Positions 1 through 64,000 of a stretch of 64,000 nucleotides of DNA are shown here, piece by piece. Origin of the DNA: Gordonibacter massiliensis (ex Traore et al. 2017) (GTDB lineage Bacteria; Actinomycetota; Coriobacteriia; Coriobacteriales; Eggerthellaceae); contig LT827128.1 of NCBI GenBank assembly GCA_900170005.1, positions 2,538,168 to 2,602,167 of the forward strand, given 5' to 3'. How positions within the stretch are numbered: position 1 is the stretch's first letter; each line of letters opens with the position of its first letter. The notes beneath the pieces were generated by a model that did no database searches, was not told where the DNA came from, and worked only from the letters and a program-made list of their open reading frames with translations. The translations under genes were made by a program, and so were the position numbers.

Positions 1-216
1 CTCCTTCTCCAGGCAGTTCGCGCACTTGTCCAAGCGGTACGCGTACGGCGACATGAACATCTCATGGCGGCCGTCCACCACGTCGGGCTTGCCCAGGAAG
101 CAGCGCATGTACGTTTCCGTGACGGGCAGCTGGTAGTAATCCTGACACGCGAGCTGGCAAGCGGAGCAGCCCACGCAATAGTCGAGCTCAACGAGCACGC
201 CAATTTTCTTAGCCAT
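1..216 (-). CDS. 4Fe-4S ferredoxin-type subunit of a molybdopterin oxidoreductase (partial)
   Basis: This is the N-terminal 72 residues of an electron-transfer subunit of the DmsB/NrfC type; the rest lies beyond the left edge. The motif C14-x2-C17-x2-C20-x3-C24 is the first half of a bacterial [4Fe-4S] pair, and C65-x2-C68 opens the next cluster. The ATG at 216 follows an AAGGGATG ribosome-binding sequence. The gene starts 43 bp downstream of the catalytic subunit and must be its operon partner, passing electrons to the molybdenum site. There is no signal peptide, which matches a cytoplasmic complex. Family assignment is secure; the physiological electron donor is unknown. Confidence 0.88.
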   Translation of the reverse strand, partial: MAKKIGVLVELDYCVGCSACQLACQDYYQLPVTETYMRCFLGKPDVVDGRHEMFMSPYAYRLDKCANCLEKE

Positions 217-258
217 GGTTCATCCCTTCATCTTCGTCGAATGTCTTTTGCCGTCACG

Positions 259-2667
259 CTATTCGGTGAACTTGCTGATCTTGCACAGGCTGCTGCGCAT
301 GGGGGCGGCGCCGAAGCCGGGGTCGGATCCGTCGGCCGTGGTCAGCACGTTCGGGTTGGCTTCGTTCCAGCTGTAGCCGGGCAGGTTGAGCTCCTTGCAT
401 TCGTGCTTGTAGTTCGGACGGCACATGCTCACGGCACCCTTGATGACGCCCTTGGATATGCGGGCCTTGGCCTTGATCTTGCCGCGCAGGCTCTCCACCC
501 ACAGCCACTCGCCCTCGGAGATCTGGCGCTCACGCGCGTCCTCCTCGTTGAGCTCGATGTAGGGCCACGGCTCCAGGATGCGCTGGTGGGCAATGTTCGT
601 CCAAGCGGAGTGGTAGAACGCGTAGTCGCGGGCACCGGTGGTGAGGCACAGGTCGTATTCCTGGTACAGGTCGGGCGTGGAATAGGGGCTCTCGAACGGC
701 TCGTTGTAGCTGGGCAGCGGGGAATCGTAGCCGTAGGAGGGCATCTGCTCGGAGTACACCTCGATGCGCATGGTGGGCGTCTGGAACTTCACGAGGCCCT
801 TCTCATGCTGCCGTGTGGTGCGGTTCTCGCCACCGTACTCGATGAAGTAGCCTTGCTTCGCCGCCACCTCGTAGTCGGTGATGGGCTCCTTGCCGTTGGG
901 AATGAGGTGGAACTCGTTCAGGCGCCACAGTTGCATCTCTTCGGAGCTGTTCCACGGCCAGAGCTCAGGATCGAAGCGCTTGCCCAGGTTGCGCATGAAG
1001 TCCCAGTCGTCCCACGCCTCGCCGGGGGCCTTGACGGCCTTCTGCGGGATGTTGAACGGGCACGGCTCGGGATAGAGCTCCTCGTCGAAGTTGCCCACGC
1101 GCTCGGACCAGTGCGCGGCCGGCAGCACGATGTCGGCCAGCTCGGCGCCCGGCGTCATGAAGTAGTCCATGTTCACGTTGAGCTCCAGCACGTCGGACAG
1201 CAGCGCCTCGTGGATCTTCGTGGCGTTCTCGAAGCAACCCAGCGGGTCGTTGGCCACGGAGATCATGACCTTGACGGGCCACGGCTCGCCGGTGAGCATG
1301 GCGTCCCACACGTCGTTGGGGATGTTGGCGTTGCCGTACACCTGCGTGTACATGGGGTGCTTGTCGTAGCCCAGGCGCAGCTTGGGAGGCACGCGGTCGT
1401 ACGCGGTGATCTTCGGGTCGAGCATGAACTCCCAGAACGTGTTGAAGTAGATGCCGCCCTTGTCGTCCAGCGGCGGGTTCAGCAGAAGCTGCAGGATGGT
1501 GATGGCGCGGCCGGACTGCAACGCGTTCGACGTCATCATGCAGGCGCCCAGGTAGGCGGTCAGAAGCGACGGCTTGTCGTCGGTGGGGTTCGTGATGATC
1601 TCGAACATCTCCAGGATCTTCTCGACCGGGGTCCACGTGACGGCGGAAACCTTCTCGGGCGTCCAGACGGCGACCTCGTCCTTGTACGTTTCCAAGGCGG
1701 TCTTGCACGTCTTCTTGCTGCCGTCCTTGAGCTCGACCTCGAACGCCCCCATGAGCGTGGGCTTCACGCCGTCGCGATCGAAGCTCTCGCTTTCGGGGCG
1801 CCAGATGGCAATGCCGCCGGCGTTCTTGTCCCACACCACGTAATGCTCGTCGGACCCGTCTTCCACCAGGTCGGACTCGCGCAGCATCATGCGGGCCTCG
1901 TTGTCCACGAGGAACGGGGCGTTCGTCCACGTGGTGAGCATCTCCTCGGCGGCCAGGAACTTGCCGCTCTGGAACATGAGGTTGGTCAGGCCGAGCGCCA
2001 GCGCGCCGTCGGTGCCGGGACGCACGGGAACCCACAGGTCGGCCTTCGCAGCGATGTCGCGGAACACGGGGTCGACCACCACGACGCGCGAGCCGTTGCG
2101 CTTGGCGTCCATGATGCGCAGGCCGCTGTACTGGCGCGAGCGGATGGGGTTCGTGCCCCACATGACGATTGAGCCGGCGTTGCGGTAGTCGCACGCCTCA
2201 TGCGGGTGGAACATGCGCCCGTAGGTCACATGCGTCTGGGCCAGGTTCGGCAGCAGGCACACATGCGTCGGCCACACCTTGCCGCCGCCGTTCCACGTGT
2301 TGTTCAGGCGGTCGAGGAAGTGGTTCGAACCGCGGCCCGTGCCCTGCGAGATGATGACCGACTGCGGGCCGTACTGGTCGATGGTCTCGCGGATCTTCTT
2401 CTCGATGATGTCCAGGGCCTCGTCCCAGGTGATGCGCTCCCACTTGCCCTCGCCGCGCTTGCCGGCGCGCTTCAGGGGATACTTGAGGCGGTCGGGATGC
2501 GCGTGGATCTCCTGCGCGGAGAACGCCTTGACGCACAGGATGCCGTCGTTCACCGGGTTGTTCGGATCGCCCTCGACGCGCACGATCTCGTCGTTGTCGT
2601 TGACCGTGAGAATGACGCCGCACTTGGAATGGCAGTCGAAACAGACGGTCCTGACTTTCTTCTCCAT
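259..2667 (-). CDS. Cytoplasmic molybdopterin oxidoreductase, catalytic subunit (candidate aromatic dehydroxylase)
   Basis: 802-residue catalytic subunit of the DMSO reductase superfamily. Residues C9, C12, C16 and C45 form the N-terminal [4Fe-4S] site. C159 (ACDY, just before VMWGTNP) falls where the protein ligand to Mo/W sits, suggesting a thiolate ligand as in NapA-like enzymes. The C-terminal part has the expected pterin-binding domain. There is no Tat signal, so the enzyme is cytoplasmic, unlike the exported enzyme at 13467-15947. The ATG follows a GGAGGT site 7 nt away. Upstream is an aromatic-acid-type MFS importer and downstream a ferredoxin subunit. Known Gordonibacter/Eggerthella catechol dehydroxylases and pyrogallol transhydroxylase-like proteins have comparable settings, so reductive removal of a ring hydroxyl is a fair guess. 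The substrate cannot be read from the sequence. Confidence 0.88.
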   Translation of the reverse strand: MEKKVRTVCFDCHSKCGVILTVNDNDEIVRVEGDPNNPVNDGILCVKAFSAQEIHAHPDRLKYPLKRAGKRGEGKWERITWDEALDIIEKKIRETIDQYGPQSVIISQGTGRGSNHFLDRLNNTWNGGGKVWPTHVCLLPNLAQTHVTYGRMFHPHEACDYRNAGSIVMWGTNPIRSRQYSGLRIMDAKRNGSRVVVVDPVFRDIAAKADLWVPVRPGTDGALALGLTNLMFQSGKFLAAEEMLTTWTNAPFLVDNEARMMLRESDLVEDGSDEHYVVWDKNAGGIAIWRPESESFDRDGVKPTLMGAFEVELKDGSKKTCKTALETYKDEVAVWTPEKVSAVTWTPVEKILEMFEIITNPTDDKPSLLTAYLGACMMTSNALQSGRAITILQLLLNPPLDDKGGIYFNTFWEFMLDPKITAYDRVPPKLRLGYDKHPMYTQVYGNANIPNDVWDAMLTGEPWPVKVMISVANDPLGCFENATKIHEALLSDVLELNVNMDYFMTPGAELADIVLPAAHWSERVGNFDEELYPEPCPFNIPQKAVKAPGEAWDDWDFMRNLGKRFDPELWPWNSSEEMQLWRLNEFHLIPNGKEPITDYEVAAKQGYFIEYGGENRTTRQHEKGLVKFQTPTMRIEVYSEQMPSYGYDSPLPSYNEPFESPYSTPDLYQEYDLCLTTGARDYAFYHSAWTNIAHQRILEPWPYIELNEEDARERQISEGEWLWVESLRGKIKAKARISKGVIKGAVSMCRPNYKHECKELNLPGYSWNEANPNVLTTADGSDPGFGAAPMRSSLCKISKFTE

Positions 2668-2802
2668 GATGTACCTCCGTTTTCATCTCTCTCGTCGCTT
2701 CGCAGGCAGGGCCGTGCGAAGAAAACCTTGCGTGCCACCGTGCCCTGCGCCCGAGGGCGTTCCCCTTCCGTCAACGGGCGCAGCGCGCGGCGGGCAATGC
2801 AT

Positions 2803-4167
2803 TTAGAACGTCTTGTCCTTCGTCTCGGGACCGAACAGGAACACCAGCAAGCCGGGAATGATGACCATGGCGGCGGCTATGTACATGGTCACGTACACGC
2901 CGAAGCTGGTCATGACGCCCGCCAGCACGATGGGGCCGACGATGGAACCCATGCGCCCCCACGAGGTGGCCAGGCCGTTGCCCGTGGTGCGGATGCTGGT
3001 TTCGTACAGCTCGGGCGTGTACAGCGCCAACATCATGGCGTTCAGGTACTTGCCGAACTGGTAGAGCACGCCGGTGACCAGCAGCATGACGAGCGTGGTG
3101 GACGCGCCGTAGGCGATGCCGAAGATGGACGTGCACAAACCGGCGATGAGGAACGTCTTTTTGCGCCCGAACTTCTTGGCGGACCAGCTGGTGAAGAACC
3201 AGGCCGGGATGCCGCCCAGAATGCCGATGGTCACGAAGCCGGTGGACTGCACCACGTCGAAGCCCTTCTCGATGAGGATGGTGGTGAGCCAGGTGGTAAG
3301 GCCGTAGTCGCTGAACATCGAAATGAACCAGATGAAGAAGCACAGCACGGTGACCTTGAGGTACTTGGAGCTGAACAGGTCCTTGAACGACGCCTTGACG
3401 TTCGTGCGCTCGATGATCTCGACCGGCGGCAGTTCCTTGTGCCGCGCGATGGCCTCTTGCTCGAACTTCGTGCAGATGGCGTCGGCCTCCTCGTAGCGGC
3501 CCTTCGCCTCCAGCCACAACGGCGACTCGGGGCATATCTTCACGATGCCGATGATGAACAGCGCGGGCAGGGCCTCGGCCAGGTACACGCCGCGCCAGTC
3601 GAAGTGCGGCAGGATGAGCACGGTGAGCACGCCCGCCACGGCGAAGCCAACCGGGGTCATGAGCTGGTAGAGCGTCATGAACTTCGGACGGTCCTTGCCC
3701 GACACGATCTCGCTCAGGTAGCTGAGCGCGACCGGGAACTGGGCACCCAGGCCGAGACCCAGGATAAAGCGCATGGTGAACAGGTAGTAGATGTTGGGCG
3801 AGAACACGAGCGCGAAGCCCGCGCACCCCCAGATGAGCATCGAAACGATGATGGTCTTCTTGCGGCCCACCTTGTCGGCGACACGGCCGGCAACGATGGC
3901 GCCGAAGAACATGCCCAAGAAGCAGATGGACGAGTAGTACCCGCCCGTGGCGGCATCCATGCCGAAGTACTCGCGGATGGTCGGCATCAGAAAGCTGGTG
4001 CCGCCCAGGTCGATGGTCTCGGCGAACCAGCCCATGAGCACGAAGAAGATGATAAGCGCCGTATGCGGCGATGTCGGGATGCGATTCATACGATCGGCTA
4101 CCGAGACATGCCCCTCCCCTTTGGCTGCAGGCGGTGCGGAACCACCGGCGGCGACGGCATCTGCCAT
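2803..4167 (-). CDS. MFS transporter, metabolite:H+ symporter (aromatic acid/organic acid type)
   Basis: 454-residue 12-helix transporter of the major facilitator superfamily. The loop RVADKVGRKK after helix 2 and PESPLWLEAKGR after helix 6 are signatures of the AAHS/sugar-porter branch, which imports aromatic acids and other organic acids with protons. The N-terminal 35 residues are cytoplasmic and polar. The ATG follows AGAGGAGG. It is the first gene of the operon transporter-molybdoenzyme-ferredoxin, with 135 bp before the enzyme gene. Its position suggests it brings in the substrate of the cytoplasmic enzyme. Family certain, substrate inferred. Confidence 0.88.
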   Translation of the reverse strand: MADAVAAGGSAPPAAKGEGHVSVADRMNRIPTSPHTALIIFFVLMGWFAETIDLGGTSFLMPTIREYFGMDAATGGYYSSICFLGMFFGAIVAGRVADKVGRKKTIIVSMLIWGCAGFALVFSPNIYYLFTMRFILGLGLGAQFPVALSYLSEIVSGKDRPKFMTLYQLMTPVGFAVAGVLTVLILPHFDWRGVYLAEALPALFIIGIVKICPESPLWLEAKGRYEEADAICTKFEQEAIARHKELPPVEIIERTNVKASFKDLFSSKYLKVTVLCFFIWFISMFSDYGLTTWLTTILIEKGFDVVQSTGFVTIGILGGIPAWFFTSWSAKKFGRKKTFLIAGLCTSIFGIAYGASTTLVMLLVTGVLYQFGKYLNAMMLALYTPELYETSIRTTGNGLATSWGRMGSIVGPIVLAGVMTSFGVYVTMYIAAAMVIIPGLLVFLFGPETKDKTF

Positions 4168-4201
4168 ACGATCAACCTCCTCTAGATTTTGATTTCCCCT
4201 T

Positions 4202-4226
4202 GCCGCATCGACAGGCGCGATGCGGC
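4202..4226 (-). promoter_or_regulatory. Leader hairpin upstream of the MFS gene
   Basis: A 9-bp perfect stem (GCCGCATCG / CGATGCGGC) with a 7-nt loop lies in the leader just upstream of the AGAGGAGG ribosome-binding site of the transporter gene. It could be a regulator binding site or an mRNA structure. Function is inferred only from position. Confidence 0.4.
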
Positions 4227-4422
4227 CGAATTGGAGCGGTAGTGTACGCGCTCCCCCCTTCCCCGCTCTCTCCGCGTCAACCTTGTTCGCCCAAGATACG
4301 CGGCGCGGAAGCGGCGGTCGATCAATGGCTCGTTGCGGCGGTTAAACGAATTGAGAAGGCGTGGAAAAAGCGCATGGGTGGCCATGACCTCGATAAACGA
4401 GGCCGTGATTTGCTGCTGCCGT

Positions 4423-4525
4423 GTAGGGGCGCTCTCCAGAGCGCCCGCTCGCGCGAAGCGCGAGAACGCGAGCCGCGGTCGCTTTCCGGCTGCGCCGGAA
4501 CGGGCGCTCTGGAGAGCGCCCCTAC
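4423..4525. repeat. Inverted repeat, family 1 (two hairpin arms)
   Basis: Two 25-bp arms (4423-4447 and 4501-4525) are exact reverse complements, and each arm is itself a hairpin (GGGCGCTCT-CC-AGAGCGCCC). The right arm together with its inner flank recurs at 10050-10094 for about 45 identical bases. The element sits in the spacer between the LysR gene and the transporter operon. It looks like a small dispersed palindromic repeat of the REP/MITE kind; no transposase is nearby. Confidence 0.75.
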
Positions 4526-4543
4526 GGGCAACCGGGAAGATCC

Positions 4544-5506
4544 CTACACCAGCTCATACGTATCGAGGTACCGGGGTTGCAGGCTCTTTTCGGCAACCGT
4601 CTTCTTGATGTAGTTCACCACCGCCTCCACATGCGGACGCGCACGGTTCTCCGGCGTGGCCAGCAGGCCGAACTCCGTGCTGAAGAACCCCTCGGTGGGC
4701 ACCGTGACCACCCGGTCGGGCAGCGTGCGCAAGCCTTCGACGAGCTTGGGTGCGAACCCCACGGCCTGGTGCTCCAAGATCTGCACGAAGATGATCGACC
4801 CGGCGTTCGTCACCGTTTTCACGTTGTCTTCCAAGATGTAGTCGTCGAGCGCGTCGCCCAGCACGGTGTCCTTGTAGCGCGCGACCGGATAGGGGTCGAC
4901 GTCGCGAGGACGCACGACTTCTTGCTTGGCCAGCGGAGAGAACGACGACACCATGGCCACGAGCGGCGAGGTGAACAGCGGCTCGTACACCATATCGCGC
5001 TCCTCCACGAGCTCGTCGACGTAGCTTCGGTATTTCTCCGTCATGGGCAGCGAGATGATGCCGAACGACTCCTCCCGATCGCGCGACAAGATGTGCGGCA
5101 CGATACGGTAGATGTTCGACTCGTTGAGCTTCACCTCGAACGAGAACTGCCCGGGCCGTTGCAGGTTCAACAGCGAAATGAGATACTGCGACACGCACGA
5201 GGTCACCGTGATGCGCACGATGCCCTTCGACGGTGCCATGTCGGCCAGCTTGTACTCGGTGAGCGACCCGCGCGCCTCGTCGTACAGCTCGACGATACCG
5301 TCGATGCGACGGCTGAGCTCCTCGCCGGCGGGCGTGAGCGCGATCATGTTGTTCTGATAGGTCATGAGCGTGACGCCGAAGTCCTTCTCGAGCTGGTGCA
5401 AAGCCCTGCTCAACCCCTGTGGCGTCATGAAGTAATGCGCGGCTGTTTTGGATATCGACAGCGTCCGCGAGAAATCCTTGAAATAGTACAGGTACTCGAT
5501 ATGCAT
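4544..5506 (-). CDS. LysR-family transcriptional regulator
   Basis: 320 residues from the chosen ATG, preceded by GAGAAGGTG; a further in-frame start 12 codons upstream adds residues outside the usual LysR N-terminus. Residues 1-65 form the winged helix-turn-helix (SISKTAAHYFMTPQGLSRALHQLEKDFGV), followed by a linker helix and a ligand-binding domain of about 230 residues. It lies directly upstream of the importer-molybdoenzyme operon in the same direction and is the probable substrate-responsive regulator of that operon. The ligand is unknown. Confidence 0.85.
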   Translation of the reverse strand: MHIEYLYYFKDFSRTLSISKTAAHYFMTPQGLSRALHQLEKDFGVTLMTYQNNMIALTPAGEELSRRIDGIVELYDEARGSLTEYKLADMAPSKGIVRITVTSCVSQYLISLLNLQRPGQFSFEVKLNESNIYRIVPHILSRDREESFGIISLPMTEKYRSYVDELVEERDMVYEPLFTSPLVAMVSSFSPLAKQEVVRPRDVDPYPVARYKDTVLGDALDDYILEDNVKTVTNAGSIIFVQILEHQAVGFAPKLVEGLRTLPDRVVTVPTEGFFSTEFGLLATPENRARPHVEAVVNYIKKTVAEKSLQPRYLDTYELV

Positions 5507-5663
5507 TGCGACCACACCTTCTCGTCTTCCCCCAAAACGCATGTGTGCAGTACCCGGACGCGACGACCGCGGATAGTCTCCCCAGTCTATCCGACGGTCG
5601 TCACGCTCGCAATTTCTTGATAAGGGTCGTCAGGTTAACGATTCGGCCCCCCTTGACTGCCCC

Positions 5664-5885
5664 TTAGGCGCCCGGGGTGGGCGGTTTCGGCTGCGGCGGC
5701 GTCGCAGGAGCTCCGGGCACTTGAGTCGCGCCGGGCATGGTGGGCACCGCCGGAGCATCGGGCCCCGGCAACGGCTCCTTGCAGAACGGGCACGTGACCG
5801 GGCGGAAGTTCGGCGATACGATTTTCTTACCGCAGGCAGGGCAAATGAGTGGACCCGACGTGGTATCCGGCGGTCTGAAGCACAT
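5664..5885 (-). CDS. Small zinc-ribbon protein with proline-rich tail
   Basis: 73 residues with C-P-A-C (residues 15-18) and C-P-F-C (32-35), a zinc-ribbon knuckle pair, followed by a Pro/Ala-rich tail of about 35 residues without predicted fold. The ATG follows AGGGGAAAGGGG. A sigma-70-like promoter lies 57 bp upstream. No function is recognised. Such proteins may bind nucleic acid or act as adaptors. Confidence 0.7.
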   Translation of the reverse strand: MCFRPPDTTSGPLICPACGKKIVSPNFRPVTCPFCKEPLPGPDAPAVPTMPGATQVPGAPATPPQPKPPTPGA

Positions 5886-5941
5886 GGCAATCCCCTTTCC
5901 CCCTCGCGCGTTTGCGTCGAGGAATGTCGTTCGGCTTTTTC

Positions 5942-5970
5942 ACTATATGAAAATGCCGGGCGGGGGACAA
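5942..5970 (-). promoter_or_regulatory. Candidate promoter for the zinc-ribbon gene
   Basis: On the minus strand TTGTCC (5965-5970) and TATAGT (5942-5947) are separated by 17 bp, matching the housekeeping sigma consensus at 4/6 and 5/6 positions. The start codon is about 57 bp downstream. Confidence 0.5.
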
Positions 5971-6132
5971 ACAACGAACGATCCCACTCCCATCAACCGT
6001 TTGTTGCGCGGGAAGTCGACCGCAGAACGTTGCGAAGGGCGATTTTGTCATCGATTTGTCAACTCGCGCACGAACGTCGCAACGGCACGCAGGCCGAACA
6101 GGCAAGGCGGGACACGCAGGCGCCGGCGTCGT

Positions 6133-7455
6133 TTAGTGCTCGCGCAACGCGCCGTTCTTCAGCACGAGGGTGACCTTCGTGCCAACGCCCAGCTCGCTCT
6201 CCACTTCCATGCGCGTGCCTGACCCGAAGTAGCCGCAAATGCGATCGTGGACGTTCTTCACGGCGATGCCGCACCCGGTGGACGATTCGGGATGCAGGAT
6301 GTTCTGGCGCGCTTCCTCCGTCATGCCCACGCCGTCGTCAACCACGCGCACCACAACGTCGTCGCCGACCACCACGCCCGTCACAGCGATGGTGAGCTTG
6401 CCCTCCGAGGGCATGGCGTGGCGCACGGCGTTCTCCACCAGCGGCTGGATAAGGAAGGGAGGCACCATCATGTCGTCGACGGCCGGCTCGATATCCACTT
6501 CCATGGCCACGCGGTCCTCGCCGAAGCGCGCGATCTCGAACGTGAAGTAGCGCTTCGTCTGCTCCATCTCGCGCGCGAACAGGATGAGATCGGCCGAGTC
6601 CTCCAGCGTGCGGCGGTAGAACACGGCGAACTCGCGCAGCAGCACGCGCGCCTTCTCCGGGTTCGTGCGGATGAGCGAGGCGATGGTGTTGATGGTGTTG
6701 AACAGGAAGTGGGGGTTGATCTGGCTCTGCAGCGCTTTCAGCTCCATGCTGGTGGCGAGCTTCGTTTGCTCTTCCAGCGCCGAGGCCGCCATCTGGGTGG
6801 ACAGCAGCCGGCCGAAGCCCTCGGCTATGGACTTCTGCGTCTCGCTGATGTGGCGGGCTCGGCGGTAGTAGAACTTGAGCGTGCCCTCCACGGTGTGCCC
6901 CACCACGAGCGGCACGATGATGGCGGCCTTGATGGTGGACGATCCGGACGGGAAGCCTATCTCCTCGGGCGTGAACAGAATGCGCCCCCGGCCGTCGGCG
7001 AGCGTGGCGTGCGTGGCGTGCGTGCGGATGACGCTGCCGGACGGGTTGTCCGCTTCCTCGTAGCCGGCGTATCCCAGGATGTGGTCCTTGTCGGTCACGG
7101 CCACGGCGATGGCGGCCGTGGACGGCAGCAGCAGCTGGCAGATGCGCTGGGCGGCCTTCTCGGTCATGCCGTCCTTCATGCAGTCGAGCGTTTGGCTGGC
7201 CAGCCGCAGCATGGCGTCGGACTGGCGCGCGCGCACCGAGTCGGGGTCCATGATCAGGCGAATGACGACGACCAGAGAGAACGTGAATACGATGCCGGCG
7301 ACGATAAGCACGCCGATGCTGCGGTACGGCGAGATGGACGACCATATGAGCACGAGGCCGGACAGCACCGTGATGGTGAACATGCCCATTTCCAGCGTGA
7401 AGAAGCGGGGCAGCGCGGGCTTGGCCTCCGTCGCATCCTGTTGGACCTGTTGCAA
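6133..7455 (-). CDS. LytS-type sensor histidine kinase with GAF-like domain
   Basis: 440 residues from a TTG start at 7455, chosen because GAGGAGG lies 6 nt upstream; an in-frame ATG 20 codons earlier has no such site. Two membrane helices (about residues 23-43 and 47-67) are followed by a GAF-like sensory domain and a His_kinase domain of the LytS/YehU class with the phospho-acceptor motif QINPHFLFN (H249). A C-terminal ATPase domain has DDGVGM and GCGIAVKNV. This class usually works with a LytTR response regulator, but none is adjacent, so the partner is elsewhere. The signal is unknown. Confidence 0.85.
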   Translation of the reverse strand: MQQVQQDATEAKPALPRFFTLEMGMFTITVLSGLVLIWSSISPYRSIGVLIVAGIVFTFSLVVVIRLIMDPDSVRARQSDAMLRLASQTLDCMKDGMTEKAAQRICQLLLPSTAAIAVAVTDKDHILGYAGYEEADNPSGSVIRTHATHATLADGRGRILFTPEEIGFPSGSSTIKAAIIVPLVVGHTVEGTLKFYYRRARHISETQKSIAEGFGRLLSTQMAASALEEQTKLATSMELKALQSQINPHFLFNTINTIASLIRTNPEKARVLLREFAVFYRRTLEDSADLILFAREMEQTKRYFTFEIARFGEDRVAMEVDIEPAVDDMMVPPFLIQPLVENAVRHAMPSEGKLTIAVTGVVVGDDVVVRVVDDGVGMTEEARQNILHPESSTGCGIAVKNVHDRICGYFGSGTRMEVESELGVGTKVTLVLKNGALREH

Positions 7456-7578
7456 GGCGAACCTCCTCGTCGAGGGTGAGGGCACCATCCTACCAGCAAC
7501 CGGCGCGATATGCACGTCCCCGTTGCCTTTTGCCGCGCTCGTTCTTTCGTTTGAGCCGGCGGGGAGGCGCGTAGCCCT

Positions 7579-8454
7579 TTATCCCAAAACCCCCATCTCG
7601 TTCAGCGCGAGCACGGCGGCGGCCACGATGAGGAACCCGCCGAAGATGAAGCGCAGCGTGCGCTCGGGCACGAGGCGCACGAGACGCGCGCCGATGACGG
7701 CCCCGGGGATGGAGCCGATCGCCACGGCGATGCCGGCCAGGTAGTCGATGTTGCCCAGCAGCCCCTGCTCGATAGTGCCGGGAATGGCAAGGAGCATAAC
7801 GGCGATGAGCGATGTGCCGGAGGCCTGCTTCATGGATATGCCCACGAGCGAGAGCATGAGCGGCACCATAATGAACCCGCCGCCGACGCCCACGTACCCC
7901 GAGGCCAAGCCCGCGCCCAGCCCGATGGCCGCCCCGATGAGCAGCTGCTTGCGCGTGAGCTTGGTGGGCGCGTCGGCACCGGCCGGAGAAGCCGCCGCAG
8001 GTCCACCAACGTCAGCGAGGGTTTCCGCAGCGTCGGCAGGTTCCGTCGGCCGAGAGGCCGGCGGAACCGCAGAAGGCTTCATCTTCCAAGCCTTGCGCAG
8101 CATGTTCACCGCAGAATAGCCGATGATGAGCGCGGCGGCCAACATGACCAGCCATGCGGGCGATATCGTGGCGAGCCACACGCCGATGGGCGAGGTGCAG
8201 GCACCGCCCAAACCCGCGGCAACGCCGAGCGACGGGACGCATGTTTTGTGCCGCACGTGCGAAACCGCGCCCGAGATGGACGTGGGTATGATGGTGAACA
8301 GCGACGTGGCCGTGGACATGATGGGGCTCATGCCGAAGGCCAACCGGAATATCGGCACCAGAACCGTGCCTCCGCCGATGCCCAGCATGCCCGACAGGAT
8401 GCCGATGCCGATGCCGACGAGGGCGGGTAAAACGAAAGTAGCGAAGATGTCCAT
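7579..8454 (-). CDS. TauE/SafE family membrane permease
   Basis: About 291 residues with eight predicted membrane helices in two repeats, each starting with the glycine-rich signature of the family (GILSGMLGIGGGTVLVP and GLASGYVGVGGGFIMVP). A hydrophilic Pro/Ala-rich loop of about 45 residues joins the halves. The family exports sulfite, sulfonates or related organic anions. An ATG at 8454 was chosen; a TTG five codons upstream is possible. It lies upstream of the kinase gene on the same strand, 123 bp apart. The substrate is not evident. Confidence 0.85.
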   Translation of the reverse strand: MDIFATFVLPALVGIGIGILSGMLGIGGGTVLVPIFRLAFGMSPIMSTATSLFTIIPTSISGAVSHVRHKTCVPSLGVAAGLGGACTSPIGVWLATISPAWLVMLAAALIIGYSAVNMLRKAWKMKPSAVPPASRPTEPADAAETLADVGGPAAASPAGADAPTKLTRKQLLIGAAIGLGAGLASGYVGVGGGFIMVPLMLSLVGISMKQASGTSLIAVMLLAIPGTIEQGLLGNIDYLAGIAVAIGSIPGAVIGARLVRLVPERTLRFIFGGFLIVAAAVLALNEMGVLG

Positions 8455-8580
8455 AGACGCGCCTGCCAATTCCCTACCAGATCAACGATATGCACGCGTC
8501 CCAGTGTAACGGAAACAGCAAGACGCGCACGTCAAAGGCGCGTCAATTCCGCGAACGTCAAGCTTGCATTGCCCGCGTGC

Positions 8581-9879
8581 CTATTCCGCGATGTTCAGGC
8601 GGATCTCGCTCGTCACGCCGGGGTCGATGCCCGCCGACGCCGCACCGGCCGCCGCAGCCTGACGGGGAGCGTCCACGCCGGCCTGACGCTGGGCCGCCGA
8701 CTTCAGCAACGCCGTGCGCAAGATCTGGTCGTTCTCCATACGCGCCATGAGCTCCGGCCACACGAACTGGAACTCGAAGTACTTCGAGCAGTTGCGCTGG
8801 GCATACGTGGTGGCCTCGCCCGTGGCGGCTTTCGCCGCCTTGCGGTAGGCCTTCTTGTCGGGACGCGCCAGGCTGCGCAGAAACGCCGTCAGGCGGATGC
8901 GTCGCGTGATGCCGGGCTCGAGGAACGGACCCGGATACGGCTCGAGCGACGAGGGCTTCACCTGCAACAGATCGATCTGCGTGCGGCTGTACTCCATCTT
9001 GCGGAACTCGTAGAGCCAGCGGAAGATGTCCTGGCGGAAGCGCGTTCCCTCGCTCTCGGTCTCGGGCGGCAGGTGGCGCAGGCTCCACTGGTTGTCGAGC
9101 CAGATATCCGAGCCGTACATGCGCAGGTCGAGCATGTAGTCCAAATCCTCGCCACGCGCGATCCACGGGTCGAACGACAAGCGCTTGAACGCCTCCTTGT
9201 GCAGCGCGAGGCAGCCGCCGCACACATGGTTCGAACGCGACAAGCGCGGGCCGTGCATGATTTTCGACATCATCTTGTTGAACGCCTTGCCCTGCTGCCA
9301 GAAATGGTTGTACCACTTGTCCTGGCTTTTCGAGTAGTACGTTCCCTCGGAGTTGAAATAGTAGCCGGTTTTGGCCAATATGGGGATGCCCTTCTTCGTG
9401 AGCTTGCCCAAACCGTACATGGCCTTCTGCAAGAAGTCGGCGTCGTCCACGACCTCGTCGTCGTCGAGGAACACCACGGAATCGAAACCGAGCGTGTTCG
9501 CCACCACCAGGCCCAGGTTGCGGATGGCCCCGTAACCCGACAGGCCGATCTCCTTCGACAGCTTGCCCAAACCCAGCTGCTCCATGCGCTGCTGGATAAG
9601 CCCGAGCTCCGGCGCGCCCACCACGGCCACGTTGAGCGACGGGTACTGGGACACCTGCGTCTGCACCTTCTCGGCCGCCTGGTTCTCGATGGAAGGCTCG
9701 CTCACCACCAGCACCACGATCTGCCCAAGACCGCGCACCTTCTGCAGCGAGTGCAAAAGGCGCGGGAGCTCTCCCGGAGCCGAGATGGGGGTGGCGTGGT
9801 CGTAGGTGGTGAGCACGCTGCCGCCTTCCTTGCGGCGGCGGGCAGAGACGAATGTCGGTATGACGATAACCGGGTTCAT
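8581..9879 (-). CDS. Glycosyltransferase, family 2-like
   Basis: 432 residues with a GT-A fold: PVIVIPTF at the N-terminus, then VVFLDDDEVVDD (about residues 135-146) as the DxD-type metal and nucleotide-sugar motif, and RGEDLDY further on as the catalytic acidic segment. There are no membrane helices. The C-terminal tail after residue 370 is Ala/Gln-rich. The ATG follows AAGGAAG. It likely builds a cell-surface glycan, but no other glycan genes are adjacent. A run of 11 G/C pairs lies 123 bp upstream of its start and could make expression phase-variable. Confidence 0.82.
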   Translation of the reverse strand: MNPVIVIPTFVSARRRKEGGSVLTTYDHATPISAPGELPRLLHSLQKVRGLGQIVVLVVSEPSIENQAAEKVQTQVSQYPSLNVAVVGAPELGLIQQRMEQLGLGKLSKEIGLSGYGAIRNLGLVVANTLGFDSVVFLDDDEVVDDADFLQKAMYGLGKLTKKGIPILAKTGYYFNSEGTYYSKSQDKWYNHFWQQGKAFNKMMSKIMHGPRLSRSNHVCGGCLALHKEAFKRLSFDPWIARGEDLDYMLDLRMYGSDIWLDNQWSLRHLPPETESEGTRFRQDIFRWLYEFRKMEYSRTQIDLLQVKPSSLEPYPGPFLEPGITRRIRLTAFLRSLARPDKKAYRKAAKAATGEATTYAQRNCSKYFEFQFVWPELMARMENDQILRTALLKSAAQRQAGVDAPRQAAAAGAASAGIDPGVTSEIRLNIAE

Positions 9880-10001
9880 GCGCTTCCTTCGAATCGGCGA
9901 GCCGACGGCTTCGCCTGGGCGGCCGTCGTCAAAACTGATTCATTGTACCGCGCCCTTCGCGCTTTGGCTCTGACCCCGCCTGATTACACCGAATATGCGA
10001 A

Positions 10002-10012
10002 GGGGGGGGGGG
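10002..10012. repeat. Homopolymeric G tract (11 G on plus strand)
   Basis: Eleven consecutive G residues in the 233-bp spacer upstream of the glycosyltransferase. A TACAAT -10-like hexamer (9942-9947, minus strand) lies between this tract and the gene. The rest of the spacer holds only the repeat at 10050-10094. Confidence 0.8.
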
Positions 10013-10049
10013 CACGCGCAGGTGATCCCCCGAATCATTTGCTCCCTTC

Positions 10050-10094
10050 GTAGGGGCGCTCTCCAGAGCGCCCGTTCCGGCGCAGCCGGAAAAG
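10050..10094. repeat. Dispersed repeat, family 1 copy
   Basis: About 45 bp identical, in reverse complement, to the right half of the inverted repeat at 4423-4525. It contains the GGGCGCTCT-CC-AGAGCGCCC hairpin and the flanking TTCCGGCGCAGCCGGAA palindrome. It lies just downstream of the QueT-family gene. Confidence 0.75.
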
Positions 10095-10112
10095 CAACCA
10101 GCCCCGCCCAGG

Positions 10113-10694
10113 TCAGCCTTGGGATGCCTTCGCCGGCTGCTTCACCACATTGAAGCGCTTGAGCGCCGTGAGCAACGGCAGGCCGAGCGCATACATGACC
10201 AGCGCCTCGCCGAGGCCGGTGGCGACCAAGCCGAACAGGTACATGGGAATGTACGCCCCATCCAGCGCGATGCTCGTGAACGGGATGGTGTAGAAGCCCA
10301 GGCCCTGCAGCAAAAGCGGCAGGTAGGCCGGCACGATGACCGCATTCGCGATGACGGGACCGAGCAGCGCGAGCTTCGGGCGCTTGCGCATCTTCCAGCA
10401 CCACAGCGCGCCGAGAAACGTGGCCAAACTGCCGAACACCACGTCCAGCAGGCCCAACGCCCCCGTGCCGTTCACGGCCAGCGCGATGAGGTTCGCCACA
10501 ATGCAGCCCACCGTGAGCCCCGGCACGGCCGCCGGCGTCAACACGGCCAACACGCACACCGCCTCCGAGATACGAAACTGCACCGGACCCCACGCCAGCC
10601 CTTGCAACAGCAGCAGCGCGACGAGCGTGGCGGCAGCGTACACGGCCGCGATCATGCCCGCTTGGGCGACGTACGACGATCTTCCCTTGTTCAT
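10113..10694 (-). CDS. QueT-family ECF transporter S component
   Basis: 193-residue hydrophobic protein with about six membrane helices. The segment GPVQFRISEAVCVLAVLTPAAVPGL and GLLDVVFGSLATFLGA are characteristic of the QueT family, the substrate-binding subunit of energy-coupling-factor transporters thought to import queuosine precursors such as preQ1. The ATG at 10694 follows AAGGAG; upstream in-frame codons lack such a site. ECF ATPases and the T component are not nearby and are probably shared. No recognisable preQ1 riboswitch was found in the leader. Confidence 0.8.
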   Translation of the reverse strand: MNKGRSSYVAQAGMIAAVYAAATLVALLLLQGLAWGPVQFRISEAVCVLAVLTPAAVPGLTVGCIVANLIALAVNGTGALGLLDVVFGSLATFLGALWCWKMRKRPKLALLGPVIANAVIVPAYLPLLLQGLGFYTIPFTSIALDGAYIPMYLFGLVATGLGEALVMYALGLPLLTALKRFNVVKQPAKASQG

Positions 10695-11020
10695 GGGATG
10701 CTCCTTGTCTCCACACGGCCTATCGGCCGCGGGCTTTGGGCAACGAATAAACCGCGAGTGCAGGGCCCAACGATGCAAACACGGGGCAACGATCGAGAAG
10801 AACGTGAGATTTCCGCCGAACGAAGCCGCTGCGAAGTATAGCACATGCGCGCGATCCGACGTTTTCATGGGCAAGAGCGCGACAGTTCTGGAAGCGAAAC
10901 CGAACGGGAACAAGAGCGCGAGGGTGCCATACAGCTAGCCTAAGCCTGCCAAACGCCGTATTGCGCTGTTAACGACACTTGCTTGCTGAACGCATAAAAG
11001 CGAGCAGGCATCGCGTCGCT
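10695..11020. other. Intergenic region without recognised gene
   Basis: 326 bp upstream of the QueT-type gene and downstream of the LuxR-type gene. A weak hairpin (AAAGCGA/TCGCTTT, 10997-11022) overlaps the stop codon of the LuxR-type gene and may terminate that operon. Nothing else is supported. Confidence 0.5.
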
Positions 11021-11275
11021 TTACGCCGACAGCGTTTGGGGCGCCGCTTCGAGCCGGTCGAGCAGGTGCTGCTTGGAAGCCGCCCCTGTTTTCCGGTAGA
11101 TATGCTTGACGTGGGTTTTGACCGTGTCCTCGGCGATACCGAGCTCGGAGCCGATACGCGCCCTGCTGCGCCCGCGCGCCAGGAGCCTGAGCACGTCGAA
11201 CTCGCGCGGCGTCAAGCCGCAGGCCCCCGCGAGAACGCAGCACCGGGCATCGACGGTATCGGTCGCACGCATCAT
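11021..11275 (-). CDS. Stand-alone LuxR-type HTH protein
   Basis: 84 residues, almost entirely a GerE/LuxR DNA-binding domain (LTPREFDVLRLLARGRSRARIGSELGIAEDTVKTHVKHIYRKTGA). There is no receiver or ligand-binding domain, unlike the large membrane-linked LuxR proteins common in this family. Its ATG overlaps the stop of the upstream membrane protein by 4 bp (ATGA), so the two are translationally coupled. It may regulate the DMSO-reductase-type operon that encodes it. It could alternatively be a remnant of a membrane-HTH fusion. Confidence 0.75.
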   Translation of the reverse strand: MMRATDTVDARCCVLAGACGLTPREFDVLRLLARGRSRARIGSELGIAEDTVKTHVKHIYRKTGAASKQHLLDRLEAAPQTLSA

Positions 11276-11970
11276 GCCGGCTCACCTGCATCAACCTGCG
11301 TACCCAAGCGGCGATCGCGCGCAGCGCGCACTACACGAAGCACCGCGTAGGCCCCGAACGCCACCGTGTACACCGCCACGCTTATTTGCGCGGGCGCGCC
11401 GCCGCGCAAGGCGGATGGCAGCAGCATAAGCAGCAGGTGCACGTACACCAGGCCGAAGAACGGGTACGCCAAGAGCTGCACGCGCTTCCATGTGTTGGTT
11501 TTCATATGCTTCTTCACCACGTTGAACGAGGTGATTCCCAGCACCAGCAACAACGCGAACAGCACCAGAGCCAACACCAGCGCAGCCAGCACGCTGCCGT
11601 CGACCCTGCCCGCAAACAAGCGAGGAGCATAGGAAACGAGGTACATGGTCATATGGCCCAAGGACAGTATCCAAGCAACGATGGAAAGCTCGGCGCGAAT
11701 GGGCCGCAGCCAAGAACCCACCTTGGAATCGCGCCCGAACACGCCGATATACATGACCACTACGAACAAGGCCAAAGGAAGCATGCACTTCTGCACGAGC
11801 ACAAGCAGGAGCGACCACACGGGCCTCGGCGACGGGATATACGCGCCAAGAACGAACACTCCAACCAGCGCGACGGCCAACACGTAAAACAACATCGGCC
11901 ATCGCTTTATGGGATTGCGCAATGCAAGGCAACCGAGAACCGTTGCTGCTAGGACGATAAAAAATTCCAT
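11272..11970 (-). CDS. Ferric-reductase-like (MsrQ/YedZ-type) heme membrane protein
   Basis: 232 residues with about six membrane helices. The segment RAELSIVAWILSLGHMTMY and the following KKHMKTNTWKRVQ...VHLLLML match the ferric-reductase-like transmembrane family, in which conserved histidines ligate heme b; H106, H155 and H178 are the candidates here. It begins 3 bp after the TorD-type gene and belongs to the DMSO-reductase-type operon. The operon has no DmsC/NrfD anchor, so this protein may pass electrons from quinol to the exported enzyme. That role is inferred. Confidence 0.72.
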   Translation of the reverse strand: MEFFIVLAATVLGCLALRNPIKRWPMLFYVLAVALVGVFVLGAYIPSPRPVWSLLLVLVQKCMLPLALFVVVMYIGVFGRDSKVGSWLRPIRAELSIVAWILSLGHMTMYLVSYAPRLFAGRVDGSVLAALVLALVLFALLLVLGITSFNVVKKHMKTNTWKRVQLLAYPFFGLVYVHLLLMLLPSALRGGAPAQISVAVYTVAFGAYAVLRVVRAARDRRLGTQVDAGEPA

Positions 11971-11973
11971 GCG

Positions 11974-12687
11974 TTACCCCCGTCTCTTCCATTGGGAGAC
12001 ATCGGCATCGACCATATCGAGGACGATTTGGCCCAGCGAAGCTAACGCAGCGTACTCTTTTCCGTAGGTTTGGACAGGGCCCTCCCCTCGCGTTTTCTCC
12101 ATGAAAGCCGAGAGCCAGCACGACGCATGCTCGTCCCAGAAGCGAGTGATACGATCACGCCAAACCTCGGCATCGTCATCACGCCCCTCCTGCAAAGCGG
12201 CGGCAAGGCTTCCGTAAAGAAACGACAGGAACGAGAATTCGTTCCAAACGCTGTCGCTAGGCTCTCTTCGCGCGTTTTTAGGAAGCACTCCCGCTTCGCG
12301 CATATGGCGCTCGACGTCAATCGTGCGGGCCGAGCGAAACAACGAGGGTGCTCCTTGATGGTTTTCCGCAGTATAGCGAAACGCCGCTTCGTACGGCCAT
12401 ACCGGTACATCGTTTCCGGGGGTTAGAAACATAATAGTGTGCCCTTTGCGCAAAAATTCAAAGAGCTCGGCAGCATCCATGCGAGCGAAATCGGACAAGG
12501 CAGCCGAAGCCCGTCCGAGCGCCGCTTCCCCAGCATCGGCATCCAACAGACAAGCGAGAGCATCATTCGCGAACAGTCCATTTGACAAGGCATTTGCCAA
12601 ATCCTCATCGGGAAAAGCAAAGCCCGCCGACATAAGCTCGCATGAATCCGCCACACCTATCGCATGAAGCAGAGCGTCCTCGTTCAC
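11974..12687 (-). CDS. TorD/DmsD-family maturation chaperone
   Basis: 237 residues, all helical. The core FEFLRKGHTIMFLTPGNDVPVWPYEA followed by an ERHMREAGV segment fits the TorD/NarJ redox-enzyme maturation family, which binds Tat signal peptides and assists molybdenum-cofactor insertion. The start is a GTG preceded by AAGGAGGGG. It lies 143 bp downstream of the ferredoxin subunit gene in the same operon and probably serves the Tat-exported catalytic subunit at 13467-15947. Confidence 0.82.
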   Translation of the reverse strand: MNEDALLHAIGVADSCELMSAGFAFPDEDLANALSNGLFANDALACLLDADAGEAALGRASAALSDFARMDAAELFEFLRKGHTIMFLTPGNDVPVWPYEAAFRYTAENHQGAPSLFRSARTIDVERHMREAGVLPKNARREPSDSVWNEFSFLSFLYGSLAAALQEGRDDDAEVWRDRITRFWDEHASCWLSAFMEKTRGEGPVQTYGKEYAALASLGQIVLDMVDADVSQWKRRG

Positions 12688-12830
12688 GTGACCCCTCCTT
12701 GCCCGCCTTCTCTACCAAATCATCGGCCAACCACCCTAGCTGAGCGAGGCAGGTTGAAGGACCCATGAAACGCAGGGCCCTTCAACCGTGATTGCCACAC
12801 CTTGCCCAGATGAGCAGATGAGTGGCCGAC

Positions 12831-13451
12831 TTAACGAATGTAGCTGACCTTCGGGCTCGTTCCATCCTCTTCTTGAAGAAGCGTGGCCTCACGGCCCGCA
12901 AGGTACTTCGAAACGTCGGACTCAGGATCGTCAAGATCCCCCCAATAGCGAGCGCGGGCGGGGCATAGCTGCATGCAGGCGGGAACCTCTCCTCGATCGA
13001 TGAGGTTATGGCAGAACGTGCATTTCTCCACCGTGCCCACCTTATGCGTGGGAGCATCGAACTCACCCACGACAACGTCGAGGTAGTATTCGGGCTCGCT
13101 ACTGATCAAGGTGCGAACACCTTCGTAGGGACAAGCTTTGATGCAAGACTCGCAACCGATGCACAGCTCGTTGTCGACCCAGACGATGCCGTCATCGCGT
13201 TGCTGCGTGGCACCCGTCGGGCATACTGCAAGACACGCCGGCTTATCGCAGTGCTGGCACTGCATAGGCAAGAAATCCAGCGTGCAATCGGGATAGGAAC
13301 CCGCAGCACAATCGTTGCTTGCTCCTCCAACGGTGAGCACGCGATTGTACACAAGGTCTTTCGGCAAATTGTTGGCCACTTTGCATGCTGCGGCGCATGT
13401 TTGGCAGCCGTAGCAGCGGGTCGTGTCGATAGCCATTCCGTAACGCGTCAT
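12831..13451 (-). CDS. DmsB-type ferredoxin subunit with four 4Fe-4S clusters
   Basis: 206 residues from the ATG at 13451 (an in-frame TTG two codons earlier is the alternative). Four cysteine groups are visible: CYGCQTCAAAC, CQHCDKPACLAVCP, CIGCESCIKACP and CTFCHNLIDRGEVPACMQLCP. These are the four clusters of DmsB/NrfC-type subunits, which wire a membrane electron donor to the catalytic subunit. It follows the catalytic gene by 15 bp. There is no signal peptide of its own; it would be carried out with the Tat-exported partner. Confidence 0.92.
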   Translation of the reverse strand: MTRYGMAIDTTRCYGCQTCAAACKVANNLPKDLVYNRVLTVGGASNDCAAGSYPDCTLDFLPMQCQHCDKPACLAVCPTGATQQRDDGIVWVDNELCIGCESCIKACPYEGVRTLISSEPEYYLDVVVGEFDAPTHKVGTVEKCTFCHNLIDRGEVPACMQLCPARARYWGDLDDPESDVSKYLAGREATLLQEEDGTSPKVSYIR

Positions 13452-13466
13452 GATCAACCACGCTCC

Positions 13467-15947
13467 CTACATCTTCTCTATCGCGACGGCCACGTCGTTG
13501 AACGCCTGGTTCGCACACACTTGGTTGTATTCCCTTGAAGGAAGGCTTGCATAGTGTCCGTCGATGAAATCGTCTATCTGCCAGCTTCGAGCAGAGCTGA
13601 TCATCTTGCGCGGAAGGCCCGCGTTGATGGCGACCTTCATAACAACGAAGCCTTGATCGTTGGAAAGCCTCACGATGTCGCCTTCGGCAATGCCCATCTC
13701 GGCCGCATCATCGGGGTTGATGCGCACGATAGGCTCAGGCTCGTATTCCTTCACGTATTCGCAGTCCCACCATTGCGTGTGGGTATGGGTGCGCATATGT
13801 TCCGAAAGCAGATGATACGGATAGGTGGCGCGATATTCGCGGTCCTCGCCCGCAAACGTGGGCGTTTCCCAATGCAAACCGCGCTCTATGGATTCGTCGA
13901 CTTCCTTGGAGGACACGTAAGCGCGCTTCACCGTATCCTGATACAGATTGATGCGACCGGTTTCGGTTCCGAACACCTCGGCAGAAGCGATCTTGTCGCC
14001 TTCCGGGTAAATGCGGGCCGCCTTGTCGTTCTTGAGTTTCTCCACCGTGCAGCCTACGCTCTTCCAATACTCGGAATCGAGCAGCGTTTCGAGGTACTCC
14101 TCTTCGGTGATGTCCCAGTATTCGCCTTTGCCCATCTTCTCGCACAGCAATTTGAATATCTGGAAATCGGGTTTGGCTTCGCCGAGGGGGTCGACGCATT
14201 TATCCTGCCAGAGCAGATAGGGGTGGGTGGAAAACAAGAACCCTAGGTCCACCTGCTCGAACCAGTGCGCAGAGGGCAGGACGATATCGGCATGCTTGCA
14301 TGTTTCCGTCATGCACATGTCGGCTACGACCACAAATTCGAGTTTGTCGAACCAGCCGGTGGTGTAATCGTGATCGCACATGGTGACCACCGGATTCGAA
14401 CAGTGGATGTAGGCGCTCTTGATGGTGAGGTCCTCACCCAAGTACTTGCCCGTGTCGAGAACATCTTGGATTTGCACGGTATGAATGAGATTGGCTTGTC
14501 CAGGACACGGTTTGCCCGAGTCATCGGTGGGGCTGCATGCCTCTTTGCTATTCGAATAGAGCATCTGCGGAAGATATTCTTCGGATTGGCCGATAGCCGC
14601 TCCCGGCTTGCCCGCATTGCCCGTGAGGAGGGAAACCAGGTAAACGGGCCATGCGCTGTAGTGACCGTTTCGGTAATGGTTCATACCCATCATGATCTCA
14701 GTGGTGACGGGACCATCCTCATGATATATGCGGGCAAGCTCTCGCACGTGGTCTTCCGTGAGACCGCAGACCGAGGCAGCCGTTGCCGGCGGGTACTCGG
14801 AAATGTAACCCATAGCGTTTTCGTACACCGTCTGCACCTTGACGCCGTTGACGTCGGGAACCCCCTCAAGGGCAGGCGTAGTCGTCTCGCTGAAAGCGAC
14901 CGCTTTGCCAGCCGCCTCGTCCCAAACTGCCGGCGGATCGACGACGGTAGGCTCACCGGTCAGCGGGTTGGGATCGCCCTTGGTGGGCTCCACGCCCAAA
15001 TCGCTCATGCGCAGAAACGTGCCGTCCTCCTTGATGAGAAGACCGCAGTTCGTTTTGCCGCGCAACGTGTCTTGATCGATCCATCCGTTTTCCAGCAGCA
15101 CGTTCAGCACGCCCAGGGCCAAAGCGCCGTCGGTACCCGCTTTGATGGGAACCCACCAATCGGCCTTCGAGACGGTAGCGTTGTAGACGGGATCGATGAC
15201 GACGAACCGCGTGCCGTTCTCCTTGGCTTCCAAGAAGAAGTGCATGGTGTGCATGAGGGAGATGGTGGGGTTATTGCCCCAGATAACCTGCGTTTTGGCA
15301 TTTTTGCGATCCGTGAGTTCGTTGGCCAGGTCGATGCCTCCCGTGGCGCGCGAGCTGCCGAAGCCCACGGCCGCGTCGACGTCGAGACTGCAGTACGAGC
15401 AGCCCATAACGTTTACGAAGCGCTGGTACGCGCCGACGCTGTTGCAAGATCCGCTGAGAGCCGCGTAGTTGCCAGAGCCCAGGAAGAACATGATGGAGGT
15501 TGGTCCGTACTGCTCGGTGTACCCCTTCCACTTCTCGGCAATGGTGTCGAGGGCTTGGTCCCAGCTGATGCGCTCGAAGTCACCGGACCCGCGCTCTCCG
15601 ACGCGCTTCATGGGATACATCACACGGTTTGCGCCGTACATGCGCCCGACATGGGTGAGTCCCTTCGTGCAAATACGGTTGTACTGAGGATCGGGCATAT
15701 CGCGCGCCGACGTGCGCACCACTTGCCCGTCGCGCACGTGCACGTTTAGGAAGCATCCGCCGCCGCAGTTTCCGCGACACGTTCCGGAGAAAATTTGATC
15801 AGGCGATTCAACGGCTGCCGGATCCGCTTTGTCCTTGTCATCCGTTTTCGGGCTGCAACCCACCAGTGCGCCGGCGGCGGTCAAGGCCGCGGCCCCCTTG
15901 ATAAAGCTTCTGCGTGAGAACCCGCGCGATGTTACTGTCTCGGTCAT
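13467..15947 (-). CDS. Tat-exported DMSO-reductase-type molybdopterin oxidoreductase
   Basis: 826 residues. The start at 15947 follows AGAGGAG and yields a twin-arginine signal (SRRSFIKGAAALTAAGALVGC) that also ends in a lipobox-like cysteine, so the enzyme may be lipid-anchored outside the membrane. C-x3-C-x3-C plus a later ICTKG cysteine form the [4Fe-4S] site. GFGSSRATG aligns with the region giving the serine ligand of Mo in DmsA-type enzymes. It heads an operon with ferredoxin subunit, TorD chaperone, heme membrane protein and HTH protein. The electron acceptor may be DMSO, TMAO or another organic acceptor; sequence alone does not decide. Confidence 0.9.
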   Translation of the reverse strand: MTETVTSRGFSRRSFIKGAAALTAAGALVGCSPKTDDKDKADPAAVESPDQIFSGTCRGNCGGGCFLNVHVRDGQVVRTSARDMPDPQYNRICTKGLTHVGRMYGANRVMYPMKRVGERGSGDFERISWDQALDTIAEKWKGYTEQYGPTSIMFFLGSGNYAALSGSCNSVGAYQRFVNVMGCSYCSLDVDAAVGFGSSRATGGIDLANELTDRKNAKTQVIWGNNPTISLMHTMHFFLEAKENGTRFVVIDPVYNATVSKADWWVPIKAGTDGALALGVLNVLLENGWIDQDTLRGKTNCGLLIKEDGTFLRMSDLGVEPTKGDPNPLTGEPTVVDPPAVWDEAAGKAVAFSETTTPALEGVPDVNGVKVQTVYENAMGYISEYPPATAASVCGLTEDHVRELARIYHEDGPVTTEIMMGMNHYRNGHYSAWPVYLVSLLTGNAGKPGAAIGQSEEYLPQMLYSNSKEACSPTDDSGKPCPGQANLIHTVQIQDVLDTGKYLGEDLTIKSAYIHCSNPVVTMCDHDYTTGWFDKLEFVVVADMCMTETCKHADIVLPSAHWFEQVDLGFLFSTHPYLLWQDKCVDPLGEAKPDFQIFKLLCEKMGKGEYWDITEEEYLETLLDSEYWKSVGCTVEKLKNDKAARIYPEGDKIASAEVFGTETGRINLYQDTVKRAYVSSKEVDESIERGLHWETPTFAGEDREYRATYPYHLLSEHMRTHTHTQWWDCEYVKEYEPEPIVRINPDDAAEMGIAEGDIVRLSNDQGFVVMKVAINAGLPRKMISSARSWQIDDFIDGHYASLPSREYNQVCANQAFNDVAVAIEKM

Positions 15948-16320
15948 GCGATGCTCCTCTCTCCCTTGTTGCCGATGTTGTCGGACGAGTTGCCTGCTGC
16001 GCACCCCCGTCCGACAACTCGAATGGCCTTGCCTGCGGAGGAGCGGGGAGGGAAGGTGTACCGCCCCCGCACGGCAAGGTTCGAAAAGCCATTCGCTTCC
16101 CCCAGCTTTTCGTTGCATCCCACTCTATAAAGCTTCGAGGCTAATTACGATAAACCCGAAATAAGATTTGGATTAAGTAGTTGTTAACCGGGTATTAATG
16201 ATTTATACGCACATCTATTACGCTTTCTGCGCCCGCTAGCTTTGCGGCTCCCGAAAACGAGATCTGCCATCAAAGGAATCCGCCCTGCACGACACGAAAC
16301 GCCTTTCCACTCGGGCGGCC
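15948..16320 (-). promoter_or_regulatory. Regulatory region of the DMSO-reductase-type operon
   Basis: 373 bp between the response regulator gene and the catalytic-subunit gene, with a strikingly AT-rich core at about 16110-16230 in otherwise GC-rich DNA. The core holds several TTAA/ATTA-containing motifs in tandem, as expected for binding of an OmpR-type regulator. No clear -35/-10 pair could be fixed. Confidence 0.4.
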
Positions 16321-17028
16321 CTATAGCGCATCGGTCATCTTGTATCCCACCCGTTGCACGGTGAGCAGGTATTTCGGCTCGGAGGGGTTCTCCTCGATCT
16401 TTTCGCGGATCTTGCGCACGAACACGGTGATGCTGTTCGTTTTCACGTCGGCCTCGCCTTTGCCCCAGATGTACTCCTGAATCTGGTTGCGCGTGAACAC
16501 CTTGCCGGGATTCGACGCCAGAAACGCCACGATCTCGAACTCCTTCGTGGTGAGCGTCACGGGCTTGCCATGCACGAGCACCTGGTACTCGTCGAAGTGC
16601 ACTTCCAGATCGCCGATGCGCGCCACGCCCTCGCGGTTGCAGCAACGCGCGAACTCGATCGTGTCTTTGTGGCGGCGGATGTTCGCCTCGATGCGCAGCA
16701 GCAGCTCGGTGGCGTTGAAGGGTTTGGTGACGTAATCGTCGCCGCCCGCTTTGAAGCCGATGCTCTTGTCCACGATGTCGCATTTCGCCGAGAGGAAGAT
16801 GATGGGTATGCGCCGCCCCTCCTCTCGTATGCGGTGGCACAGGTCGAACCCGTTGATGCCGGGAAGCATGACGTCGAGCAGCAGCAAGTCGGGTTTCTCG
16901 TCGGCCAGAACCGCCAACCCGCTCTCCCCGTCCTTCGCGCCGCAGAACTCGTAGCCGTTCTGTTCGAGCAGCTTCCTGATAGCCTCGTGCAGGTTGTCCT
17001 CGTCGTCGATGAGCATGACCTTGTACAT
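16321..17028 (-). CDS. OmpR-family response regulator
   Basis: 235 residues: a receiver domain with acidic pocket (DDED at the N-terminus), phospho-acceptor Asp in LLLLDVMLPG, the conserved Lys in PFNATELLLR, and a C-terminal winged-helix domain (LTTKEFEIVAFLASNPGKVFTRNQI...VRKIREKI). The ATG follows AGAGGAGGG. It lies between the sensor kinase (44 bp upstream) and the DMSO-reductase-type operon. It almost certainly activates that operon in response to the heme sensor kinase. Confidence 0.92.
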   Translation of the reverse strand: MYKVMLIDDEDNLHEAIRKLLEQNGYEFCGAKDGESGLAVLADEKPDLLLLDVMLPGINGFDLCHRIREEGRRIPIIFLSAKCDIVDKSIGFKAGGDDYVTKPFNATELLLRIEANIRRHKDTIEFARCCNREGVARIGDLEVHFDEYQVLVHGKPVTLTTKEFEIVAFLASNPGKVFTRNQIQEYIWGKGEADVKTNSITVFVRKIREKIEENPSEPKYLLTVQRVGYKMTDAL

Positions 17029-17072
17029 AGTGTGTCCCTCCTCTGGCGCGCAGCGGCGCGCGCCCCGCTCCT

Positions 17073-18725
17073 TTAGCCGACGATCGCGTCGGACGGTATG
17101 GTGATCGTGAACGTGCTTCCCTGTCCCAGCTCGCTTTCCACCGACACGGAAAAGCCCTGCACGGCCGCGTACTCGCGCACGAGCGCCAGGCCCAAGCCGC
17201 TGCCGTTGTACTTGCGCGTGGACGTGCTGTCCACCTGGAAGAACCGCTCGAATATGCGCTCGTGGTCCTCGGGCGCGATGCCGATGCCGTCGTCGATCAT
17301 GCGCAGGCGCACGCCGCCTTCGCCCACGTCGACGCGCAGTTCCACGGTGCCGCCGTCGGGGGTGAACTTGATGGCGTTGCTGGCAAGGTTCTCCAGCATG
17401 CGCTGCGTCTTCTCGAAGTCGCCGTTCACGAGCGGCACGTCAGACGCCACGCGCGTGCAGAACGCCACGTCGTATTTCTGGGCGAGCGGGGTCATGGTGC
17501 CCCTCACCGAGGACACGATGTCCCCCAAATCCATAGGCTCGCACGCTGTGCGGATGCTGCCCGCGTCGGAACGGGCGATATCGAGCATGTCGTTGATCAT
17601 GGCCAGCAATATCTGGCTGTTTTTCTCGATCTCCTCCCACGAATGGCGCTCGCTCGCGCGGTCGGGCGGACACGCCTCGCGGGAAATCTGCGCGAACGTG
17701 ATGATGGACGTGAGCGGCGTGCGCAGCTCGTGGTTCACCATGGACAGCAGATCGGACTTGAACTGCGTCTCCTTGGCCAGCTCGACGTTGAGGCGCTCAA
17801 GCGTGTCGCGCTGCCGCTCGAGCGCGGCGTTCGCCTTCCTCAGTTCGTCTGTGCGGCTTTCCACCTGCTCTTCCAGATGGTCGTACATCGTATGGAGTTC
17901 CGCCGCCGTGCTGTTGAACCGCTCGATGAGCCGGCTGATCTCGCGGGCGGCATGGGCGTCGTCCAACGACACGGCCAGCCTGCCCTCGCCCATGTCGGCG
18001 AAGGCGAGTTTCATGCGGTCAAGCGGACGGAACACGAAGAACGTGGTGACCGCGTACACCACGGCCCCGATGAGCAGCGTGATGAACAGAAAGTACGCCA
18101 CATCGCGCACTACGTTGTCGCGCATGGCCTGCTGTTGCTGGTCGAGCGGGATGACGATGCTGATGGCGCCGCCTACGGAATCGAGCGTCCAGCCCTCCTT
18201 CGCCTTGCCGGTGATATCGATCTCGCCCGCCGGCTCTCCGTGGCACTCCAGGCAGCTCTTGTCCACTTCGAGCGCCTGAGCGTAACGGAAGCGCTCGATC
18301 CCCTGGAAGTCGGTTACCCCGTAATGCTCCGTGACCGCGGCGTCGGCGTTGAATTTCTCGAGCGCCTTCGTCTCGAACGCGTCGGGCTCGTCTTGAAGGT
18401 TGCGCGGGTTGAAGTTGGTGTAGCGGATGGTGTAGTCGCTGCCCTTCGAGAACAGGGCGCCCACGCTCTTGCCCACGCGCGAACAGTGGAGTCCCTTGAA
18501 CTCGTAGATGCCGTCAGTCGTGGTGTTGATGACCGGCTGGGAATTGTCCATGAATTGCCAAACAGCGTCCATCTCACGCGCGAACGTGCGCGCCTCCTCC
18601 AGCATGGCCGCCTCGGTCTGCCGCTGCTGCGATTGCAGATCGAACAGCACGAACATGAGAAACGACACGGCGAACACCGCAGAAAGCGCGACCAAGTAGA
18701 TGGTCTTCAGGCTGACTTTTTTCAT
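17073..18725 (-). CDS. Sensor histidine kinase with extracytoplasmic c-type heme motif (DUF3365/Tll0287-like)
   Basis: 550 residues: membrane helix (about 8-30), extracytoplasmic domain (31-208), second helix (209-231), HAMP linker, coiled coil (about 280-320), HisKA with phospho-acceptor H332 in MVNHELRTPL, and an ATPase domain with DDGIGI and GSGLGLAL. The sensor domain ends with C158-L-E-C-H162, a covalent heme c motif, in a setting typical of DUF3365/Tll0287-like sensors. It therefore probably senses redox state or a gaseous or terminal electron acceptor outside the membrane. With the response regulator it forms a two-component system next to the DMSO-reductase-type operon. Confidence 0.9.
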   Translation of the reverse strand: MKKVSLKTIYLVALSAVFAVSFLMFVLFDLQSQQRQTEAAMLEEARTFAREMDAVWQFMDNSQPVINTTTDGIYEFKGLHCSRVGKSVGALFSKGSDYTIRYTNFNPRNLQDEPDAFETKALEKFNADAAVTEHYGVTDFQGIERFRYAQALEVDKSCLECHGEPAGEIDITGKAKEGWTLDSVGGAISIVIPLDQQQQAMRDNVVRDVAYFLFITLLIGAVVYAVTTFFVFRPLDRMKLAFADMGEGRLAVSLDDAHAAREISRLIERFNSTAAELHTMYDHLEEQVESRTDELRKANAALERQRDTLERLNVELAKETQFKSDLLSMVNHELRTPLTSIITFAQISREACPPDRASERHSWEEIEKNSQILLAMINDMLDIARSDAGSIRTACEPMDLGDIVSSVRGTMTPLAQKYDVAFCTRVASDVPLVNGDFEKTQRMLENLASNAIKFTPDGGTVELRVDVGEGGVRLRMIDDGIGIAPEDHERIFERFFQVDSTSTRKYNGSGLGLALVREYAAVQGFSVSVESELGQGSTFTITIPSDAIVG

Positions 18726-18830
18726 ATCTCCCCCGGCGGACTGCGGCCAAGCGACCGCCCCTCCCCGCTCGCGCAGACTTTATCATGAAAGAGGGGGATA
18801 CGCAAAAAGGTCAGCGATTCGGACGGCCGC

Positions 18831-19829
18831 TCAGCGCTTCTTCTTGCGCGCTTTCCCGCCGCGGGGCTTGCCGTTGGTGGACGCCTTCTCGCCGCGCATG
18901 CGACGCGCCTCCTCGCGGCGCTCCTTCACCTGCACGGTTTCCTGGCGCAGGGCTTGATAGGAAGCGAAGCGCGCCTCGCTCAGCTCGCCGGACTCCACAG
19001 CGGCGCGCACGGCGCAGCCGGGCTCGTCCACATGGCGGCAATCGCGGAAACGGCAGCTCTCGGCCAGCTCCTCCACGTCGGCGAACGCGGCCTCGATGCC
19101 TGCGTCGGCATCCCACAGGCCCAAGCCACGCACGCCGGGCATGTCCACCACGTAGCCCCCGTTCGGCACCCGTATCATCTCGCGGCTCACCGTGGTGTGG
19201 CGGCCCTTGCCGTCGCCCTCGCGCACCTCGGCCGTCTCCTGCACTTCGTCGCCCACCAGCAGGTTCACCAAGCTCGACTTCCCCACGCCGCTCTTGCCTA
19301 TGAACACGGCCGTGGTGCCCGGCGGCACGAGCGCGCGCACGGCCTCCACGCTGGCAGGGTCCTCGACCGACACGACGACGGTTTCCGCAGCAGGCCCGGC
19401 CAGATCGTGCACGCGGGCGCGCACGGAGCGCACGGCCTCGTCGTTCTCGGCGAGGTCGGCCTTCGTCAGCACCACCGCCACATCGGCGCCCGTCTCGTAG
19501 GCCAGCACGAGCTCGCGCTCGAGGCGCTTGAAATTCATGTCGGAAAGCGGTTGCGCCACGAGCACGCGGTCGAAGTTCGCGGCCAGCACCTGGGGAAGCG
19601 CCCGCTCGGTGGGATCCTTGCGCACGAACTCCCGCGAGCGCGGGCAGATACGCTCGATGATGCCCTTGTCGTGGCCCTCGGGTGCGTCGACCTCGACGAA
19701 ATCTCCGATGACAGCGCGAACCCGCTCGCCTTTCACCAACGCCGTGGCGTGCTCGCAGCGCACCAGCCGTCCTTCGTCCGTCCGCACGAGCGGATACCCG
19801 CGATCCAGCTTGACAACTTGTCCCCGCAT
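18831..19829 (-). CDS. rsgA: Ribosome small-subunit-dependent GTPase A
   Basis: 332 residues. An N-terminal OB-fold domain is followed by a circularly permuted GTPase: the G4 motif TKAD comes before the P-loop GKSGVGKSS and the G3 motif DMPGVRG. The zinc-binding tail CRFRDCRHVDEPGC is intact. RsgA assists late maturation of the 30S subunit. The C-terminus ends in a Lys/Arg-rich tail. Its ATG overlaps the stop of the upstream gene by one base (TGATG), so they are co-translated. Confidence 0.95.
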   Translation of the reverse strand: MRGQVVKLDRGYPLVRTDEGRLVRCEHATALVKGERVRAVIGDFVEVDAPEGHDKGIIERICPRSREFVRKDPTERALPQVLAANFDRVLVAQPLSDMNFKRLERELVLAYETGADVAVVLTKADLAENDEAVRSVRARVHDLAGPAAETVVVSVEDPASVEAVRALVPPGTTAVFIGKSGVGKSSLVNLLVGDEVQETAEVREGDGKGRHTTVSREMIRVPNGGYVVDMPGVRGLGLWDADAGIEAAFADVEELAESCRFRDCRHVDEPGCAVRAAVESGELSEARFASYQALRQETVQVKERREEARRMRGEKASTNGKPRGGKARKKKR

Positions 19830-20461
19830 CAGCGCTGGCGCTCCCTCAAATAGTAGAACACGCCCAAAAGCACCAAGCCCACCGCAACGGCGACGGCTCC
19901 CGGAACGAACGCGCCCGCGTCGAACGCATCCTCGTGGAGCTTGCCTTTCTCGACCACCGTCACGATGTCGGCATGAAGGTCTGTGAGCCCCTCGTGCTCG
20001 GCGCACACCAGATGGAACGTGCCGCGCACCTGGAGCTTCGTGCCCGTGGTGCCGTACTTTCCGTAGGTGTCGATCTTCGCGGCTTGTTCGGCCGTCATGT
20101 ACACGGACACCGTGGCGTCAACGCCCTTTTCGATGGCCATGAGCGTAATCCACCGATGCCGACCGTCCACGCCTTCGCGGATGCTGTCGCCCACAACCTC
20201 GCCCACAACCTGCACGGTTTGATTGTCGTAGTACGCGTCGGCCTCACCCAAAGCGGCGATAGACGTGTCGTAGATGAACGAGCTGTCGGGCCGCTGCTGA
20301 GGATTCACCAGGTTCTCGTCATCGTCCGCAAACGCCGACAAGGGGGAGAACGCGGCCGCCAGAGACACGGCCAGCGCAAGCGCGATCAGCATCCAGCCCA
20401 TGCGGCACGAGCGAAGCGCGGCGCAAAAGCCGCCCGGCGTTTTCGTCGTTCTGTCGAACAT
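19829..20461 (-). CDS. Membrane protein with extracytoplasmic OB-fold-like domain
   Basis: 210 residues. Residues about 20-45 form a signal or anchor helix ending AFADDD, and a second helix lies near the C-terminus (AGAFVPGAVAVAVGLVLLGVFYYL). Between them is a roughly 130-residue domain (YYDNQTVQVVGEVVGD...KLQVRGTFH) resembling an OB-fold exported domain. It starts 6 bp after trkH and overlaps rsgA by a base, so it is part of a trkH-OB-rsgA operon. Its function is not recognised. Confidence 0.75.
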   Translation of the reverse strand: MFDRTTKTPGGFCAALRSCRMGWMLIALALAVSLAAAFSPLSAFADDDENLVNPQQRPDSSFIYDTSIAALGEADAYYDNQTVQVVGEVVGDSIREGVDGRHRWITLMAIEKGVDATVSVYMTAEQAAKIDTYGKYGTTGTKLQVRGTFHLVCAEHEGLTDLHADIVTVVEKGKLHEDAFDAGAFVPGAVAVAVGLVLLGVFYYLRERQR

Positions 20462-20466
20462 CGTTC

Positions 20467-22005
20467 TCACCGAGCCGCCCTCTCCCGCTCGTGGGGCGCA
20501 CGACGGCGCGGCTTGAACGATACGAATATCTCGACGACCAGCGCCAACAGCGTCACGAACTCCAAACGGCCGGCCCACATCTGCACGATGTAGAACACTT
20601 CCAAGGTGGCCGGCATGCCGGGCGAGGCCAAAGCCGAGGACACGCCGCCGTTCGAAGCCATGGAAATCGATTCGAAGACGGCCTGCGTGGCATCGTATCC
20701 GTGAGCGATGCCCACGAGCGCTCCGACAACGTAGGTGAGCGCGTACAGCGTGAACACCGTCATGGCCTCCTTCACCACCTCGGGCGTGATCATGCGGCGC
20801 CCGACATGGTTGTACGCCACCACCACGCGCGCCGAGTCGGGCGCGAGCGCTTCCTTGATGGTTGCCACGATGGATTTCGCGATGATACCCATGCGGCTGA
20901 ACTTCACGCCGCCCGACGTGGACCCGCCGCTGCCGCCCACGGCCATGAGGATGGCCACCACCAGAAACGCGCCCGACGACAACGCGCCGGTGAGCTGGTT
21001 CGTGGTGATGTTCTGAAAGCCGGTGGTGGAGAACGCCGAGACGATCATGAACACGCCGCGGCGGAGCATGGCCGGCAGATCAGAAAAGTTCAAGCTGGCG
21101 GACAACGAAGCCGCGAACACGCACGTCATCACGGCTAGCCACAACACCATGGTGCGTATCTCAAGGTCGCGGAAGAACACGGCGACGTGGCCCTTCCACA
21201 GCTCGGAATGCAGCACGAAGTTTATGGAGCCCAGCAGCATGAGCAGCATGAGAACGATTTCAAGGGGAAGCGAGTGGTAGTACATGACGCTTTGGCTCAT
21301 GGGGGCGAAACCGCCCGTCGTGAAGCCCGAAATGGCCAGCCACAACGATTGGAGCACGGCGCGCAAGGGCTCCATGCCTATGAAGAGGCACACAACTGAC
21401 AGAATAGCCGTGGCCATGATGATAAGACCCATGCCGATTTTCGCGATGAACTGCGATGTTTGCACGACGTTGGGCACGACGTGCTCGCTACGCCCTTCCG
21501 ACGAGTACAGGCTCGCACCGGCGCGCTTGCCGAAGAGGCCGAACGACAGCGCCACCACGATGAGGCCGAAGCCGCCCAGCAGATGCATCATGAAGCGCCA
21601 CATGTTATCGGCGTACGACAGATGGTCGAGATCGAGGATGACGCTCGCACCGGTGGTGGTTATGCCGGACACGCCGTCGAACAGCGCGTCGAGGTAGTTG
21701 GCGTAGTGGCCCGACATGAACAGCGGGATGCTGGCCACGACCGCGAGCACGATCCACGCGAACCCCGTGACGGCCAGCGCCTGCTGTCGGCCGAGCCGAC
21801 CCGGCTCGATGCGCAGAAAGCGCAGCCCCGAGCCCAAGATGAGCGCTATGCCGATGGTGAGCAGGTAATGGGTCGCGGGCACCCACTCGCCGCATGCGAT
21901 GGCCGTGAGCAGCGGCACGAGCAGCGCGATGGTGGAGAACAGCACGAGCACGCCCAGATAATGGCCGATGACGCGTATGTCATAGAGGGAGAATCGCTGC
22001 CACAT
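20467..22005 (-). CDS. trkH: TrkH-family potassium uptake channel subunit
   Basis: 512 residues with about ten membrane helices and four pore repeats. The selectivity-filter glycines sit in DGVSGITTTGASV, LAISGFTTGGF, SAFSTTGFQN and SMASNGGVSS. GGSGGSTSGGVK is the gating loop typical of TrkH/KtrB. The ATG follows GGAGATAGG. The TrkA/KtrA regulatory subunit is not encoded nearby. It imports K+ (or Na+) across the cytoplasmic membrane. Confidence 0.93.
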   Translation of the reverse strand: MWQRFSLYDIRVIGHYLGVLVLFSTIALLVPLLTAIACGEWVPATHYLLTIGIALILGSGLRFLRIEPGRLGRQQALAVTGFAWIVLAVVASIPLFMSGHYANYLDALFDGVSGITTTGASVILDLDHLSYADNMWRFMMHLLGGFGLIVVALSFGLFGKRAGASLYSSEGRSEHVVPNVVQTSQFIAKIGMGLIIMATAILSVVCLFIGMEPLRAVLQSLWLAISGFTTGGFAPMSQSVMYYHSLPLEIVLMLLMLLGSINFVLHSELWKGHVAVFFRDLEIRTMVLWLAVMTCVFAASLSASLNFSDLPAMLRRGVFMIVSAFSTTGFQNITTNQLTGALSSGAFLVVAILMAVGGSGGSTSGGVKFSRMGIIAKSIVATIKEALAPDSARVVVAYNHVGRRMITPEVVKEAMTVFTLYALTYVVGALVGIAHGYDATQAVFESISMASNGGVSSALASPGMPATLEVFYIVQMWAGRLEFVTLLALVVEIFVSFKPRRRAPHERERAAR

Positions 22006-22055
22006 GGCCTATCTCCGTCGAAGGTCGCCGCGCGCCGCGACCCGGCAGCCCGTCG

Positions 22056-22193
22056 TCATCCCGCCACAACCCGCACCAAGATAGTGAGCGTCCACAGCAG
22101 CAGCAGGAAGCACACGAGAAACAGCAGCACGATACCGTACCCGATCAGCGGGGTGGTAAGGCGTTGCCGTATGCTCTGCTTCGAAGTGCGCAT
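22056..22193 (-). CDS. Small single-span membrane peptide upstream of trkH
   Basis: A 45-codon frame from ATG 22193 to TGA 22056. Residues 1-15 are basic and polar, residues 17-41 form a strongly hydrophobic helix (IVLLFLVCFLLLLWTLTIL), and a short tail ends RVVAG. The stop is 50 bp from the trkH start, on the same strand. A TAGAAT hexamer ends 6 nt before the ATG, suggesting a leaderless transcript. It might be a small accessory subunit of the potassium channel, but this is only positional inference. Confidence 0.5.
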   Translation of the reverse strand: MRTSKQSIRQRLTTPLIGYGIVLLFLVCFLLLLWTLTILVRVVAG

Positions 22194-22344
22194 GCCGGTA
22201 TTCTAGTACAAAAGCCCCGCGCGCGATACGCCCGGCACGGCAACACCGCGAAACGTTGATGCTACGCAAACGGAACTGCGATCGTTCGCAAGGCGCAACT
22301 GCGGGCATTCCCAAGGCGCAAACTGCGAGAGACCGGGCCCCCCT

Positions 22345-22440
22345 GTCATCCCGAGCGGGCGAAGCGTGTCGAAGGATCGAGCCGCGAGCGACGAGATCCT
22401 TCAACTCCGGCGTTTGCGTTGCCCCCACTCGGGACGACAA
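22345..22440. repeat. Palindromic dispersed repeat, family 2
   Basis: Outer arms TGTCATCCCGAG / CTCGGGACGACA (11 of 12 pairs) and inner arms GAAGGATC / GATCCTTC form a nested hairpin in the spacer between clpB and the small membrane peptide. The arm sequences resemble the larger repeat at 31182-31310. Downstream of clpB it may also act as a terminator. Confidence 0.6.
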
Positions 22441-22450
22441 GAGAGGGAAG

Positions 22451-25111
<2,661 letters not shown>

Positions 25112-25163
25112 ATAACGTTCCTCCTTCGCTTTCGTCCAATGGCAAAAGCCGAGAATGCAGTGG

Positions 25164-25556
25164 TTACGGCAGACGCCGCAGGGCCGTGGTTATGTCGGAG
25201 GCGCGCACGAGCGAGTTCACGCTCTCGCGCGTTTCCAACTCGTGCACGCGATCGGCCAAGCGGCGCACGCGCTTGTGCAAGTCGTCCAGCTCGGTATCGC
25301 GCTCGTCCAAGCGTCCCTGGAGGTCCAGGATGCGGATGACGCCGGCCAGGTTGATACCCTCGCCGGTGAGCTCGTTGATGAGCTCGAGCCGCTCGATGTC
25401 GGCCTGCGAGTACATGCGCGTGTTGCCGCTCGTGCGCTGGGGCGTGACGAGGCCCTTCTGCTCGTAGGTGCGCAGCGTCTGCGGGTGCACGCCGGCGAGC
25501 TGGGCGGCCACGCTTATCATGTAGAGCGGCCGGTTGCGGTCGTTCCGATCGTTCAT
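25164..25556 (-). CDS. hspR: Heat-shock repressor HspR (MerR family)
   Basis: 130 residues: MerR-type winged helix ([46 protein letters not shown]) followed by a coiled coil. HspR represses dnaK operons in actinobacteria at inverted repeats called HAIR and uses DnaK as corepressor. Its start overlaps the end of dnaJ by 4 bp, as in the classic dnaK-grpE-dnaJ-hspR arrangement. Confidence 0.93.
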
Positions 25557-26509
25557 TGCCAGCTCCTCACGTCGTCCGTCGTGGCCGCCAGGAAGTCCTC
25601 CATGGCCTTCTTCTGGCCGTCGTTCATGTTCTTCGGCACCTGCACGTCTATCTTCACCTTCAAGTCGCCCGTGCCTTCGCCTTTCACGCGCGGGGCGCCC
25701 TTGCCCTTGATGTTGAGCACGGTCTCGTCCTGCGTGCCGGCCGGCACCTTCACGCGCACCTTCGTGCCGTCGGGCGCGGGAACCACGATGCTGGCGCCCA
25801 AGGCGGCCTCCGCCACGGTCACGGGAACGCTCACCTCCACGTCGGCGCCCTTGCGCGCGTAGTAGGGATGCTCGTCGATCTTCGTTGTGATGAGCAGGTC
25901 GCCCGCCGCGCCGCCGTTCTCGCCGGGGCCGCCCTTGCCCTTGAAGCGCAGCCGTCCGCCGTCCACGGCGCCGGCCGGGATCTTCACGGTGAGCGTCTCT
26001 TTGTCGGCCCTTCCGGGAACGCGCACGGTCACGAGCTTCTCGGCACCCTTGAATGCCTCGTCGAACGACACGTTCAGCGTCACGTTCATGTCCTGGCCCT
26101 TGCGCGGGCGCGGCTGGCGTGCGCCGCCTCCGAAGCCCGACAGGTCACCGAAGTCCCAATCGCTTCCGAAAGCGCCTTCGCCGTGGCGGATGCTCTCCAG
26201 GATGTCGGCCCAGCTGCCGAACCCGCCGCCTCCGCCGCCGAAGATGTCCTCGACGTTCACGTTGCCGCCACCGCCCCAACCTTGGGGGATGTGGTTCTCG
26301 TTCGCGGTTCCGTACTGGTCGTACAGCTTGCGCTTCTTGTCGTCGGACAGCACTTCGTACGCTTCGTTGAGCTCCTTGAACTTCGCCTCGTCGCCACCCG
26401 TGTCGGGATGGTGCTTGCGGGCGAGCTTGCGGAACGCCTTCTTTATCTCGTCGGCCGTGGCCGTGCGTGGAACGCCCAGCGTCTTGTAATAGTCGGGAGT
26501 CGCCGCCAT
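25553..26509 (-). CDS. dnaJ: DnaJ/CbpA-type co-chaperone
   Basis: 318 residues. The J domain (residues 1-70) has the HPD motif in [16 protein letters not shown] Gly/Phe-rich stretch (about 75-135) follows, then the C-terminal substrate-binding domains. The four CxxCxGxG zinc repeats of true DnaJ are absent, so it is of the CbpA/type II kind. The ATG at 26509 follows AAGGAGG. It stimulates the DnaK ATPase and lies between grpE and hspR. Confidence 0.93.
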
Positions 26510-26644
26510 GCGCTCCACCTCCTTTTCAATCGGACGGGACTTCGAAGGCCGTCTGCATCACCTTGAAGCCCCTGTTGCTTCCATTGTCGTCAAACCCGTT
26601 TCTACGCGGAAGCGGGCCTTATATCCGCCCGCTTCCGCCTGCCT

Positions 26645-27418
26645 CTACTTCTTGTCGTTGCCGCCTTCGTCAGGCGTCTTCTCGCGTTTCGGACCTCCGC
26701 TGGTCACGGTCACCATGGCTGGTCGCAAGACTTTCGATCCCATCTTGTAACCTTTTTGGTAAACCTCGGCCACCGTCTCGTCGGGCACGCCGGCGTCGTC
26801 GACCGTCGCAACGGCTTGCGCCTCGAGCGCGTCGAACGCCTCGCCCTGCGGGTCGATGATCTCCACGCCGTCTTTCTTCAGCACGTCGACCATCTTCGTG
26901 TGCACGGCGCTCACGCCGTCCAGCAAACCCTGCTCGCCGTTCTTCGTCGCGTAGTCGATGGTGCGCTCGAAGTCGTCCAGCACGGGAAGCAGACTCGACA
27001 CCAGCTTCTCGGCAGCACGGGCCTTCTCCGCCTCGCGCTGCTCCGTGGTGCGGCGGCGGTACGTGTCCCATTCGGCATGCAGCCGAAGGAACTTGTCCTG
27101 CCATTCCGCGGCCTCAGCCTTCGCGGCAGCCACTTGCTCGCTGTCGGACGGCTGGGCGTCCATCGGCTCTCCTTCGAGGGCGGCCTCCGCCTCGGCCACG
27201 ATGCGCTCGGCATCGCTGCCCGCGGCCGACCCGTTCGGGTCGGCCGCCTGGGCGGTGGCGCCGGGCTCAGAGGAGGGGGAAGAGGAGCCGGCGCCCGTGT
27301 CGGTGGGGTTCGCGGAGGATCGAGAAGCCTCGGCCCCTCCGCGCGTGTCTTCAATAGGGATGTTCTTGCCTTCGCCGCGCGGCGAGCGCCCCGGCGAGGG
27401 TGTGCTCGGCTTGGCCAT
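26645..27418 (-). CDS. grpE: Nucleotide exchange factor GrpE
   Basis: 257 residues, longer than the typical 180-200 because of a disordered Ser/Pro/Gly/Ala-rich N-terminus of about 85 residues. The remainder is the standard long helix (QDKFLRLHAEWDTYRRRTTEQREAEK) and the C-terminal beta domain ending MVTVTSGG. GrpE releases ADP from DnaK. It starts 4 bp after dnaK. A 135-bp spacer to dnaJ was noted without other features. Confidence 0.93.
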   Translation of the reverse strand: MAKPSTPSPGRSPRGEGKNIPIEDTRGGAEASRSSANPTDTGAGSSSPSSEPGATAQAADPNGSAAGSDAERIVAEAEAALEGEPMDAQPSDSEQVAAAKAEAAEWQDKFLRLHAEWDTYRRRTTEQREAEKARAAEKLVSSLLPVLDDFERTIDYATKNGEQGLLDGVSAVHTKMVDVLKKDGVEIIDPQGEAFDALEAQAVATVDDAGVPDETVAEVYQKGYKMGSKVLRPAMVTVTSGGPKREKTPDEGGNDKK

Positions 27419-27422
27419 GACG

Positions 27423-29333
<1,911 letters not shown>

Positions 29334-29488
29334 TATCGTTCCTCTCTGTTGGAGTTGTTACCTAGTTCGTCGTGCTCGGTGGTTCGCGTTCTATGCAAAG
29401 AGGCGCGCTTTCGCGCACCCGTTCGCCGTCCGAACATCGGGCGGCGGCGTTAAGCTCTTTGCCACTCAATCTTCTTTCGACGTTTTGC

Positions 29489-29517
29489 ACTATATAATCT
29501 AAGTCTCTTGTTGTCAA
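29489..29517 (-). promoter_or_regulatory. Strong promoter of the dnaK operon
   Basis: TTGACA (29512-29517) and TATAGT (29489-29494), 17 bp apart, on the minus strand: a near-perfect housekeeping promoter in a conspicuously AT-rich island. A full HspR operator (CTTGAGT-N7-ACTCAAG) is not present. The closest traces are CTTGACA-N7-ACTTAGA overlapping the -35 element and a TTGAGT half site at 29464-29469, downstream of the start point. Confidence 0.8.
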
Positions 29518-29690
29518 GTTATTTCATATATCAATGTAGATGTTTTGTAACAATGCAAACTATACTCATGCCGAAGCGATGCGGACGGCGCGATAGCGAG
29601 CGTTACGGCCCTTGCATGCGTTCGTTTACTACACGATTCCCGAACGGTCCGCATGTGTGCGAAGGATGGAGGGAAGCCACCTGAACGTAA

Positions 29691-29724
29691 AAGAGCCCCC
29701 GCTCCGTTCGGAAGCGGGGGCTCT
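29691..29724 (-). terminator. Rho-independent terminator of the ferredoxin gene
   Basis: A 13-bp GC-rich perfect stem (AAGAGCCCCCGCT and its complement) with an 8-nt loop, followed on the minus strand by a T run. It lies 40 bp downstream of the ferredoxin stop codon. The rest of the interval to dnaK contains the dnaK promoter island and no gene. Confidence 0.85.
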
Positions 29725-29763
29725 TCGGCCGATTGGGTATCGCCGGATACCCTGCGACGAGCG

Positions 29764-29952
29764 CTAGTCTTCGACGACCTCCGGGATGGCGCCCATGGGG
29801 CACTCCTCGACGCAGTCGCCGCATGCGATGCAGGCGTCCTCGTTCACGACGTCGGCCTTGCCGGCAACCACTTCGAGCACTTCCTGCGGGCAGGCGTCAA
29901 CGCAGATACCGCAGCCAATGCACTCATCGGCATCGATAACCGGGTGAGACAT
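29764..29952 (-). CDS. 2[4Fe-4S] ferredoxin
   Basis: 62-residue clostridial-type ferredoxin. Two motifs, CIGCGICVDACP and CIACGDCVEECP, bind two low-potential clusters. The ATG at 29952 follows GGAG. The acidic C-terminus is typical. It is a single-gene unit with its own terminator and probably serves as a general cytoplasmic electron carrier in anaerobic metabolism. Confidence 0.95.
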   Translation of the reverse strand: MSHPVIDADECIGCGICVDACPQEVLEVVAGKADVVNEDACIACGDCVEECPMGAIPEVVED

Positions 29953-30138
29953 GTCATTCTCCTTCTCGTCCGAAAACCCGCGGAACACGGGCAACTTCCC
30001 CAAAAACTTACTGCCCGCAAGATACCATGGTTCCCTGCAAATGCAAGAAAAAACGACGATTTTTCAGGGTGCGGTATAAAAATGTTCACCAGCACGTCGC
30101 AGGCCGCCCGCCAAAGCGAGCCGCGCTTGCGAACCGCG

Positions 30139-31161
30139 CTAGCAAATCCTCGGCAGCTGTTCGCCTACGAGCATGTCCAAGATGCGCGTTCCGCCGAACG
30201 CCGTGCGCAGGAACACCTTCGAACCTCGATCGGGCTGCGAAGCGGCCACTTCGCCGATGACGGCGGCGTCGGCTCCGTAGCGGTTCGCGCGCATGGCAGC
30301 GAGCGCGGCGTCGGCCTCTTCGGCCGCCACCACGCACACCATCTTGCCTTCGTTCGCCACCTGCAGCGGATCGTAGCCCAGCATCTCGCAGGCTCCAAGA
30401 ACCGCCGGCTTCACCGGCACGGCGTCTTCGTCGACCGTGATGTCGGTGCCCGACTGCGCAGCCAGCTCGTTCAGCGTGGAGGCCAGGCCGCCGCGCGTGG
30501 GGTCGCGGAAGCAGCGCGTATGCGGCGCGGCCGCCAGCACCTCCGCGATAAGGTGGTTGAGCGGAGCGGCGTCGCTTTCCAAATCGGACGAGAAGGACAG
30601 CGACTCGCGGCAGCTCATGATGGTGATGCCGTGATCGCCCAGCGTGCCGGTGACGAGCACCTTGTCGCCGGGGCGGCACTGGGCGCCGCCCAGCTCCACA
30701 CCTGGGGCGAGCGTGCCCACGCCGCTCGTGTTGATGAACACGCCGTCGCCGTGGCCGCGGTTCACCACCTTCGTATCGCCCGTGACCAGCGCGACGCCCG
30801 CCTCGCGCGCGCATTCCGCCATGGAGGAGCAGATGCGCTTGAGGTCCTCGATGGGAAAGCCCTCTTCCAAGATGAAGCCGCAGCTGAGGTAGCGCGGCGT
30901 CGCGCCGCTCGTGGCCACGTCGTTCACCGTGCCGCACACGGCCAACCGTCCGATGTCGCCGCCGGGGAAGAAATGGGGCGTTACCACAAAGCTGTCGGTG
31001 GAGAAAGCCAGCCGCTCGCCCGATGCCGGCGTCGGCAAAACGGCGGCATCGTCGCCGCGTAGAAGCTCGTCGCCCGCATAGGCGGCGAAGAACACGTCGT
31101 CGATGATGCGCTTCATCATCGTCCCGCCGCTGCCGTGGCCGAGCATGACCGTGGTGTCCAT
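30139..31161 (-). CDS. hypE: Hydrogenase maturation protein HypE
   Basis: 340 residues of the AIR-synthase/PurM-like fold. The N-terminus has LGHGSGGTMMKRII, and the C-terminus ends in PRIC; that terminal cysteine is the residue carbamoylated by HypF and dehydrated to the cyanide ligand of [NiFe] hydrogenase. The ATG at 31161 follows TTGGAG. Nearby nikR suggests a nickel-enzyme context. HypABCDF and the hydrogenase itself are outside the window. Confidence 0.95.
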   Translation of the reverse strand: MDTTVMLGHGSGGTMMKRIIDDVFFAAYAGDELLRGDDAAVLPTPASGERLAFSTDSFVVTPHFFPGGDIGRLAVCGTVNDVATSGATPRYLSCGFILEEGFPIEDLKRICSSMAECAREAGVALVTGDTKVVNRGHGDGVFINTSGVGTLAPGVELGGAQCRPGDKVLVTGTLGDHGITIMSCRESLSFSSDLESDAAPLNHLIAEVLAAAPHTRCFRDPTRGGLASTLNELAAQSGTDITVDEDAVPVKPAVLGACEMLGYDPLQVANEGKMVCVVAAEEADAALAAMRANRYGADAAVIGEVAASQPDRGSKVFLRTAFGGTRILDMLVGEQLPRIC

Positions 31162-31181
31162 AAAGCTCCAATCATCGAACT

Positions 31182-31310
31182 TTGTCATCTTGAGCGGAGC
31201 CGCGCAGCGGCGCAGTCGAAGGATCCCGTGCGGCGTTAGCCATGATATCTCCTGCTAACGCCGCACGGGATCCTTCGACTGCGGCCTACGGCCTTCGCTC
31301 AGGATGACAA
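31182..31310. repeat. Large inverted repeat, family 2 (29-bp perfect inner stem)
   Basis: 31212-31240 and 31254-31282 are perfectly complementary over 29 bp around a 13-nt loop; outer flanks (TTGTCATCTTGAGCG / CGCTCAGGATGACAA) pair imperfectly. It fills the spacer between nikR and hypE. The TCATCCTGAGCG...GTCGAAGGATC theme also occurs at 22345-22440. It could terminate nikR transcripts or form an RNA structure between the two genes. Confidence 0.8.
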
Positions 31311-31314
31311 CACA

Positions 31315-31737
31315 CTATATATGCTGCCCGGTGGTGGTGACCACCAAGCGGCCGTTCTTCACGCCCTTCGTGCCCAGGATGAGGTTCGCGATATCCTGCA
31401 CGAGGCCCGTCTCGCCGCGCAACACGATGACTTCGAGGCAGTTGTGCTCGTCGAGGTGCACGTGCATGGACGACACGATGGAGTCGAGGTATTCGTGCTG
31501 GATGGCGTGCAGCTTCTCCTGCAAGTCGCTGGCGTGGTGGCTGAACACGATGGTGAGCGTGCCCATGACCTCCGTGCCGGGCGTCGCGCATTCCTCTTCC
31601 ACAAGCGCATCGCGCACCAGATCGCGCACGACTTCGCTGCGATTCTTCGCCAGGCCGCGACGCGCGACGAGCCGGTCGAACCGCACGAGCAGGTCCTCGG
31701 GCATCGCCACCGAAAATCGCATGAGGTCGTTGCTCAT
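31315..31737 (-). CDS. nikR: Nickel-responsive regulator NikR
   Basis: 140 residues: ribbon-helix-helix DNA-binding domain (residues 1-45) and ACT-like metal domain. H81, H92, H94 and C100 reproduce the nickel-site spacing of E. coli NikR (H76, H87, H89, C95). NikR represses nickel uptake genes when nickel is sufficient. It lies between the small gene at 31747-32001 and hypE on the same strand. Confidence 0.93.
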   Translation of the reverse strand: MSNDLMRFSVAMPEDLLVRFDRLVARRGLAKNRSEVVRDLVRDALVEEECATPGTEVMGTLTIVFSHHASDLQEKLHAIQHEYLDSIVSSMHVHLDEHNCLEVIVLRGETGLVQDIANLILGTKGVKNGRLVVTTTGQHI

Positions 31738-31746
31738 GAGCGCGCC

Positions 31747-32001
31747 TTAGACCAGGTTGACGGTGACGCCGCCAGCTGCCTCGGCATCGTCCTCGAGCGC
31801 GTCTTTCGCCTCGTCGAGCAGCGCGCGCACGTCATCGAGCATCGCCTGAGCGGCGTGCATCTTCTCGGACACGGTGGCGAAGCCGGCGTCGCCCGCCATA
31901 TGTCCCAGCGTGTGCGCCCAGCGGCGCTCCAGCTTCAGGTGGTCGTCTATCTGCTCGATCATCTGCTCGAATTGCCCGGTGTTCACTCCGTTGGTGCACA
32001 T
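31747..32001 (-). CDS. Unknown small helical protein upstream of nikR
   Basis: 84 residues, mostly amphipathic helix (GQFEQMIEQIDDHLKLERRWAHTLGHMAGDAGFATVSEKMHAAQAMLDDVRALLDEAKDAL) with an N-terminal cysteine and four histidines. A strong AGGAGG precedes the ATG. It is 9 bp from nikR and clearly cotranscribed, so a role in nickel or hydrogenase biology is possible. No family was recognised. Confidence 0.65.
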   Translation of the reverse strand: MCTNGVNTGQFEQMIEQIDDHLKLERRWAHTLGHMAGDAGFATVSEKMHAAQAMLDDVRALLDEAKDALEDDAEAAGGVTVNLV

Positions 32002-32013
32002 AACATGCCTCCT

Positions 32014-32040
32014 GTATCGTTTTGCGGCGACCGCCCATAC
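32014..32040. promoter_or_regulatory. Possible NikR-type operator
   Basis: GTATCG and CCATAC flank a 15-bp spacer, close to the E. coli NikR operator GTATGA-N16-TCATAC but one base shorter. It lies in the divergent region between the nikR operon and the plus-strand gene at 32140. NikR operators differ between species, so this is only suggestive. Confidence 0.3.
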
Positions 32041-32139
32041 GCGCGTCGCCGTTTCCGTTTGTTCTTGCTATCATGATCGTTATACGTGGAACGCCCGGCG
32101 ACTGCAAGGGACAGTGTGAAAAATTCCGCAAAAGGTAAC

Positions 32140-32598
32140 ATGTACGAGGCGACGCTCGAAGAGACGCGGGAGCTGTTCGCGCCCTATCTGGAAGGCGCGC
32201 CCTCCGGCGTGGTGTGCGTCGTTGCGGCGCGGGCGCTCGGCGACCAGGCGCTAGGAGCCCTTGAAAGCTCGGCGGCGGCGCTGGGATACGGACGCTCCTG
32301 CTGCATGTACGCCACGTTGCGCCCCGTGCATGCGGAAGACGATGCTGCGCTCGACAGCCAGGCGCTGTTCTTGCTGATGGAAGGGCTTGACCCGCTGGTC
32401 GTTGTCGCGGCTGACGCCGAGGCGGCCCGGGCGCTCGGCGGCGCGTACCGGCAAGACGTTCCCGTCGACGCGCCCTGCCGCCTGTTCGGCCGCGACGCCG
32501 TGGCGTTCACCTCGTTCGAAGGCATGCTGGACGATCCGCAGAGCAAGCAGGCCGCCTGGGCCCTGCTGAAGAAGCTGCCGAGGTTCGGCGAACGCTAG
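32140..32598 (+). CDS. Conserved-looking protein of unknown function
   Basis: 152 residues from the ATG at 32140, preceded by AAAGG; an earlier in-frame start lacks a site. The sequence is a compact alpha/beta pattern: VVCVVAARALGD, LMEGLDPLVVVAADAEAARAL and a C-terminal FGRDAVAFTSFEGMLDDPQSKQAAWALLKKLP. There are no membrane helices. It is divergent from the nikR operon. The family is not recognised. Confidence 0.65.
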   Translation: MYEATLEETRELFAPYLEGAPSGVVCVVAARALGDQALGALESSAAALGYGRSCCMYATLRPVHAEDDAALDSQALFLLMEGLDPLVVVAADAEAARALGGAYRQDVPVDAPCRLFGRDAVAFTSFEGMLDDPQSKQAAWALLKKLPRFGER

Positions 32599-32711
32599 AG
32601 ACAGGTTTGCGTCGAGCGCCGCCGGGGGCTTAGCGACTGCTGCAGGTTGGCCGACATCCTTGCCTTGAGCGGGTCGAGCCGCTTCGCTCGACCCGCATTT
32701 CCACGGTGCGC

Positions 32712-34124
32712 TTACGCGGTCACCACGCGCTCGGCGGCGTCCAGCAGGTCGTGCACCTCGTCTACCGTCTCGGCCTCGGCGTACACGCGCACGAGCGGCT
32801 CGGTGCCAGAGGGGCGCATCATGACCCACGCGTCGCCCTCCAGGTAAAACTTCACGCCGTCGCGGCGGTCGACGTCCACGACCTTCTTGCCGCACACCTC
32901 GTCGGGCGCGTAGCCGGGCACGACGCTGGCGCGGAAGTTCGCCATCTGCTCCTCGGTGATCTTCAGGCCGCGGCGCTCGAACTCCAGCTTGCCCACCTTC
33001 TCGAACATGTCGTCCACCAGCTGGCCCAGGCTCATGCCGCGCTGCGCCATGGTCTCGGCCAGAAGCAGCGCCATGAGCAGGCCGTCGCGCTCCATGACAT
33101 GGCTAGGGATGCCGATGCCACCCGACTCCTCGCCGCCCAGCATGACGTCGCCCTTCTCCATCTCGGCGTAGATCCACTTGAAGCCCACCGGCGTGCTGGT
33201 GAGCTCCAGCCCCAGGCGCTTGCACTGGCGCGCGAGCATGGCCGACGCCGTGATGGTGGACACCACGCGGCCGCGCTGGCCTTTGTCCTCGGCCAGGTGG
33301 GAAACGAGCAGCGTGATGATGCGGTGCGGGTTCACGAAGTTGCCGTGCTCGTCCACCGCGCCGATGCGGTCGGCGTCGCCGTCGTTGATGAAGCCGGCGT
33401 CGAAGCCCAGTTCGGGCACCTTGGCGATGCAGCGGTCGACCCAGGGCGGAATGGGCTCGGGGTGCAGACCGTCGAACGTGGGGTCCTCGGCGTTGTTGAT
33501 CTCGCACACCTCCACGCCCAGGTCGCGCAGCAGCCCGGCGAGGTGCTTGCGGCCCGCGCCGTACAGCGGGTCCACCACCACGCGCAGGTTCGCGTTGCGG
33601 ATGGCTTCGGCATCGACGCCCTTTTTGAGGGTGTCGAGATAAGCGGTCATGAGGTCGGTTTCCTCGCAGGCCCCGCGCGCGTCGGTGGCGGTTTCGGGCA
33701 GCACGGCCTCCACGCGGTCGGTGAACTCCTTGCCTGCCGCGCCGCCGTCGGCCATGCGCAGCTTCACGCCCAGGTACTCGGCCGGGTTGTGGCTGCTGGT
33801 GAGCATGATGCCGCCCACCGCGTCGGCGTCCTGCGCCACCGACCAGCACAGCGTGGGCGTGGGGCAGTAGTCCTGCGTGAGCAGCGCGCGGAAGCCGTGA
33901 GCTGCCGCGACCTCGGCTGCGAGGCGCGCGTAGGCGTGCGCGTCTTGGCGGCAGTCGTGCCCCACGATGAGGGTGCCGGGGGCGTCGGCCGGGCGGCCGG
34001 CCGCAACGGCGTCCTCCTTGAAGATGTGGGCCGCTGCGTCGACGACGCGCACCAGGTTGTCGTTCGTGAAATCTTCACCGATGATGGCGCGCCATCCGTC
34101 GGTGCCGAAGTGTATGTCTGCCAC
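32712..34124 (-). CDS. Phosphoglucomutase/phosphomannomutase
   Basis: 470 residues of the alpha-D-phosphohexomutase superfamily. The start chosen is the GTG at 34124, 6 nt after AAAGGAC; the ATG six codons upstream has no ribosome-binding site. Motifs in order: GTDGWRA near the N-terminus, the phosphoserine loop TSSHNP, the Mg-binding DGDADR (in INDGDADRIGAV), GGEESGG, and RPSGTEP in the phosphate-binding domain. It interconverts hexose 1- and 6-phosphates, supplying sugar nucleotides. Nearby galE works on the products. Confidence 0.92.
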   Translation of the reverse strand: MADIHFGTDGWRAIIGEDFTNDNLVRVVDAAAHIFKEDAVAAGRPADAPGTLIVGHDCRQDAHAYARLAAEVAAAHGFRALLTQDYCPTPTLCWSVAQDADAVGGIMLTSSHNPAEYLGVKLRMADGGAAGKEFTDRVEAVLPETATDARGACEETDLMTAYLDTLKKGVDAEAIRNANLRVVVDPLYGAGRKHLAGLLRDLGVEVCEINNAEDPTFDGLHPEPIPPWVDRCIAKVPELGFDAGFINDGDADRIGAVDEHGNFVNPHRIITLLVSHLAEDKGQRGRVVSTITASAMLARQCKRLGLELTSTPVGFKWIYAEMEKGDVMLGGEESGGIGIPSHVMERDGLLMALLLAETMAQRGMSLGQLVDDMFEKVGKLEFERRGLKITEEQMANFRASVVPGYAPDEVCGKKVVDVDRRDGVKFYLEGDAWVMMRPSGTEPLVRVYAEAETVDEVHDLLDAAERVVTA

Positions 34125-34316
34125 TGCTTGTCCTTTCCACATGGGAAGCTTCGAGGGCGAGCGGAAAACCGCGCTCGCCATGTTCTCGTATTATAGTCAA
34201 TGGCTTCGGCGCGCGGCCGAATCTAGCCAAGTCGATGCAGGATCATCATCGACCTCGCAAAAACATCGGGAAAACCCAAGGCGAAGCGAAGGACCCGAAA
34301 AAAATCCGAAGGACCG

Positions 34317-34352
34317 GAAGAGTCTGAAGAGTCTGAAGAGTCCGAAGGATCA
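34317..34352. repeat. 9-bp tandem repeat
   Basis: Four successive copies of GAAGAGTCT, the last two diverged, within the roughly 900-bp gene-free interval between the phosphohexomutase and galE. Confidence 0.65.
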
Positions 34353-34380
34353 GAAAACCGAACTCAATTTTTCAGTGATC

Positions 34381-34640
34381 AAAAAATCATCGCCGTTATT
34401 TGGCGATCGGAACAGCATCGCTGACTTTTGTCGATCGAAGAACCATCGTCCGTTTTTGTGGTGCTCGGGGAATCGTCATCGTTTTTGCGATGCTCGAGGT
34501 TGGGAAGTCGCCGCTCATTTTTTGGTGGTTGAGAAACTCATTGCCGTTTTTTCGGCTGTCTTTTTTGGATGCCGATTTTCGAAGCGCAGCTCTTTTTTGG
34601 TTCCGGAAATATCATGCCGAAATTTTGAGTGCTTCCTTGA
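34381..34640. repeat. Degenerate tandem array of T-rich stem-loops
   Basis: About seven or eight units of 28-33 bp, each with a run of 4-6 T flanked by short complementary arms, for example CATCG-TTTTT-GCGATG, CGCC-GTTATT-TGGCG and GCCG-TTTTTT-CGGC. The array is more AT-rich than its surroundings. No convincing gene covers it. Confidence 0.55.
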
Positions 34641-34697
34641 TAGTTAGCTCAGAAGAGGTGGCTCTAAGGATGTGATTCCCCCGACGCGCCGTCGGAA

Positions 34698-34713
34698 TGT
34701 TTCACGTGAAACG
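34698..34713. other. parS-like site, outlier copy
   Basis: TGTTTCACGTGAAACG matches the chromosomal ParB-binding site parS at 15 of 16 positions. It is 21.5 kb from the dense cluster starting at 56197. Small hairpins at 34681-34695 and 34725-34762 flank it. Confidence 0.8.
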
Positions 34714-34724
34714 AAGGCCGAACG

Positions 34725-34762
34725 CAGATCGAGGCCGCAGGGGGGAGCGCGGCCTCGATCTG
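34725..34762. terminator. Hairpin upstream of galE
   Basis: A 14-bp perfect stem (CAGATCGAGGCCGC and complement) with a 10-nt loop, no T run. It could be a leader structure of galE or a terminator-like element. The next 250 bp to galE are AT-rich with a TTGTCA hexamer at 34835-34840, and no gene. Confidence 0.45.
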
Positions 34763-35021
34763 GACGAGTGAAGAGAGAAAGAGTGGAGGAGTTTTTCTCT
34801 TGCTCGCGGCATATCTTATCGGACTAATTATACTTTGTCAAGAATATCTTTGCTTTCGGATAAATAATATTTCATGCGTGTTGCGCAAGCGTTACGCCTC
34901 GTTAGCTACTGTGTTGCTTTCGACGAGGACGTTCCTCACCCGCTTCGTTGCCGTTACAATATCCGCGACGGACAAGCTCACACGCGGCGCAGCGGCGCCG
35001 GAAACGAAAGCGAGAATTGCC

Positions 35022-36152
35022 ATGGCGAACAAGAGCCTTGCGAAGGATCATGCCGACACCTGCGTACTCGTCACCGGGGGCGCCGGCTTCATCGGCAGCC
35101 ACACGTGCGTCGAGCTGCTGAACCAGGGATACCGTGTGGTCGTGGTGGACGATCTGAGCAATTCGAGCGAAGTCGCGCTCGACCGCGTGCGGCGCATCAC
35201 CGGCGTGGACGACGACCGGCTCGCCTTCTACGAGGCGAACGTGCTCGACCGCGCGGCGCTCGCGCAGGTTTTCGAAGAGCACGACATCGATGCCATCATC
35301 CACTTCGCTGGTTTCAAGGCCGTGGGCGAAAGCGTGCAGAAGCCGCTCGAGTACTACTGGAACAACTTCGCCGGCACGCTCGTGCTGTGCGACGTGGCGC
35401 GCGACCACGGCGTGAAGAACATCGTGTTCTCGTCGAGCGCCACCGTGTACGGCGAGCCCGAGTTCATCCCCATAACCGAGGATTGCCCGAAGCACGAGGC
35501 CACCAACCCGTACGGCCAGACGAAAAGCATGCTCGAGCAGGTGCTCACCGACCTGTACGTGGGCGACAACGAGTGGAACGTCGTGCTGCTGCGCTACTTC
35601 AACCCCATCGGCGCGCATGAGAGCGGCTTGATCGGAGAGGACCCGAAGGGCATCCCGAACAACCTGCTGCCCTACGTGGCGCAGGTGGCCGTGGGCAAGC
35701 TGGAGCGCGTGGGCGTTTTCGGCGACGACTACCCCACCCACGACGGCACGGGCGTGCGCGACTACATCCATGTGGTCGATTTGGCGCGCGGGCATGTGGC
35801 GGCGCTCGACTGGATGGGCGGCAAAGTGGGAACCGGCAAGGCCGACACGCTCGGCACCCTCTCCGGAGAGCCGGCCGACGATGGCACGCGCCGCGGCGTG
35901 GGTATCTTCAACCTGGGCACGGGCACCGGCTCGAGTGTGCTCGACGTCATCCACGCTTTCGAACGCGCGTGCGGCAAAACGCTGCCCTACGAAGTGAAGC
36001 CGCGCCGCGCGGGCGACGTCGCGGTGAATTACGCCGCGTGCGACAAAGCCCGCGAGGAGCTGGGATGGACGGCCGAGTACGACCTCGAGCGCATGTGCGC
36101 CGACGGTTGGCGTTGGCAGTCGCAGAACCCGAACGGCTACGCCACGGCCTAA
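35022..36152 (+). CDS. galE: UDP-glucose 4-epimerase
   Basis: 376 residues. VLVTGGAGFIGSHTCVELL is the Rossmann dinucleotide-binding motif; SSSATVYG and YGQTK supply the catalytic Ser and the Tyr-x3-Lys pair; RYFNPIGAH and the C-terminal substrate loop follow. It interconverts UDP-glucose and UDP-galactose with bound NAD. The ATG at 35022 has only a weak GCGAG upstream, but the Rossmann motif starts shortly after it. About 20 additional residues (EPADDGTRRGV region) are inserted before the GIFNLGTGTGSSVLD motif, compared with the E. coli enzyme. Confidence 0.95.
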   Translation: MANKSLAKDHADTCVLVTGGAGFIGSHTCVELLNQGYRVVVVDDLSNSSEVALDRVRRITGVDDDRLAFYEANVLDRAALAQVFEEHDIDAIIHFAGFKAVGESVQKPLEYYWNNFAGTLVLCDVARDHGVKNIVFSSSATVYGEPEFIPITEDCPKHEATNPYGQTKSMLEQVLTDLYVGDNEWNVVLLRYFNPIGAHESGLIGEDPKGIPNNLLPYVAQVAVGKLERVGVFGDDYPTHDGTGVRDYIHVVDLARGHVAALDWMGGKVGTGKADTLGTLSGEPADDGTRRGVGIFNLGTGTGSSVLDVIHAFERACGKTLPYEVKPRRAGDVAVNYAACDKAREELGWTAEYDLERMCADGWRWQSQNPNGYATA

Positions 36153-36186
36153 CACGCGGAAACGCGAAGCGCTTCGACTCGATTGC

Positions 36187-36216
36187 AAGGCCCTCGGCAC
36201 ACGAGCCGGGGGCCTT
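36187..36216 (+). terminator. Terminator downstream of galE
   Basis: AAGGCCC...GGGCCTT stem with inner CGGC/GCCG pairs, 35 bp after the galE stop, followed by GTCTTTTG. It separates galE from the convergent diguanylate cyclase gene. Confidence 0.75.
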
Positions 36217-36236
36217 GTCTTTTGCGGGCCCCCGGG

Positions 36237-38084
36237 TTAGCGGTGCGTCCGCTTTTCCTGGTACATGGCGCGGTCGGCGGCATCGAACAGCTCTTGATAC
36301 GTCGTTCCATCGCTGGGATAGCGCGCCACCCCCACGCTGAGAGTGACCGGTACGCCCATATCGCGCGAAACGATGGCCACGCGGTCGCGAAGCGCCGTGC
36401 GCTTCGCCGCGATGGCATCCGCGTCCTCCGCGCCCGCCGCGAACGCGACGAACTCGTCGCCGCCTACGCGTCCCACAGGATCGTCGCGGCGGAACACGTC
36501 GAACAATGCTTCCGCGATGGCAACCAGGGCCTGGTCTCCCATGCTGTGCCCGCAGCTGTCGTTGATCTGCTTGAAGCGATCCACGTCGATCACGAACAAC
36601 AGCCCGCTATCATGCTGGAGGAGCGCCTCGGCGATCCGCTCCTCCGCGGTGACCTTGTTGAGCGCTTTCGTCAACCCATCCATCTGGGAGCGCATGGTAA
36701 GCTGCTCTTCCAAAGCGCGCTGCTGGGTGACGTCGACCATTTTTCCCACGACGGCGTACGGTTCGGAACCTTCGTACAAATACCGGAAGGTGATCGAGAA
36801 CCAGCGGTACTCGCCGGTGAGCACGCGCACGCGGACGGTGGACTCACGCGTCTCGCCCGGCGGCGACGGATGCTTCAGCACCTGGTCGATCTCGGCAAGA
36901 TCGTCTTCGTGGAAGTCGACGAGTTTCAGATCCCGTTCCAGATAGCGCTCCCGTCGCAGGCTGTCGAGCGCAAACACGTTGCGGGCGTTGGGAGTGAGCT
37001 CCAAAACGTCGTCGGCGTAGGAGTACTCGAACAGCACCGTGTCGGAAAATTCCGCGAGCACCGCGTAGCGCTCGGCCTCCCGCAGCGCACGACGCCGAAA
37101 ACGGCCGATGACGAGCGCCACCACGATGCAGGAGATGGTGCTGACAACGATGAGCGCCGCTCCGGCGAGCACGGTGTCTTGCAAGATGACCTGGGAGTGC
37201 TCGGCGATCGTGTTCTCTTCGGTGAAGTTGACGATGGTCCAATCGTTCACGTTGAGCCGTACGGACGTGAAGAACAGCATCTTGCCGTCACGCTGCCCGA
37301 TGGACACCGTGGCGACATCGTGCTCGTTTTCCACGTTGGCGCGCATCTCTTCCACGGTGGGTTCAGAGAACCCGTTGTCGAGCAGAACGTCGTACAGGTT
37401 GAGGCCGTCGTAGGCCTCCGATTCTCCCGAGTCGATGATGATGGTGCCGTCGCCCTTCATGAGCACGGACCCCAGCAGTATCACCTGCGATTTGATCTGG
37501 TTGGTCTCGATGAGGGTGTGCGCATCGACCACGCTGCGCAACACGCCCACGACTTCGCCGTCTTTCGTCACCGGTTCGGCGATGCTGTAGAAGTACCCGT
37601 CCAACCGGTTCGACTTGCGAACCTCCGACACCACGTCCTGACCGGCCTCGAGCATCCTGAGCGTTTCCCTATCTCTCGCGTGTTCGGAGGATTCGTCGAC
37701 CCCCTCTTCGAGCGACGCGATCGAGGAATACGTCACCCGATACGACCCGCGCTCGTTCCACGTATCCAAAAACTTCGAGAACGCCTCACCTTCAGGATCG
37801 ACGTCGGACGACTCCGCCAACGTTCTGATAGTCGATATCGTGTTGCGGATCTCGCTCATCGATGATTCCACCTCGACCTTCTGCGCCGTGGTGAAATCGT
37901 TCATCCCCTCACTCGACATCTTGTAGAACTCGCTGTTCAGAGACGCGGAGTACGCTGAGAACACACCGTAGATGATAAGCCCCACAACAAGGATCGGCGC
38001 AGCGAAAAGAATGACCGACCGCGGAGAGTCGAACAGGCGGCGCCTCTGCCGCTTGCCCGTCGTGCTATCGCCCCGCTCGCCCAT
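36237..38084 (-). CDS. Membrane-bound diguanylate cyclase with dCACHE-like sensor and PAS domain
   Basis: 615 residues: helix at about 24-46, extracytoplasmic sensor domain (about 47-325) of the double-CACHE kind, second helix (about 330-350), a PAS domain (FSDTVLFEYSYADDVLELTPNA to VDVTQQRALE) and a C-terminal GGDEF domain. The signature is intact (GRVGGDEFVAF), and RRDD five residues before it is the product-inhibition I-site. It should make cyclic di-GMP in response to an external ligand. It appears to be a single-gene unit convergent to galE. Confidence 0.92.
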   Translation of the reverse strand: MGERGDSTTGKRQRRRLFDSPRSVILFAAPILVVGLIIYGVFSAYSASLNSEFYKMSSEGMNDFTTAQKVEVESSMSEIRNTISTIRTLAESSDVDPEGEAFSKFLDTWNERGSYRVTYSSIASLEEGVDESSEHARDRETLRMLEAGQDVVSEVRKSNRLDGYFYSIAEPVTKDGEVVGVLRSVVDAHTLIETNQIKSQVILLGSVLMKGDGTIIIDSGESEAYDGLNLYDVLLDNGFSEPTVEEMRANVENEHDVATVSIGQRDGKMLFFTSVRLNVNDWTIVNFTEENTIAEHSQVILQDTVLAGAALIVVSTISCIVVALVIGRFRRRALREAERYAVLAEFSDTVLFEYSYADDVLELTPNARNVFALDSLRRERYLERDLKLVDFHEDDLAEIDQVLKHPSPPGETRESTVRVRVLTGEYRWFSITFRYLYEGSEPYAVVGKMVDVTQQRALEEQLTMRSQMDGLTKALNKVTAEERIAEALLQHDSGLLFVIDVDRFKQINDSCGHSMGDQALVAIAEALFDVFRRDDPVGRVGGDEFVAFAAGAEDADAIAAKRTALRDRVAIVSRDMGVPVTLSVGVARYPSDGTTYQELFDAADRAMYQEKRTHR

Positions 38085-38226
38085 CAGGTACCTCTCCTTA
38101 GCATCTTCCTATCAGCCGTCAAGCGCGAAGGCCCCGGCTTTCGGCCGCATCGCGGAGCCGCCAGTATGCATCGACCGAATCGAAAAGACAAGGTCGCTGA
38201 AAAAGCGGGTACGGCCCGTTACGCGG

Positions 38227-38265
38227 CGGCGCCCACCCCCTGCGATGCCGACGGGGTGGGCGCCG
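38227..38265 (-). terminator. Terminator of the LCP gene
   Basis: A 13-bp perfect stem (CGGCGCCCACCCC and complement) around a 13-nt loop, 20 bp beyond the stop codon of the LytR-CpsA-Psr gene on the minus strand. No T run follows. Confidence 0.65.
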
Positions 38266-38285
38266 ATTGCGCTGTCGAGTCAAAG

Positions 38286-39815
38286 CTACGCGGCGTATCC
38301 GCCGACGTCGGCCGCATCGGAATAGCCCGAGTAATCGCCGTCGGAGTAATCCTCGCCGCCGTAATCGTAACCGGTGCCGGAATCGGCAGAAACGTTGCCG
38401 TACCCGTAATCCGGATCGTAGGTTGGGTCGTAGTCCGAATCGTAACCATTGCCGCTGCTGTACGAATCGTTGTAATAGCCCGATCCCCCCGAACTGCCGG
38501 TACCCGACGAGTACGAACTACTCGAACCAGAGGAGTAGCCCGGACCGGAGCCCGTCACGCCTACGATGGGGCTCGGGTCGCCGCCTTCTTCGATCACCTT
38601 CATCATCTGCTTCGTGGCGGTGGGGTCGTTCAGCACGTAGGATTGCCCGTCCACCAGCTCGTTCATGAACACGGTGGGAGCCATGGCCGAATACACCGTC
38701 AAATCGCCCTTGCCCTTGAACTGCTCCGCCAAAGCAACGATGTCGGTGACCGAAAGGTCCGTCGTCACGCATTTCGCCGCGCTCTGGACAATGCCGGGAA
38801 GCTCGGTGACGGGCATGTCGAGCACTTTGTTGACCAAGGCCATGATGAGCTTGCGCTGGTTGGCCGTGCGCGTGAAGTCGCCGTCGGCATAGGCGCGGCT
38901 GCGGGCGAATACGAGCGCCGCTTCGCCATTGAGGTGCTGCGGGCCCTCTTCGATGATGATGCGCTGGCCGTTCGGATTGTCCGTGGTGTTGTCGGCGTCT
39001 GTGTCGTCGATGCGCTCGTCAACCTCCACGTCCACGCCGCCCACGGCGTCCACGAGTTGGATCATGCTGTCGAAGTCGACCTCGGCATAGTGGGAGATGT
39101 CCACGCCAAGTAGCTGGCTGGCTTCCCTGATGGTGGACGAGACCCCTCCGTAGTTGTAGGCCGCGTTGAACTTCGCCCGGCCTACGCCGTCGATCTCAAT
39201 CATGGTGTCGCGCGGAATGGACACGAGCGAGGCCTGGTTTTTCGTGGGATCGACGTACACGACGATGTTCGTGTCGGAACGCGCGCCGTCCTCGTCGCTG
39301 CCCACGCGGGCGTCGGAGCCCACGAGCAGCATGTAAAACGGTTCGTCGAAGCTTTTCTTCGGAGCGAGAACGTCTTGGATGGCCTGCATCTCCTCCGACG
39401 TCTTGTTGCCGGAAAGCTCGCTGTTGATGGAGTTGACGTACAGGGCGAACGCCGTGCCGCAGCCGACGACGGCCACGAGAACGGCGGCGAGCACGCCGAT
39501 GGCGATTTTCTTGCCGCGCCCCATGCGCCTGCCTGCGTTGCGGGAGTACTGGGGGTTGTTGCGGGAGTACTGGCTTGCCGCCGTTTGCCGCGAGTACGCG
39601 GTGTTGGCGCTGCGTCCCTGGCTGCCGGGCGTGTAGGCCGACCGATACGCCGAAGGGCTCGCCTGCTGCCCGCCCCGGGAGAACTGCTCGGCCGTCCCCC
39701 GCGAGGCGATGCGCCCCGACTGAGCCGCTTTCGTCGAGCGAACGGCACGCGCAGACTGAGGGGCGCGCGACGAGCGCGCGACCGGTCGGTTGGTGCGAGA
39801 GTTTCGTGACGCCAT
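38286..39815 (-). CDS. LytR-CpsA-Psr family cell-wall glycopolymer transferase
   Basis: 509 residues. The first ~100 are cytoplasmic and rich in Ser, Arg, Gln and Tyr; a membrane helix follows (KIAIGVLAAVLVAVVGCGTAFALYV), then an LCP domain with LLVGSDARVG, SDTNIVVYVDP, SIPRDTMIEI and FARSRAYADGDFTRTANQRKL, carrying the conserved Asp and Arg residues that bind the lipid pyrophosphate. The C-terminal 110 residues are Gly/Ser/Tyr/Asp-rich and low complexity. LCP enzymes attach teichoic acid-like or capsular polymers to peptidoglycan. The ATG follows GAGGAGAAG. Confidence 0.92.
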   Translation of the reverse strand: MASRNSRTNRPVARSSRAPQSARAVRSTKAAQSGRIASRGTAEQFSRGGQQASPSAYRSAYTPGSQGRSANTAYSRQTAASQYSRNNPQYSRNAGRRMGRGKKIAIGVLAAVLVAVVGCGTAFALYVNSINSELSGNKTSEEMQAIQDVLAPKKSFDEPFYMLLVGSDARVGSDEDGARSDTNIVVYVDPTKNQASLVSIPRDTMIEIDGVGRAKFNAAYNYGGVSSTIREASQLLGVDISHYAEVDFDSMIQLVDAVGGVDVEVDERIDDTDADNTTDNPNGQRIIIEEGPQHLNGEAALVFARSRAYADGDFTRTANQRKLIMALVNKVLDMPVTELPGIVQSAAKCVTTDLSVTDIVALAEQFKGKGDLTVYSAMAPTVFMNELVDGQSYVLNDPTATKQMMKVIEEGGDPSPIVGVTGSGPGYSSGSSSSYSSGTGSSGGSGYYNDSYSSGNGYDSDYDPTYDPDYGYGNVSADSGTGYDYGGEDYSDGDYSGYSDAADVGGYAA

Positions 39816-40165
39816 GTACTTCTCCTCAACAGCCACGGCCCCGCGGCGCTCCTGCGCGACGCGAAGCCGGCGGGCGCGCCGCCGCCGATTTTCCCGATGG
39901 CGTCGGCCGCGCAGGCGAAGCTCGCGTCAAACGAGCGCCGATCCGCGCCGCCGCGGTCCCACCCGGGCGACGTTCGCTCCATCGTCCGAGGTGGTATGCG
40001 CAAACCGCACAACATACCCGTATATTCTAACACCGATGGGCGATTCGCCATAAAAAGGGCATGGCGTAGGGACAAACCATTCACAGCCAAGCATTTCTCG
40101 GGAATTCGCCAAAACGTATTCTTACGGTTACATCATAAGCCTCAAGAGCCGCTAGGCTTTTGCCC
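39816..40165. other. Divergent intergenic region, LCP / XRE regulator
   Basis: 350 bp. The part near 40010-40110 is AT-rich and contains a TAGAAT hexamer on the minus strand suited to LCP transcription and an 11-bp inverted repeat GGCGATTCGCC (40042 area) that could be a regulator site. No gene is supported. Confidence 0.45.
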
Positions 40166-40483
40166 ATGGTGAACAAAGTCGGACAGACGACGGACGTTTT
40201 GCACGCGAATCCAGGCGAGGGAAGCGAAGTTTCCAGCGTGTTGGGCCGCAACGTCACGCGTTTGCGCAAGCAAGCCAAGATCACCAAGCAGAAGTTCGCC
40301 CTCATGGTGAACGTGGGCCGGCCCTTCCTCAATCGCATCGAGAACGGCACCGCCGATCCGCGCCTTTCCGTCATCCTCCGGCTCGCCGCCGCGTTGGACA
40401 CCACGCCGCAAGAGCTGCTGACCGACCGCAGCGACATCCCTGCTAGAAGCGACGTCTCACCGCGCCATGCGCGTCTCGGCTGA
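40166..40483 (+). CDS. XRE-family HTH regulator
   Basis: 105 residues with one Cro/C1-type helix-turn-helix domain (VLGRNVTRLRKQAKITKQKFALMVNVGRPFLNRIENGTADPRLSVILRLAAALDTTPQELL) and short unstructured ends. The ATG at 40166 has a weak upstream site; a TTG two codons earlier is also open. It is divergent from the LCP gene, and its end overlaps the convergent vanZ-like gene by 27 bp. Targets are unknown. Confidence 0.85.
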   Translation: MVNKVGQTTDVLHANPGEGSEVSSVLGRNVTRLRKQAKITKQKFALMVNVGRPFLNRIENGTADPRLSVILRLAAALDTTPQELLTDRSDIPARSDVSPRHARLG

Positions 40484-40948
40484 TTGCCCTTCCTCCGGCG
40501 AAGCGGTTTTCGCGCGCCGCCTGAGCAAAAGGTAGACCAGCCCGCTGCCGAGACTGCCGCCTGCAGTGTCAACGAGCCAATCAACCGGATCGCACATACG
40601 TCCCGGTACGAACAGCTGATGGAACTCGTCGCTCGCGCCGTACAAGCTGGCGCATGCGATACCCACGAGGCAGGCGCGACGCAGCGGCATATGGCAGTGC
40701 AATGCGTTCGCCAACAGCGCTCCGAACAGCGTGTACTCGCAGAAATGGGCGAAGGAGGACACCACGTCCGCATCGGGGCCCAGCACGTTGGCTTGCAGAG
40801 CTTTCAACTCTTGGAACAGATACGAAAACGGTCCTAGATCGTGGTCGAGGCCGGTGTCGGTGTTCGACGACATGAAGAATATGAAGCAGGCCCACAGCAC
40901 GACGAGCGCCCAGCTCGCAACAACGAAAGCCGTCGGTTTCCTTGACAT
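40457..40948 (-). CDS. VanZ-family membrane protein
   Basis: 163 residues with four membrane helices. The ATG at 40948 follows GAAGGGAA. The motifs FFMSSNT, FCEYTLFGALL and YGASDEFHQLFVPGR...DWLVDTAGGSLG define the VanZ family, associated with low-level teicoplanin resistance in enterococci and widespread with unknown function elsewhere. It is the last gene of a probable operon phosphatase-ParB-like-VanZ. Confidence 0.9.
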   Translation of the reverse strand: MSRKPTAFVVASWALVVLWACFIFFMSSNTDTGLDHDLGPFSYLFQELKALQANVLGPDADVVSSFAHFCEYTLFGALLANALHCHMPLRRACLVGIACASLYGASDEFHQLFVPGRMCDPVDWLVDTAGGSLGSGLVYLLLRRRAKTASPEEGQSAETRMAR

Positions 40949-40974
40949 GGCAGCATTCCCTTCTTGGTGGTTCT

Positions 40975-41850
40975 TCACAGCTGATCGATAAGGCTGCGCA
41001 GCTTGTGCACGAGGCCTTGGGGTATCGGCACGTTGTCCCGGGCCATAGCCTGTGCGTCCTCGACGCATTTGACGGCCGTCTGCAGGGCGCGGCGGGCATC
41101 GTCCTGCGTCTTGGGGCGCAGCTCGCGGATGCGCGCCTTGAGCTGCGCGGGGGTGAGTTCGTCGCGTTGGTATTGGACGAACAGGTCGGACTGGCGTGGG
41201 GCGGGAAGCTCCGATATCTCCTTGAGCGTGAGCGGGTCGATAAGCCCCGTGGAAGCTTCCGTACGCCAGTTCTCGTCGAGTTCGCCGGTGAGCTTCTCGG
41301 CCTGCTCGCGCGCTTCGCGCATGCGCCGCTCGGCGGCTATGGCCCGTTTGACCGTGGCCGCGCTCACCGCTTGGCCGGTCTCTTCCGTGACGATGCGGGC
41401 GATGATGTCGTTCGTGCGCACGCCCTTGAGCGACGGGTCGGCGGCGCGCAAAGCCGGCACCTCTCGGCCGATGGCGGCATAGCGCGCGCCGCGTTCCTCT
41501 TGCGACAGGCGGCGGGCGACGAGGTTCGTCACGTTCAGCAACACGGTGGCCTGGCTGTCGTTCAAGCCCTCCACCAGCGTCACCGGCAGCTCGCCGTAGG
41601 CCAGCGGGTCGCGCTCGGCCAGCCGCCGGTACGCCTCGAGGCGGCGGTGCCCGGCTATCATCTGGTATGATCCGTCGCCCAACTGCCGAACGAGGGGAAG
41701 CTGGCCCAAGCCGTCGGACGCTATGGAGGCGACGAGCTCGGCAAGCTCGTCTTCGTCCATGGAGTAGTCGTTGTCGGGATGCGACTCGATCACGTCGAGG
41801 GGCAGCGACAACGTCGTGTACGACGAGCGCGTGGAAGCGTTTCGGCCCAT
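40975..41850 (-). CDS. ParB/Srx-domain protein (second ParB-like)
   Basis: 291 residues. The N-terminus has a ParB-type nuclease-fold/CTP-binding domain (LSLPLDVIESHPDNDYSM...LVRQLGDGSYQMIAGHRRLEAYRRL), followed by a helical DNA-binding region and a C-terminal helical domain. It is distinct from the chromosomal ParB at 59557-60612 and lacks a ParA partner. Such orphan ParB-like proteins are usual on plasmids and integrative elements, but no other mobile genes are adjacent. It starts 6 bp after the phosphatase gene. Confidence 0.8.
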   Translation of the reverse strand: MGRNASTRSSYTTLSLPLDVIESHPDNDYSMDEDELAELVASIASDGLGQLPLVRQLGDGSYQMIAGHRRLEAYRRLAERDPLAYGELPVTLVEGLNDSQATVLLNVTNLVARRLSQEERGARYAAIGREVPALRAADPSLKGVRTNDIIARIVTEETGQAVSAATVKRAIAAERRMREAREQAEKLTGELDENWRTEASTGLIDPLTLKEISELPAPRQSDLFVQYQRDELTPAQLKARIRELRPKTQDDARRALQTAVKCVEDAQAMARDNVPIPQGLVHKLRSLIDQL

Positions 41851-41856
41851 GGCCGC

Positions 41857-42552
41857 CTACTCCATCAAGCCGACGAGGTCGCTCGGAGCGTCTATCAAAA
41901 GATCGGGCGCCGCCGCCCGCAAACGCTCGACGTCGTGGTACCCCCACGTCGCCGCCACGGCATGCGTGCCGGCGTTGCGCGCTACCGCCACGTCGCCCGT
42001 CGAGTCGCCCACGTAGGCGGTGCGCTCGGGAACGGATCCGAGCTCCGCTATCGTGCGCAGCAGTCCGGCGGGGTCGGGTTTGCGCGGTATGTCGGCGCGC
42101 TCCCCGTGCGCGACGGAGAACAACCCGGGCAGATAGGTTCCGATGACGTCTTGCACGCCCGCATCGAACTTGTTCGACAGCACCGCCAGCTTCGCGCCGC
42201 GGCGCTTGAGTTCGGCCACGGTCTCGGGGATGCCGGGATAGGCTTTCGTCAGCTTGTGGCCGTACTGGGGGTAGAGCTCCTTCCAACGGTCCATAGCGCC
42301 CTCGACGGCTTCTTCGTCCGCATCCGCGGGAACGGCTTGGTACATGAGCGCCTTCACACCGTTGCCCACGAAGCTGAGTATCTCAGCGGTGGTCCGCTCG
42401 GGGAAGCCGCATTCGCGCAGCACCGCGTTGGTGAGAGCCACGAGGTCGGGCAGCGTGTTGAGCAGCGTGCCGTCGAGATCGAACACGAAGGCGTCGATGC
42501 GCGACGAGGCGCCGGCATCGGTGCGCGTGGAAGGAGCGTTTGCGTTTTCCAT
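41857..42552 (-). CDS. HAD-family phosphatase (phosphoglycolate phosphatase-like)
   Basis: 231 residues. FVFDLDGTLLNTLPDLVALTN is HAD motif I, VLSNKFD motif II, KPDPAGLL motif III, and YVGDSTGDVAVARNAG motif IV; the helical cap lies between I and II. It most resembles phosphoglycolate phosphatase, removing 2-phosphoglycolate or a similar small phosphoester. The ATG at 42552 is preceded by GAGGTAAC, better than the ATG six codons upstream. Confidence 0.85.
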   Translation of the reverse strand: MENANAPSTRTDAGASSRIDAFVFDLDGTLLNTLPDLVALTNAVLRECGFPERTTAEILSFVGNGVKALMYQAVPADADEEAVEGAMDRWKELYPQYGHKLTKAYPGIPETVAELKRRGAKLAVLSNKFDAGVQDVIGTYLPGLFSVAHGERADIPRKPDPAGLLRTIAELGSVPERTAYVGDSTGDVAVARNAGTHAVAATWGYHDVERLRAAAPDLLIDAPSDLVGLME

Positions 42553-42612
42553 GGCGTTACCTCGGCTCATGATACGAAAAATCCAAGCCGCAGCTTGGAT
42601 CGTGGTTTGTTA

Positions 42613-42687
42613 TGGAGCGGGTGACGGGACTCGAACCCGCGAATACAAGCTTGGGAAGCTTGGGCCTTACCACTTGGCGACACCCGC
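42613..42687 (-). tRNA. tRNA-Gly (anticodon CCC)
   Basis: On the minus strand the acceptor stem GCGGGTG pairs with CACCCGC, followed by T and an encoded CCA. The D arm is TCGCCAAGTGGTAAGGC, the anticodon stem CAAGC/GCTTG with loop TTCCCAA gives anticodon CCC, and the T arm is GCGGGTTCGAGTCCCGT. All arms pair properly. Confidence 0.95.
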
Positions 42688-42818
42688 ACTATCATGAATT
42701 ATAACCTTACATTCCCCCATCTTTGAAGAAGATCAGCGAATAATCCATCTATGGACCGTGGCGCAGGCTCCGAACCGGTCAAGATCGCGTTGGTGCGGCC
42801 CTCGGGGCGAGCCGCGCT

Positions 42819-43364
42819 TCAATCCGACGCGTCCGAAGTCTCCAGGCCCCGCTCGAACGCGTCGACGTAGGCGTCGACGTAGCGTGCCGCGGCTTCGATG
42901 TCCTCCACCTCGAGCTCTTTCAGAGCAGCGTTCTCCAAGCTATGGAGTTCTGAGAAAACACCGTCGCAAAAACGCAGGCCATCCTCGGTTAGAGAGACCA
43001 CTTTCGCCCGTCCGTCCGCAGGCGAACCGGATTCTCCAACATACCCTCTTTTCTTCAGGTTCGAAAGGATCGATCCCACCGTTTGCTTGGGAAGCCACAG
43101 CGCCTCGCTGATAAGGCGCTGGCCGCACGGCTCCTTAGCATAGCGGATGACCATCAACACCAGCAGCGAGTTGAAGTTGAGCCCGTGCCGCTTCGCGAAC
43201 CGCTCGTAATGCGCAAGGCTCTTCAGAAGCACTTGGTTCAATCTCAAAGTCGGCAGGAAGTAGCTGTCGGGCAGGCCCTCGCTGTACATCGATTGGACGC
43301 TGGTGAGGAAATCGTCGCGGAAGGCCTCCGCATTCTCTCCTCCGGCGTTGCCTTTTGTCGACAT
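42819..43364 (-). CDS. MarR-family transcriptional regulator
   Basis: 181 residues with a winged helix (GQRLISEALWLPKQTVGSILSNLKKRGYVGESGSPADGRAKVVSLTEDG) between long dimerisation helices. The ATG at 43364 follows AAAGGAAGGAG. It diverges from the efflux-antitoxin-toxin fusion gene at 43560, a typical arrangement for a repressor of a drug efflux pump. The effector is unknown. Confidence 0.9.
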   Translation of the reverse strand: MSTKGNAGGENAEAFRDDFLTSVQSMYSEGLPDSYFLPTLRLNQVLLKSLAHYERFAKRHGLNFNSLLVLMVIRYAKEPCGQRLISEALWLPKQTVGSILSNLKKRGYVGESGSPADGRAKVVSLTEDGLRFCDGVFSELHSLENAALKELEVEDIEAAARYVDAYVDAFERGLETSDASD

Positions 43365-43525
43365 GGCTCTCCTTCCTTTCAAGGCCGGGAGGAAAGCCCG
43401 GCCAATTGCTGCTGCCATTATCCCCGTTCGCAGGGTTCGTTGCACCAAGGTCGTTCGAACTACAAAAAATTGACTGATTTCGGTTTATTTCTATGGACTT
43501 CCGGCTTTTACTTTGTTAGGCTCAT

Positions 43526-43545
43526 ATAGTCCGAATTCAGTCTAT
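43526..43545. promoter_or_regulatory. Candidate MarR operator overlapping the efflux promoter
   Basis: A 20-bp imperfect palindrome centred on GAATTC (8 of 10 base pairs match), ATAGTCCGAATTCAGTCTAT, lies 15 bp before the fusion-gene start. Its left end overlaps a TATAGT -10-like hexamer (43525-43530). MarR proteins bind palindromes of this size, so it is a plausible repressor site. Confidence 0.45.
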
Positions 43546-43559
43546 TAGAAAGGGATGCT

Positions 43560-45920
43560 ATGTCAGATCTTGTGCACATGAGTCCTGCGACGCTCTCAAA
43601 GGGGCGCTTGTGGGCAGCTCTGGTGGTGATATTGTTCGGGCAGTTCATCGTGTCGATCGACCTGACGGTGCTCAACATCGCGCTACCGGACCTCACGAAG
43701 GACTTGAAACCCACGTCCGACCAGCTCCTGTGGATCGTCGACGTGTACTCGCTCGTGCTCGCGGGCCTGCTGGTGGCAACCAGTTCGCTTTCCGACCGGT
43801 TCGGCAGGAAGCGCACGCTGCTCACCGGCTTCTTCCTGTTCGGGGTGGGGTCGCTGCTCATCGTGTTCGCCAACAGCCCCGGCTACGTCATCGCCATCCG
43901 CGCGTTTCTCGGCGTGGGCGGCGCGCTCATCATGCCCGTCACCGTGTCGATGATACGCAGCATCTTCCAAAACGCGAAGGAGCGCGCCTTCGCCGTTGCG
44001 GCGTGGTCGGCCATCGGCGCGCTCGGCATGGCCACCGGGCCGCTCATCGGCGGCTTTCTGCTCGAGCACTTCAACTGGCATGCGGCGTTCCTCGTGAACG
44101 TGCCGCTCATGGTCGCGGCGTTCGCAGCCGGTATCTTCGTGCTGCCCGAAGTGCGCCTCAAGAAGCCCGGCTCGTTCGACATCCTCGCCTCCCTCATCTT
44201 CCTGGCCGGCATGGTGGCGTTCCTCTGGGGCATCAAGCACCTCGCCGCCGAGCTCGCGTTCGACACCCAAGGCGTCGCGGCAACCGTGGCCGGCGTGGTG
44301 CTGCTGGGCCTGTTCGTCTTCCGCTGCCTGCGCGCAAAGACGCCCGTCGTGGATCTATCGCTCTTCCGCAGCAAGCCCTTCACGGCTGGCATTATCGCCA
44401 CCATGGGCAGCATGTTCGCCATGGCCACCCTACTCTACATGCTTTCCCAGTGGCTGCAGCTGGTGAACGGCGACGGCACGCTGGAAGCCGGCGCGAAGCT
44501 GGTTCCCATGGCCATCGCAAGCCTCATCGCCAGCGCGCTCGCCACGCCGCTCGCCATGAAGCTCCGGCCCCGCAACGTGGTTGCCGGCGGCATGGTGCTG
44601 GCGGCCGCGGCCATGATGATGCTCATGTTCTTCAGGGACGATCTGGAGCTACTGCCCGTCATGATATCCACCACGCTCGTGGGCGTGGGCACCGGCGCGC
44701 TGGCCATCGGGGCGTCGCTCGTCATGTGCGAGACGCCCGTCGAGAAGGCCTCGAGCGCGGGCAGCCTGCAAGAGATTTCCTACGACCTGGGCAACGTGCT
44801 GGGCGTGGCCATCCTGGGCAGCCTGGCCTCCATCATCTACCGTAGCGGGCTTCCCACCGGCGAGCTGCGCGCCATGGGCCTGGACGGCAAGACCATCGAC
44901 GCCGCCGAGCAGTCGCTTTCCGCCACGTCGGTGATCGCCGAGCAGCTCGGCCTGCCCCAGCTGCTGCAGAAGGGCATCGACGCGTTCAACGACTCCGTCG
45001 TGATCACGTGCTTCGTCGGCGGCATCATCATCCTCGTAGTGGCCGTTATCGTGTGGGCGCTCATTCCGCGCGACGTGAAGATCACCGAGAACGAAGGCGA
45101 GCCGGACGATGGCGGCGCCCTGCCGGACGCGGGCGACTCCGCGAACGCCAACGGCTCCGCGACCGGCACCGCCCTCGGCAGCGGCAACCTGACCGGCACC
45201 GGGCTGGCTGGCGGCAACGTCGCCGGCGGCGGGGCTCCTTCGGCAGCGAAGGCGGCGCAAGCTCCCTTGTCCGCTTCCCTCGGCGCCCCGATGGCGGCCG
45301 CCGCGCCGATCAACGCCCGGAACCTCTTGGACGAGAACAGGGAGCCCTCGATGGGTGGCGCCGGGCTGGCGTGCGCTGCACCTGCGGAAACGCAGCTGGT
45401 GGCGCCTGCGCCGGGCGTGCTCAGCATACCGGTCAAGACCGAGACGCTGATCGAGATGGATTCCGTCTGCCAAGAGCTCGGCATCAGCATGGGCACGGCC
45501 TTCAGCCTCTTCGCCACCAAGGTGGCGCGCGAGCGCCGCATTCCCTTCAAACTCGCCGTCGACCCCTTCTACACCGAAGAGAACCTTGCCCACCTGCGCA
45601 GCTGCGTGCGCATGCTGAACGAGGGCAACGGCGTGCAAGAAGTGCGCAGGAACATCCGCGTTTGGGCGCCGAAGGCTTGGAACGACTACAACCGCATGCG
45701 CTTCGACGACAACGATCGGCACCGGCGCATCAAAGACATCCTCAAGGACATCGAGAAGAACGGGCCCAAAAAGAGCGGCGGCAAGCCCGAACCTCTGACC
45801 GGCGAGTTGACGGGCCTCTGGTCGCGGCGCATCGACAAGCGCGGCAAGCTGGTCTTCCGGCTTGTGAAGGGCAATGTGGAAATCGTCTCATGCGCGCCGT
45901 GGGCATCGCGCCGCGCATGA
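43560..45920 (+). CDS. DHA2-type MFS efflux transporter fused to RelB/DinJ antitoxin and YoeB toxin domains
   Basis: 786 residues in one open frame. Residues 1-504 are a 14-helix DHA2 (EmrB-type) drug:H+ antiporter with SIDLTVLNIALPDL and DRFGRKRTLL. Residues 505-618 are a Gly/Ala/Pro-rich linker. Residues 619-695 match RelB/DinJ antitoxins (LSIPVKTETL, SLFATKVARERRIPF, DPFYTEENLAHLRSCV). Residues 700-786 match YoeB toxins (WNDYNRMR, IKDILKDI, GKPEPLTGELTGLWSRRI). YoeB catalytic Glu46 is kept (E744), Arg65 is Lys (K763) and His83 is Trp (W781), so nuclease activity is probably weak or lost. The gene faces a MarR repressor. The fusion lies at the cytoplasmic C-terminus. Each domain call is strong; the combined role is unknown. 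Confidence 0.88.
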   Translation: MSDLVHMSPATLSKGRLWAALVVILFGQFIVSIDLTVLNIALPDLTKDLKPTSDQLLWIVDVYSLVLAGLLVATSSLSDRFGRKRTLLTGFFLFGVGSLLIVFANSPGYVIAIRAFLGVGGALIMPVTVSMIRSIFQNAKERAFAVAAWSAIGALGMATGPLIGGFLLEHFNWHAAFLVNVPLMVAAFAAGIFVLPEVRLKKPGSFDILASLIFLAGMVAFLWGIKHLAAELAFDTQGVAATVAGVVLLGLFVFRCLRAKTPVVDLSLFRSKPFTAGIIATMGSMFAMATLLYMLSQWLQLVNGDGTLEAGAKLVPMAIASLIASALATPLAMKLRPRNVVAGGMVLAAAAMMMLMFFRDDLELLPVMISTTLVGVGTGALAIGASLVMCETPVEKASSAGSLQEISYDLGNVLGVAILGSLASIIYRSGLPTGELRAMGLDGKTIDAAEQSLSATSVIAEQLGLPQLLQKGIDAFNDSVVITCFVGGIIILVVAVIVWALIPRDVKITENEGEPDDGGALPDAGDSANANGSATGTALGSGNLTGTGLAGGNVAGGGAPSAAKAAQAPLSASLGAPMAAAAPINARNLLDENREPSMGGAGLACAAPAETQLVAPAPGVLSIPVKTETLIEMDSVCQELGISMGTAFSLFATKVARERRIPFKLAVDPFYTEENLAHLRSCVRMLNEGNGVQEVRRNIRVWAPKAWNDYNRMRFDDNDRHRRIKDILKDIEKNGPKKSGGKPEPLTGELTGLWSRRIDKRGKLVFRLVKGNVEIVSCAPWASRRA

Positions 45921-46014
45921 GCGCACGGCGAATGCGGCCGGCGCGCGCAACGCCCGAAAGCGCCGGCCGATGAAACCCCGAGCCTTGATCCCCGATAGGA
46001 AGGAACGAAGACGT

Positions 46015-46866
46015 ATGAAAAAGAAAGCGACCTTGATCGCGCTGTGCGCATTGAGCTTGACCATGGCCTGCGTGCTCGCCGGATGCGGGGCGAGCCTCGA
46101 TCGCGAGATCACCGTGGAGGGCATGACGCTGAAGGTGCCGTCGAACTGGGTGGAGACGTCTGACGAGGAGACGACCTCGGTCCTCGCCCTCTCGCGCCTC
46201 GAGGCCCCAAAAGCGGGCGCCGCAGGAAACGTCACGCCAGAAGGTGCTGTCGCAGGAACCGGCTCGGTGGAAATCGGTGCCGCAGCGACCGGCACCGCGA
46301 TGGACGATCCTGCACACGACGATCCCGAAAAGGCCGAAGCAGAAGGCGAAAACACGACGGGAGACGTCTCCCCAAGCGACGAACTCGCCGTGACGGACGG
46401 CGTCGATGAGGTCGGGGCCGACGCGAGCCGGGTGATCTCCAACTCGCCAGGCGATGCCGCGTCGAACGGCTCCGCGGCAGCCTCCGGCGTCACACCAGGC
46501 GGGAACGTTGCGTACCGCGACGTGGACGAGGACAACGAAGACGAGCACAACGCCATAACCGTCTCGTACCTCCCGCTGGCGAAAAGCCCGGTGAAGTCCG
46601 CCCAAGAGGCCATCGCGCTCAAGCAGCTGCAGGCCGAACGGGAGTTCGGCGTCATCAACTGGGACATCGACAAGGAGAAGTCGAGCGTGATCGACGGTGC
46701 TCAAGTCACGAAGTTCGAGTACAGCTTCGAGAAGGAGATCGACCACGTGACGAAGAAGTACGAGTACAAGACCGTCTACGTCTTCAATGCCGGCATGTGC
46801 TACGAGATATCCGTCTACGGCGGCGCAGCTTCCCTTGACGACGTCGTGAACAGCATAGAGTTCTAA
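46015..46866 (+). CDS. Lipoprotein with low-complexity insert
   Basis: 283 residues. A lipoprotein signal (MKKKATLIALCALSLTMACVLAGC, lipobox LAGC, Cys24) follows AGGAAGGAACG. The mature protein starts as a compact domain (ITVEGMTLKVPSNWVE...), is interrupted by about 110 Gly/Ala/Thr/Asp-rich residues (65-175), and resumes with ITVSYLPLAKSPVKSAQEAIALKQL to the end. It may be an anchored, ligand-binding or structural protein. It follows the efflux-TA fusion by 95 bp and precedes a CmpB-family membrane protein. Confidence 0.75.
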   Translation: MKKKATLIALCALSLTMACVLAGCGASLDREITVEGMTLKVPSNWVETSDEETTSVLALSRLEAPKAGAAGNVTPEGAVAGTGSVEIGAAATGTAMDDPAHDDPEKAEAEGENTTGDVSPSDELAVTDGVDEVGADASRVISNSPGDAASNGSAAASGVTPGGNVAYRDVDEDNEDEHNAITVSYLPLAKSPVKSAQEAIALKQLQAEREFGVINWDIDKEKSSVIDGAQVTKFEYSFEKEIDHVTKKYEYKTVYVFNAGMCYEISVYGGAASLDDVVNSIEF

Positions 46867-46890
46867 TCTCCCCGCTCAGCAAGGAACATC

Positions 46891-47577
46891 ATGGATGCAG
46901 CCGCGACGAACAGCCGAACCGAATCCCTTCCCTCCCTCAACCTACAGCTTCTGTTCTGGCTGTTCGTCGTCGCCTCTATCGCAGGGCTCGCCATCGAGAC
47001 CGCCTTCCACGCAGTGGTGTTCGGCGGATACGAAAGCCGTCCGGGGCTCGTATGGGGCCCGTTCTCCCCCATTTACGGCACGGGGGCCGTTATGCTCACG
47101 GTGGTGGCCTCCCGTTTCTCCAGGCTGAACGCCCCGGCTATGTTCCTGGCCTCAGCGCTCATCGGGTCGGGTATCGAAGTGGCCACCGGGTGGCTCATGG
47201 AGGTTCTCTTCGGTGCGGTCGCATGGGATTACAGTCACCTACCCGGGAGCTTCGGCAGAAGCCTGAACTTGGGGTTCGCCCTCGTATGGGGAGCCCTTGG
47301 CCTCGCCTGGACGCGGATCGCCATGCCCTTTATCAACCGCGTCGCTCATAGGATCAATTGGAAGAGCGGGGTTGTTCGCGCCCTGAGCACGGCGGGCGCG
47401 GTGTTCATGGCCGTCAACATCGCGATCACCCTCCAGGTGTTTGCCCGCGAAAGCGCCCGAGCAGACGGCCTGCCCCCGGCAAATTCCATTGAACGTTGCA
47501 TCGACGAACAGTTTCCCTCCGCTTGGACGCAGCAACGCTTTGAGAATATGAGCATCCGCGGCTCCCAGTCGCACTGA
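46891..47577 (+). CDS. CmpB-family (ABC_trans_CmpB) membrane protein
   Basis: 228 residues with about five to six membrane helices. The stretch LFWLFVVASIAGLAIETAFHAVVFGGYESRPGLVWGPFSPIYGTGAVML is the family signature (E in helix 1, RxGLVxGPFxPIYGxGA). These proteins are annotated as putative ABC permease components, but their role is not established. It starts 24 bp after the lipoprotein gene, so they are probably cotranscribed. Confidence 0.8.
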   Translation: MDAAATNSRTESLPSLNLQLLFWLFVVASIAGLAIETAFHAVVFGGYESRPGLVWGPFSPIYGTGAVMLTVVASRFSRLNAPAMFLASALIGSGIEVATGWLMEVLFGAVAWDYSHLPGSFGRSLNLGFALVWGALGLAWTRIAMPFINRVAHRINWKSGVVRALSTAGAVFMAVNIAITLQVFARESARADGLPPANSIERCIDEQFPSAWTQQRFENMSIRGSQSH

Positions 47578-47616
47578 TCGGGGTTTGCCGTTCGTTGTCG
47601 CGAACCGGACGCAAAA

Positions 47617-47640
47617 CGACCCCGGACAAAGCCGGGGTCG
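47617..47640. terminator. Bidirectional terminator between convergent genes
   Basis: CGACCCCGG-ACAAAG-CCGGGGTCG, a 9-bp stem with AAAA on one side and TTCTTT on the other, between the CmpB-family gene and the DUF5679 gene. Confidence 0.8.
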
Positions 47641-47673
47641 CGGTTCTTTCGTCTGCGTTTGGAGGCGCCGAAG

Positions 47674-47826
47674 CTACTTCTTGGCAGCGCCGATGCGGCA
47701 GATGGTGGTGCCGCAGTCGGGGCACTTGCCCTTCGTGATGGGCTTGCCGTTCTTCGTCGTGCTCTCGACGGGATCCTGCATAATCTTCTTGGCCTTGCAC
47801 TTGACGCAATACGCTTCGATAGCCAT
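47674..47826 (-). CDS. DUF5679 zinc-ribbon protein
   Basis: 50 residues from ATG 47826 to TAG 47674. C7-x2-C10 and C36-x2-C39 in the pattern YCVKCKAKKIM...KGKCPDCGTTICRIG match DUF5679, a small zinc ribbon common in actinobacteria. Function is unknown; a role with nucleic acid or the ribosome is often assumed. It has its own terminator and is upstream of no obvious partner. Confidence 0.85.
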   Translation of the reverse strand: MAIEAYCVKCKAKKIMQDPVESTTKNGKPITKGKCPDCGTTICRIGAAKK

Positions 47827-47973
47827 GGCTTCCAAACACCTTTCTTGTCTTTGTTGAAACGGGCGGCGAGCCCGCGTTAGATCACGCGAGATTCGTGGAG
47901 AATCTTACGAGAAACATACGGCCGACATTATACGGCACCGCACAAGGCGCGCGCCGGTGATGCCGGCGCGCTG

Positions 47974-50900
47974 CTAGATATTCTTTAACAACTCCATAAC
48001 GAATTCTGCGTTGTTATTCAAAGTTTCTTCATCTATGTTCTCGAGAACGTCGTCACCCTGGGCGAAGAAAGCCGGCTTCGCTCCGTCCATGCCCGCAAGG
48101 TGCATGGCCTGGAACCCTTGCTTGATGGCTATCGAAGCCGCGCTGTCGTCCCACAGGATGGAAGCGGTGTCGATGGACAGGCCGGTGGCTTGCGACGCCT
48201 TCTTCGTGTAGCGCTTCATGCGCGACGAGGCCTTCGACTTGCGGTACATGCCCTCGCGGTCGATCATGCTGAGATCGCCGGCTCCGAGCGCATCGATATC
48301 GATGATGATGGAACCCCGCAGGTCCTGGTTGTGCTCGGCCAGGAAAGCGCGCATGCCTCCGTGCTGGGCAAGTTCCGAGCCGAGGGCGACGAACCACACC
48401 TCGGTGTTGATGTCGGGGTTGCGGAACTGGTAGATGTCCTTGAGCTCGGGCGGCGGCGTGCCGTCGTCTTGGCTATACGTCGGGATATCGTTTTCGAGCG
48501 GATCTTCGGGCATCGGATCGCTCGCGCGGCCCATGCGCAGCCGCGAGAAGCCGCCGCCGTTCCAGCGGCGACCCTCGTCGGAGCGGAACGCGTCATCGTC
48601 GTACTCTTCCACATCGTCGAGCGAGAAGTCGTCTTCGACGAAATCGGCCGACGAGCCACCGGAGGCGACCCCTGCGAACGTGTCCTCGGGACTCGCGGCG
48701 GCGAACGGCGCCAGATACGCGTCGTTCTCATCCTCTTCGAGGATATCGCCCCCGTCGATCGGCTCTTCGTAGTAGTCCTCTTGGTCGCCCTGGTCCTCGC
48801 GGAAGCTCTCCCAACCGCCGCGCGCCGCACCTGCGGTGCGGGCGTCGAAGGACTCGTCGACCTCGAGCCACTCCTGGGGCGTGGGCTCTTCTTCCTCCTC
48901 CTTGCGCTTGCGGAAACGCAGCTTGTCGAAGAAGCGATGCGCCCGCGATTTGGGCATGTCCACGTAACCGGTGCCGGCGAAGGCGCCGGTTTCGGTGTAC
49001 TCGCCCTCGTACGCAGAGTCATCGGCGTCGTCGACGTAGATGTCGTCGGGGTCCACGTTCTCGAGCAGCTCGTCGCCCACGGGAGCGAAAGCGCCCGTGG
49101 CGCCGGCGGGAACGAACGCGCCCGCCGCGCTGACGGCGCCGTCGTCCTGACGGGCGATAGCACCCGACAACGAAGGAAGCGCGGCACGCAGGTCGGCGCG
49201 CTGCGGCACCGGGGCGGCAGGAGCGGAAACGTCCTCGGTCGGAGCGCCTGCAGAGGAAGGCTGCGCGGGATCGATGGACGGCAGCATGGTGAGCAAGCTC
49301 TTGGCCGCGCTCTTGCCGGACGTCTCCGCTTCGGCGAGCGGCGCGCGCTGCTTCGGCAACTCGGTGATGGGGGCCAGGTTGGCCGCGGACACGCCGATGT
49401 CGGGAAGCACGATGGGACGGCGGTGCGGTGCGGGGGCACCTTCCCTCCCCGCTGCGGGAGCTTGGCTCGCGGGGAGGGGCTGCTCCCCTTCTTGCGCGGG
49501 AAGTTGCTCGATGCGACCGCTGTCGCCGATGACGGCCGCCGTCACGTCTACGCGGTTCGAGGTTCGATTCACCTCTCCACGCTCCTCGAGCTTCTCGGCC
49601 TGCGCTTTTGCGGGATCGAGGAACGAGGGCATAGGCACGTCGCCCATCGGCGGAACGTCGCCAAGGCGCAGGTCGCTCACGTCGATCGGAGGCATGGCGC
49701 AGGTCGCGCCGGCATCGGAAGGTGCTTCACCGGGCGTCTCGAAGCGGATTTCGGGTATCGTCGCAGGTTGAGGCGAAGGAGCCGCGTCGGATGACGTCTC
49801 GGTGGGCATCGGAGCCTCGGCCTGGGGCTCGTTCGCAACGGCGCTGTCACGGGGCGCCTGCGGAGCCTTGACCTCCATGATGCCGTCCCTCACGGACTGC
49901 AGACGAGCTTCCATTTCGGACAAAGGCGCGTCGGTCTGCTCTTCGGGTGCGCTTTCGGTTTCGGCGAGCGCGGCGTCCAATGCATCCGCGTAGCGCGACC
50001 GATGCACCTGCTTGTTGTCGACGGGCTTCTTGGCTTTTTCCTGAGCCTTTTTGAACCAGTCCGGAACGCCGTCGGACGGGGCGGGCGCAGGAGCCGCAGG
50101 AGCAAAAGACGTCGGAGCGCCCGCTGCGGCGGCGGCCGTGTCCACGGCGTTTTTGGCAGCGGCTTCGGCGTTCGCGAGGGCAGCCTGCACCGTCTCGGGA
50201 GGGATGACGGTGAACGCTTCGCGCGTTTCGTCGCGCTGCGTCTGGAAATCGGCGTCGGTCGGCACCGCCAAAGGAGGCTCCTTCACCTGCACCAGGTTCT
50301 CGGCAAGGTCGGACGGAGAGCGCCCGCTCACCGGTTTTCCGGTGAGCGCCGCCACGGCCGCTTTCGCGGCCGCGAGGCGCGCCGCCTCGCTCTGCGGAGC
50401 CGGCTCGGGTGGTTTGACGTTGGATGCGGCGTAGACTATCTCGGCGCCTTCGGGCACGAGGCCCGCCGCGCGGGCGGCCTCCTCGCCGTGGACAACGGCC
50501 CCGTCGCCACGCTCCGCAAGGGCGGCGTCGCTCACGCGGCCGCGACCCACGCGGCGGGCCACGTCGAGCAGCACCGCAACGCCCGACGCGTTGCAGTTGG
50601 CAGCCTCGTTGTACGCGGCGAGCTTATGGAAAAGAGCCGCCAATACCGGCAACGCCACGAACAGGAGGGCGATGACCATGATCACGTTGAGAACGATATC
50701 GGTTACGCCCTCGGCATGGAGGAACAGTGTCAACCGCAAAACGAGCAAGAAGGGAACGAGAACCATGGCCCCCAGGTTGATCCAACGCAGCACGGGAAGC
50801 GCAGACACGAAGGGCGATTTCAGCTCCGAGCGCACCTTCCCGCTGTCGTAGCGCGCCACGAGAACGATCTTCCGGCGACGCGAGCCGCCTGTTTCGGCGG

Positions 50901-51318
50901 TGTAACCGGGCTCGTACTTCGCCACGATGTTCTGGCTGACGCCGCGGGCGAACGCTTTGGAGAGGATAGGACGGTCGAACACCTCGGCGGCCAACAGCAG
51001 CAGAGCGATCAGGGACACGACGAGGGCCGGAATGACCATAACCGACAGGAACAGAGCCAACACGGCCACGATCAAAGTGACCCCGCAGCAGATGGCCCGC
51101 GGCGCGTCGGCGCTGCCCGCACCGGTAAAGTCCTCGATAACCGCCGACAAGCCGGCTTCTTTCTGCATCTGCTCGGTGATGTAGAGCGCGGCCTGCTGCT
51201 CTTCTTCCGTCCCGGCCGGACGTGGCCCGATTTGTTGCGATAAATATGCAACGTGGTCTAGTATTTCCGGCATACCCTTTGCCTTTCGCTCACGATCTTG
51301 TGACATCCTACTAGGCAT
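47974..51318 (-). CDS. Degenerate M28 peptidase-like membrane protein with giant low-complexity insert
   Basis: 1114 residues from the first ATG; the ATG at 51273 (after AAAGGCAAAGGG) is an equally good start. The N-terminal M28 lobe (about 20-260) includes two membrane-helix pairs (about 75-113 and 175-230). An insert of about 700 acidic, Ala/Pro-rich residues (about 262-965) separates it from the C-terminal lobe (974-1114). Zinc-ligand positions are lost: LVARYDSG has Arg for His, NCNASG has Cys-Asn for Asp-Asp, and AQGDDVLENID has Ala for the final His. It is thus a probable pseudo-enzyme. A promoter at 51329-51357 lies inside the end of the upstream gene. Confidence 0.72.
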   Translation of the reverse strand: MPSRMSQDRERKAKGMPEILDHVAYLSQQIGPRPAGTEEEQQAALYITEQMQKEAGLSAVIEDFTGAGSADAPRAICCGVTLIVAVLALFLSVMVIPALVVSLIALLLLAAEVFDRPILSKAFARGVSQNIVAKYEPGYTAETGGSRRRKIVLVARYDSGKVRSELKSPFVSALPVLRWINLGAMVLVPFLLVLRLTLFLHAEGVTDIVLNVIMVIALLFVALPVLAALFHKLAAYNEAANCNASGVAVLLDVARRVGRGRVSDAALAERGDGAVVHGEEAARAAGLVPEGAEIVYAASNVKPPEPAPQSEAARLAAAKAAVAALTGKPVSGRSPSDLAENLVQVKEPPLAVPTDADFQTQRDETREAFTVIPPETVQAALANAEAAAKNAVDTAAAAAGAPTSFAPAAPAPAPSDGVPDWFKKAQEKAKKPVDNKQVHRSRYADALDAALAETESAPEEQTDAPLSEMEARLQSVRDGIMEVKAPQAPRDSAVANEPQAEAPMPTETSSDAAPSPQPATIPEIRFETPGEAPSDAGATCAMPPIDVSDLRLGDVPPMGDVPMPSFLDPAKAQAEKLEERGEVNRTSNRVDVTAAVIGDSGRIEQLPAQEGEQPLPASQAPAAGREGAPAPHRRPIVLPDIGVSAANLAPITELPKQRAPLAEAETSGKSAAKSLLTMLPSIDPAQPSSAGAPTEDVSAPAAPVPQRADLRAALPSLSGAIARQDDGAVSAAGAFVPAGATGAFAPVGDELLENVDPDDIYVDDADDSAYEGEYTETGAFAGTGYVDMPKSRAHRFFDKLRFRKRKEEEEEPTPQEWLEVDESFDARTAGAARGGWESFREDQGDQEDYYEEPIDGGDILEEDENDAYLAPFAAASPEDTFAGVASGGSSADFVEDDFSLDDVEEYDDDAFRSDEGRRWNGGGFSRLRMGRASDPMPEDPLENDIPTYSQDDGTPPPELKDIYQFRNPDINTEVWFVALGSELAQHGGMRAFLAEHNQDLRGSIIIDIDALGAGDLSMIDREGMYRKSKASSRMKRYTKKASQATGLSIDTASILWDDSAASIAIKQGFQAMHLAGMDGAKPAFFAQGDDVLENIDEETLNNNAEFVMELLKNI

Positions 51319-51328
51319 ATATTCCGTC

Positions 51329-51357
51329 AGTATACGCTATTTGCTAGTCGTTCCCAA
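51329..51357 (-). promoter_or_regulatory. Candidate promoter for the M28-like gene
   Basis: TTGGGA (51352-51357) and TATACT (51329-51334), 17 bp apart on the minus strand, within the last codons of the upstream gene. The start point would fall at about 51322, favouring the start codon at 51273 over that at 51318. Confidence 0.5.
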
Positions 51358-52707
51358 ATAATCACGAAGAAACGCATCCGCTGATCCAGCTTGTGAACGA
51401 GCCGTTGAATACGTCTCGAAAATCGGGGCGGTAGCCTGGTCGTATGCATCGAGAACCGGCTGCGCGGGGTCGGTCGGGAGGGTTGCGGCAATGGTTGCGG
51501 CTTCGGCATCGGCGCGGTTGTAGGCGTCGTTTTGGGCGACGGCCTCCTCTTTGTTCTTCGCTAGGAACGCGTCGTCGGAAGCCAGGGCGTAGCCCATGGC
51601 CTCCAAGCGCTTGGCAACGTAGTCGATCAGCGCCGCCACGTCGGCGTCGGGATTCTCGTAAGCAAGTTCCTCCAAACCGTTCTGGGCTGCTGTGAACGCC
51701 TCGATGGCTGCTTCGGTTTTCTCCTTCGAAGCCGTCACATGCTCGTCGGTGGTGTCCACGACGAGAGCCGCCGCATCGCGAGCGAGCGCATCGGCCTTGA
51801 TAACCCCTTGCCACGTCTCGCGCGCGGTGCGGGCTGCGACGTCTGTCTGCTTCGCCTGTTCGACGATCTGCCGGCCGCTGTCGAGCAGCGCGGTGCGGGC
51901 TGCCACCGCCGCCACCGTTTGGTTCGCGGCCTCCTTCTCTTCCGATTCGCGCAGTTCGATCGACAGGCGCCGTGCGATGGCGTCGGCTTCTTCCAGCTGC
52001 TCGAATGCGGAGGGCAGATCGCCGAGCACACCGTCGGCGGCGGCGATGGAGGCGGGATCCAACGGCTTCGACACCAAGCCGTCGAGCGCCACCACCGTTT
52101 CGTCGGCCCCCCTGATAAGGTCGAGGGCGCCGTCGAGCTGCGACACCTGGCTCATGTGCCGTTGATGGTCCTGGTACAGGTACCATCCTCCCGCTCCGGC
52201 CAGAGAAAGGCCGACGAGCACCACCAATACGGCCGCCAGCACGCGATGCCGACGGCGGCGAGCCTTACGGCGGGCGATCTCGTCCTCGGAGGACAGCGCC
52301 TTTTTCGAGGAAGACGCCCGGCCGAGGGCGGAAGCCGGCAGAGACGGCGACCCGTCGCCGCGCGACGACGGCGGCACCGTCGCCGCGCTCGATTGGGGCG
52401 ACCCTACGTCGACCTTCCCCACCGGCGCGGGCGCGGGAGCGTCCTCAGCCGAAGCGAACTCTCCGTTGGACAGCAGCAGACCCCGCTCTTTCGTAGGGGT
52501 CGCGATGCTCTTCTTCCTGCGCAGTGGCAAGGTGAACAGGGATATGTGGCCGAACCGGGAAGGACGGACGGCGGTGTCCTTGCCGCTGTCTCCGTCGAGC
52601 TCGTTTTTGGCCGCGTCGAGCACGCTGAGCGATATCTCGTTGGACGTGCCCACCGTATGCCGTTTGATATGCGCGGCGCGACCGAGTTTGTCGTTTTGCT
52701 TACCCAT
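51337..52707 (-). CDS. Single-span membrane protein with extracytoplasmic coiled coil
   Basis: 456 residues. An N-terminal cytoplasmic part of about 165 residues is Ser/Pro/Ala-rich and ends in a basic patch (RRKARRRRHR). One membrane helix (VLAAVLVVLVGLSLAGAGGWYLY) follows. The outer 260 residues are nearly all helix and Ala/Glu-rich, resembling a coiled-coil bundle. It lies 27 bp after dinG and 18 bp before the M28-like gene. No family was recognised; a scaffold or envelope role is possible. Confidence 0.72.
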   Translation of the reverse strand: MGKQNDKLGRAAHIKRHTVGTSNEISLSVLDAAKNELDGDSGKDTAVRPSRFGHISLFTLPLRRKKSIATPTKERGLLLSNGEFASAEDAPAPAPVGKVDVGSPQSSAATVPPSSRGDGSPSLPASALGRASSSKKALSSEDEIARRKARRRRHRVLAAVLVVLVGLSLAGAGGWYLYQDHQRHMSQVSQLDGALDLIRGADETVVALDGLVSKPLDPASIAAADGVLGDLPSAFEQLEEADAIARRLSIELRESEEKEAANQTVAAVAARTALLDSGRQIVEQAKQTDVAARTARETWQGVIKADALARDAAALVVDTTDEHVTASKEKTEAAIEAFTAAQNGLEELAYENPDADVAALIDYVAKRLEAMGYALASDDAFLAKNKEEAVAQNDAYNRADAEAATIAATLPTDPAQPVLDAYDQATAPIFETYSTARSQAGSADAFLRDYLGTTSK

Positions 52708-52734
52708 GCATCAGCCCTGGAAACGAGCCGACCT

Positions 52735-55700
52735 TCACGTCCGCGGCGCGCCGTCGGACGCGGCCGAGGCGGCAAGGTCGGCCGCGATCTCCTCGCACGT
52801 GCACACCTTGATGGTACGGCTGGGCAGCGAGTTCAAAAACGCCTTGCCGTACCCCTTGGTCACGAGGCGCTTGTCTGCGAGAATGAGCACGCCGGTGTCG
52901 TCGGCTTTGCGAATGAGGCGCCCTGCGGCCTGCTTCGTTTCCAACACCGCTTGCGGCAGCACGTAACGACGCCATGCCTGGTCGTCCCGCGCCGCCCGCT
53001 CGCACGAGAGAGGGTCCGTGGGCTTGGCGAACGGAAGCTTCGGAATGACCACGCCCTTGAGCGTGGCCCCGGGCGCGTCGAAGCCTTCCCAGAAGCTCTT
53101 CAGGGCGAACAGGGACAGATGCTCGTCCGCGAGGAAGTCGTCGCGCAGGCCTTTGACGGACACACCCCATTTTTGGCAGACCAAGCGCAAATCGTCGGAT
53201 TTGATGGCGGGTTGCACCACGTCGAAGCAGCGCTCCATCTCCCTGCGATTCGTGAACAGCGTCAGCATCGACCCCTGTTGCGCACGATGGACGTCCACCA
53301 GCAGGCTCTGCAGCCGGTCCAGATACGCGGGATCGTTCGGCTCGGGCATGTCCGAAGCCACGTACACCGTCATATGGGCGTCGAAATCGTAACTCGAATC
53401 CAACTGGCAGGGACGGCAGCGCGACAACTCGCCCGCGTTCAGACCGAGCGCCGATTCGAAGGCGTCGAACGTTCCGTCCACGGCCAAGGTCGCACTCGCG
53501 AACACCACGGAATGGGTGCGCGCGTACAACGTCTCGTTCATGGCATCGCCCACATTGACCAGCAGGGCCTCCAGCTTGTCGGTGGCCTTGTCGTTCTTGC
53601 GGCAGAGCGACGCCGCGTAGGCGTAGTTGTCGGGCGCTTGGTCGAGAATGGTTTCTACTGCTCTGAGCTGGTCTTTCAATTCCATTGCTATCGAGGCTAT
53701 CTCGCGCTGCACATCGGCCGCGCCGTCCACGTCCTCCAGGTAGCCCACGAGTTCTTGGCAAGCGGTGACCAGCTTCTCGGCAGCGGCGGCCATGGCGCGC
53801 CCGAGTGAGGCGATCAACGCGAACGTCTCGCTGCGCCGAATGTCGGCGTTGAGCCACAGCTCCACGTAGTCGTACTGCTTACCGCGTTTGTTCCCGTCGA
53901 AGAACAACAGGTCCTTGAGATGCACGGTGAACTCGCGCGCGGCGTCGGCGTAAGCCTTGCCGGCAGCGCGCGCCTTGCCGGTGAGCGCGTAGAACAGCAC
54001 CGCCCCTTCACCTTTTTCCGGCGCGACCACCCGGCGTTCCGCGCGCACGAACACGTTGCGCGACGCCTCTTCGGCAGACACCTTTGCGACCAGGCGCAGG
54101 ATATCCTCCGCGGAGAGCGAGAGCGAAAAGGCGCGACGCGCTTCGGCTTCGGCTCCATGGGCCTCGTCGACCACCCAATAGCGGATGGGAGGCAGCAAGC
54201 CCCCGTCTGCGGCTAGATCGCAGAACAGAAGGCTGTGGTTCGTCACCACGATATCTGCGGACTCGGCTCGGCGGCGGGCACCGTGCACGAAGCATGACAG
54301 GCCGAAGTAGGGGCATTTCCGACGCAGGCAGTCGTGGCTCGTGGTCGTGATGGCGAACCGCGGCAACACGCGATAATCGATTTTGAGGCCGTCGATGTCG
54401 TCGTATTCGGTTTGTTCGATGTAGGACAGCAACGCGGCGAGTGCCGGCGCTTGCGTCTGCTCCTTCCCGGCCACAAGTCGCATACCGGGTCCCTCGGATG
54501 CCAGCCGGTCTATCTTTCGAAGGCACGGATAGTGCGAGAAGCCTTTAAGCGCGGCGTACGTGAGCTCGCTCGGCCCTTGCTCGCCGGCGTTCGTGGTGCC
54601 ATCCGGCGAAGGGCACGACTTCGACAAAGCCTTGCCAAGTGCGGGAAGTTCATGGTAAATCAGCTGGTCAAGTAAGGCGTTCGTCTTCGTCGCTATACCT
54701 ACGGATATGTTGTTCATGCGCGCCGTCAAGGCGGCGGGAACCAGGTACGCCATGGATTTTCCAACCCCGGTGCCGGCTTCCACCATCAAGTTGTCGGAAG
54801 CGGCGAAGGCGTCCCTCACGGCTTCGGCCATGGCAAGCTGTTCGACGCGTGGTTCGAAATCGTCGTACAAGCTCCCCACCAGCCCGTTCGCGGCGAAGGC
54901 GGAGGCGATGTCTTCAGACGTGGGGAACGACAGGTCGCGCAAAGGATCCGCGGCGATGGCGTCGGCGTCGGTCTTCGGCTTGCGATCGAATTTCCCAACG
55001 CGTTCTCGACGTAGCGAACGCAAGGAGAACCGTTCTGTTTTGCCGCCGCAAAATCCGAGGTCAAGCTGCTCACCGTGCGTTATCTCGCTGCCGGTCTCTT
55101 CACCGATCGTGTTTTCGCCGCTGGTTTCTATGTCGCTTGTTTTGACGTTGCCGGCATCTTCGCCGCTTGTTTTGTCGCTGCCGGTCTCTTCGCCGCCGTT
55201 CGTTTTTTCGTCGCTGCAATATCGAGCATCCTGCGCAAGCACCGACGTTTCGACCGCTTCGCCCCGCTCGGTTTCGAGGCTTTCGGCGGCGAAGTAATCG
55301 AACACCACTTGAGTAGGCCATTGTTCCGGCGTGGCCATGCGCGCTATTTCGCGGACAAGAGGCCGCGGCATCGAGGCTACGGCCGCTAACAGGATGCGGA
55401 AGATAGCGCAGGTCGCTTCAACATCGGCATCGGCGCGATGTGTGGAAAGCGGCGCGCCGAAAGCTTTCACCAGATCGAGCAAACGATGGGATTTAAAGCG
55501 CGGAAGCGCTATGCGGGCTAGGTCGAGCGAGTCGATCCACGTGTTCTCGAGCAGCGGATACCCGCTAGGGTGCCGCGTGGTGAACGTTCGGTCGAACTCG
55601 GCGTTATGGGCGATTATCTTCGCGTCTCCAACGAAAGCCACCAGATCGGCAAGAGCATCGGAGGGTTGGGGTGCATCGGCCACGTCTTCGTCGTGAATGT

Positions 55701-55998
55701 CGGTGAGGTGGGCTACCTCTTCGGGAATGGGTTTTCCCGGGTTCACGAACGTGATGAACCATTCGACTATCTCGCCCCGCTCCATACGAGCTGCGGCTAT
55801 CTGCGTCAGCTCGTCGTGGTTGAACGAGAAGCCCGTCGTCTCGGTGTCCAGTACGACGATGTTGCGATCAAGATCGCCGTAATCGCTCGAAGCGGCGATT
55901 TCCGGGAGAGAGGCGTACCGCCTTTGGACGGCCTCAGGTGTGCCGTCGCTTATGAAACCATGCAGGATACCGTGCGCCTGCTCGCTGTGCTTTTCCAT
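52735..55998 (-). CDS. dinG: DnaQ-type exonuclease fused to DinG-family helicase
   Basis: 1087 residues. Residues 46-205 form a DEDDh 3'-5' exonuclease (D51-T-E53, HNAEFD at 131, H187...D192). Residues 262-310 are a repetitive Gly/Thr/Ser/Glu/Lys linker. From about 360 is an XPD-like helicase: AGTGVGKS (408-415) as Walker A, WVVDEAH as motif II, and a cysteine set (C-LRRK-C-PYFGLS-C) suited to a [4Fe-4S] cluster. DinG-type helicases unwind forked DNA, R-loops or G-quadruplexes. The exonuclease fusion is known in Gram-positive bacteria. The ATG at 55998 opens the gene. Confidence 0.93.
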   Translation of the reverse strand: MEKHSEQAHGILHGFISDGTPEAVQRRYASLPEIAASSDYGDLDRNIVVLDTETTGFSFNHDELTQIAAARMERGEIVEWFITFVNPGKPIPEEVAHLTDIHDEDVADAPQPSDALADLVAFVGDAKIIAHNAEFDRTFTTRHPSGYPLLENTWIDSLDLARIALPRFKSHRLLDLVKAFGAPLSTHRADADVEATCAIFRILLAAVASMPRPLVREIARMATPEQWPTQVVFDYFAAESLETERGEAVETSVLAQDARYCSDEKTNGGEETGSDKTSGEDAGNVKTSDIETSGENTIGEETGSEITHGEQLDLGFCGGKTERFSLRSLRRERVGKFDRKPKTDADAIAADPLRDLSFPTSEDIASAFAANGLVGSLYDDFEPRVEQLAMAEAVRDAFAASDNLMVEAGTGVGKSMAYLVPAALTARMNNISVGIATKTNALLDQLIYHELPALGKALSKSCPSPDGTTNAGEQGPSELTYAALKGFSHYPCLRKIDRLASEGPGMRLVAGKEQTQAPALAALLSYIEQTEYDDIDGLKIDYRVLPRFAITTTSHDCLRRKCPYFGLSCFVHGARRRAESADIVVTNHSLLFCDLAADGGLLPPIRYWVVDEAHGAEAEARRAFSLSLSAEDILRLVAKVSAEEASRNVFVRAERRVVAPEKGEGAVLFYALTGKARAAGKAYADAAREFTVHLKDLLFFDGNKRGKQYDYVELWLNADIRRSETFALIASLGRAMAAAAEKLVTACQELVGYLEDVDGAADVQREIASIAMELKDQLRAVETILDQAPDNYAYAASLCRKNDKATDKLEALLVNVGDAMNETLYARTHSVVFASATLAVDGTFDAFESALGLNAGELSRCRPCQLDSSYDFDAHMTVYVASDMPEPNDPAYLDRLQSLLVDVHRAQQGSMLTLFTNRREMERCFDVVQPAIKSDDLRLVCQKWGVSVKGLRDDFLADEHLSLFALKSFWEGFDAPGATLKGVVIPKLPFAKPTDPLSCERAARDDQAWRRYVLPQAVLETKQAAGRLIRKADDTGVLILADKRLVTKGYGKAFLNSLPSRTIKVCTCEEIAADLAASAASDGAPRT

Positions 55999-56489
55999 AA
56001 CGATCAGCCTACCATCTCTCTACTATTCGCACAAACGAAACATCCTCGCCGGATATCAATCTCCATCTCCAACTCCGCCCCACGCCCACTCCCTGCCTTT
56101 TGTCCGCTCCCCGTTGTTCAGCAATATTCCGCTCCTCGCCAATACCTTTGTCTATTTTCTCTCTCCCCAATTCCCACTACTTTTTCTATTTCAGCTCACG
56201 ATGTTTCACGTGAAACATCGTGCTGAAATAAAGTCTTGGGTCATCAACTTGTTTCTTCACTTACTTCACTTTCTTATCCCGTTTTACGCAGTTCTCGCAT
56301 CGTGTACTCGTTCAAATGACTTCCCTGCTGTTTTCTACTGCGTTCCCTCACTTTTATGCGTATTTACCACACACAGCACATATGTTCTTGTTTATTGAGT
56401 CCTACCATGTAGCTTACCCAAATCAACAAGCTCTCCGAATCGTTCATGGTACACTTCTTTTCGCATTGAAGATATTCGAGGGGATGAAG
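55999..56489. other. Gene-poor AT-rich interval with a parS site
   Basis: 490 bp between dinG and the plus-strand gene at 56490, unusually pyrimidine-rich and AT-rich. It contains the parS palindrome at 56197-56222. No convincing gene, RNA or terminator is seen. Confidence 0.6.
56197..56222. other. parS site in 26-bp palindrome
   Basis: Core TGTTTCACGTGAAACA at 56202-56217 with 5 further complementary bases on each side. Exact match to the ParB-binding consensus. Confidence 0.92.
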
Positions 56490-57131
56490 ATGGAAACCAC
56501 GTACACCGGGTTCTATGCACGATTCAACACGCTATCAAAAAAAGACGCGGCAGTACTTCTCGGCGCCGACAATCTCGTCGGAGACGTTTTTGACATCGAG
56601 TTCGTCACCGATGACACCCGTTCTGTCGCATGGATGAAGAACCGTTTTGGAAAACTCGTTGGATTTTTCGATCCGGAAACTACAAGGCGCTTGCGCGTTC
56701 TGCATGCGCGCGATTGGAACCTGAAAGCAATCCTGTCTTTCGTTGCCTATACCGACAATCCCGAACCGGGAGAATACTGGGGCGAGGCGGCGCTGCTTTG
56801 CTATGCGCCCGAGCATGAGCAGATTTTCACCACCTTCCTTCAAAACACGGCGGCGCGCCTCACCGACGGCGTGCGACCGGAAGTCGACCTTGGTGAACAG
56901 GCTATCAAGCAGATACTCGATAGCAACGGAGCGTGGGCGCCTACCAAAACCGTGCCGTTGCCTGCCAAGAAAAACGGCACCGTCATCATGAAAAGCCATC
57001 GCAAAGCATCGGAGAAGCTGATAGAACAAGGACGAAAAGGGAACAAAGGTTGTTACGTTGTCAGCTGGCTATTCATATTGGCTGTCATAGCGCTCGGCAT
57101 ATTCGGACTGAAATCCTGCGGCGTGTTCTAA
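56490..57131 (+). CDS. Unknown protein with C-terminal membrane helix
   Basis: 213 residues from the ATG at 56490, which lies 6 nt after GAGGGG; a second ATG two codons upstream is too close to that site. The first 185 residues are soluble, with a pattern of helix and strand (DDTRSVAWMKNRFGKLVGFFDPETTRRLRVL). A helix near the C-terminus (CYVVSWLFILAVIALGIFGL) anchors it, with the soluble part inside if the positive residues before it stay cytoplasmic. No family recognised. It lies between two parS-bearing spacers. Confidence 0.7.
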   Translation: METTYTGFYARFNTLSKKDAAVLLGADNLVGDVFDIEFVTDDTRSVAWMKNRFGKLVGFFDPETTRRLRVLHARDWNLKAILSFVAYTDNPEPGEYWGEAALLCYAPEHEQIFTTFLQNTAARLTDGVRPEVDLGEQAIKQILDSNGAWAPTKTVPLPAKKNGTVIMKSHRKASEKLIEQGRKGNKGCYVVSWLFILAVIALGIFGLKSCGVF

Positions 57132-57192
57132 CTTCTACTGGTGGCTTTTGCCTTTGGTGACCTTCGCCGGTAAGTTCTTTCAGATAAATCTA

Positions 57193-57216
57193 CGAATGTT
57201 TCACGTGAAACATTCG
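57193..57216. other. parS site in 24-bp palindrome
   Basis: Exact core at 57197-57212, extended by 4 complementary bases on each side, in the spacer between the unknown gene and ddl. Confidence 0.92.
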
Positions 57217-57288
57217 CAGTGCCTATCGCCGCAAAGACTGCTTGCTCAGCAAGCGTCTCACAAAATTAGTCAACGACACTGCATCTCT

Positions 57289-57326
57289 ATATCGCCCATT
57301 GTTTCACGTGAAACAATGGGCGATAT
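57289..57326. other. parS site in 38-bp perfect palindrome
   Basis: Exact core at 57300-57315 with 11 further complementary bases on each side. It ends 6 bp before the ddl stop codon. Confidence 0.92.
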
Positions 57327-57331
57327 CTTAT

Positions 57332-58279
57332 TTATTTCTTTTCCAATGCATAACCGATCAGCATAGTGCACAATTGCGCAAAAGATATTTCTGCAGCGCG
57401 CGCCGCGTCGGGAAGCAGGGAAGTCCCCGTCATGCCAGGAATAGTGTTCGTTTCCAGAATCCAGCAAGTTCCATCGTTATCCAAGATGAAATCCGAACGG
57501 GATACGCCTGAGCAGCCAAGCGCCAAATGAGCCTTCACTGCCAACTCTTGAACACGTTGCGTCGTTTCATCGGATAAGCGAGCGGGACATATATGCTGAG
57601 AAGCACCCGGAGTGTACTTCGACTCGTAATCGTAGAATTCGTTGACCGGAACGATCTCGATTATAGGAAGAGCGCGTGGGTCTTCGTTCCCTACCACCGC
57701 AACCGTCAGCTCTTTGCCTTCGACATACTTCTCGACAAGGATTTCGTCATCGAAGTCCCAAACCTTTTCGATGGCTTCCTGGATCTCGTCTTTTCCTTCT
57801 ACGATAAAGACTCCCAGCGCGCTGCCTTCCGTTGCAGGTTTGACCACGCAATGATCTCCAAGATCATCCACAAGGCTGTCTACGTCTACCTGATTGTCAG
57901 CATACAAGGTGATAGAAGGAGGGACCGGAATATCGGACATCTGATAAAAAACCTTCGATTTGGCTTTATCGATAGCCAGAGAGCTTGACCACACTCCAGA
58001 ACCTATATAAGGCAAACCTATCATCTCGAGCAATCCCTGCAGCGTGCCGTCTTCCCCGTACTTACCATGTAAGCAGATGAATGCGACGTCGAAATTGCCA
58101 TCGATAAGGTTTTTCAAATCGGTTTTGACTGACGGATCAAGAACGGTGACGTTGTAGCCCGCTTCTTCCAAGGCCTGTCGCGCTCCATCGCCAGAAGCGA
58201 GCGACACTTCACGCTCGCCGCTCGCGCCGCCGACAAGCAGGGCAACATGGCAATGTCGTGGATCAACGCATTCAACCAT
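57332..58279 (-). CDS. ddl: D-alanine--D-alanine ligase
   Basis: 315 residues with an ATP-grasp fold. HVALLVGGASGEREVSLASG and FICLHGKYGEDGTLQGLLEMIG bind substrate, VVKPATEGSALGV binds ATP, and ILETNTIPGMT provides metal ligands. The YDYESKY stretch carries the tyrosine expected of D-Ala-D-Ala rather than D-Ala-D-Lac ligases, so peptidoglycan ends normally in D-Ala-D-Ala. The ATG follows AGAAGG. It is divergent from rlmN. Confidence 0.95.
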   Translation of the reverse strand: MVECVDPRHCHVALLVGGASGEREVSLASGDGARQALEEAGYNVTVLDPSVKTDLKNLIDGNFDVAFICLHGKYGEDGTLQGLLEMIGLPYIGSGVWSSSLAIDKAKSKVFYQMSDIPVPPSITLYADNQVDVDSLVDDLGDHCVVKPATEGSALGVFIVEGKDEIQEAIEKVWDFDDEILVEKYVEGKELTVAVVGNEDPRALPIIEIVPVNEFYDYESKYTPGASQHICPARLSDETTQRVQELAVKAHLALGCSGVSRSDFILDNDGTCWILETNTIPGMTGTSLLPDAARAAEISFAQLCTMLIGYALEKK

Positions 58280-58375
58280 GAAATAAACCTTCTTTCATCA
58301 ACATGAAGCCTATAGCTTGATGCAGTATAGCAAATACCCCCTTCTGCCACGGTTTTCTCTTGCCGTGGTAAGCAA

Positions 58376-58391
58376 TGTTTCACGTGAAACA
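58376..58391. other. parS site
   Basis: Exact 16-bp core without extension, between the divergent ddl and rlmN genes. Confidence 0.9.
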
Positions 58392-58412
58392 CTTCAAACA
58401 ACAGCCATAAGA

Positions 58413-58418
58413 TATAAT
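58413..58418 (+). promoter_or_regulatory. -10 element of rlmN, leaderless start
   Basis: TATAAT ends 6 nt before the rlmN ATG, so transcription should start at or next to the start codon. No ribosome-binding site is present, consistent with a leaderless mRNA. No good -35 hexamer was found at the usual distance. Confidence 0.6.
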
Positions 58419-58424
58419 GCGAGT

Positions 58425-59456
58425 ATGACAAAACCAATTAAATCATTCACGATCGATGAGCTACAGGATCTTATGAAAGACCTAAAGCAGCCTGCTTTTC
58501 GGAAAAAGCAATTAATCGAATGGCTGTATCTCCACCATGTCGATAACTATGATGATATGACTAATCTTCCTTCTTCTCTACGGGATTCGTTAGCGCGTGA
58601 GCATCCTCTGTACGTTCCAACTATTGCCGATATGCAAACTTCTATTGATGGCACTAAAAAATTCGTACTCTCGTTTTACGATGGAGCATGCGTGGAGACA
58701 GTTGCCATACCATCAAACGACGGAAGGTTGACCGTTTGCTGCTCCACCCAAGCCGGTTGCCCGATGGGATGCGCTTTTTGCGCTACAGGAAAAGAAGGCT
58801 TCACTCGAAATCTCTCTGCTGGAGAAATCGTCGATCAAATTTTCATCGTTCAAGACCATATGGAAAAACGCGTATCAAATATCGTAGTGATGGGTCAAGG
58901 AGAGCCTTTCCTTAACTACGATCACACCCTTTCGGCGTTACGTACGCTCAACGATGAAAAGCTTTTGAACATTGGAGCTCGCCATATCACGATTTCCACG
59001 TGCGGCATTATTCCCGGCATCGATCGCCTTGGCAATGAACCGGAACAATTCACCTTGGCTGTGTCTCTTCACGCTGCGCTTCAGCATACTCGCGACACTG
59101 TCATGCCAGGCGTATCGAAATACCCGCTTATTAATCTGAAAGCAGCTCTTTTAAAATATGTCGAACATACGAATCGCCGGATTACCTTGGAATACGCCAT
59201 GATTCAAGGGGTTAACGATAGCGCTGCTGACTTGGAAGCTTTAGTCGATTTCTGTACCGAGTTGCTCTGTCACGTAAATCTCATCCCTCTGAACGAGGTC
59301 GAAGGATCAGAATTTCAGCCCAGTTCTTCGAAGACGATGGAATATTGGCATATGATGCTGAACAAGCATAGGATTGAAACCACCGTAAGGAACTCCCGAG
59401 GAAGCGATATCGCGGGAGCATGCGGACAGCTGAAGAACGCTTTGAAAACACGTTGA
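58425..59456 (+). CDS. rlmN: 23S rRNA (adenine-2503-C2) methyltransferase RlmN
   Basis: 343 residues, a radical SAM enzyme. CPMGCAFCATG is the cluster motif (CxxxCxxC), followed by GQGEPF and the catalytic cysteines near SRGSDIAGACGQL. RlmN also methylates tRNA A37. The start at 58425 is the first in-frame ATG after the TATAAT promoter. It is convergent with parB, from which two parS sites and a terminator separate it. Confidence 0.95.
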   Translation: MTKPIKSFTIDELQDLMKDLKQPAFRKKQLIEWLYLHHVDNYDDMTNLPSSLRDSLAREHPLYVPTIADMQTSIDGTKKFVLSFYDGACVETVAIPSNDGRLTVCCSTQAGCPMGCAFCATGKEGFTRNLSAGEIVDQIFIVQDHMEKRVSNIVVMGQGEPFLNYDHTLSALRTLNDEKLLNIGARHITISTCGIIPGIDRLGNEPEQFTLAVSLHAALQHTRDTVMPGVSKYPLINLKAALLKYVEHTNRRITLEYAMIQGVNDSAADLEALVDFCTELLCHVNLIPLNEVEGSEFQPSSSKTMEYWHMMLNKHRIETTVRNSRGSDIAGACGQLKNALKTR

Positions 59457-59464
59457 TAAAGAAT

Positions 59465-59494
59465 ATCGGAGTGTTTCACGTGAAACACTCCGAT
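59465..59494. other. parS site in 30-bp palindrome
   Basis: Exact core at 59472-59487 with 7 complementary bases on each side, 8 bp after the rlmN stop. Confidence 0.92.
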
Positions 59495-59504
59495 CGTACT
59501 CGTC

Positions 59505-59535
59505 AAAAAAGGAGCCTCTTAGAGGCTCCTTTTTT
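59505..59535. terminator. Bidirectional terminator between rlmN and parB
   Basis: AAAAAAGGAGCCTC-TTA-GAGGCTCCTTTTTT, a stem bordered by A and T runs, usable from both sides. It lies between the two parS sites of this spacer. Confidence 0.93.
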
Positions 59536-59540
59536 ATTGA

Positions 59541-59556
59541 TGTTTCACGTGAAACA
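59541..59556. other. parS site abutting the parB stop
   Basis: Exact 16-bp core directly next to the TAA stop codon of parB (59557-59559). Confidence 0.92.
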
Positions 59557-60612
59557 TTAGGAAGTGGATGCGATCAACTCTTCGAAGAGCTTTTCAAGCT
59601 CGTCTTCGTCTTTGAACTCAATCTCTATCTTGTTCTTCCCTTGAACGGTTTTAACTCTAACATTAGTGTGCAGAACATCTCTGAGAGCTTTTGCTACCGT
59701 TTTAAACGATTTCGGCGTCGGTTGGCGTTGCTGTGAAGCTTCGGAGCTCTTCTTTCCAGCAAGCAAGCGAGCTATTGCTTCCGTCTCCCTTACAGAAAGC
59801 TTCTCATCTACCAGCTTTTGAGTGAGCTTCAGCCTTCCTTCTTTCGAGGGAATAGACAGAATGGCACGCGCGTGACCCGCCGTGATCTTCTCCTCGAACA
59901 GCAACTGCTGAGCTTCTTCCGGCAATTCAAGAAGCCTCAATGCATTGGCGACCGTCGACCGCCCTTTCGACATGGCCTGTGCTACCTCGGATTGAGTAAG
60001 GTTTCGACGCTCCATCATGCGTCGATACCCATATGCTTCCTCGATGGGATTCAGATCCGACCGCTGCACGTTTTCAACCAATGCCAGCTCGAGCGCCTTA
60101 TCGTCGTCTGCTTCCTTGATGCGAATGGGAACCGTCTTCATTCCAATCGACTTGCAGGCTTGCCAACGCCGTTCGCCTGCGATTATCTGATATTTGTTAG
60201 AACCGACCGATCTTACGAGAATAGGTTGAAGAAGGCCGTCTTTTTGAATAGAGGACGCAAGTTCCTCAATTTCCTCTTGTTTGAAGTTGGTTCGAGGCTG
60301 ATCGGGGTTGGGGGACACCGAATCAAGGGGAACCTCGTCGGTTTTTCGCTCCACCACGCTTTTAATGGTCACATGATCCTCGTCTTTAATGAACTCCTCA
60401 CGAGGAACATCATCGTGTTTTGTCGGTGTTTCCGTATTTCGAGCTGGAACCGTCGGAGGTACCGCTCGTTTCGCAGGTACAGGGGCCTCTTCGGCGTCGA
60501 CGGTTACACGAGGAGCCGGTTTGGCAGGCTCGGGCGGAACCGCTTCTTCATAGGAGCCGCCTAACAACGAATTCAGACCGCGTCCCAATCCGCTTTTCGT
60601 TGATTTAGCCAC
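59557..60612 (-). CDS. parB: Chromosome partitioning protein ParB
   Basis: 351 residues. The CTP-binding ParB domain has SPNPDQPRTNF and IAGERRWQACKSIG; the central HTH (LTQSEVAQAMSKGRSTVANALRLL) recognises parS, and the C-terminal part dimerises (FEEKITAGHARAILSI onward). A 100-residue Pro/Lys/Glu-rich N-terminus precedes the core. The GTG start overlaps parA by 8 bp. ParB loads and spreads at parS, and the sites in this window match its consensus. Confidence 0.96.
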   Translation of the reverse strand: MAKSTKSGLGRGLNSLLGGSYEEAVPPEPAKPAPRVTVDAEEAPVPAKRAVPPTVPARNTETPTKHDDVPREEFIKDEDHVTIKSVVERKTDEVPLDSVSPNPDQPRTNFKQEEIEELASSIQKDGLLQPILVRSVGSNKYQIIAGERRWQACKSIGMKTVPIRIKEADDDKALELALVENVQRSDLNPIEEAYGYRRMMERRNLTQSEVAQAMSKGRSTVANALRLLELPEEAQQLLFEEKITAGHARAILSIPSKEGRLKLTQKLVDEKLSVRETEAIARLLAGKKSSEASQQRQPTPKSFKTVAKALRDVLHTNVRVKTVQGKNKIEIEFKDEDELEKLFEELIASTS

Positions 60613-61591
60613 GGTTAATCACTTCCTTTGCAAGATCAATATAGGATTGAGCGCCTTTCCCGGTTGGATCGTATTGCGTGATCGGTTGACCGAAGCTAGG
60701 TGCCTCGGAAAGCTTCACCGTTCGGGGAATGAGCGTTTCGAAAACGGTTTTACCAAAATAGCTGCGAACCTCTTCTACAACCTGTTTGGAAAGGGTCGTT
60801 CTTCCGTCGTACATCGTCAACAGCACCCCAAAAATATCCAAAGACGGGTTGAGGCGCGTTTTGACACGTTTCATCGAATCAAGGAGTTTTGTCACACCTT
60901 CCAATGCATAGAACTCGCATTGAATAGGGATAAGCAGCTTATCTGCAGCAACCAGTGCGTTCACGGTCAGCAATCCCAGCGAAGGCGGGCAGTCGATGAA
61001 GACGTAGTCGTATTTTCCCCTCAACGAACCTACCGAGTCGCGCAAACGGTTTTCACGCGCCATCTCCGACACAAGCTCTACTTCAGCGCCGGCGAGGTTG
61101 ATAGTTGCGGGGATAACGTCCAATCCTTCGCACACATCGGGGATGATAACGTTCTCAACTGGTACATCGTTCAGAAGAACGTCGTAAATGCAGTGGTCCA
61201 CACGACTTTTCTCAATACCGAGACCGCTTGACGAATTCCCCTGGGGATCAAGGTCTACAAGAAGAACCTGCTTTCCCATTTCACCTAAAGCCGCCGACAA
61301 GTTGATCGCGGTCGTTGATTTTCCAACGCCGCCCTTCTGGTTGATAATGGCCATGACCTTCGTCTGACCGATAACATGCTTAACAGGAGCTTTGTCTTTG
61401 AAGGATTTGATAGGTTTGAGAGGAATTTCCTTTTCCTCTTCATGAACCACTTCACGCTCGATGACTTCCACATCTTCGATAACGATGCTGTCCTCGTAGA
61501 TCGAGTCTTCGATCGTGCTGGGTTCTTCGGTTTGCTTGGTGACAGTCTCGGCTGTTTTTCTATCTCGTTTCAGACTATCGAACAGTCCCAC
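60605..61591 (-). CDS. parA: Chromosome partitioning ATPase ParA (Soj)
   Basis: 328 residues. A 75-residue acidic, Ile/Glu-rich N-terminal extension precedes the usual ParA start; the deviant Walker A is INQKGGVGKSTTAINLSA (86 onward), and LLVDLDPQGNSS and VFIDCPPSLG follow. The start is a GTG after AAAGGGGG. The extension is absent from typical Soj proteins and may bind a polar or nucleoid partner. parA and parB form one operon, and parS overlaps their promoter. Confidence 0.95.
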   Translation of the reverse strand: MGLFDSLKRDRKTAETVTKQTEEPSTIEDSIYEDSIVIEDVEVIEREVVHEEEKEIPLKPIKSFKDKAPVKHVIGQTKVMAIINQKGGVGKSTTAINLSAALGEMGKQVLLVDLDPQGNSSSGLGIEKSRVDHCIYDVLLNDVPVENVIIPDVCEGLDVIPATINLAGAEVELVSEMARENRLRDSVGSLRGKYDYVFIDCPPSLGLLTVNALVAADKLLIPIQCEFYALEGVTKLLDSMKRVKTRLNPSLDIFGVLLTMYDGRTTLSKQVVEEVRSYFGKTVFETLIPRTVKLSEAPSFGQPITQYDPTGKGAQSYIDLAKEVINRG

Positions 61592-61612
61592 AAAGGGCCC
61601 CCTTTCAAGAGC

Positions 61613-61649
61613 AGTATAGCCAGTATACCTTGTTTGTGTTTCACGTGAA
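61613..61649 (-). promoter_or_regulatory. parAB promoter overlapping parS
   Basis: Two TATACT -10 hexamers on the minus strand (61613-61618 and 61622-61627). For the second, TTCACG inside the parS core (61644-61649) lies 16 bp upstream as a poor -35. ParB bound at this parS would cover the promoter, so autoregulation is plausible. Confidence 0.5.
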
Positions 61650-61652
61650 ACA
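61637..61652. other. parS site upstream of parA
   Basis: Exact 16-bp core, with one further complementary base on each side. Confidence 0.92.
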
Positions 61653-61887
61653 CTTTACCCGTGTATTGTGTTTCACTACCTTGCAGGAATTCCTTTTTCA
61701 CACTCGGAATCAGATTTCTGCAAGCTTTGCGCAAGTTTTTGGGAAACGTTGTGCAAGAATCCAACGGTTGATCCGTTAGAACCATGCAAGGTTTTAGAGA
61801 ACTCTGCGAGGTATGGCATACGGTTCACATGCAAGGTTGAGGAGTTATCCTTTATCTCGGTTTTCGCTTGGATCAAAGGAGGCTTAC

Positions 61888-62271
61888 ATGAATCGTGCGG
61901 AGCGATCGAGATTGGCAGAGCATGCCCGTTTTATGAGAAGGAATATGACAGCAGCTGAAAAGAAGCTCTGGTACCAATTTCTCTGCGACTATCCTATTCG
62001 TTTTTCCAGTCAAATCATTGTCGGTCCTTACATCGTCGACTTTCTGTCTCGAAAAATCAAGTTGAGCATCGAACTTGACGGTTCTCAACATTACGAAGAA
62101 AGTCAAAGAAAATACGACGAAGTACGCACAACGTATTTGGAAATGGAAGGCATCAAAGAGCTCAGATTTCCAACTCGTACATTTGGGATAATTTCGAAGG
62201 TGTTTGCGAATGCATACACCAAGAAGTGCAAAAGAGAAGAAACGATCTATGGACCATACCTCTGCAGTTAG
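61888..62271 (+). CDS. DUF559-family nuclease-like protein
   Basis: 127 residues from an ATG after AAAGGAGG. LWYQFLCDYPIRFSSQIIVGPYIVDFLSRKIKLSIELDGSQHYEES is the DUF559 core, a restriction-endonuclease-like fold with YIVDF...ELDGSQH as the likely active site. Such proteins are small stand-alone endonuclease-like proteins with unclear function. The region upstream (61653-61887) holds no gene. It is convergent with rsmG. Confidence 0.85.
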   Translation: MNRAERSRLAEHARFMRRNMTAAEKKLWYQFLCDYPIRFSSQIIVGPYIVDFLSRKIKLSIELDGSQHYEESQRKYDEVRTTYLEMEGIKELRFPTRTFGIISKVFANAYTKKCKREETIYGPYLCS

Positions 62272-62278
62272 TTAAAAA

Positions 62279-62314
62279 CAAACGGTGATGTTTCACGTGA
62301 AAAATCACCGTTTG
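62279..62314. other. parS-like site in 36-bp palindrome with one mismatched pair
   Basis: TGTTTCACGTGAAAAA differs from the parS core at one position (62303), while the flanks pair for 10 bases on each side. It lies 8 bp after the DUF559 gene. Confidence 0.8.
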
Positions 62315-62335
62315 AACCCCGTGTTGCGAATCCAG

Positions 62336-62351
62336 TGTTTCACGTGAAACA
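62336..62351. other. parS site beside the rsmG stop
   Basis: Exact 16-bp core ending 1 bp before the stop codon of rsmG, and 21 bp from the preceding palindrome. Confidence 0.92.
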
Positions 62352-62352
62352 T

Positions 62353-63006
62353 CTACAAAGGCTTTTTTTGAGCCAATCCAACACGCCTTGGCAGCTTCAT
62401 TTTTGGTTTCCCAATTTTTTTAAAACAGATGATTCTTCTTAAGGTTTCGCCATCGCTCAGGGTTAACGTCCTATCGGAAAAAAGACTTAGACCCAATTTA
62501 TCCTGAAGAGAAAGAGCATGATCCCATTCTTCATCCTGTACATTCGCTTTATAACAAATTAAAAGACCGTTTTTCGAAAGAAGCGGACTAGCAAGTTCCA
62601 TCAGCACTGACAGTTTGGACAAAGCACGAGCGGTTAAAGCTGTAAACGATTGAGGATGCTCGTTCGCGAGATCTTCTATTCGACCACTGTAAGTCGAAAT
62701 CGAATCATTTAAGCCCATATCGGAAAGAATAGACTCCACAATAGCCATTTTCTTTCGAACCGAATCCACAAGCATCGTTTTCCTACCGGACTCGATTGCA
62801 AGCGGCACTCCAGGGAAACCGCCACCCGTCCCCAAGTCGCCATACAAACCTTTTGGAGCTTGCTGAAGTTCTTGCAATCCCGCTAAGGAGTCTTCAATAT
62901 GAAGTTTGCGCGCCTCTTCAAGCGATGAGATACGCGTCAAATTCGTCGTTTCATTCGCTTCAAGAATTTTTAGCAAATAATGGTCGATAAGAGCTTCGTT
63001 TTGCAT
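62353..63006 (-). CDS. rsmG: 16S rRNA (guanine-527-N7) methyltransferase RsmG
   Basis: 217 residues. The SAM site GDLGTGGGFPGVPLAI and the segment LTRISSLEEARKLHIEDSL match RsmG (GidB). It methylates G527 of 16S rRNA, and loss gives low-level streptomycin resistance. The ATG at 63006 follows AAGGATT. Its position between jag and parA is the classic origin-proximal order. Confidence 0.95.
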   Translation of the reverse strand: MQNEALIDHYLLKILEANETTNLTRISSLEEARKLHIEDSLAGLQELQQAPKGLYGDLGTGGGFPGVPLAIESGRKTMLVDSVRKKMAIVESILSDMGLNDSISTYSGRIEDLANEHPQSFTALTARALSKLSVLMELASPLLSKNGLLICYKANVQDEEWDHALSLQDKLGLSLFSDRTLTLSDGETLRRIICFKKIGKPKMKLPRRVGLAQKKPL

Positions 63007-63085
63007 TGGTAATCCTTCATGATAATTAATTCTCAGCAATAGAAACACAGTGAAATTCTTACCACATCTTACCTTAGATCGCGTA

Positions 63086-63127
63086 TACGAAAAGCAATTG
63101 TTTCACGTGAAACAATTGCTTTTCGTA
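63086..63127. other. parS site in 42-bp perfect palindrome
   Basis: Exact core at 63099-63114 with 13 further complementary bases on each side, the longest palindrome in the window. Confidence 0.93.
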
Positions 63128-63150
63128 AGCTGGGGAGCATTGGTGTTGTA

Positions 63151-63178
63151 GTTGGATGTTTCACGTGAAACATCCAAC
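63151..63178. other. parS site in 28-bp palindrome
   Basis: Exact core at 63157-63172 with 6 complementary bases on each side; its right end overlaps the start of the jag terminator. Confidence 0.92.
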
Positions 63179-63223
63179 AAAAAAGACAAGGCCTTCAAAT
63201 TGAAGGCCTTGTCTTTTTTGTTG
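63175..63223 (-). terminator. Terminator of jag
   Basis: A 24-bp perfect stem around a single unpaired base at 63199, including AAGGCCTTCAA and T6/A6 runs, just beyond the jag stop at 63229. Confidence 0.92.
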
Positions 63224-63228
63224 TTTAA

Positions 63229-63762
63229 CTAGCGAGGAAGGATAACAACGTGGCGGGCGCTTCCTTCTCCTTCGGAAGCCGTTTCCACACGATCATCGTC
63301 TCTCAAGGTGATATGAATGATGCGGCGTTCGTACGGCGTCATGGGACGCAATTTCACGCTTCTGTTCTGGCTAGCCGCCCTATTGGCAGAAGAACGAGCG
63401 ATCGATTCGAGCTTCTGGCGCTGACGGCCTTTGTAACCCTCGATATCGACCACAACCGGATAGCGATAGCCTATGGTGCGAACCGTGATAGCGGATACGA
63501 GGAACTGAAGTGCGTCGAGCGTTTTTCCATGACGTCCGATAAGCACGGCGAGATCGTCGCCGGTGATATCGAGGATCAGCTCGCCTTCGTCTCCTTCGTA
63601 CTCGTCGATCGTCACTTCGCCGACGTTGAAGTATTTGAGGATGTCCTGCAAAGCGGCGATGGCCGTATCGGCAATACGGTCGAGCTCTTCATCGGTCAGC
63701 TCGACGGGCTCTTCAGCGGTTTCCTCGGTATCCTGCTTTTCTTCGATAACTTCATCAGTCAT
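63229..63762 (-). CDS. jag: Jag/KhpB RNA-binding protein (KH-R3H)
   Basis: 177 residues from an ATG after AAAGGAG. A ~55-residue acidic N-terminus is followed by a KH domain with the GxxG loop in LIGRHGKTLDALQ and an R3H domain (SIARSSANRAASQNRSVKLRPMTPYERRIIH). The Jag_N domain of the Bacillus form is missing. It binds RNA and influences cell division and elongation. It sits between yidC and rsmG. Confidence 0.94.
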   Translation of the reverse strand: MTDEVIEEKQDTEETAEEPVELTDEELDRIADTAIAALQDILKYFNVGEVTIDEYEGDEGELILDITGDDLAVLIGRHGKTLDALQFLVSAITVRTIGYRYPVVVDIEGYKGRQRQKLESIARSSANRAASQNRSVKLRPMTPYERRIIHITLRDDDRVETASEGEGSARHVVILPR

Positions 63763-63814
63763 GGCAGACTCCTTTGATATGCAACCCACGTGAGCCCTAT
63801 CGAATCGAGCTCAT

Positions 63815-63830
63815 TGTTTCACGTGAAACA
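63815..63830. other. parS site between yidC and jag
   Basis: Exact 16-bp core without extension, in the 80-bp spacer downstream of yidC. Confidence 0.92.
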
Positions 63831-63842
63831 TATAGCCAAAGT

Positions 63843-64000
63843 TTAGCGCTTCTTCGTCGGGCGCGGCTTCTTCACCTTGCGCGTGACGTCGACTTCGATC
63901 GGCTTCACTTCAATGGTCTCAGCAGCCTCAGCGTCCCGCTTTTTCATGATGCGCATGGAAATCTGCTGCTGGCCGAGGCCGATAAGCGACGAAGCGCCCC
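63843..64000 (-). CDS. yidC: C-terminal end of membrane insertase YidC/OxaA (partial)
   Basis: The last 52 codons: SSLIGLGQQQISMRIMKKR, the end of the last helix region of YidC, then a basic tail (TRKVKKPRPTKKR) typical of Gram-positive YidC. The stop is TAA at 63843-63845. The gene order with jag and rsmG supports the call. YidC inserts membrane proteins alone or with SecYEG. Confidence 0.88.
   Translation of the reverse strand, partial: GASSLIGLGQQQISMRIMKKRDAEAAETIEVKPIEVDVTRKVKKPRPTKKR

Follow-up and report, generated by a model that had tools for sequence, protein, structure and literature searches.

The window (the whole 64,000-nucleotide stretch of DNA analysed) contains a gene in which a drug exporter, an antitoxin and a toxin appear to be encoded as a single polypeptide. 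Is this fusion genuine, and if so, what became of the toxin-antitoxin pair once it was attached to a pump?

The exporter and the toxin-antitoxin pair share one frame

The frame is unbroken over 786 codons, exactly between the bounds given in Table 1. Pfam profiles recognised three domains in its product, MFS_1 at residues 24-415, RelB at 622-667 and YoeB_toxin at 702-778, all three scoring over their cut-offs, and the full-length model consists of 14 long helices at residues 14-501, a disordered stretch at 510-624 (pLDDT about 25) and then a folded tail. Third-position GC stays between 0.86 and 0.91 across the transporter, linker, RelB and YoeB segments, and this steadiness shows that the frame is coding throughout. 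As the original prediction held, both the antitoxin stop and the toxin start are gone: no stop interrupts the frame, and the start codon of the toxin is replaced by Ile, in the window as well as in one of the relatives described below (L014).

Table 1. Features of the fused gene and its surroundings (positions in the window)
Feature	Position	Strand	Basis
MarR-family regulator, divergent from the fused gene	42819..43448	-	Pfam MarR_2 E 5e-8; a MarR of 55% identity next to the orthologous operon of L068
20-bp palindrome ATAGTCCGAATTCAGTCTAT, candidate MarR operator, just upstream of the fused gene	43526..43545	.	putative function
Fused gene: QacA-like MFS exporter, linker, RelB-derived and YoeB-derived domains, 786 aa	43560..45920	+	Pfam, full-length model; same architecture in L009, L011, L014
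14-helix DHA2/QacA-like transporter, residues 1-504	43560..45071	+	Pfam MFS_1 E 1e-46; NCBIfam QacA/B 445 bits over 15-510; QacA structure
Gly/Ala-rich linker, about residues 505-615, predicted disordered	45072..45404	+	pLDDT about 25 over 510-624; near-neutral dN/dS between relatives
RelB/DinJ-derived ribbon-helix-helix domain and C-terminal helix, about residues 616-697	45405..45650	+	Pfam RelB E 8e-7; DNA-contact residues changed
YoeB-derived domain, about residues 698-778, catalytically degenerate	45651..45893	+	Pfam YoeB_toxin E 3e-16; Z 15.9 fold match; R65K, H83 and Y84 lost
Last 8 codons, replaced C-terminus; +1 frame CGT GGG CAT (RGH) as in intact YoeB	45894..45917	+	putative frameshift
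Lipoprotein gene downstream of the fused gene	46015..46866	+	homologues by tblastn in L066, L067, L068, L071, L073, L014

The host genome is one closed contig of 3.95 Mb, from the same family as Enteroscipio, Raoultibacter, Gordonibacter and Paraeggerthella. The same one-frame architecture is present in three further species, each sequenced independently. An assembly or sequencing error joining separate genes is thereby excluded, and we give this explanation a negligible probability. Pumps alone and toxin-antitoxin pairs elsewhere, the pattern by which the original prediction would have recognised such an error, do occur in other relatives, but the fused form in three more species refutes the error itself. 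It is near certain that the fusion is real and goes beyond an accident in a single genome.

The transporter part is related to QacA

QacA and QacB are 14-helix drug/H+ antiporters of the DHA2 family. The transporter part of the fused protein has 14 transmembrane helices around an MFS core in the model, and the nearest solved structure, by sequence and by fold, is that of QacA (7y58; 44% identity, TM 0.93 on the target). The identity to QacA/QacB, which come from Staphylococcus plasmids, extends over residues 14-509, and QacA, with 514 aa, ends where the linker starts in the fused protein. The NCBIfam QacA/B exception model scored 445 bits over residues 15-510 against a cut-off of 900 bits; thus, the transporter is a relative of QacA and not QacA itself. 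Residues D34, D61, E407 and D411 of QacA, which we take to be its proton-coupling acidic residues (D411N is named in the PDB title), have acidic equivalents in the window exporter. These residues, D34, D61, E405 and D409, are invariant in 17 orthologues, whereas the positions matching QacA D323 and E406 are non-acidic. The relatedness to QacA, together with the acidic residues kept, suggests that the transporter is probably a working exporter.

Fold and active site of the YoeB-derived domain

The YoeB-derived domain is recognised by both profile and fold. In the window it scored 59.8 bits with Pfam (cut-off 27 bits) and 52.0 against 51.8 bits with TIGR02116, and its model (pLDDT 86 for the tail) matched solved YoeB toxins with Z scores of 15 to 16, among them that of the YefM-YoeB pair of S. 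aureus (Z 15.9; 87 residues aligned with an rmsd of 1.8). In the ribosome-bound structure of YoeB, Glu46 serves as general base and His83 as general acid, Arg65 and Tyr84 stabilise the transition state, and Arg59 contacts mRNA and G530 (PMC3814384). All 16 standalone YoeBs compared (15 from the family and E. coli YoeB) have E46, R59, R65 and Y84, and 14 have H83. Among the four fused proteins, R65 and Y84 are lost in all, E46 in three and H83 in one, and Arg59 is kept throughout. The window protein has Lys at position 65 and is without His83 and Tyr84, which leaves Glu46 alone of the four catalytic residues; L009, L011 and L014 have Arg46 and Leu65, no Tyr84, and retain His83. A preferential loss of catalytic residues over other conserved residues was not significant (Fisher p 0.30), and we therefore claim loss of the catalytic residues but not selective loss.

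The original prediction had read Glu, Lys and Trp at three catalytic positions and proposed a toxin that cuts weakly or not at all. Glu46, the change of Arg65 to Lys and the absence of His83 were confirmed, and the residue losses bear out that cutting is unlikely. The Trp, however, is probably the product of a small insertion that shifts the frame close to the 3' end, where TGC-GCGC-CGT GGG CAT would give C...RGH in the +1 frame, immediately behind the conserved Cys region. From the 3' end of yoeB, this +1 frame was also seen to be free of stops into the downstream lipoprotein gene (45874-46866); were it not for the apparent small insertion, the tail would run into that gene.

A toxin-antitoxin device that still works, with proteolysis or an internal start freeing active YoeB under stress, would find a possible internal start in a GAGGG motif, which precedes an in-frame GTG at the RelB/YoeB junction of the window protein and an ATG in L009 and L011. 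We nevertheless regard such a device as extremely improbable, given the loss of Arg65 and Tyr84 in all four proteins, of His83 in the window and of Glu46 in the others, the Ile at the toxin's own start in the window and L014, and the lack of any promoter-like site on the + strand of 43300-47000 in a simple consensus scan. In EzeT, which carries antitoxin and toxin domains on one chain as the fused protein does, the toxin is active once the antitoxin part is removed (PMC4826407); the residue losses speak against a similar activity here.

It had also been proposed that the tail ties the pump to translating ribosomes or senses translation stress, with a dead YoeB binding the ribosomal A site. The persistence of Arg59 in four of four fused proteins and the strongly basic character of the window domain (net charge +9) would suit this role, but the domain carries a charge of -4 in the three other fused proteins (-1 to +7 in full-length standalone toxins), and the contacts made by E46, R65, H83/Y84 and N51 are largely lost. 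Ribosome tethering is thus highly improbable.

The RelB-derived domain

In RelB/YoeB type II systems antitoxin and toxin are two genes and the antitoxin has DNA-contact residues. Here there is a single frame, and the contact positions are changed in four of four fused proteins, the strand Arg to Pro and a Lys to Leu. From general knowledge of ribbon-helix-helix proteins, these basic positions presumably face the DNA. Proteins of this class occur only as dimers, and the strand makes both dimer and DNA contacts (PMC4803016); the Pro in the ribbon strand may weaken dimerisation.

Distribution and origin of the tail

The search covered 138 genomes from the family and 397 from the order, and found an orthologous exporter in 17 genomes. 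The tail is patchily distributed among them. Four species of three genera have it in full and in frame: the window, L009 (same genus), L011 (the same as L066, Enteroscipio rubneri ResAG-96) and L014 (a third genus). It ends inside the RelB part in Raoultibacter timonensis (L013/L073) and in an uncultured member of the Coriobacteriia from another family (L059). The remaining orthologues, for example those of Paraeggerthella hongkongensis and Gordonibacter sp. An230, extend no further than the last helix or a short linker; L012, L015, L016 and others have no tail. The window genome has no second match to the tail and, when searched as a whole, no YoeB-family match besides the fused one among the matches listed. 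Across the order, YoeB was joined to no other partner among the matches listed, all other frames being of at most 226 aa. A search of genome contigs with the single protein as query gave no match, and none of 699 plasmid matches covers 80% of the fused protein.

Two-gene RelB/YoeB pairs of the same subfamily, with catalytic residues intact, are also present in this family, the closest being L029, L030 and L032. A standalone pair with a broken toxin frame was seen as well (L028, in G030), so that some two-gene pairs of the family are themselves in decay. The four fused sequences grouped in the YoeB tree with modest support (77/85), and their grouping was not rejected in the RelB tree (AU p 0.65). 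In the transporter tree they did not group, so that one or more losses, or else a second gain, must be assumed. As we read them, the trees of these short domains are compatible with a single as well as a multiple origin of the fusion. Three replacements, Arg to Pro in the RelB strand, Lys to Leu in RelB and N28 to Lys in YoeB, are private to all four fused proteins and occur in no standalone sequence compared, and these shared residues favour one origin of the fusion, followed by losses.

Selection on the tail and its possible role

Whether the tail is constrained as a protein was assessed with L009 and L014, whose divergence postdates the fusion. By a simple counting method on this one pair, dN/dS was 0.10 for the transporter, 0.82 for the linker (CI 0.44-1.57, not below 1), 0.26 for RelB (0.13-0.50) and 0.47 for YoeB (0.25-0.81); L011 gave the same picture. 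The linker thus behaves as a neutral spacer and the RelB and YoeB domains appear constrained, which indicates that both tail domains are under purifying selection in one branch, although they seem to have lost toxin and repressor function. For the window compared with L009, the tail gave a saturated value of 0.74 (CI 0.48-1.09), which does not exclude 1.

These ratios are the main evidence, by sequence comparison, against a useless remnant. The main rival to a functional tail is a passenger in decay: the exporter would have lost its stop once and read into a downstream toxin-antitoxin pair, and the tail would be tolerated, eroding and functionless. Its truncation or absence in the orthologues listed above, the nearly neutral evolution of the linker, the probable frameshift at the 3' end in the window and the greater divergence of the tail (38% identity between the window and L009, 70% for the transporter) are all consistent with decay. 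Conversely, the RelB and YoeB intervals for the pair that diverged after the fusion exclude 1, all four frames are open and both folds are predicted intact, and we consider a mere passenger rather unlikely.

We give an even chance to the reading that a RelB/DinJ-YoeB pair was captured behind a QacA-like exporter and then domesticated as a cytoplasmic protein-protein module, and count it as supported, the tail being constrained while the toxin and repressor functions look lost. The capture would have occurred in the Coriobacteriia, in frame and 3' of the 14-helix proton-coupled exporter, and domestication would have come later. Both termini of the exporter are expected to be cytoplasmic, so the tail would hang inside the cell, tethered by about 110 residues of flexible linker. 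In this position, the ribbon-helix-helix domain and the RelB-YoeB clamp could form a module that brings exporter protomers together in pairs or binds a partner, and that possibly tunes the stability, position or activity of the pump. More tentatively, the domesticated complex would assemble or regulate the exporter, the antitoxin dimer and its clamp on the dead toxin acting as a control domain that accompanies the pump in inheritance and in horizontal transfer. Against a domesticated module, several close orthologues lack the tail and two carry a truncated one, so some lineages can do without it; moreover, the two fused lineages are unlike in charge and have not lost the same catalytic residues.

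It also seems conceivable that the RelB part of the pump serves as a decoy that binds and neutralises free YoeB- or RelE-type toxins, the fused YoeB being its spent partner. The region of the RelB C-terminal helix is well kept in the window, where DPFYTEENLAHLR matches standalone antitoxins, and constraint is stronger on RelB than on YoeB. However, the DPFY region is not preserved in L009 and L014, the clamp would already be filled by the fused YoeB, and the window genome is without another tail match or listed YoeB-family match. We consider a decoy improbable.

Neighbouring genes and transfer

The original prediction assigned control of the gene to the neighbouring MarR regulator, responding to drug exposure. 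In line with this, the regulator is divergent, an operator-like palindrome lies between the two genes, with a related arm at 43468-43488, and the same kind of MarR is found beside the operon in L068. Possibly, MarR sets the timing of pump production. Most relatives have a homologous lipoprotein gene next to the exporter, and the regulator is either MarR or TetR. In L068 (5533-6486, Candidatus Aphodovivens), a tailless exporter overlaps the start of the lipoprotein gene, and a MarR gene follows; this order is probably close to that of the operon before the tail was inserted. An M28 peptidase neighbour, shared by the window and E. rubneri, was considered as a sign of orthologous placement and dropped, as G004 and G059 are without it.

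A 3.8-kb cassette comprising TetR, the lipoprotein gene and the fused gene in full length shows 96.5% identity between L009 (53-3856, in G004) and L066 (2553-6353, E. rubneri), that is, in two genera and at different genomic places. To judge from this identity at different loci, the cassette reflects a recent horizontal transfer, and the fused gene is mobile as a unit with its tail.

Relation to known systems

Curated models recognise both tail domains as those of RelB/DinJ-YoeB (Txe) type II pairs, of which the standalone pairs L029, L030 and L032 are nearest, but here both share one polypeptide with a transporter and have lost DNA-contact and catalytic residues. Single-chain toxin-antitoxin proteins include, besides EzeT, HicA-HicB fusions (PMC4826407, PMC4803016) and the Phd-RelE fusion of Ralstonia eutropha, which is likewise thought inactive (PMC4803016). 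None of these single-chain proteins has been described with a membrane transporter. PhoH2, a VapC-like PIN domain joined to a helicase, also has a toxin family as a domain of a larger protein, but is an active, soluble RNase with a separate antitoxin gene (PMC4826407). In the open-access literature we found no description of an MFS-toxin-antitoxin fusion, as the original prediction had anticipated. The locus offers a traceable case of an addiction module becoming part of an ordinary cellular machine, with intact two-gene ancestors, fused, truncated and tailless forms coexisting in one group of gut-dwelling bacteria, so that the steps are directly testable. If domestication is correct, a drug exporter would have gained a cytoplasmic control domain of a kind for which we found no description.

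In several Eggerthellaceae, RelB was seen at the head of single proteins of about 220-265 aa, L086 (G005), L087 (G008) and L089 (G071). RelB frames of 547 aa in G005 and G008 were set aside as chance open frames around the shorter RelB-headed protein. The C-terminal part of L086 and L087 looks PIN/VapC-like by eye, yet has no Pfam match. This suggests that further single-chain antitoxin-toxin proteins exist among the Eggerthellaceae.
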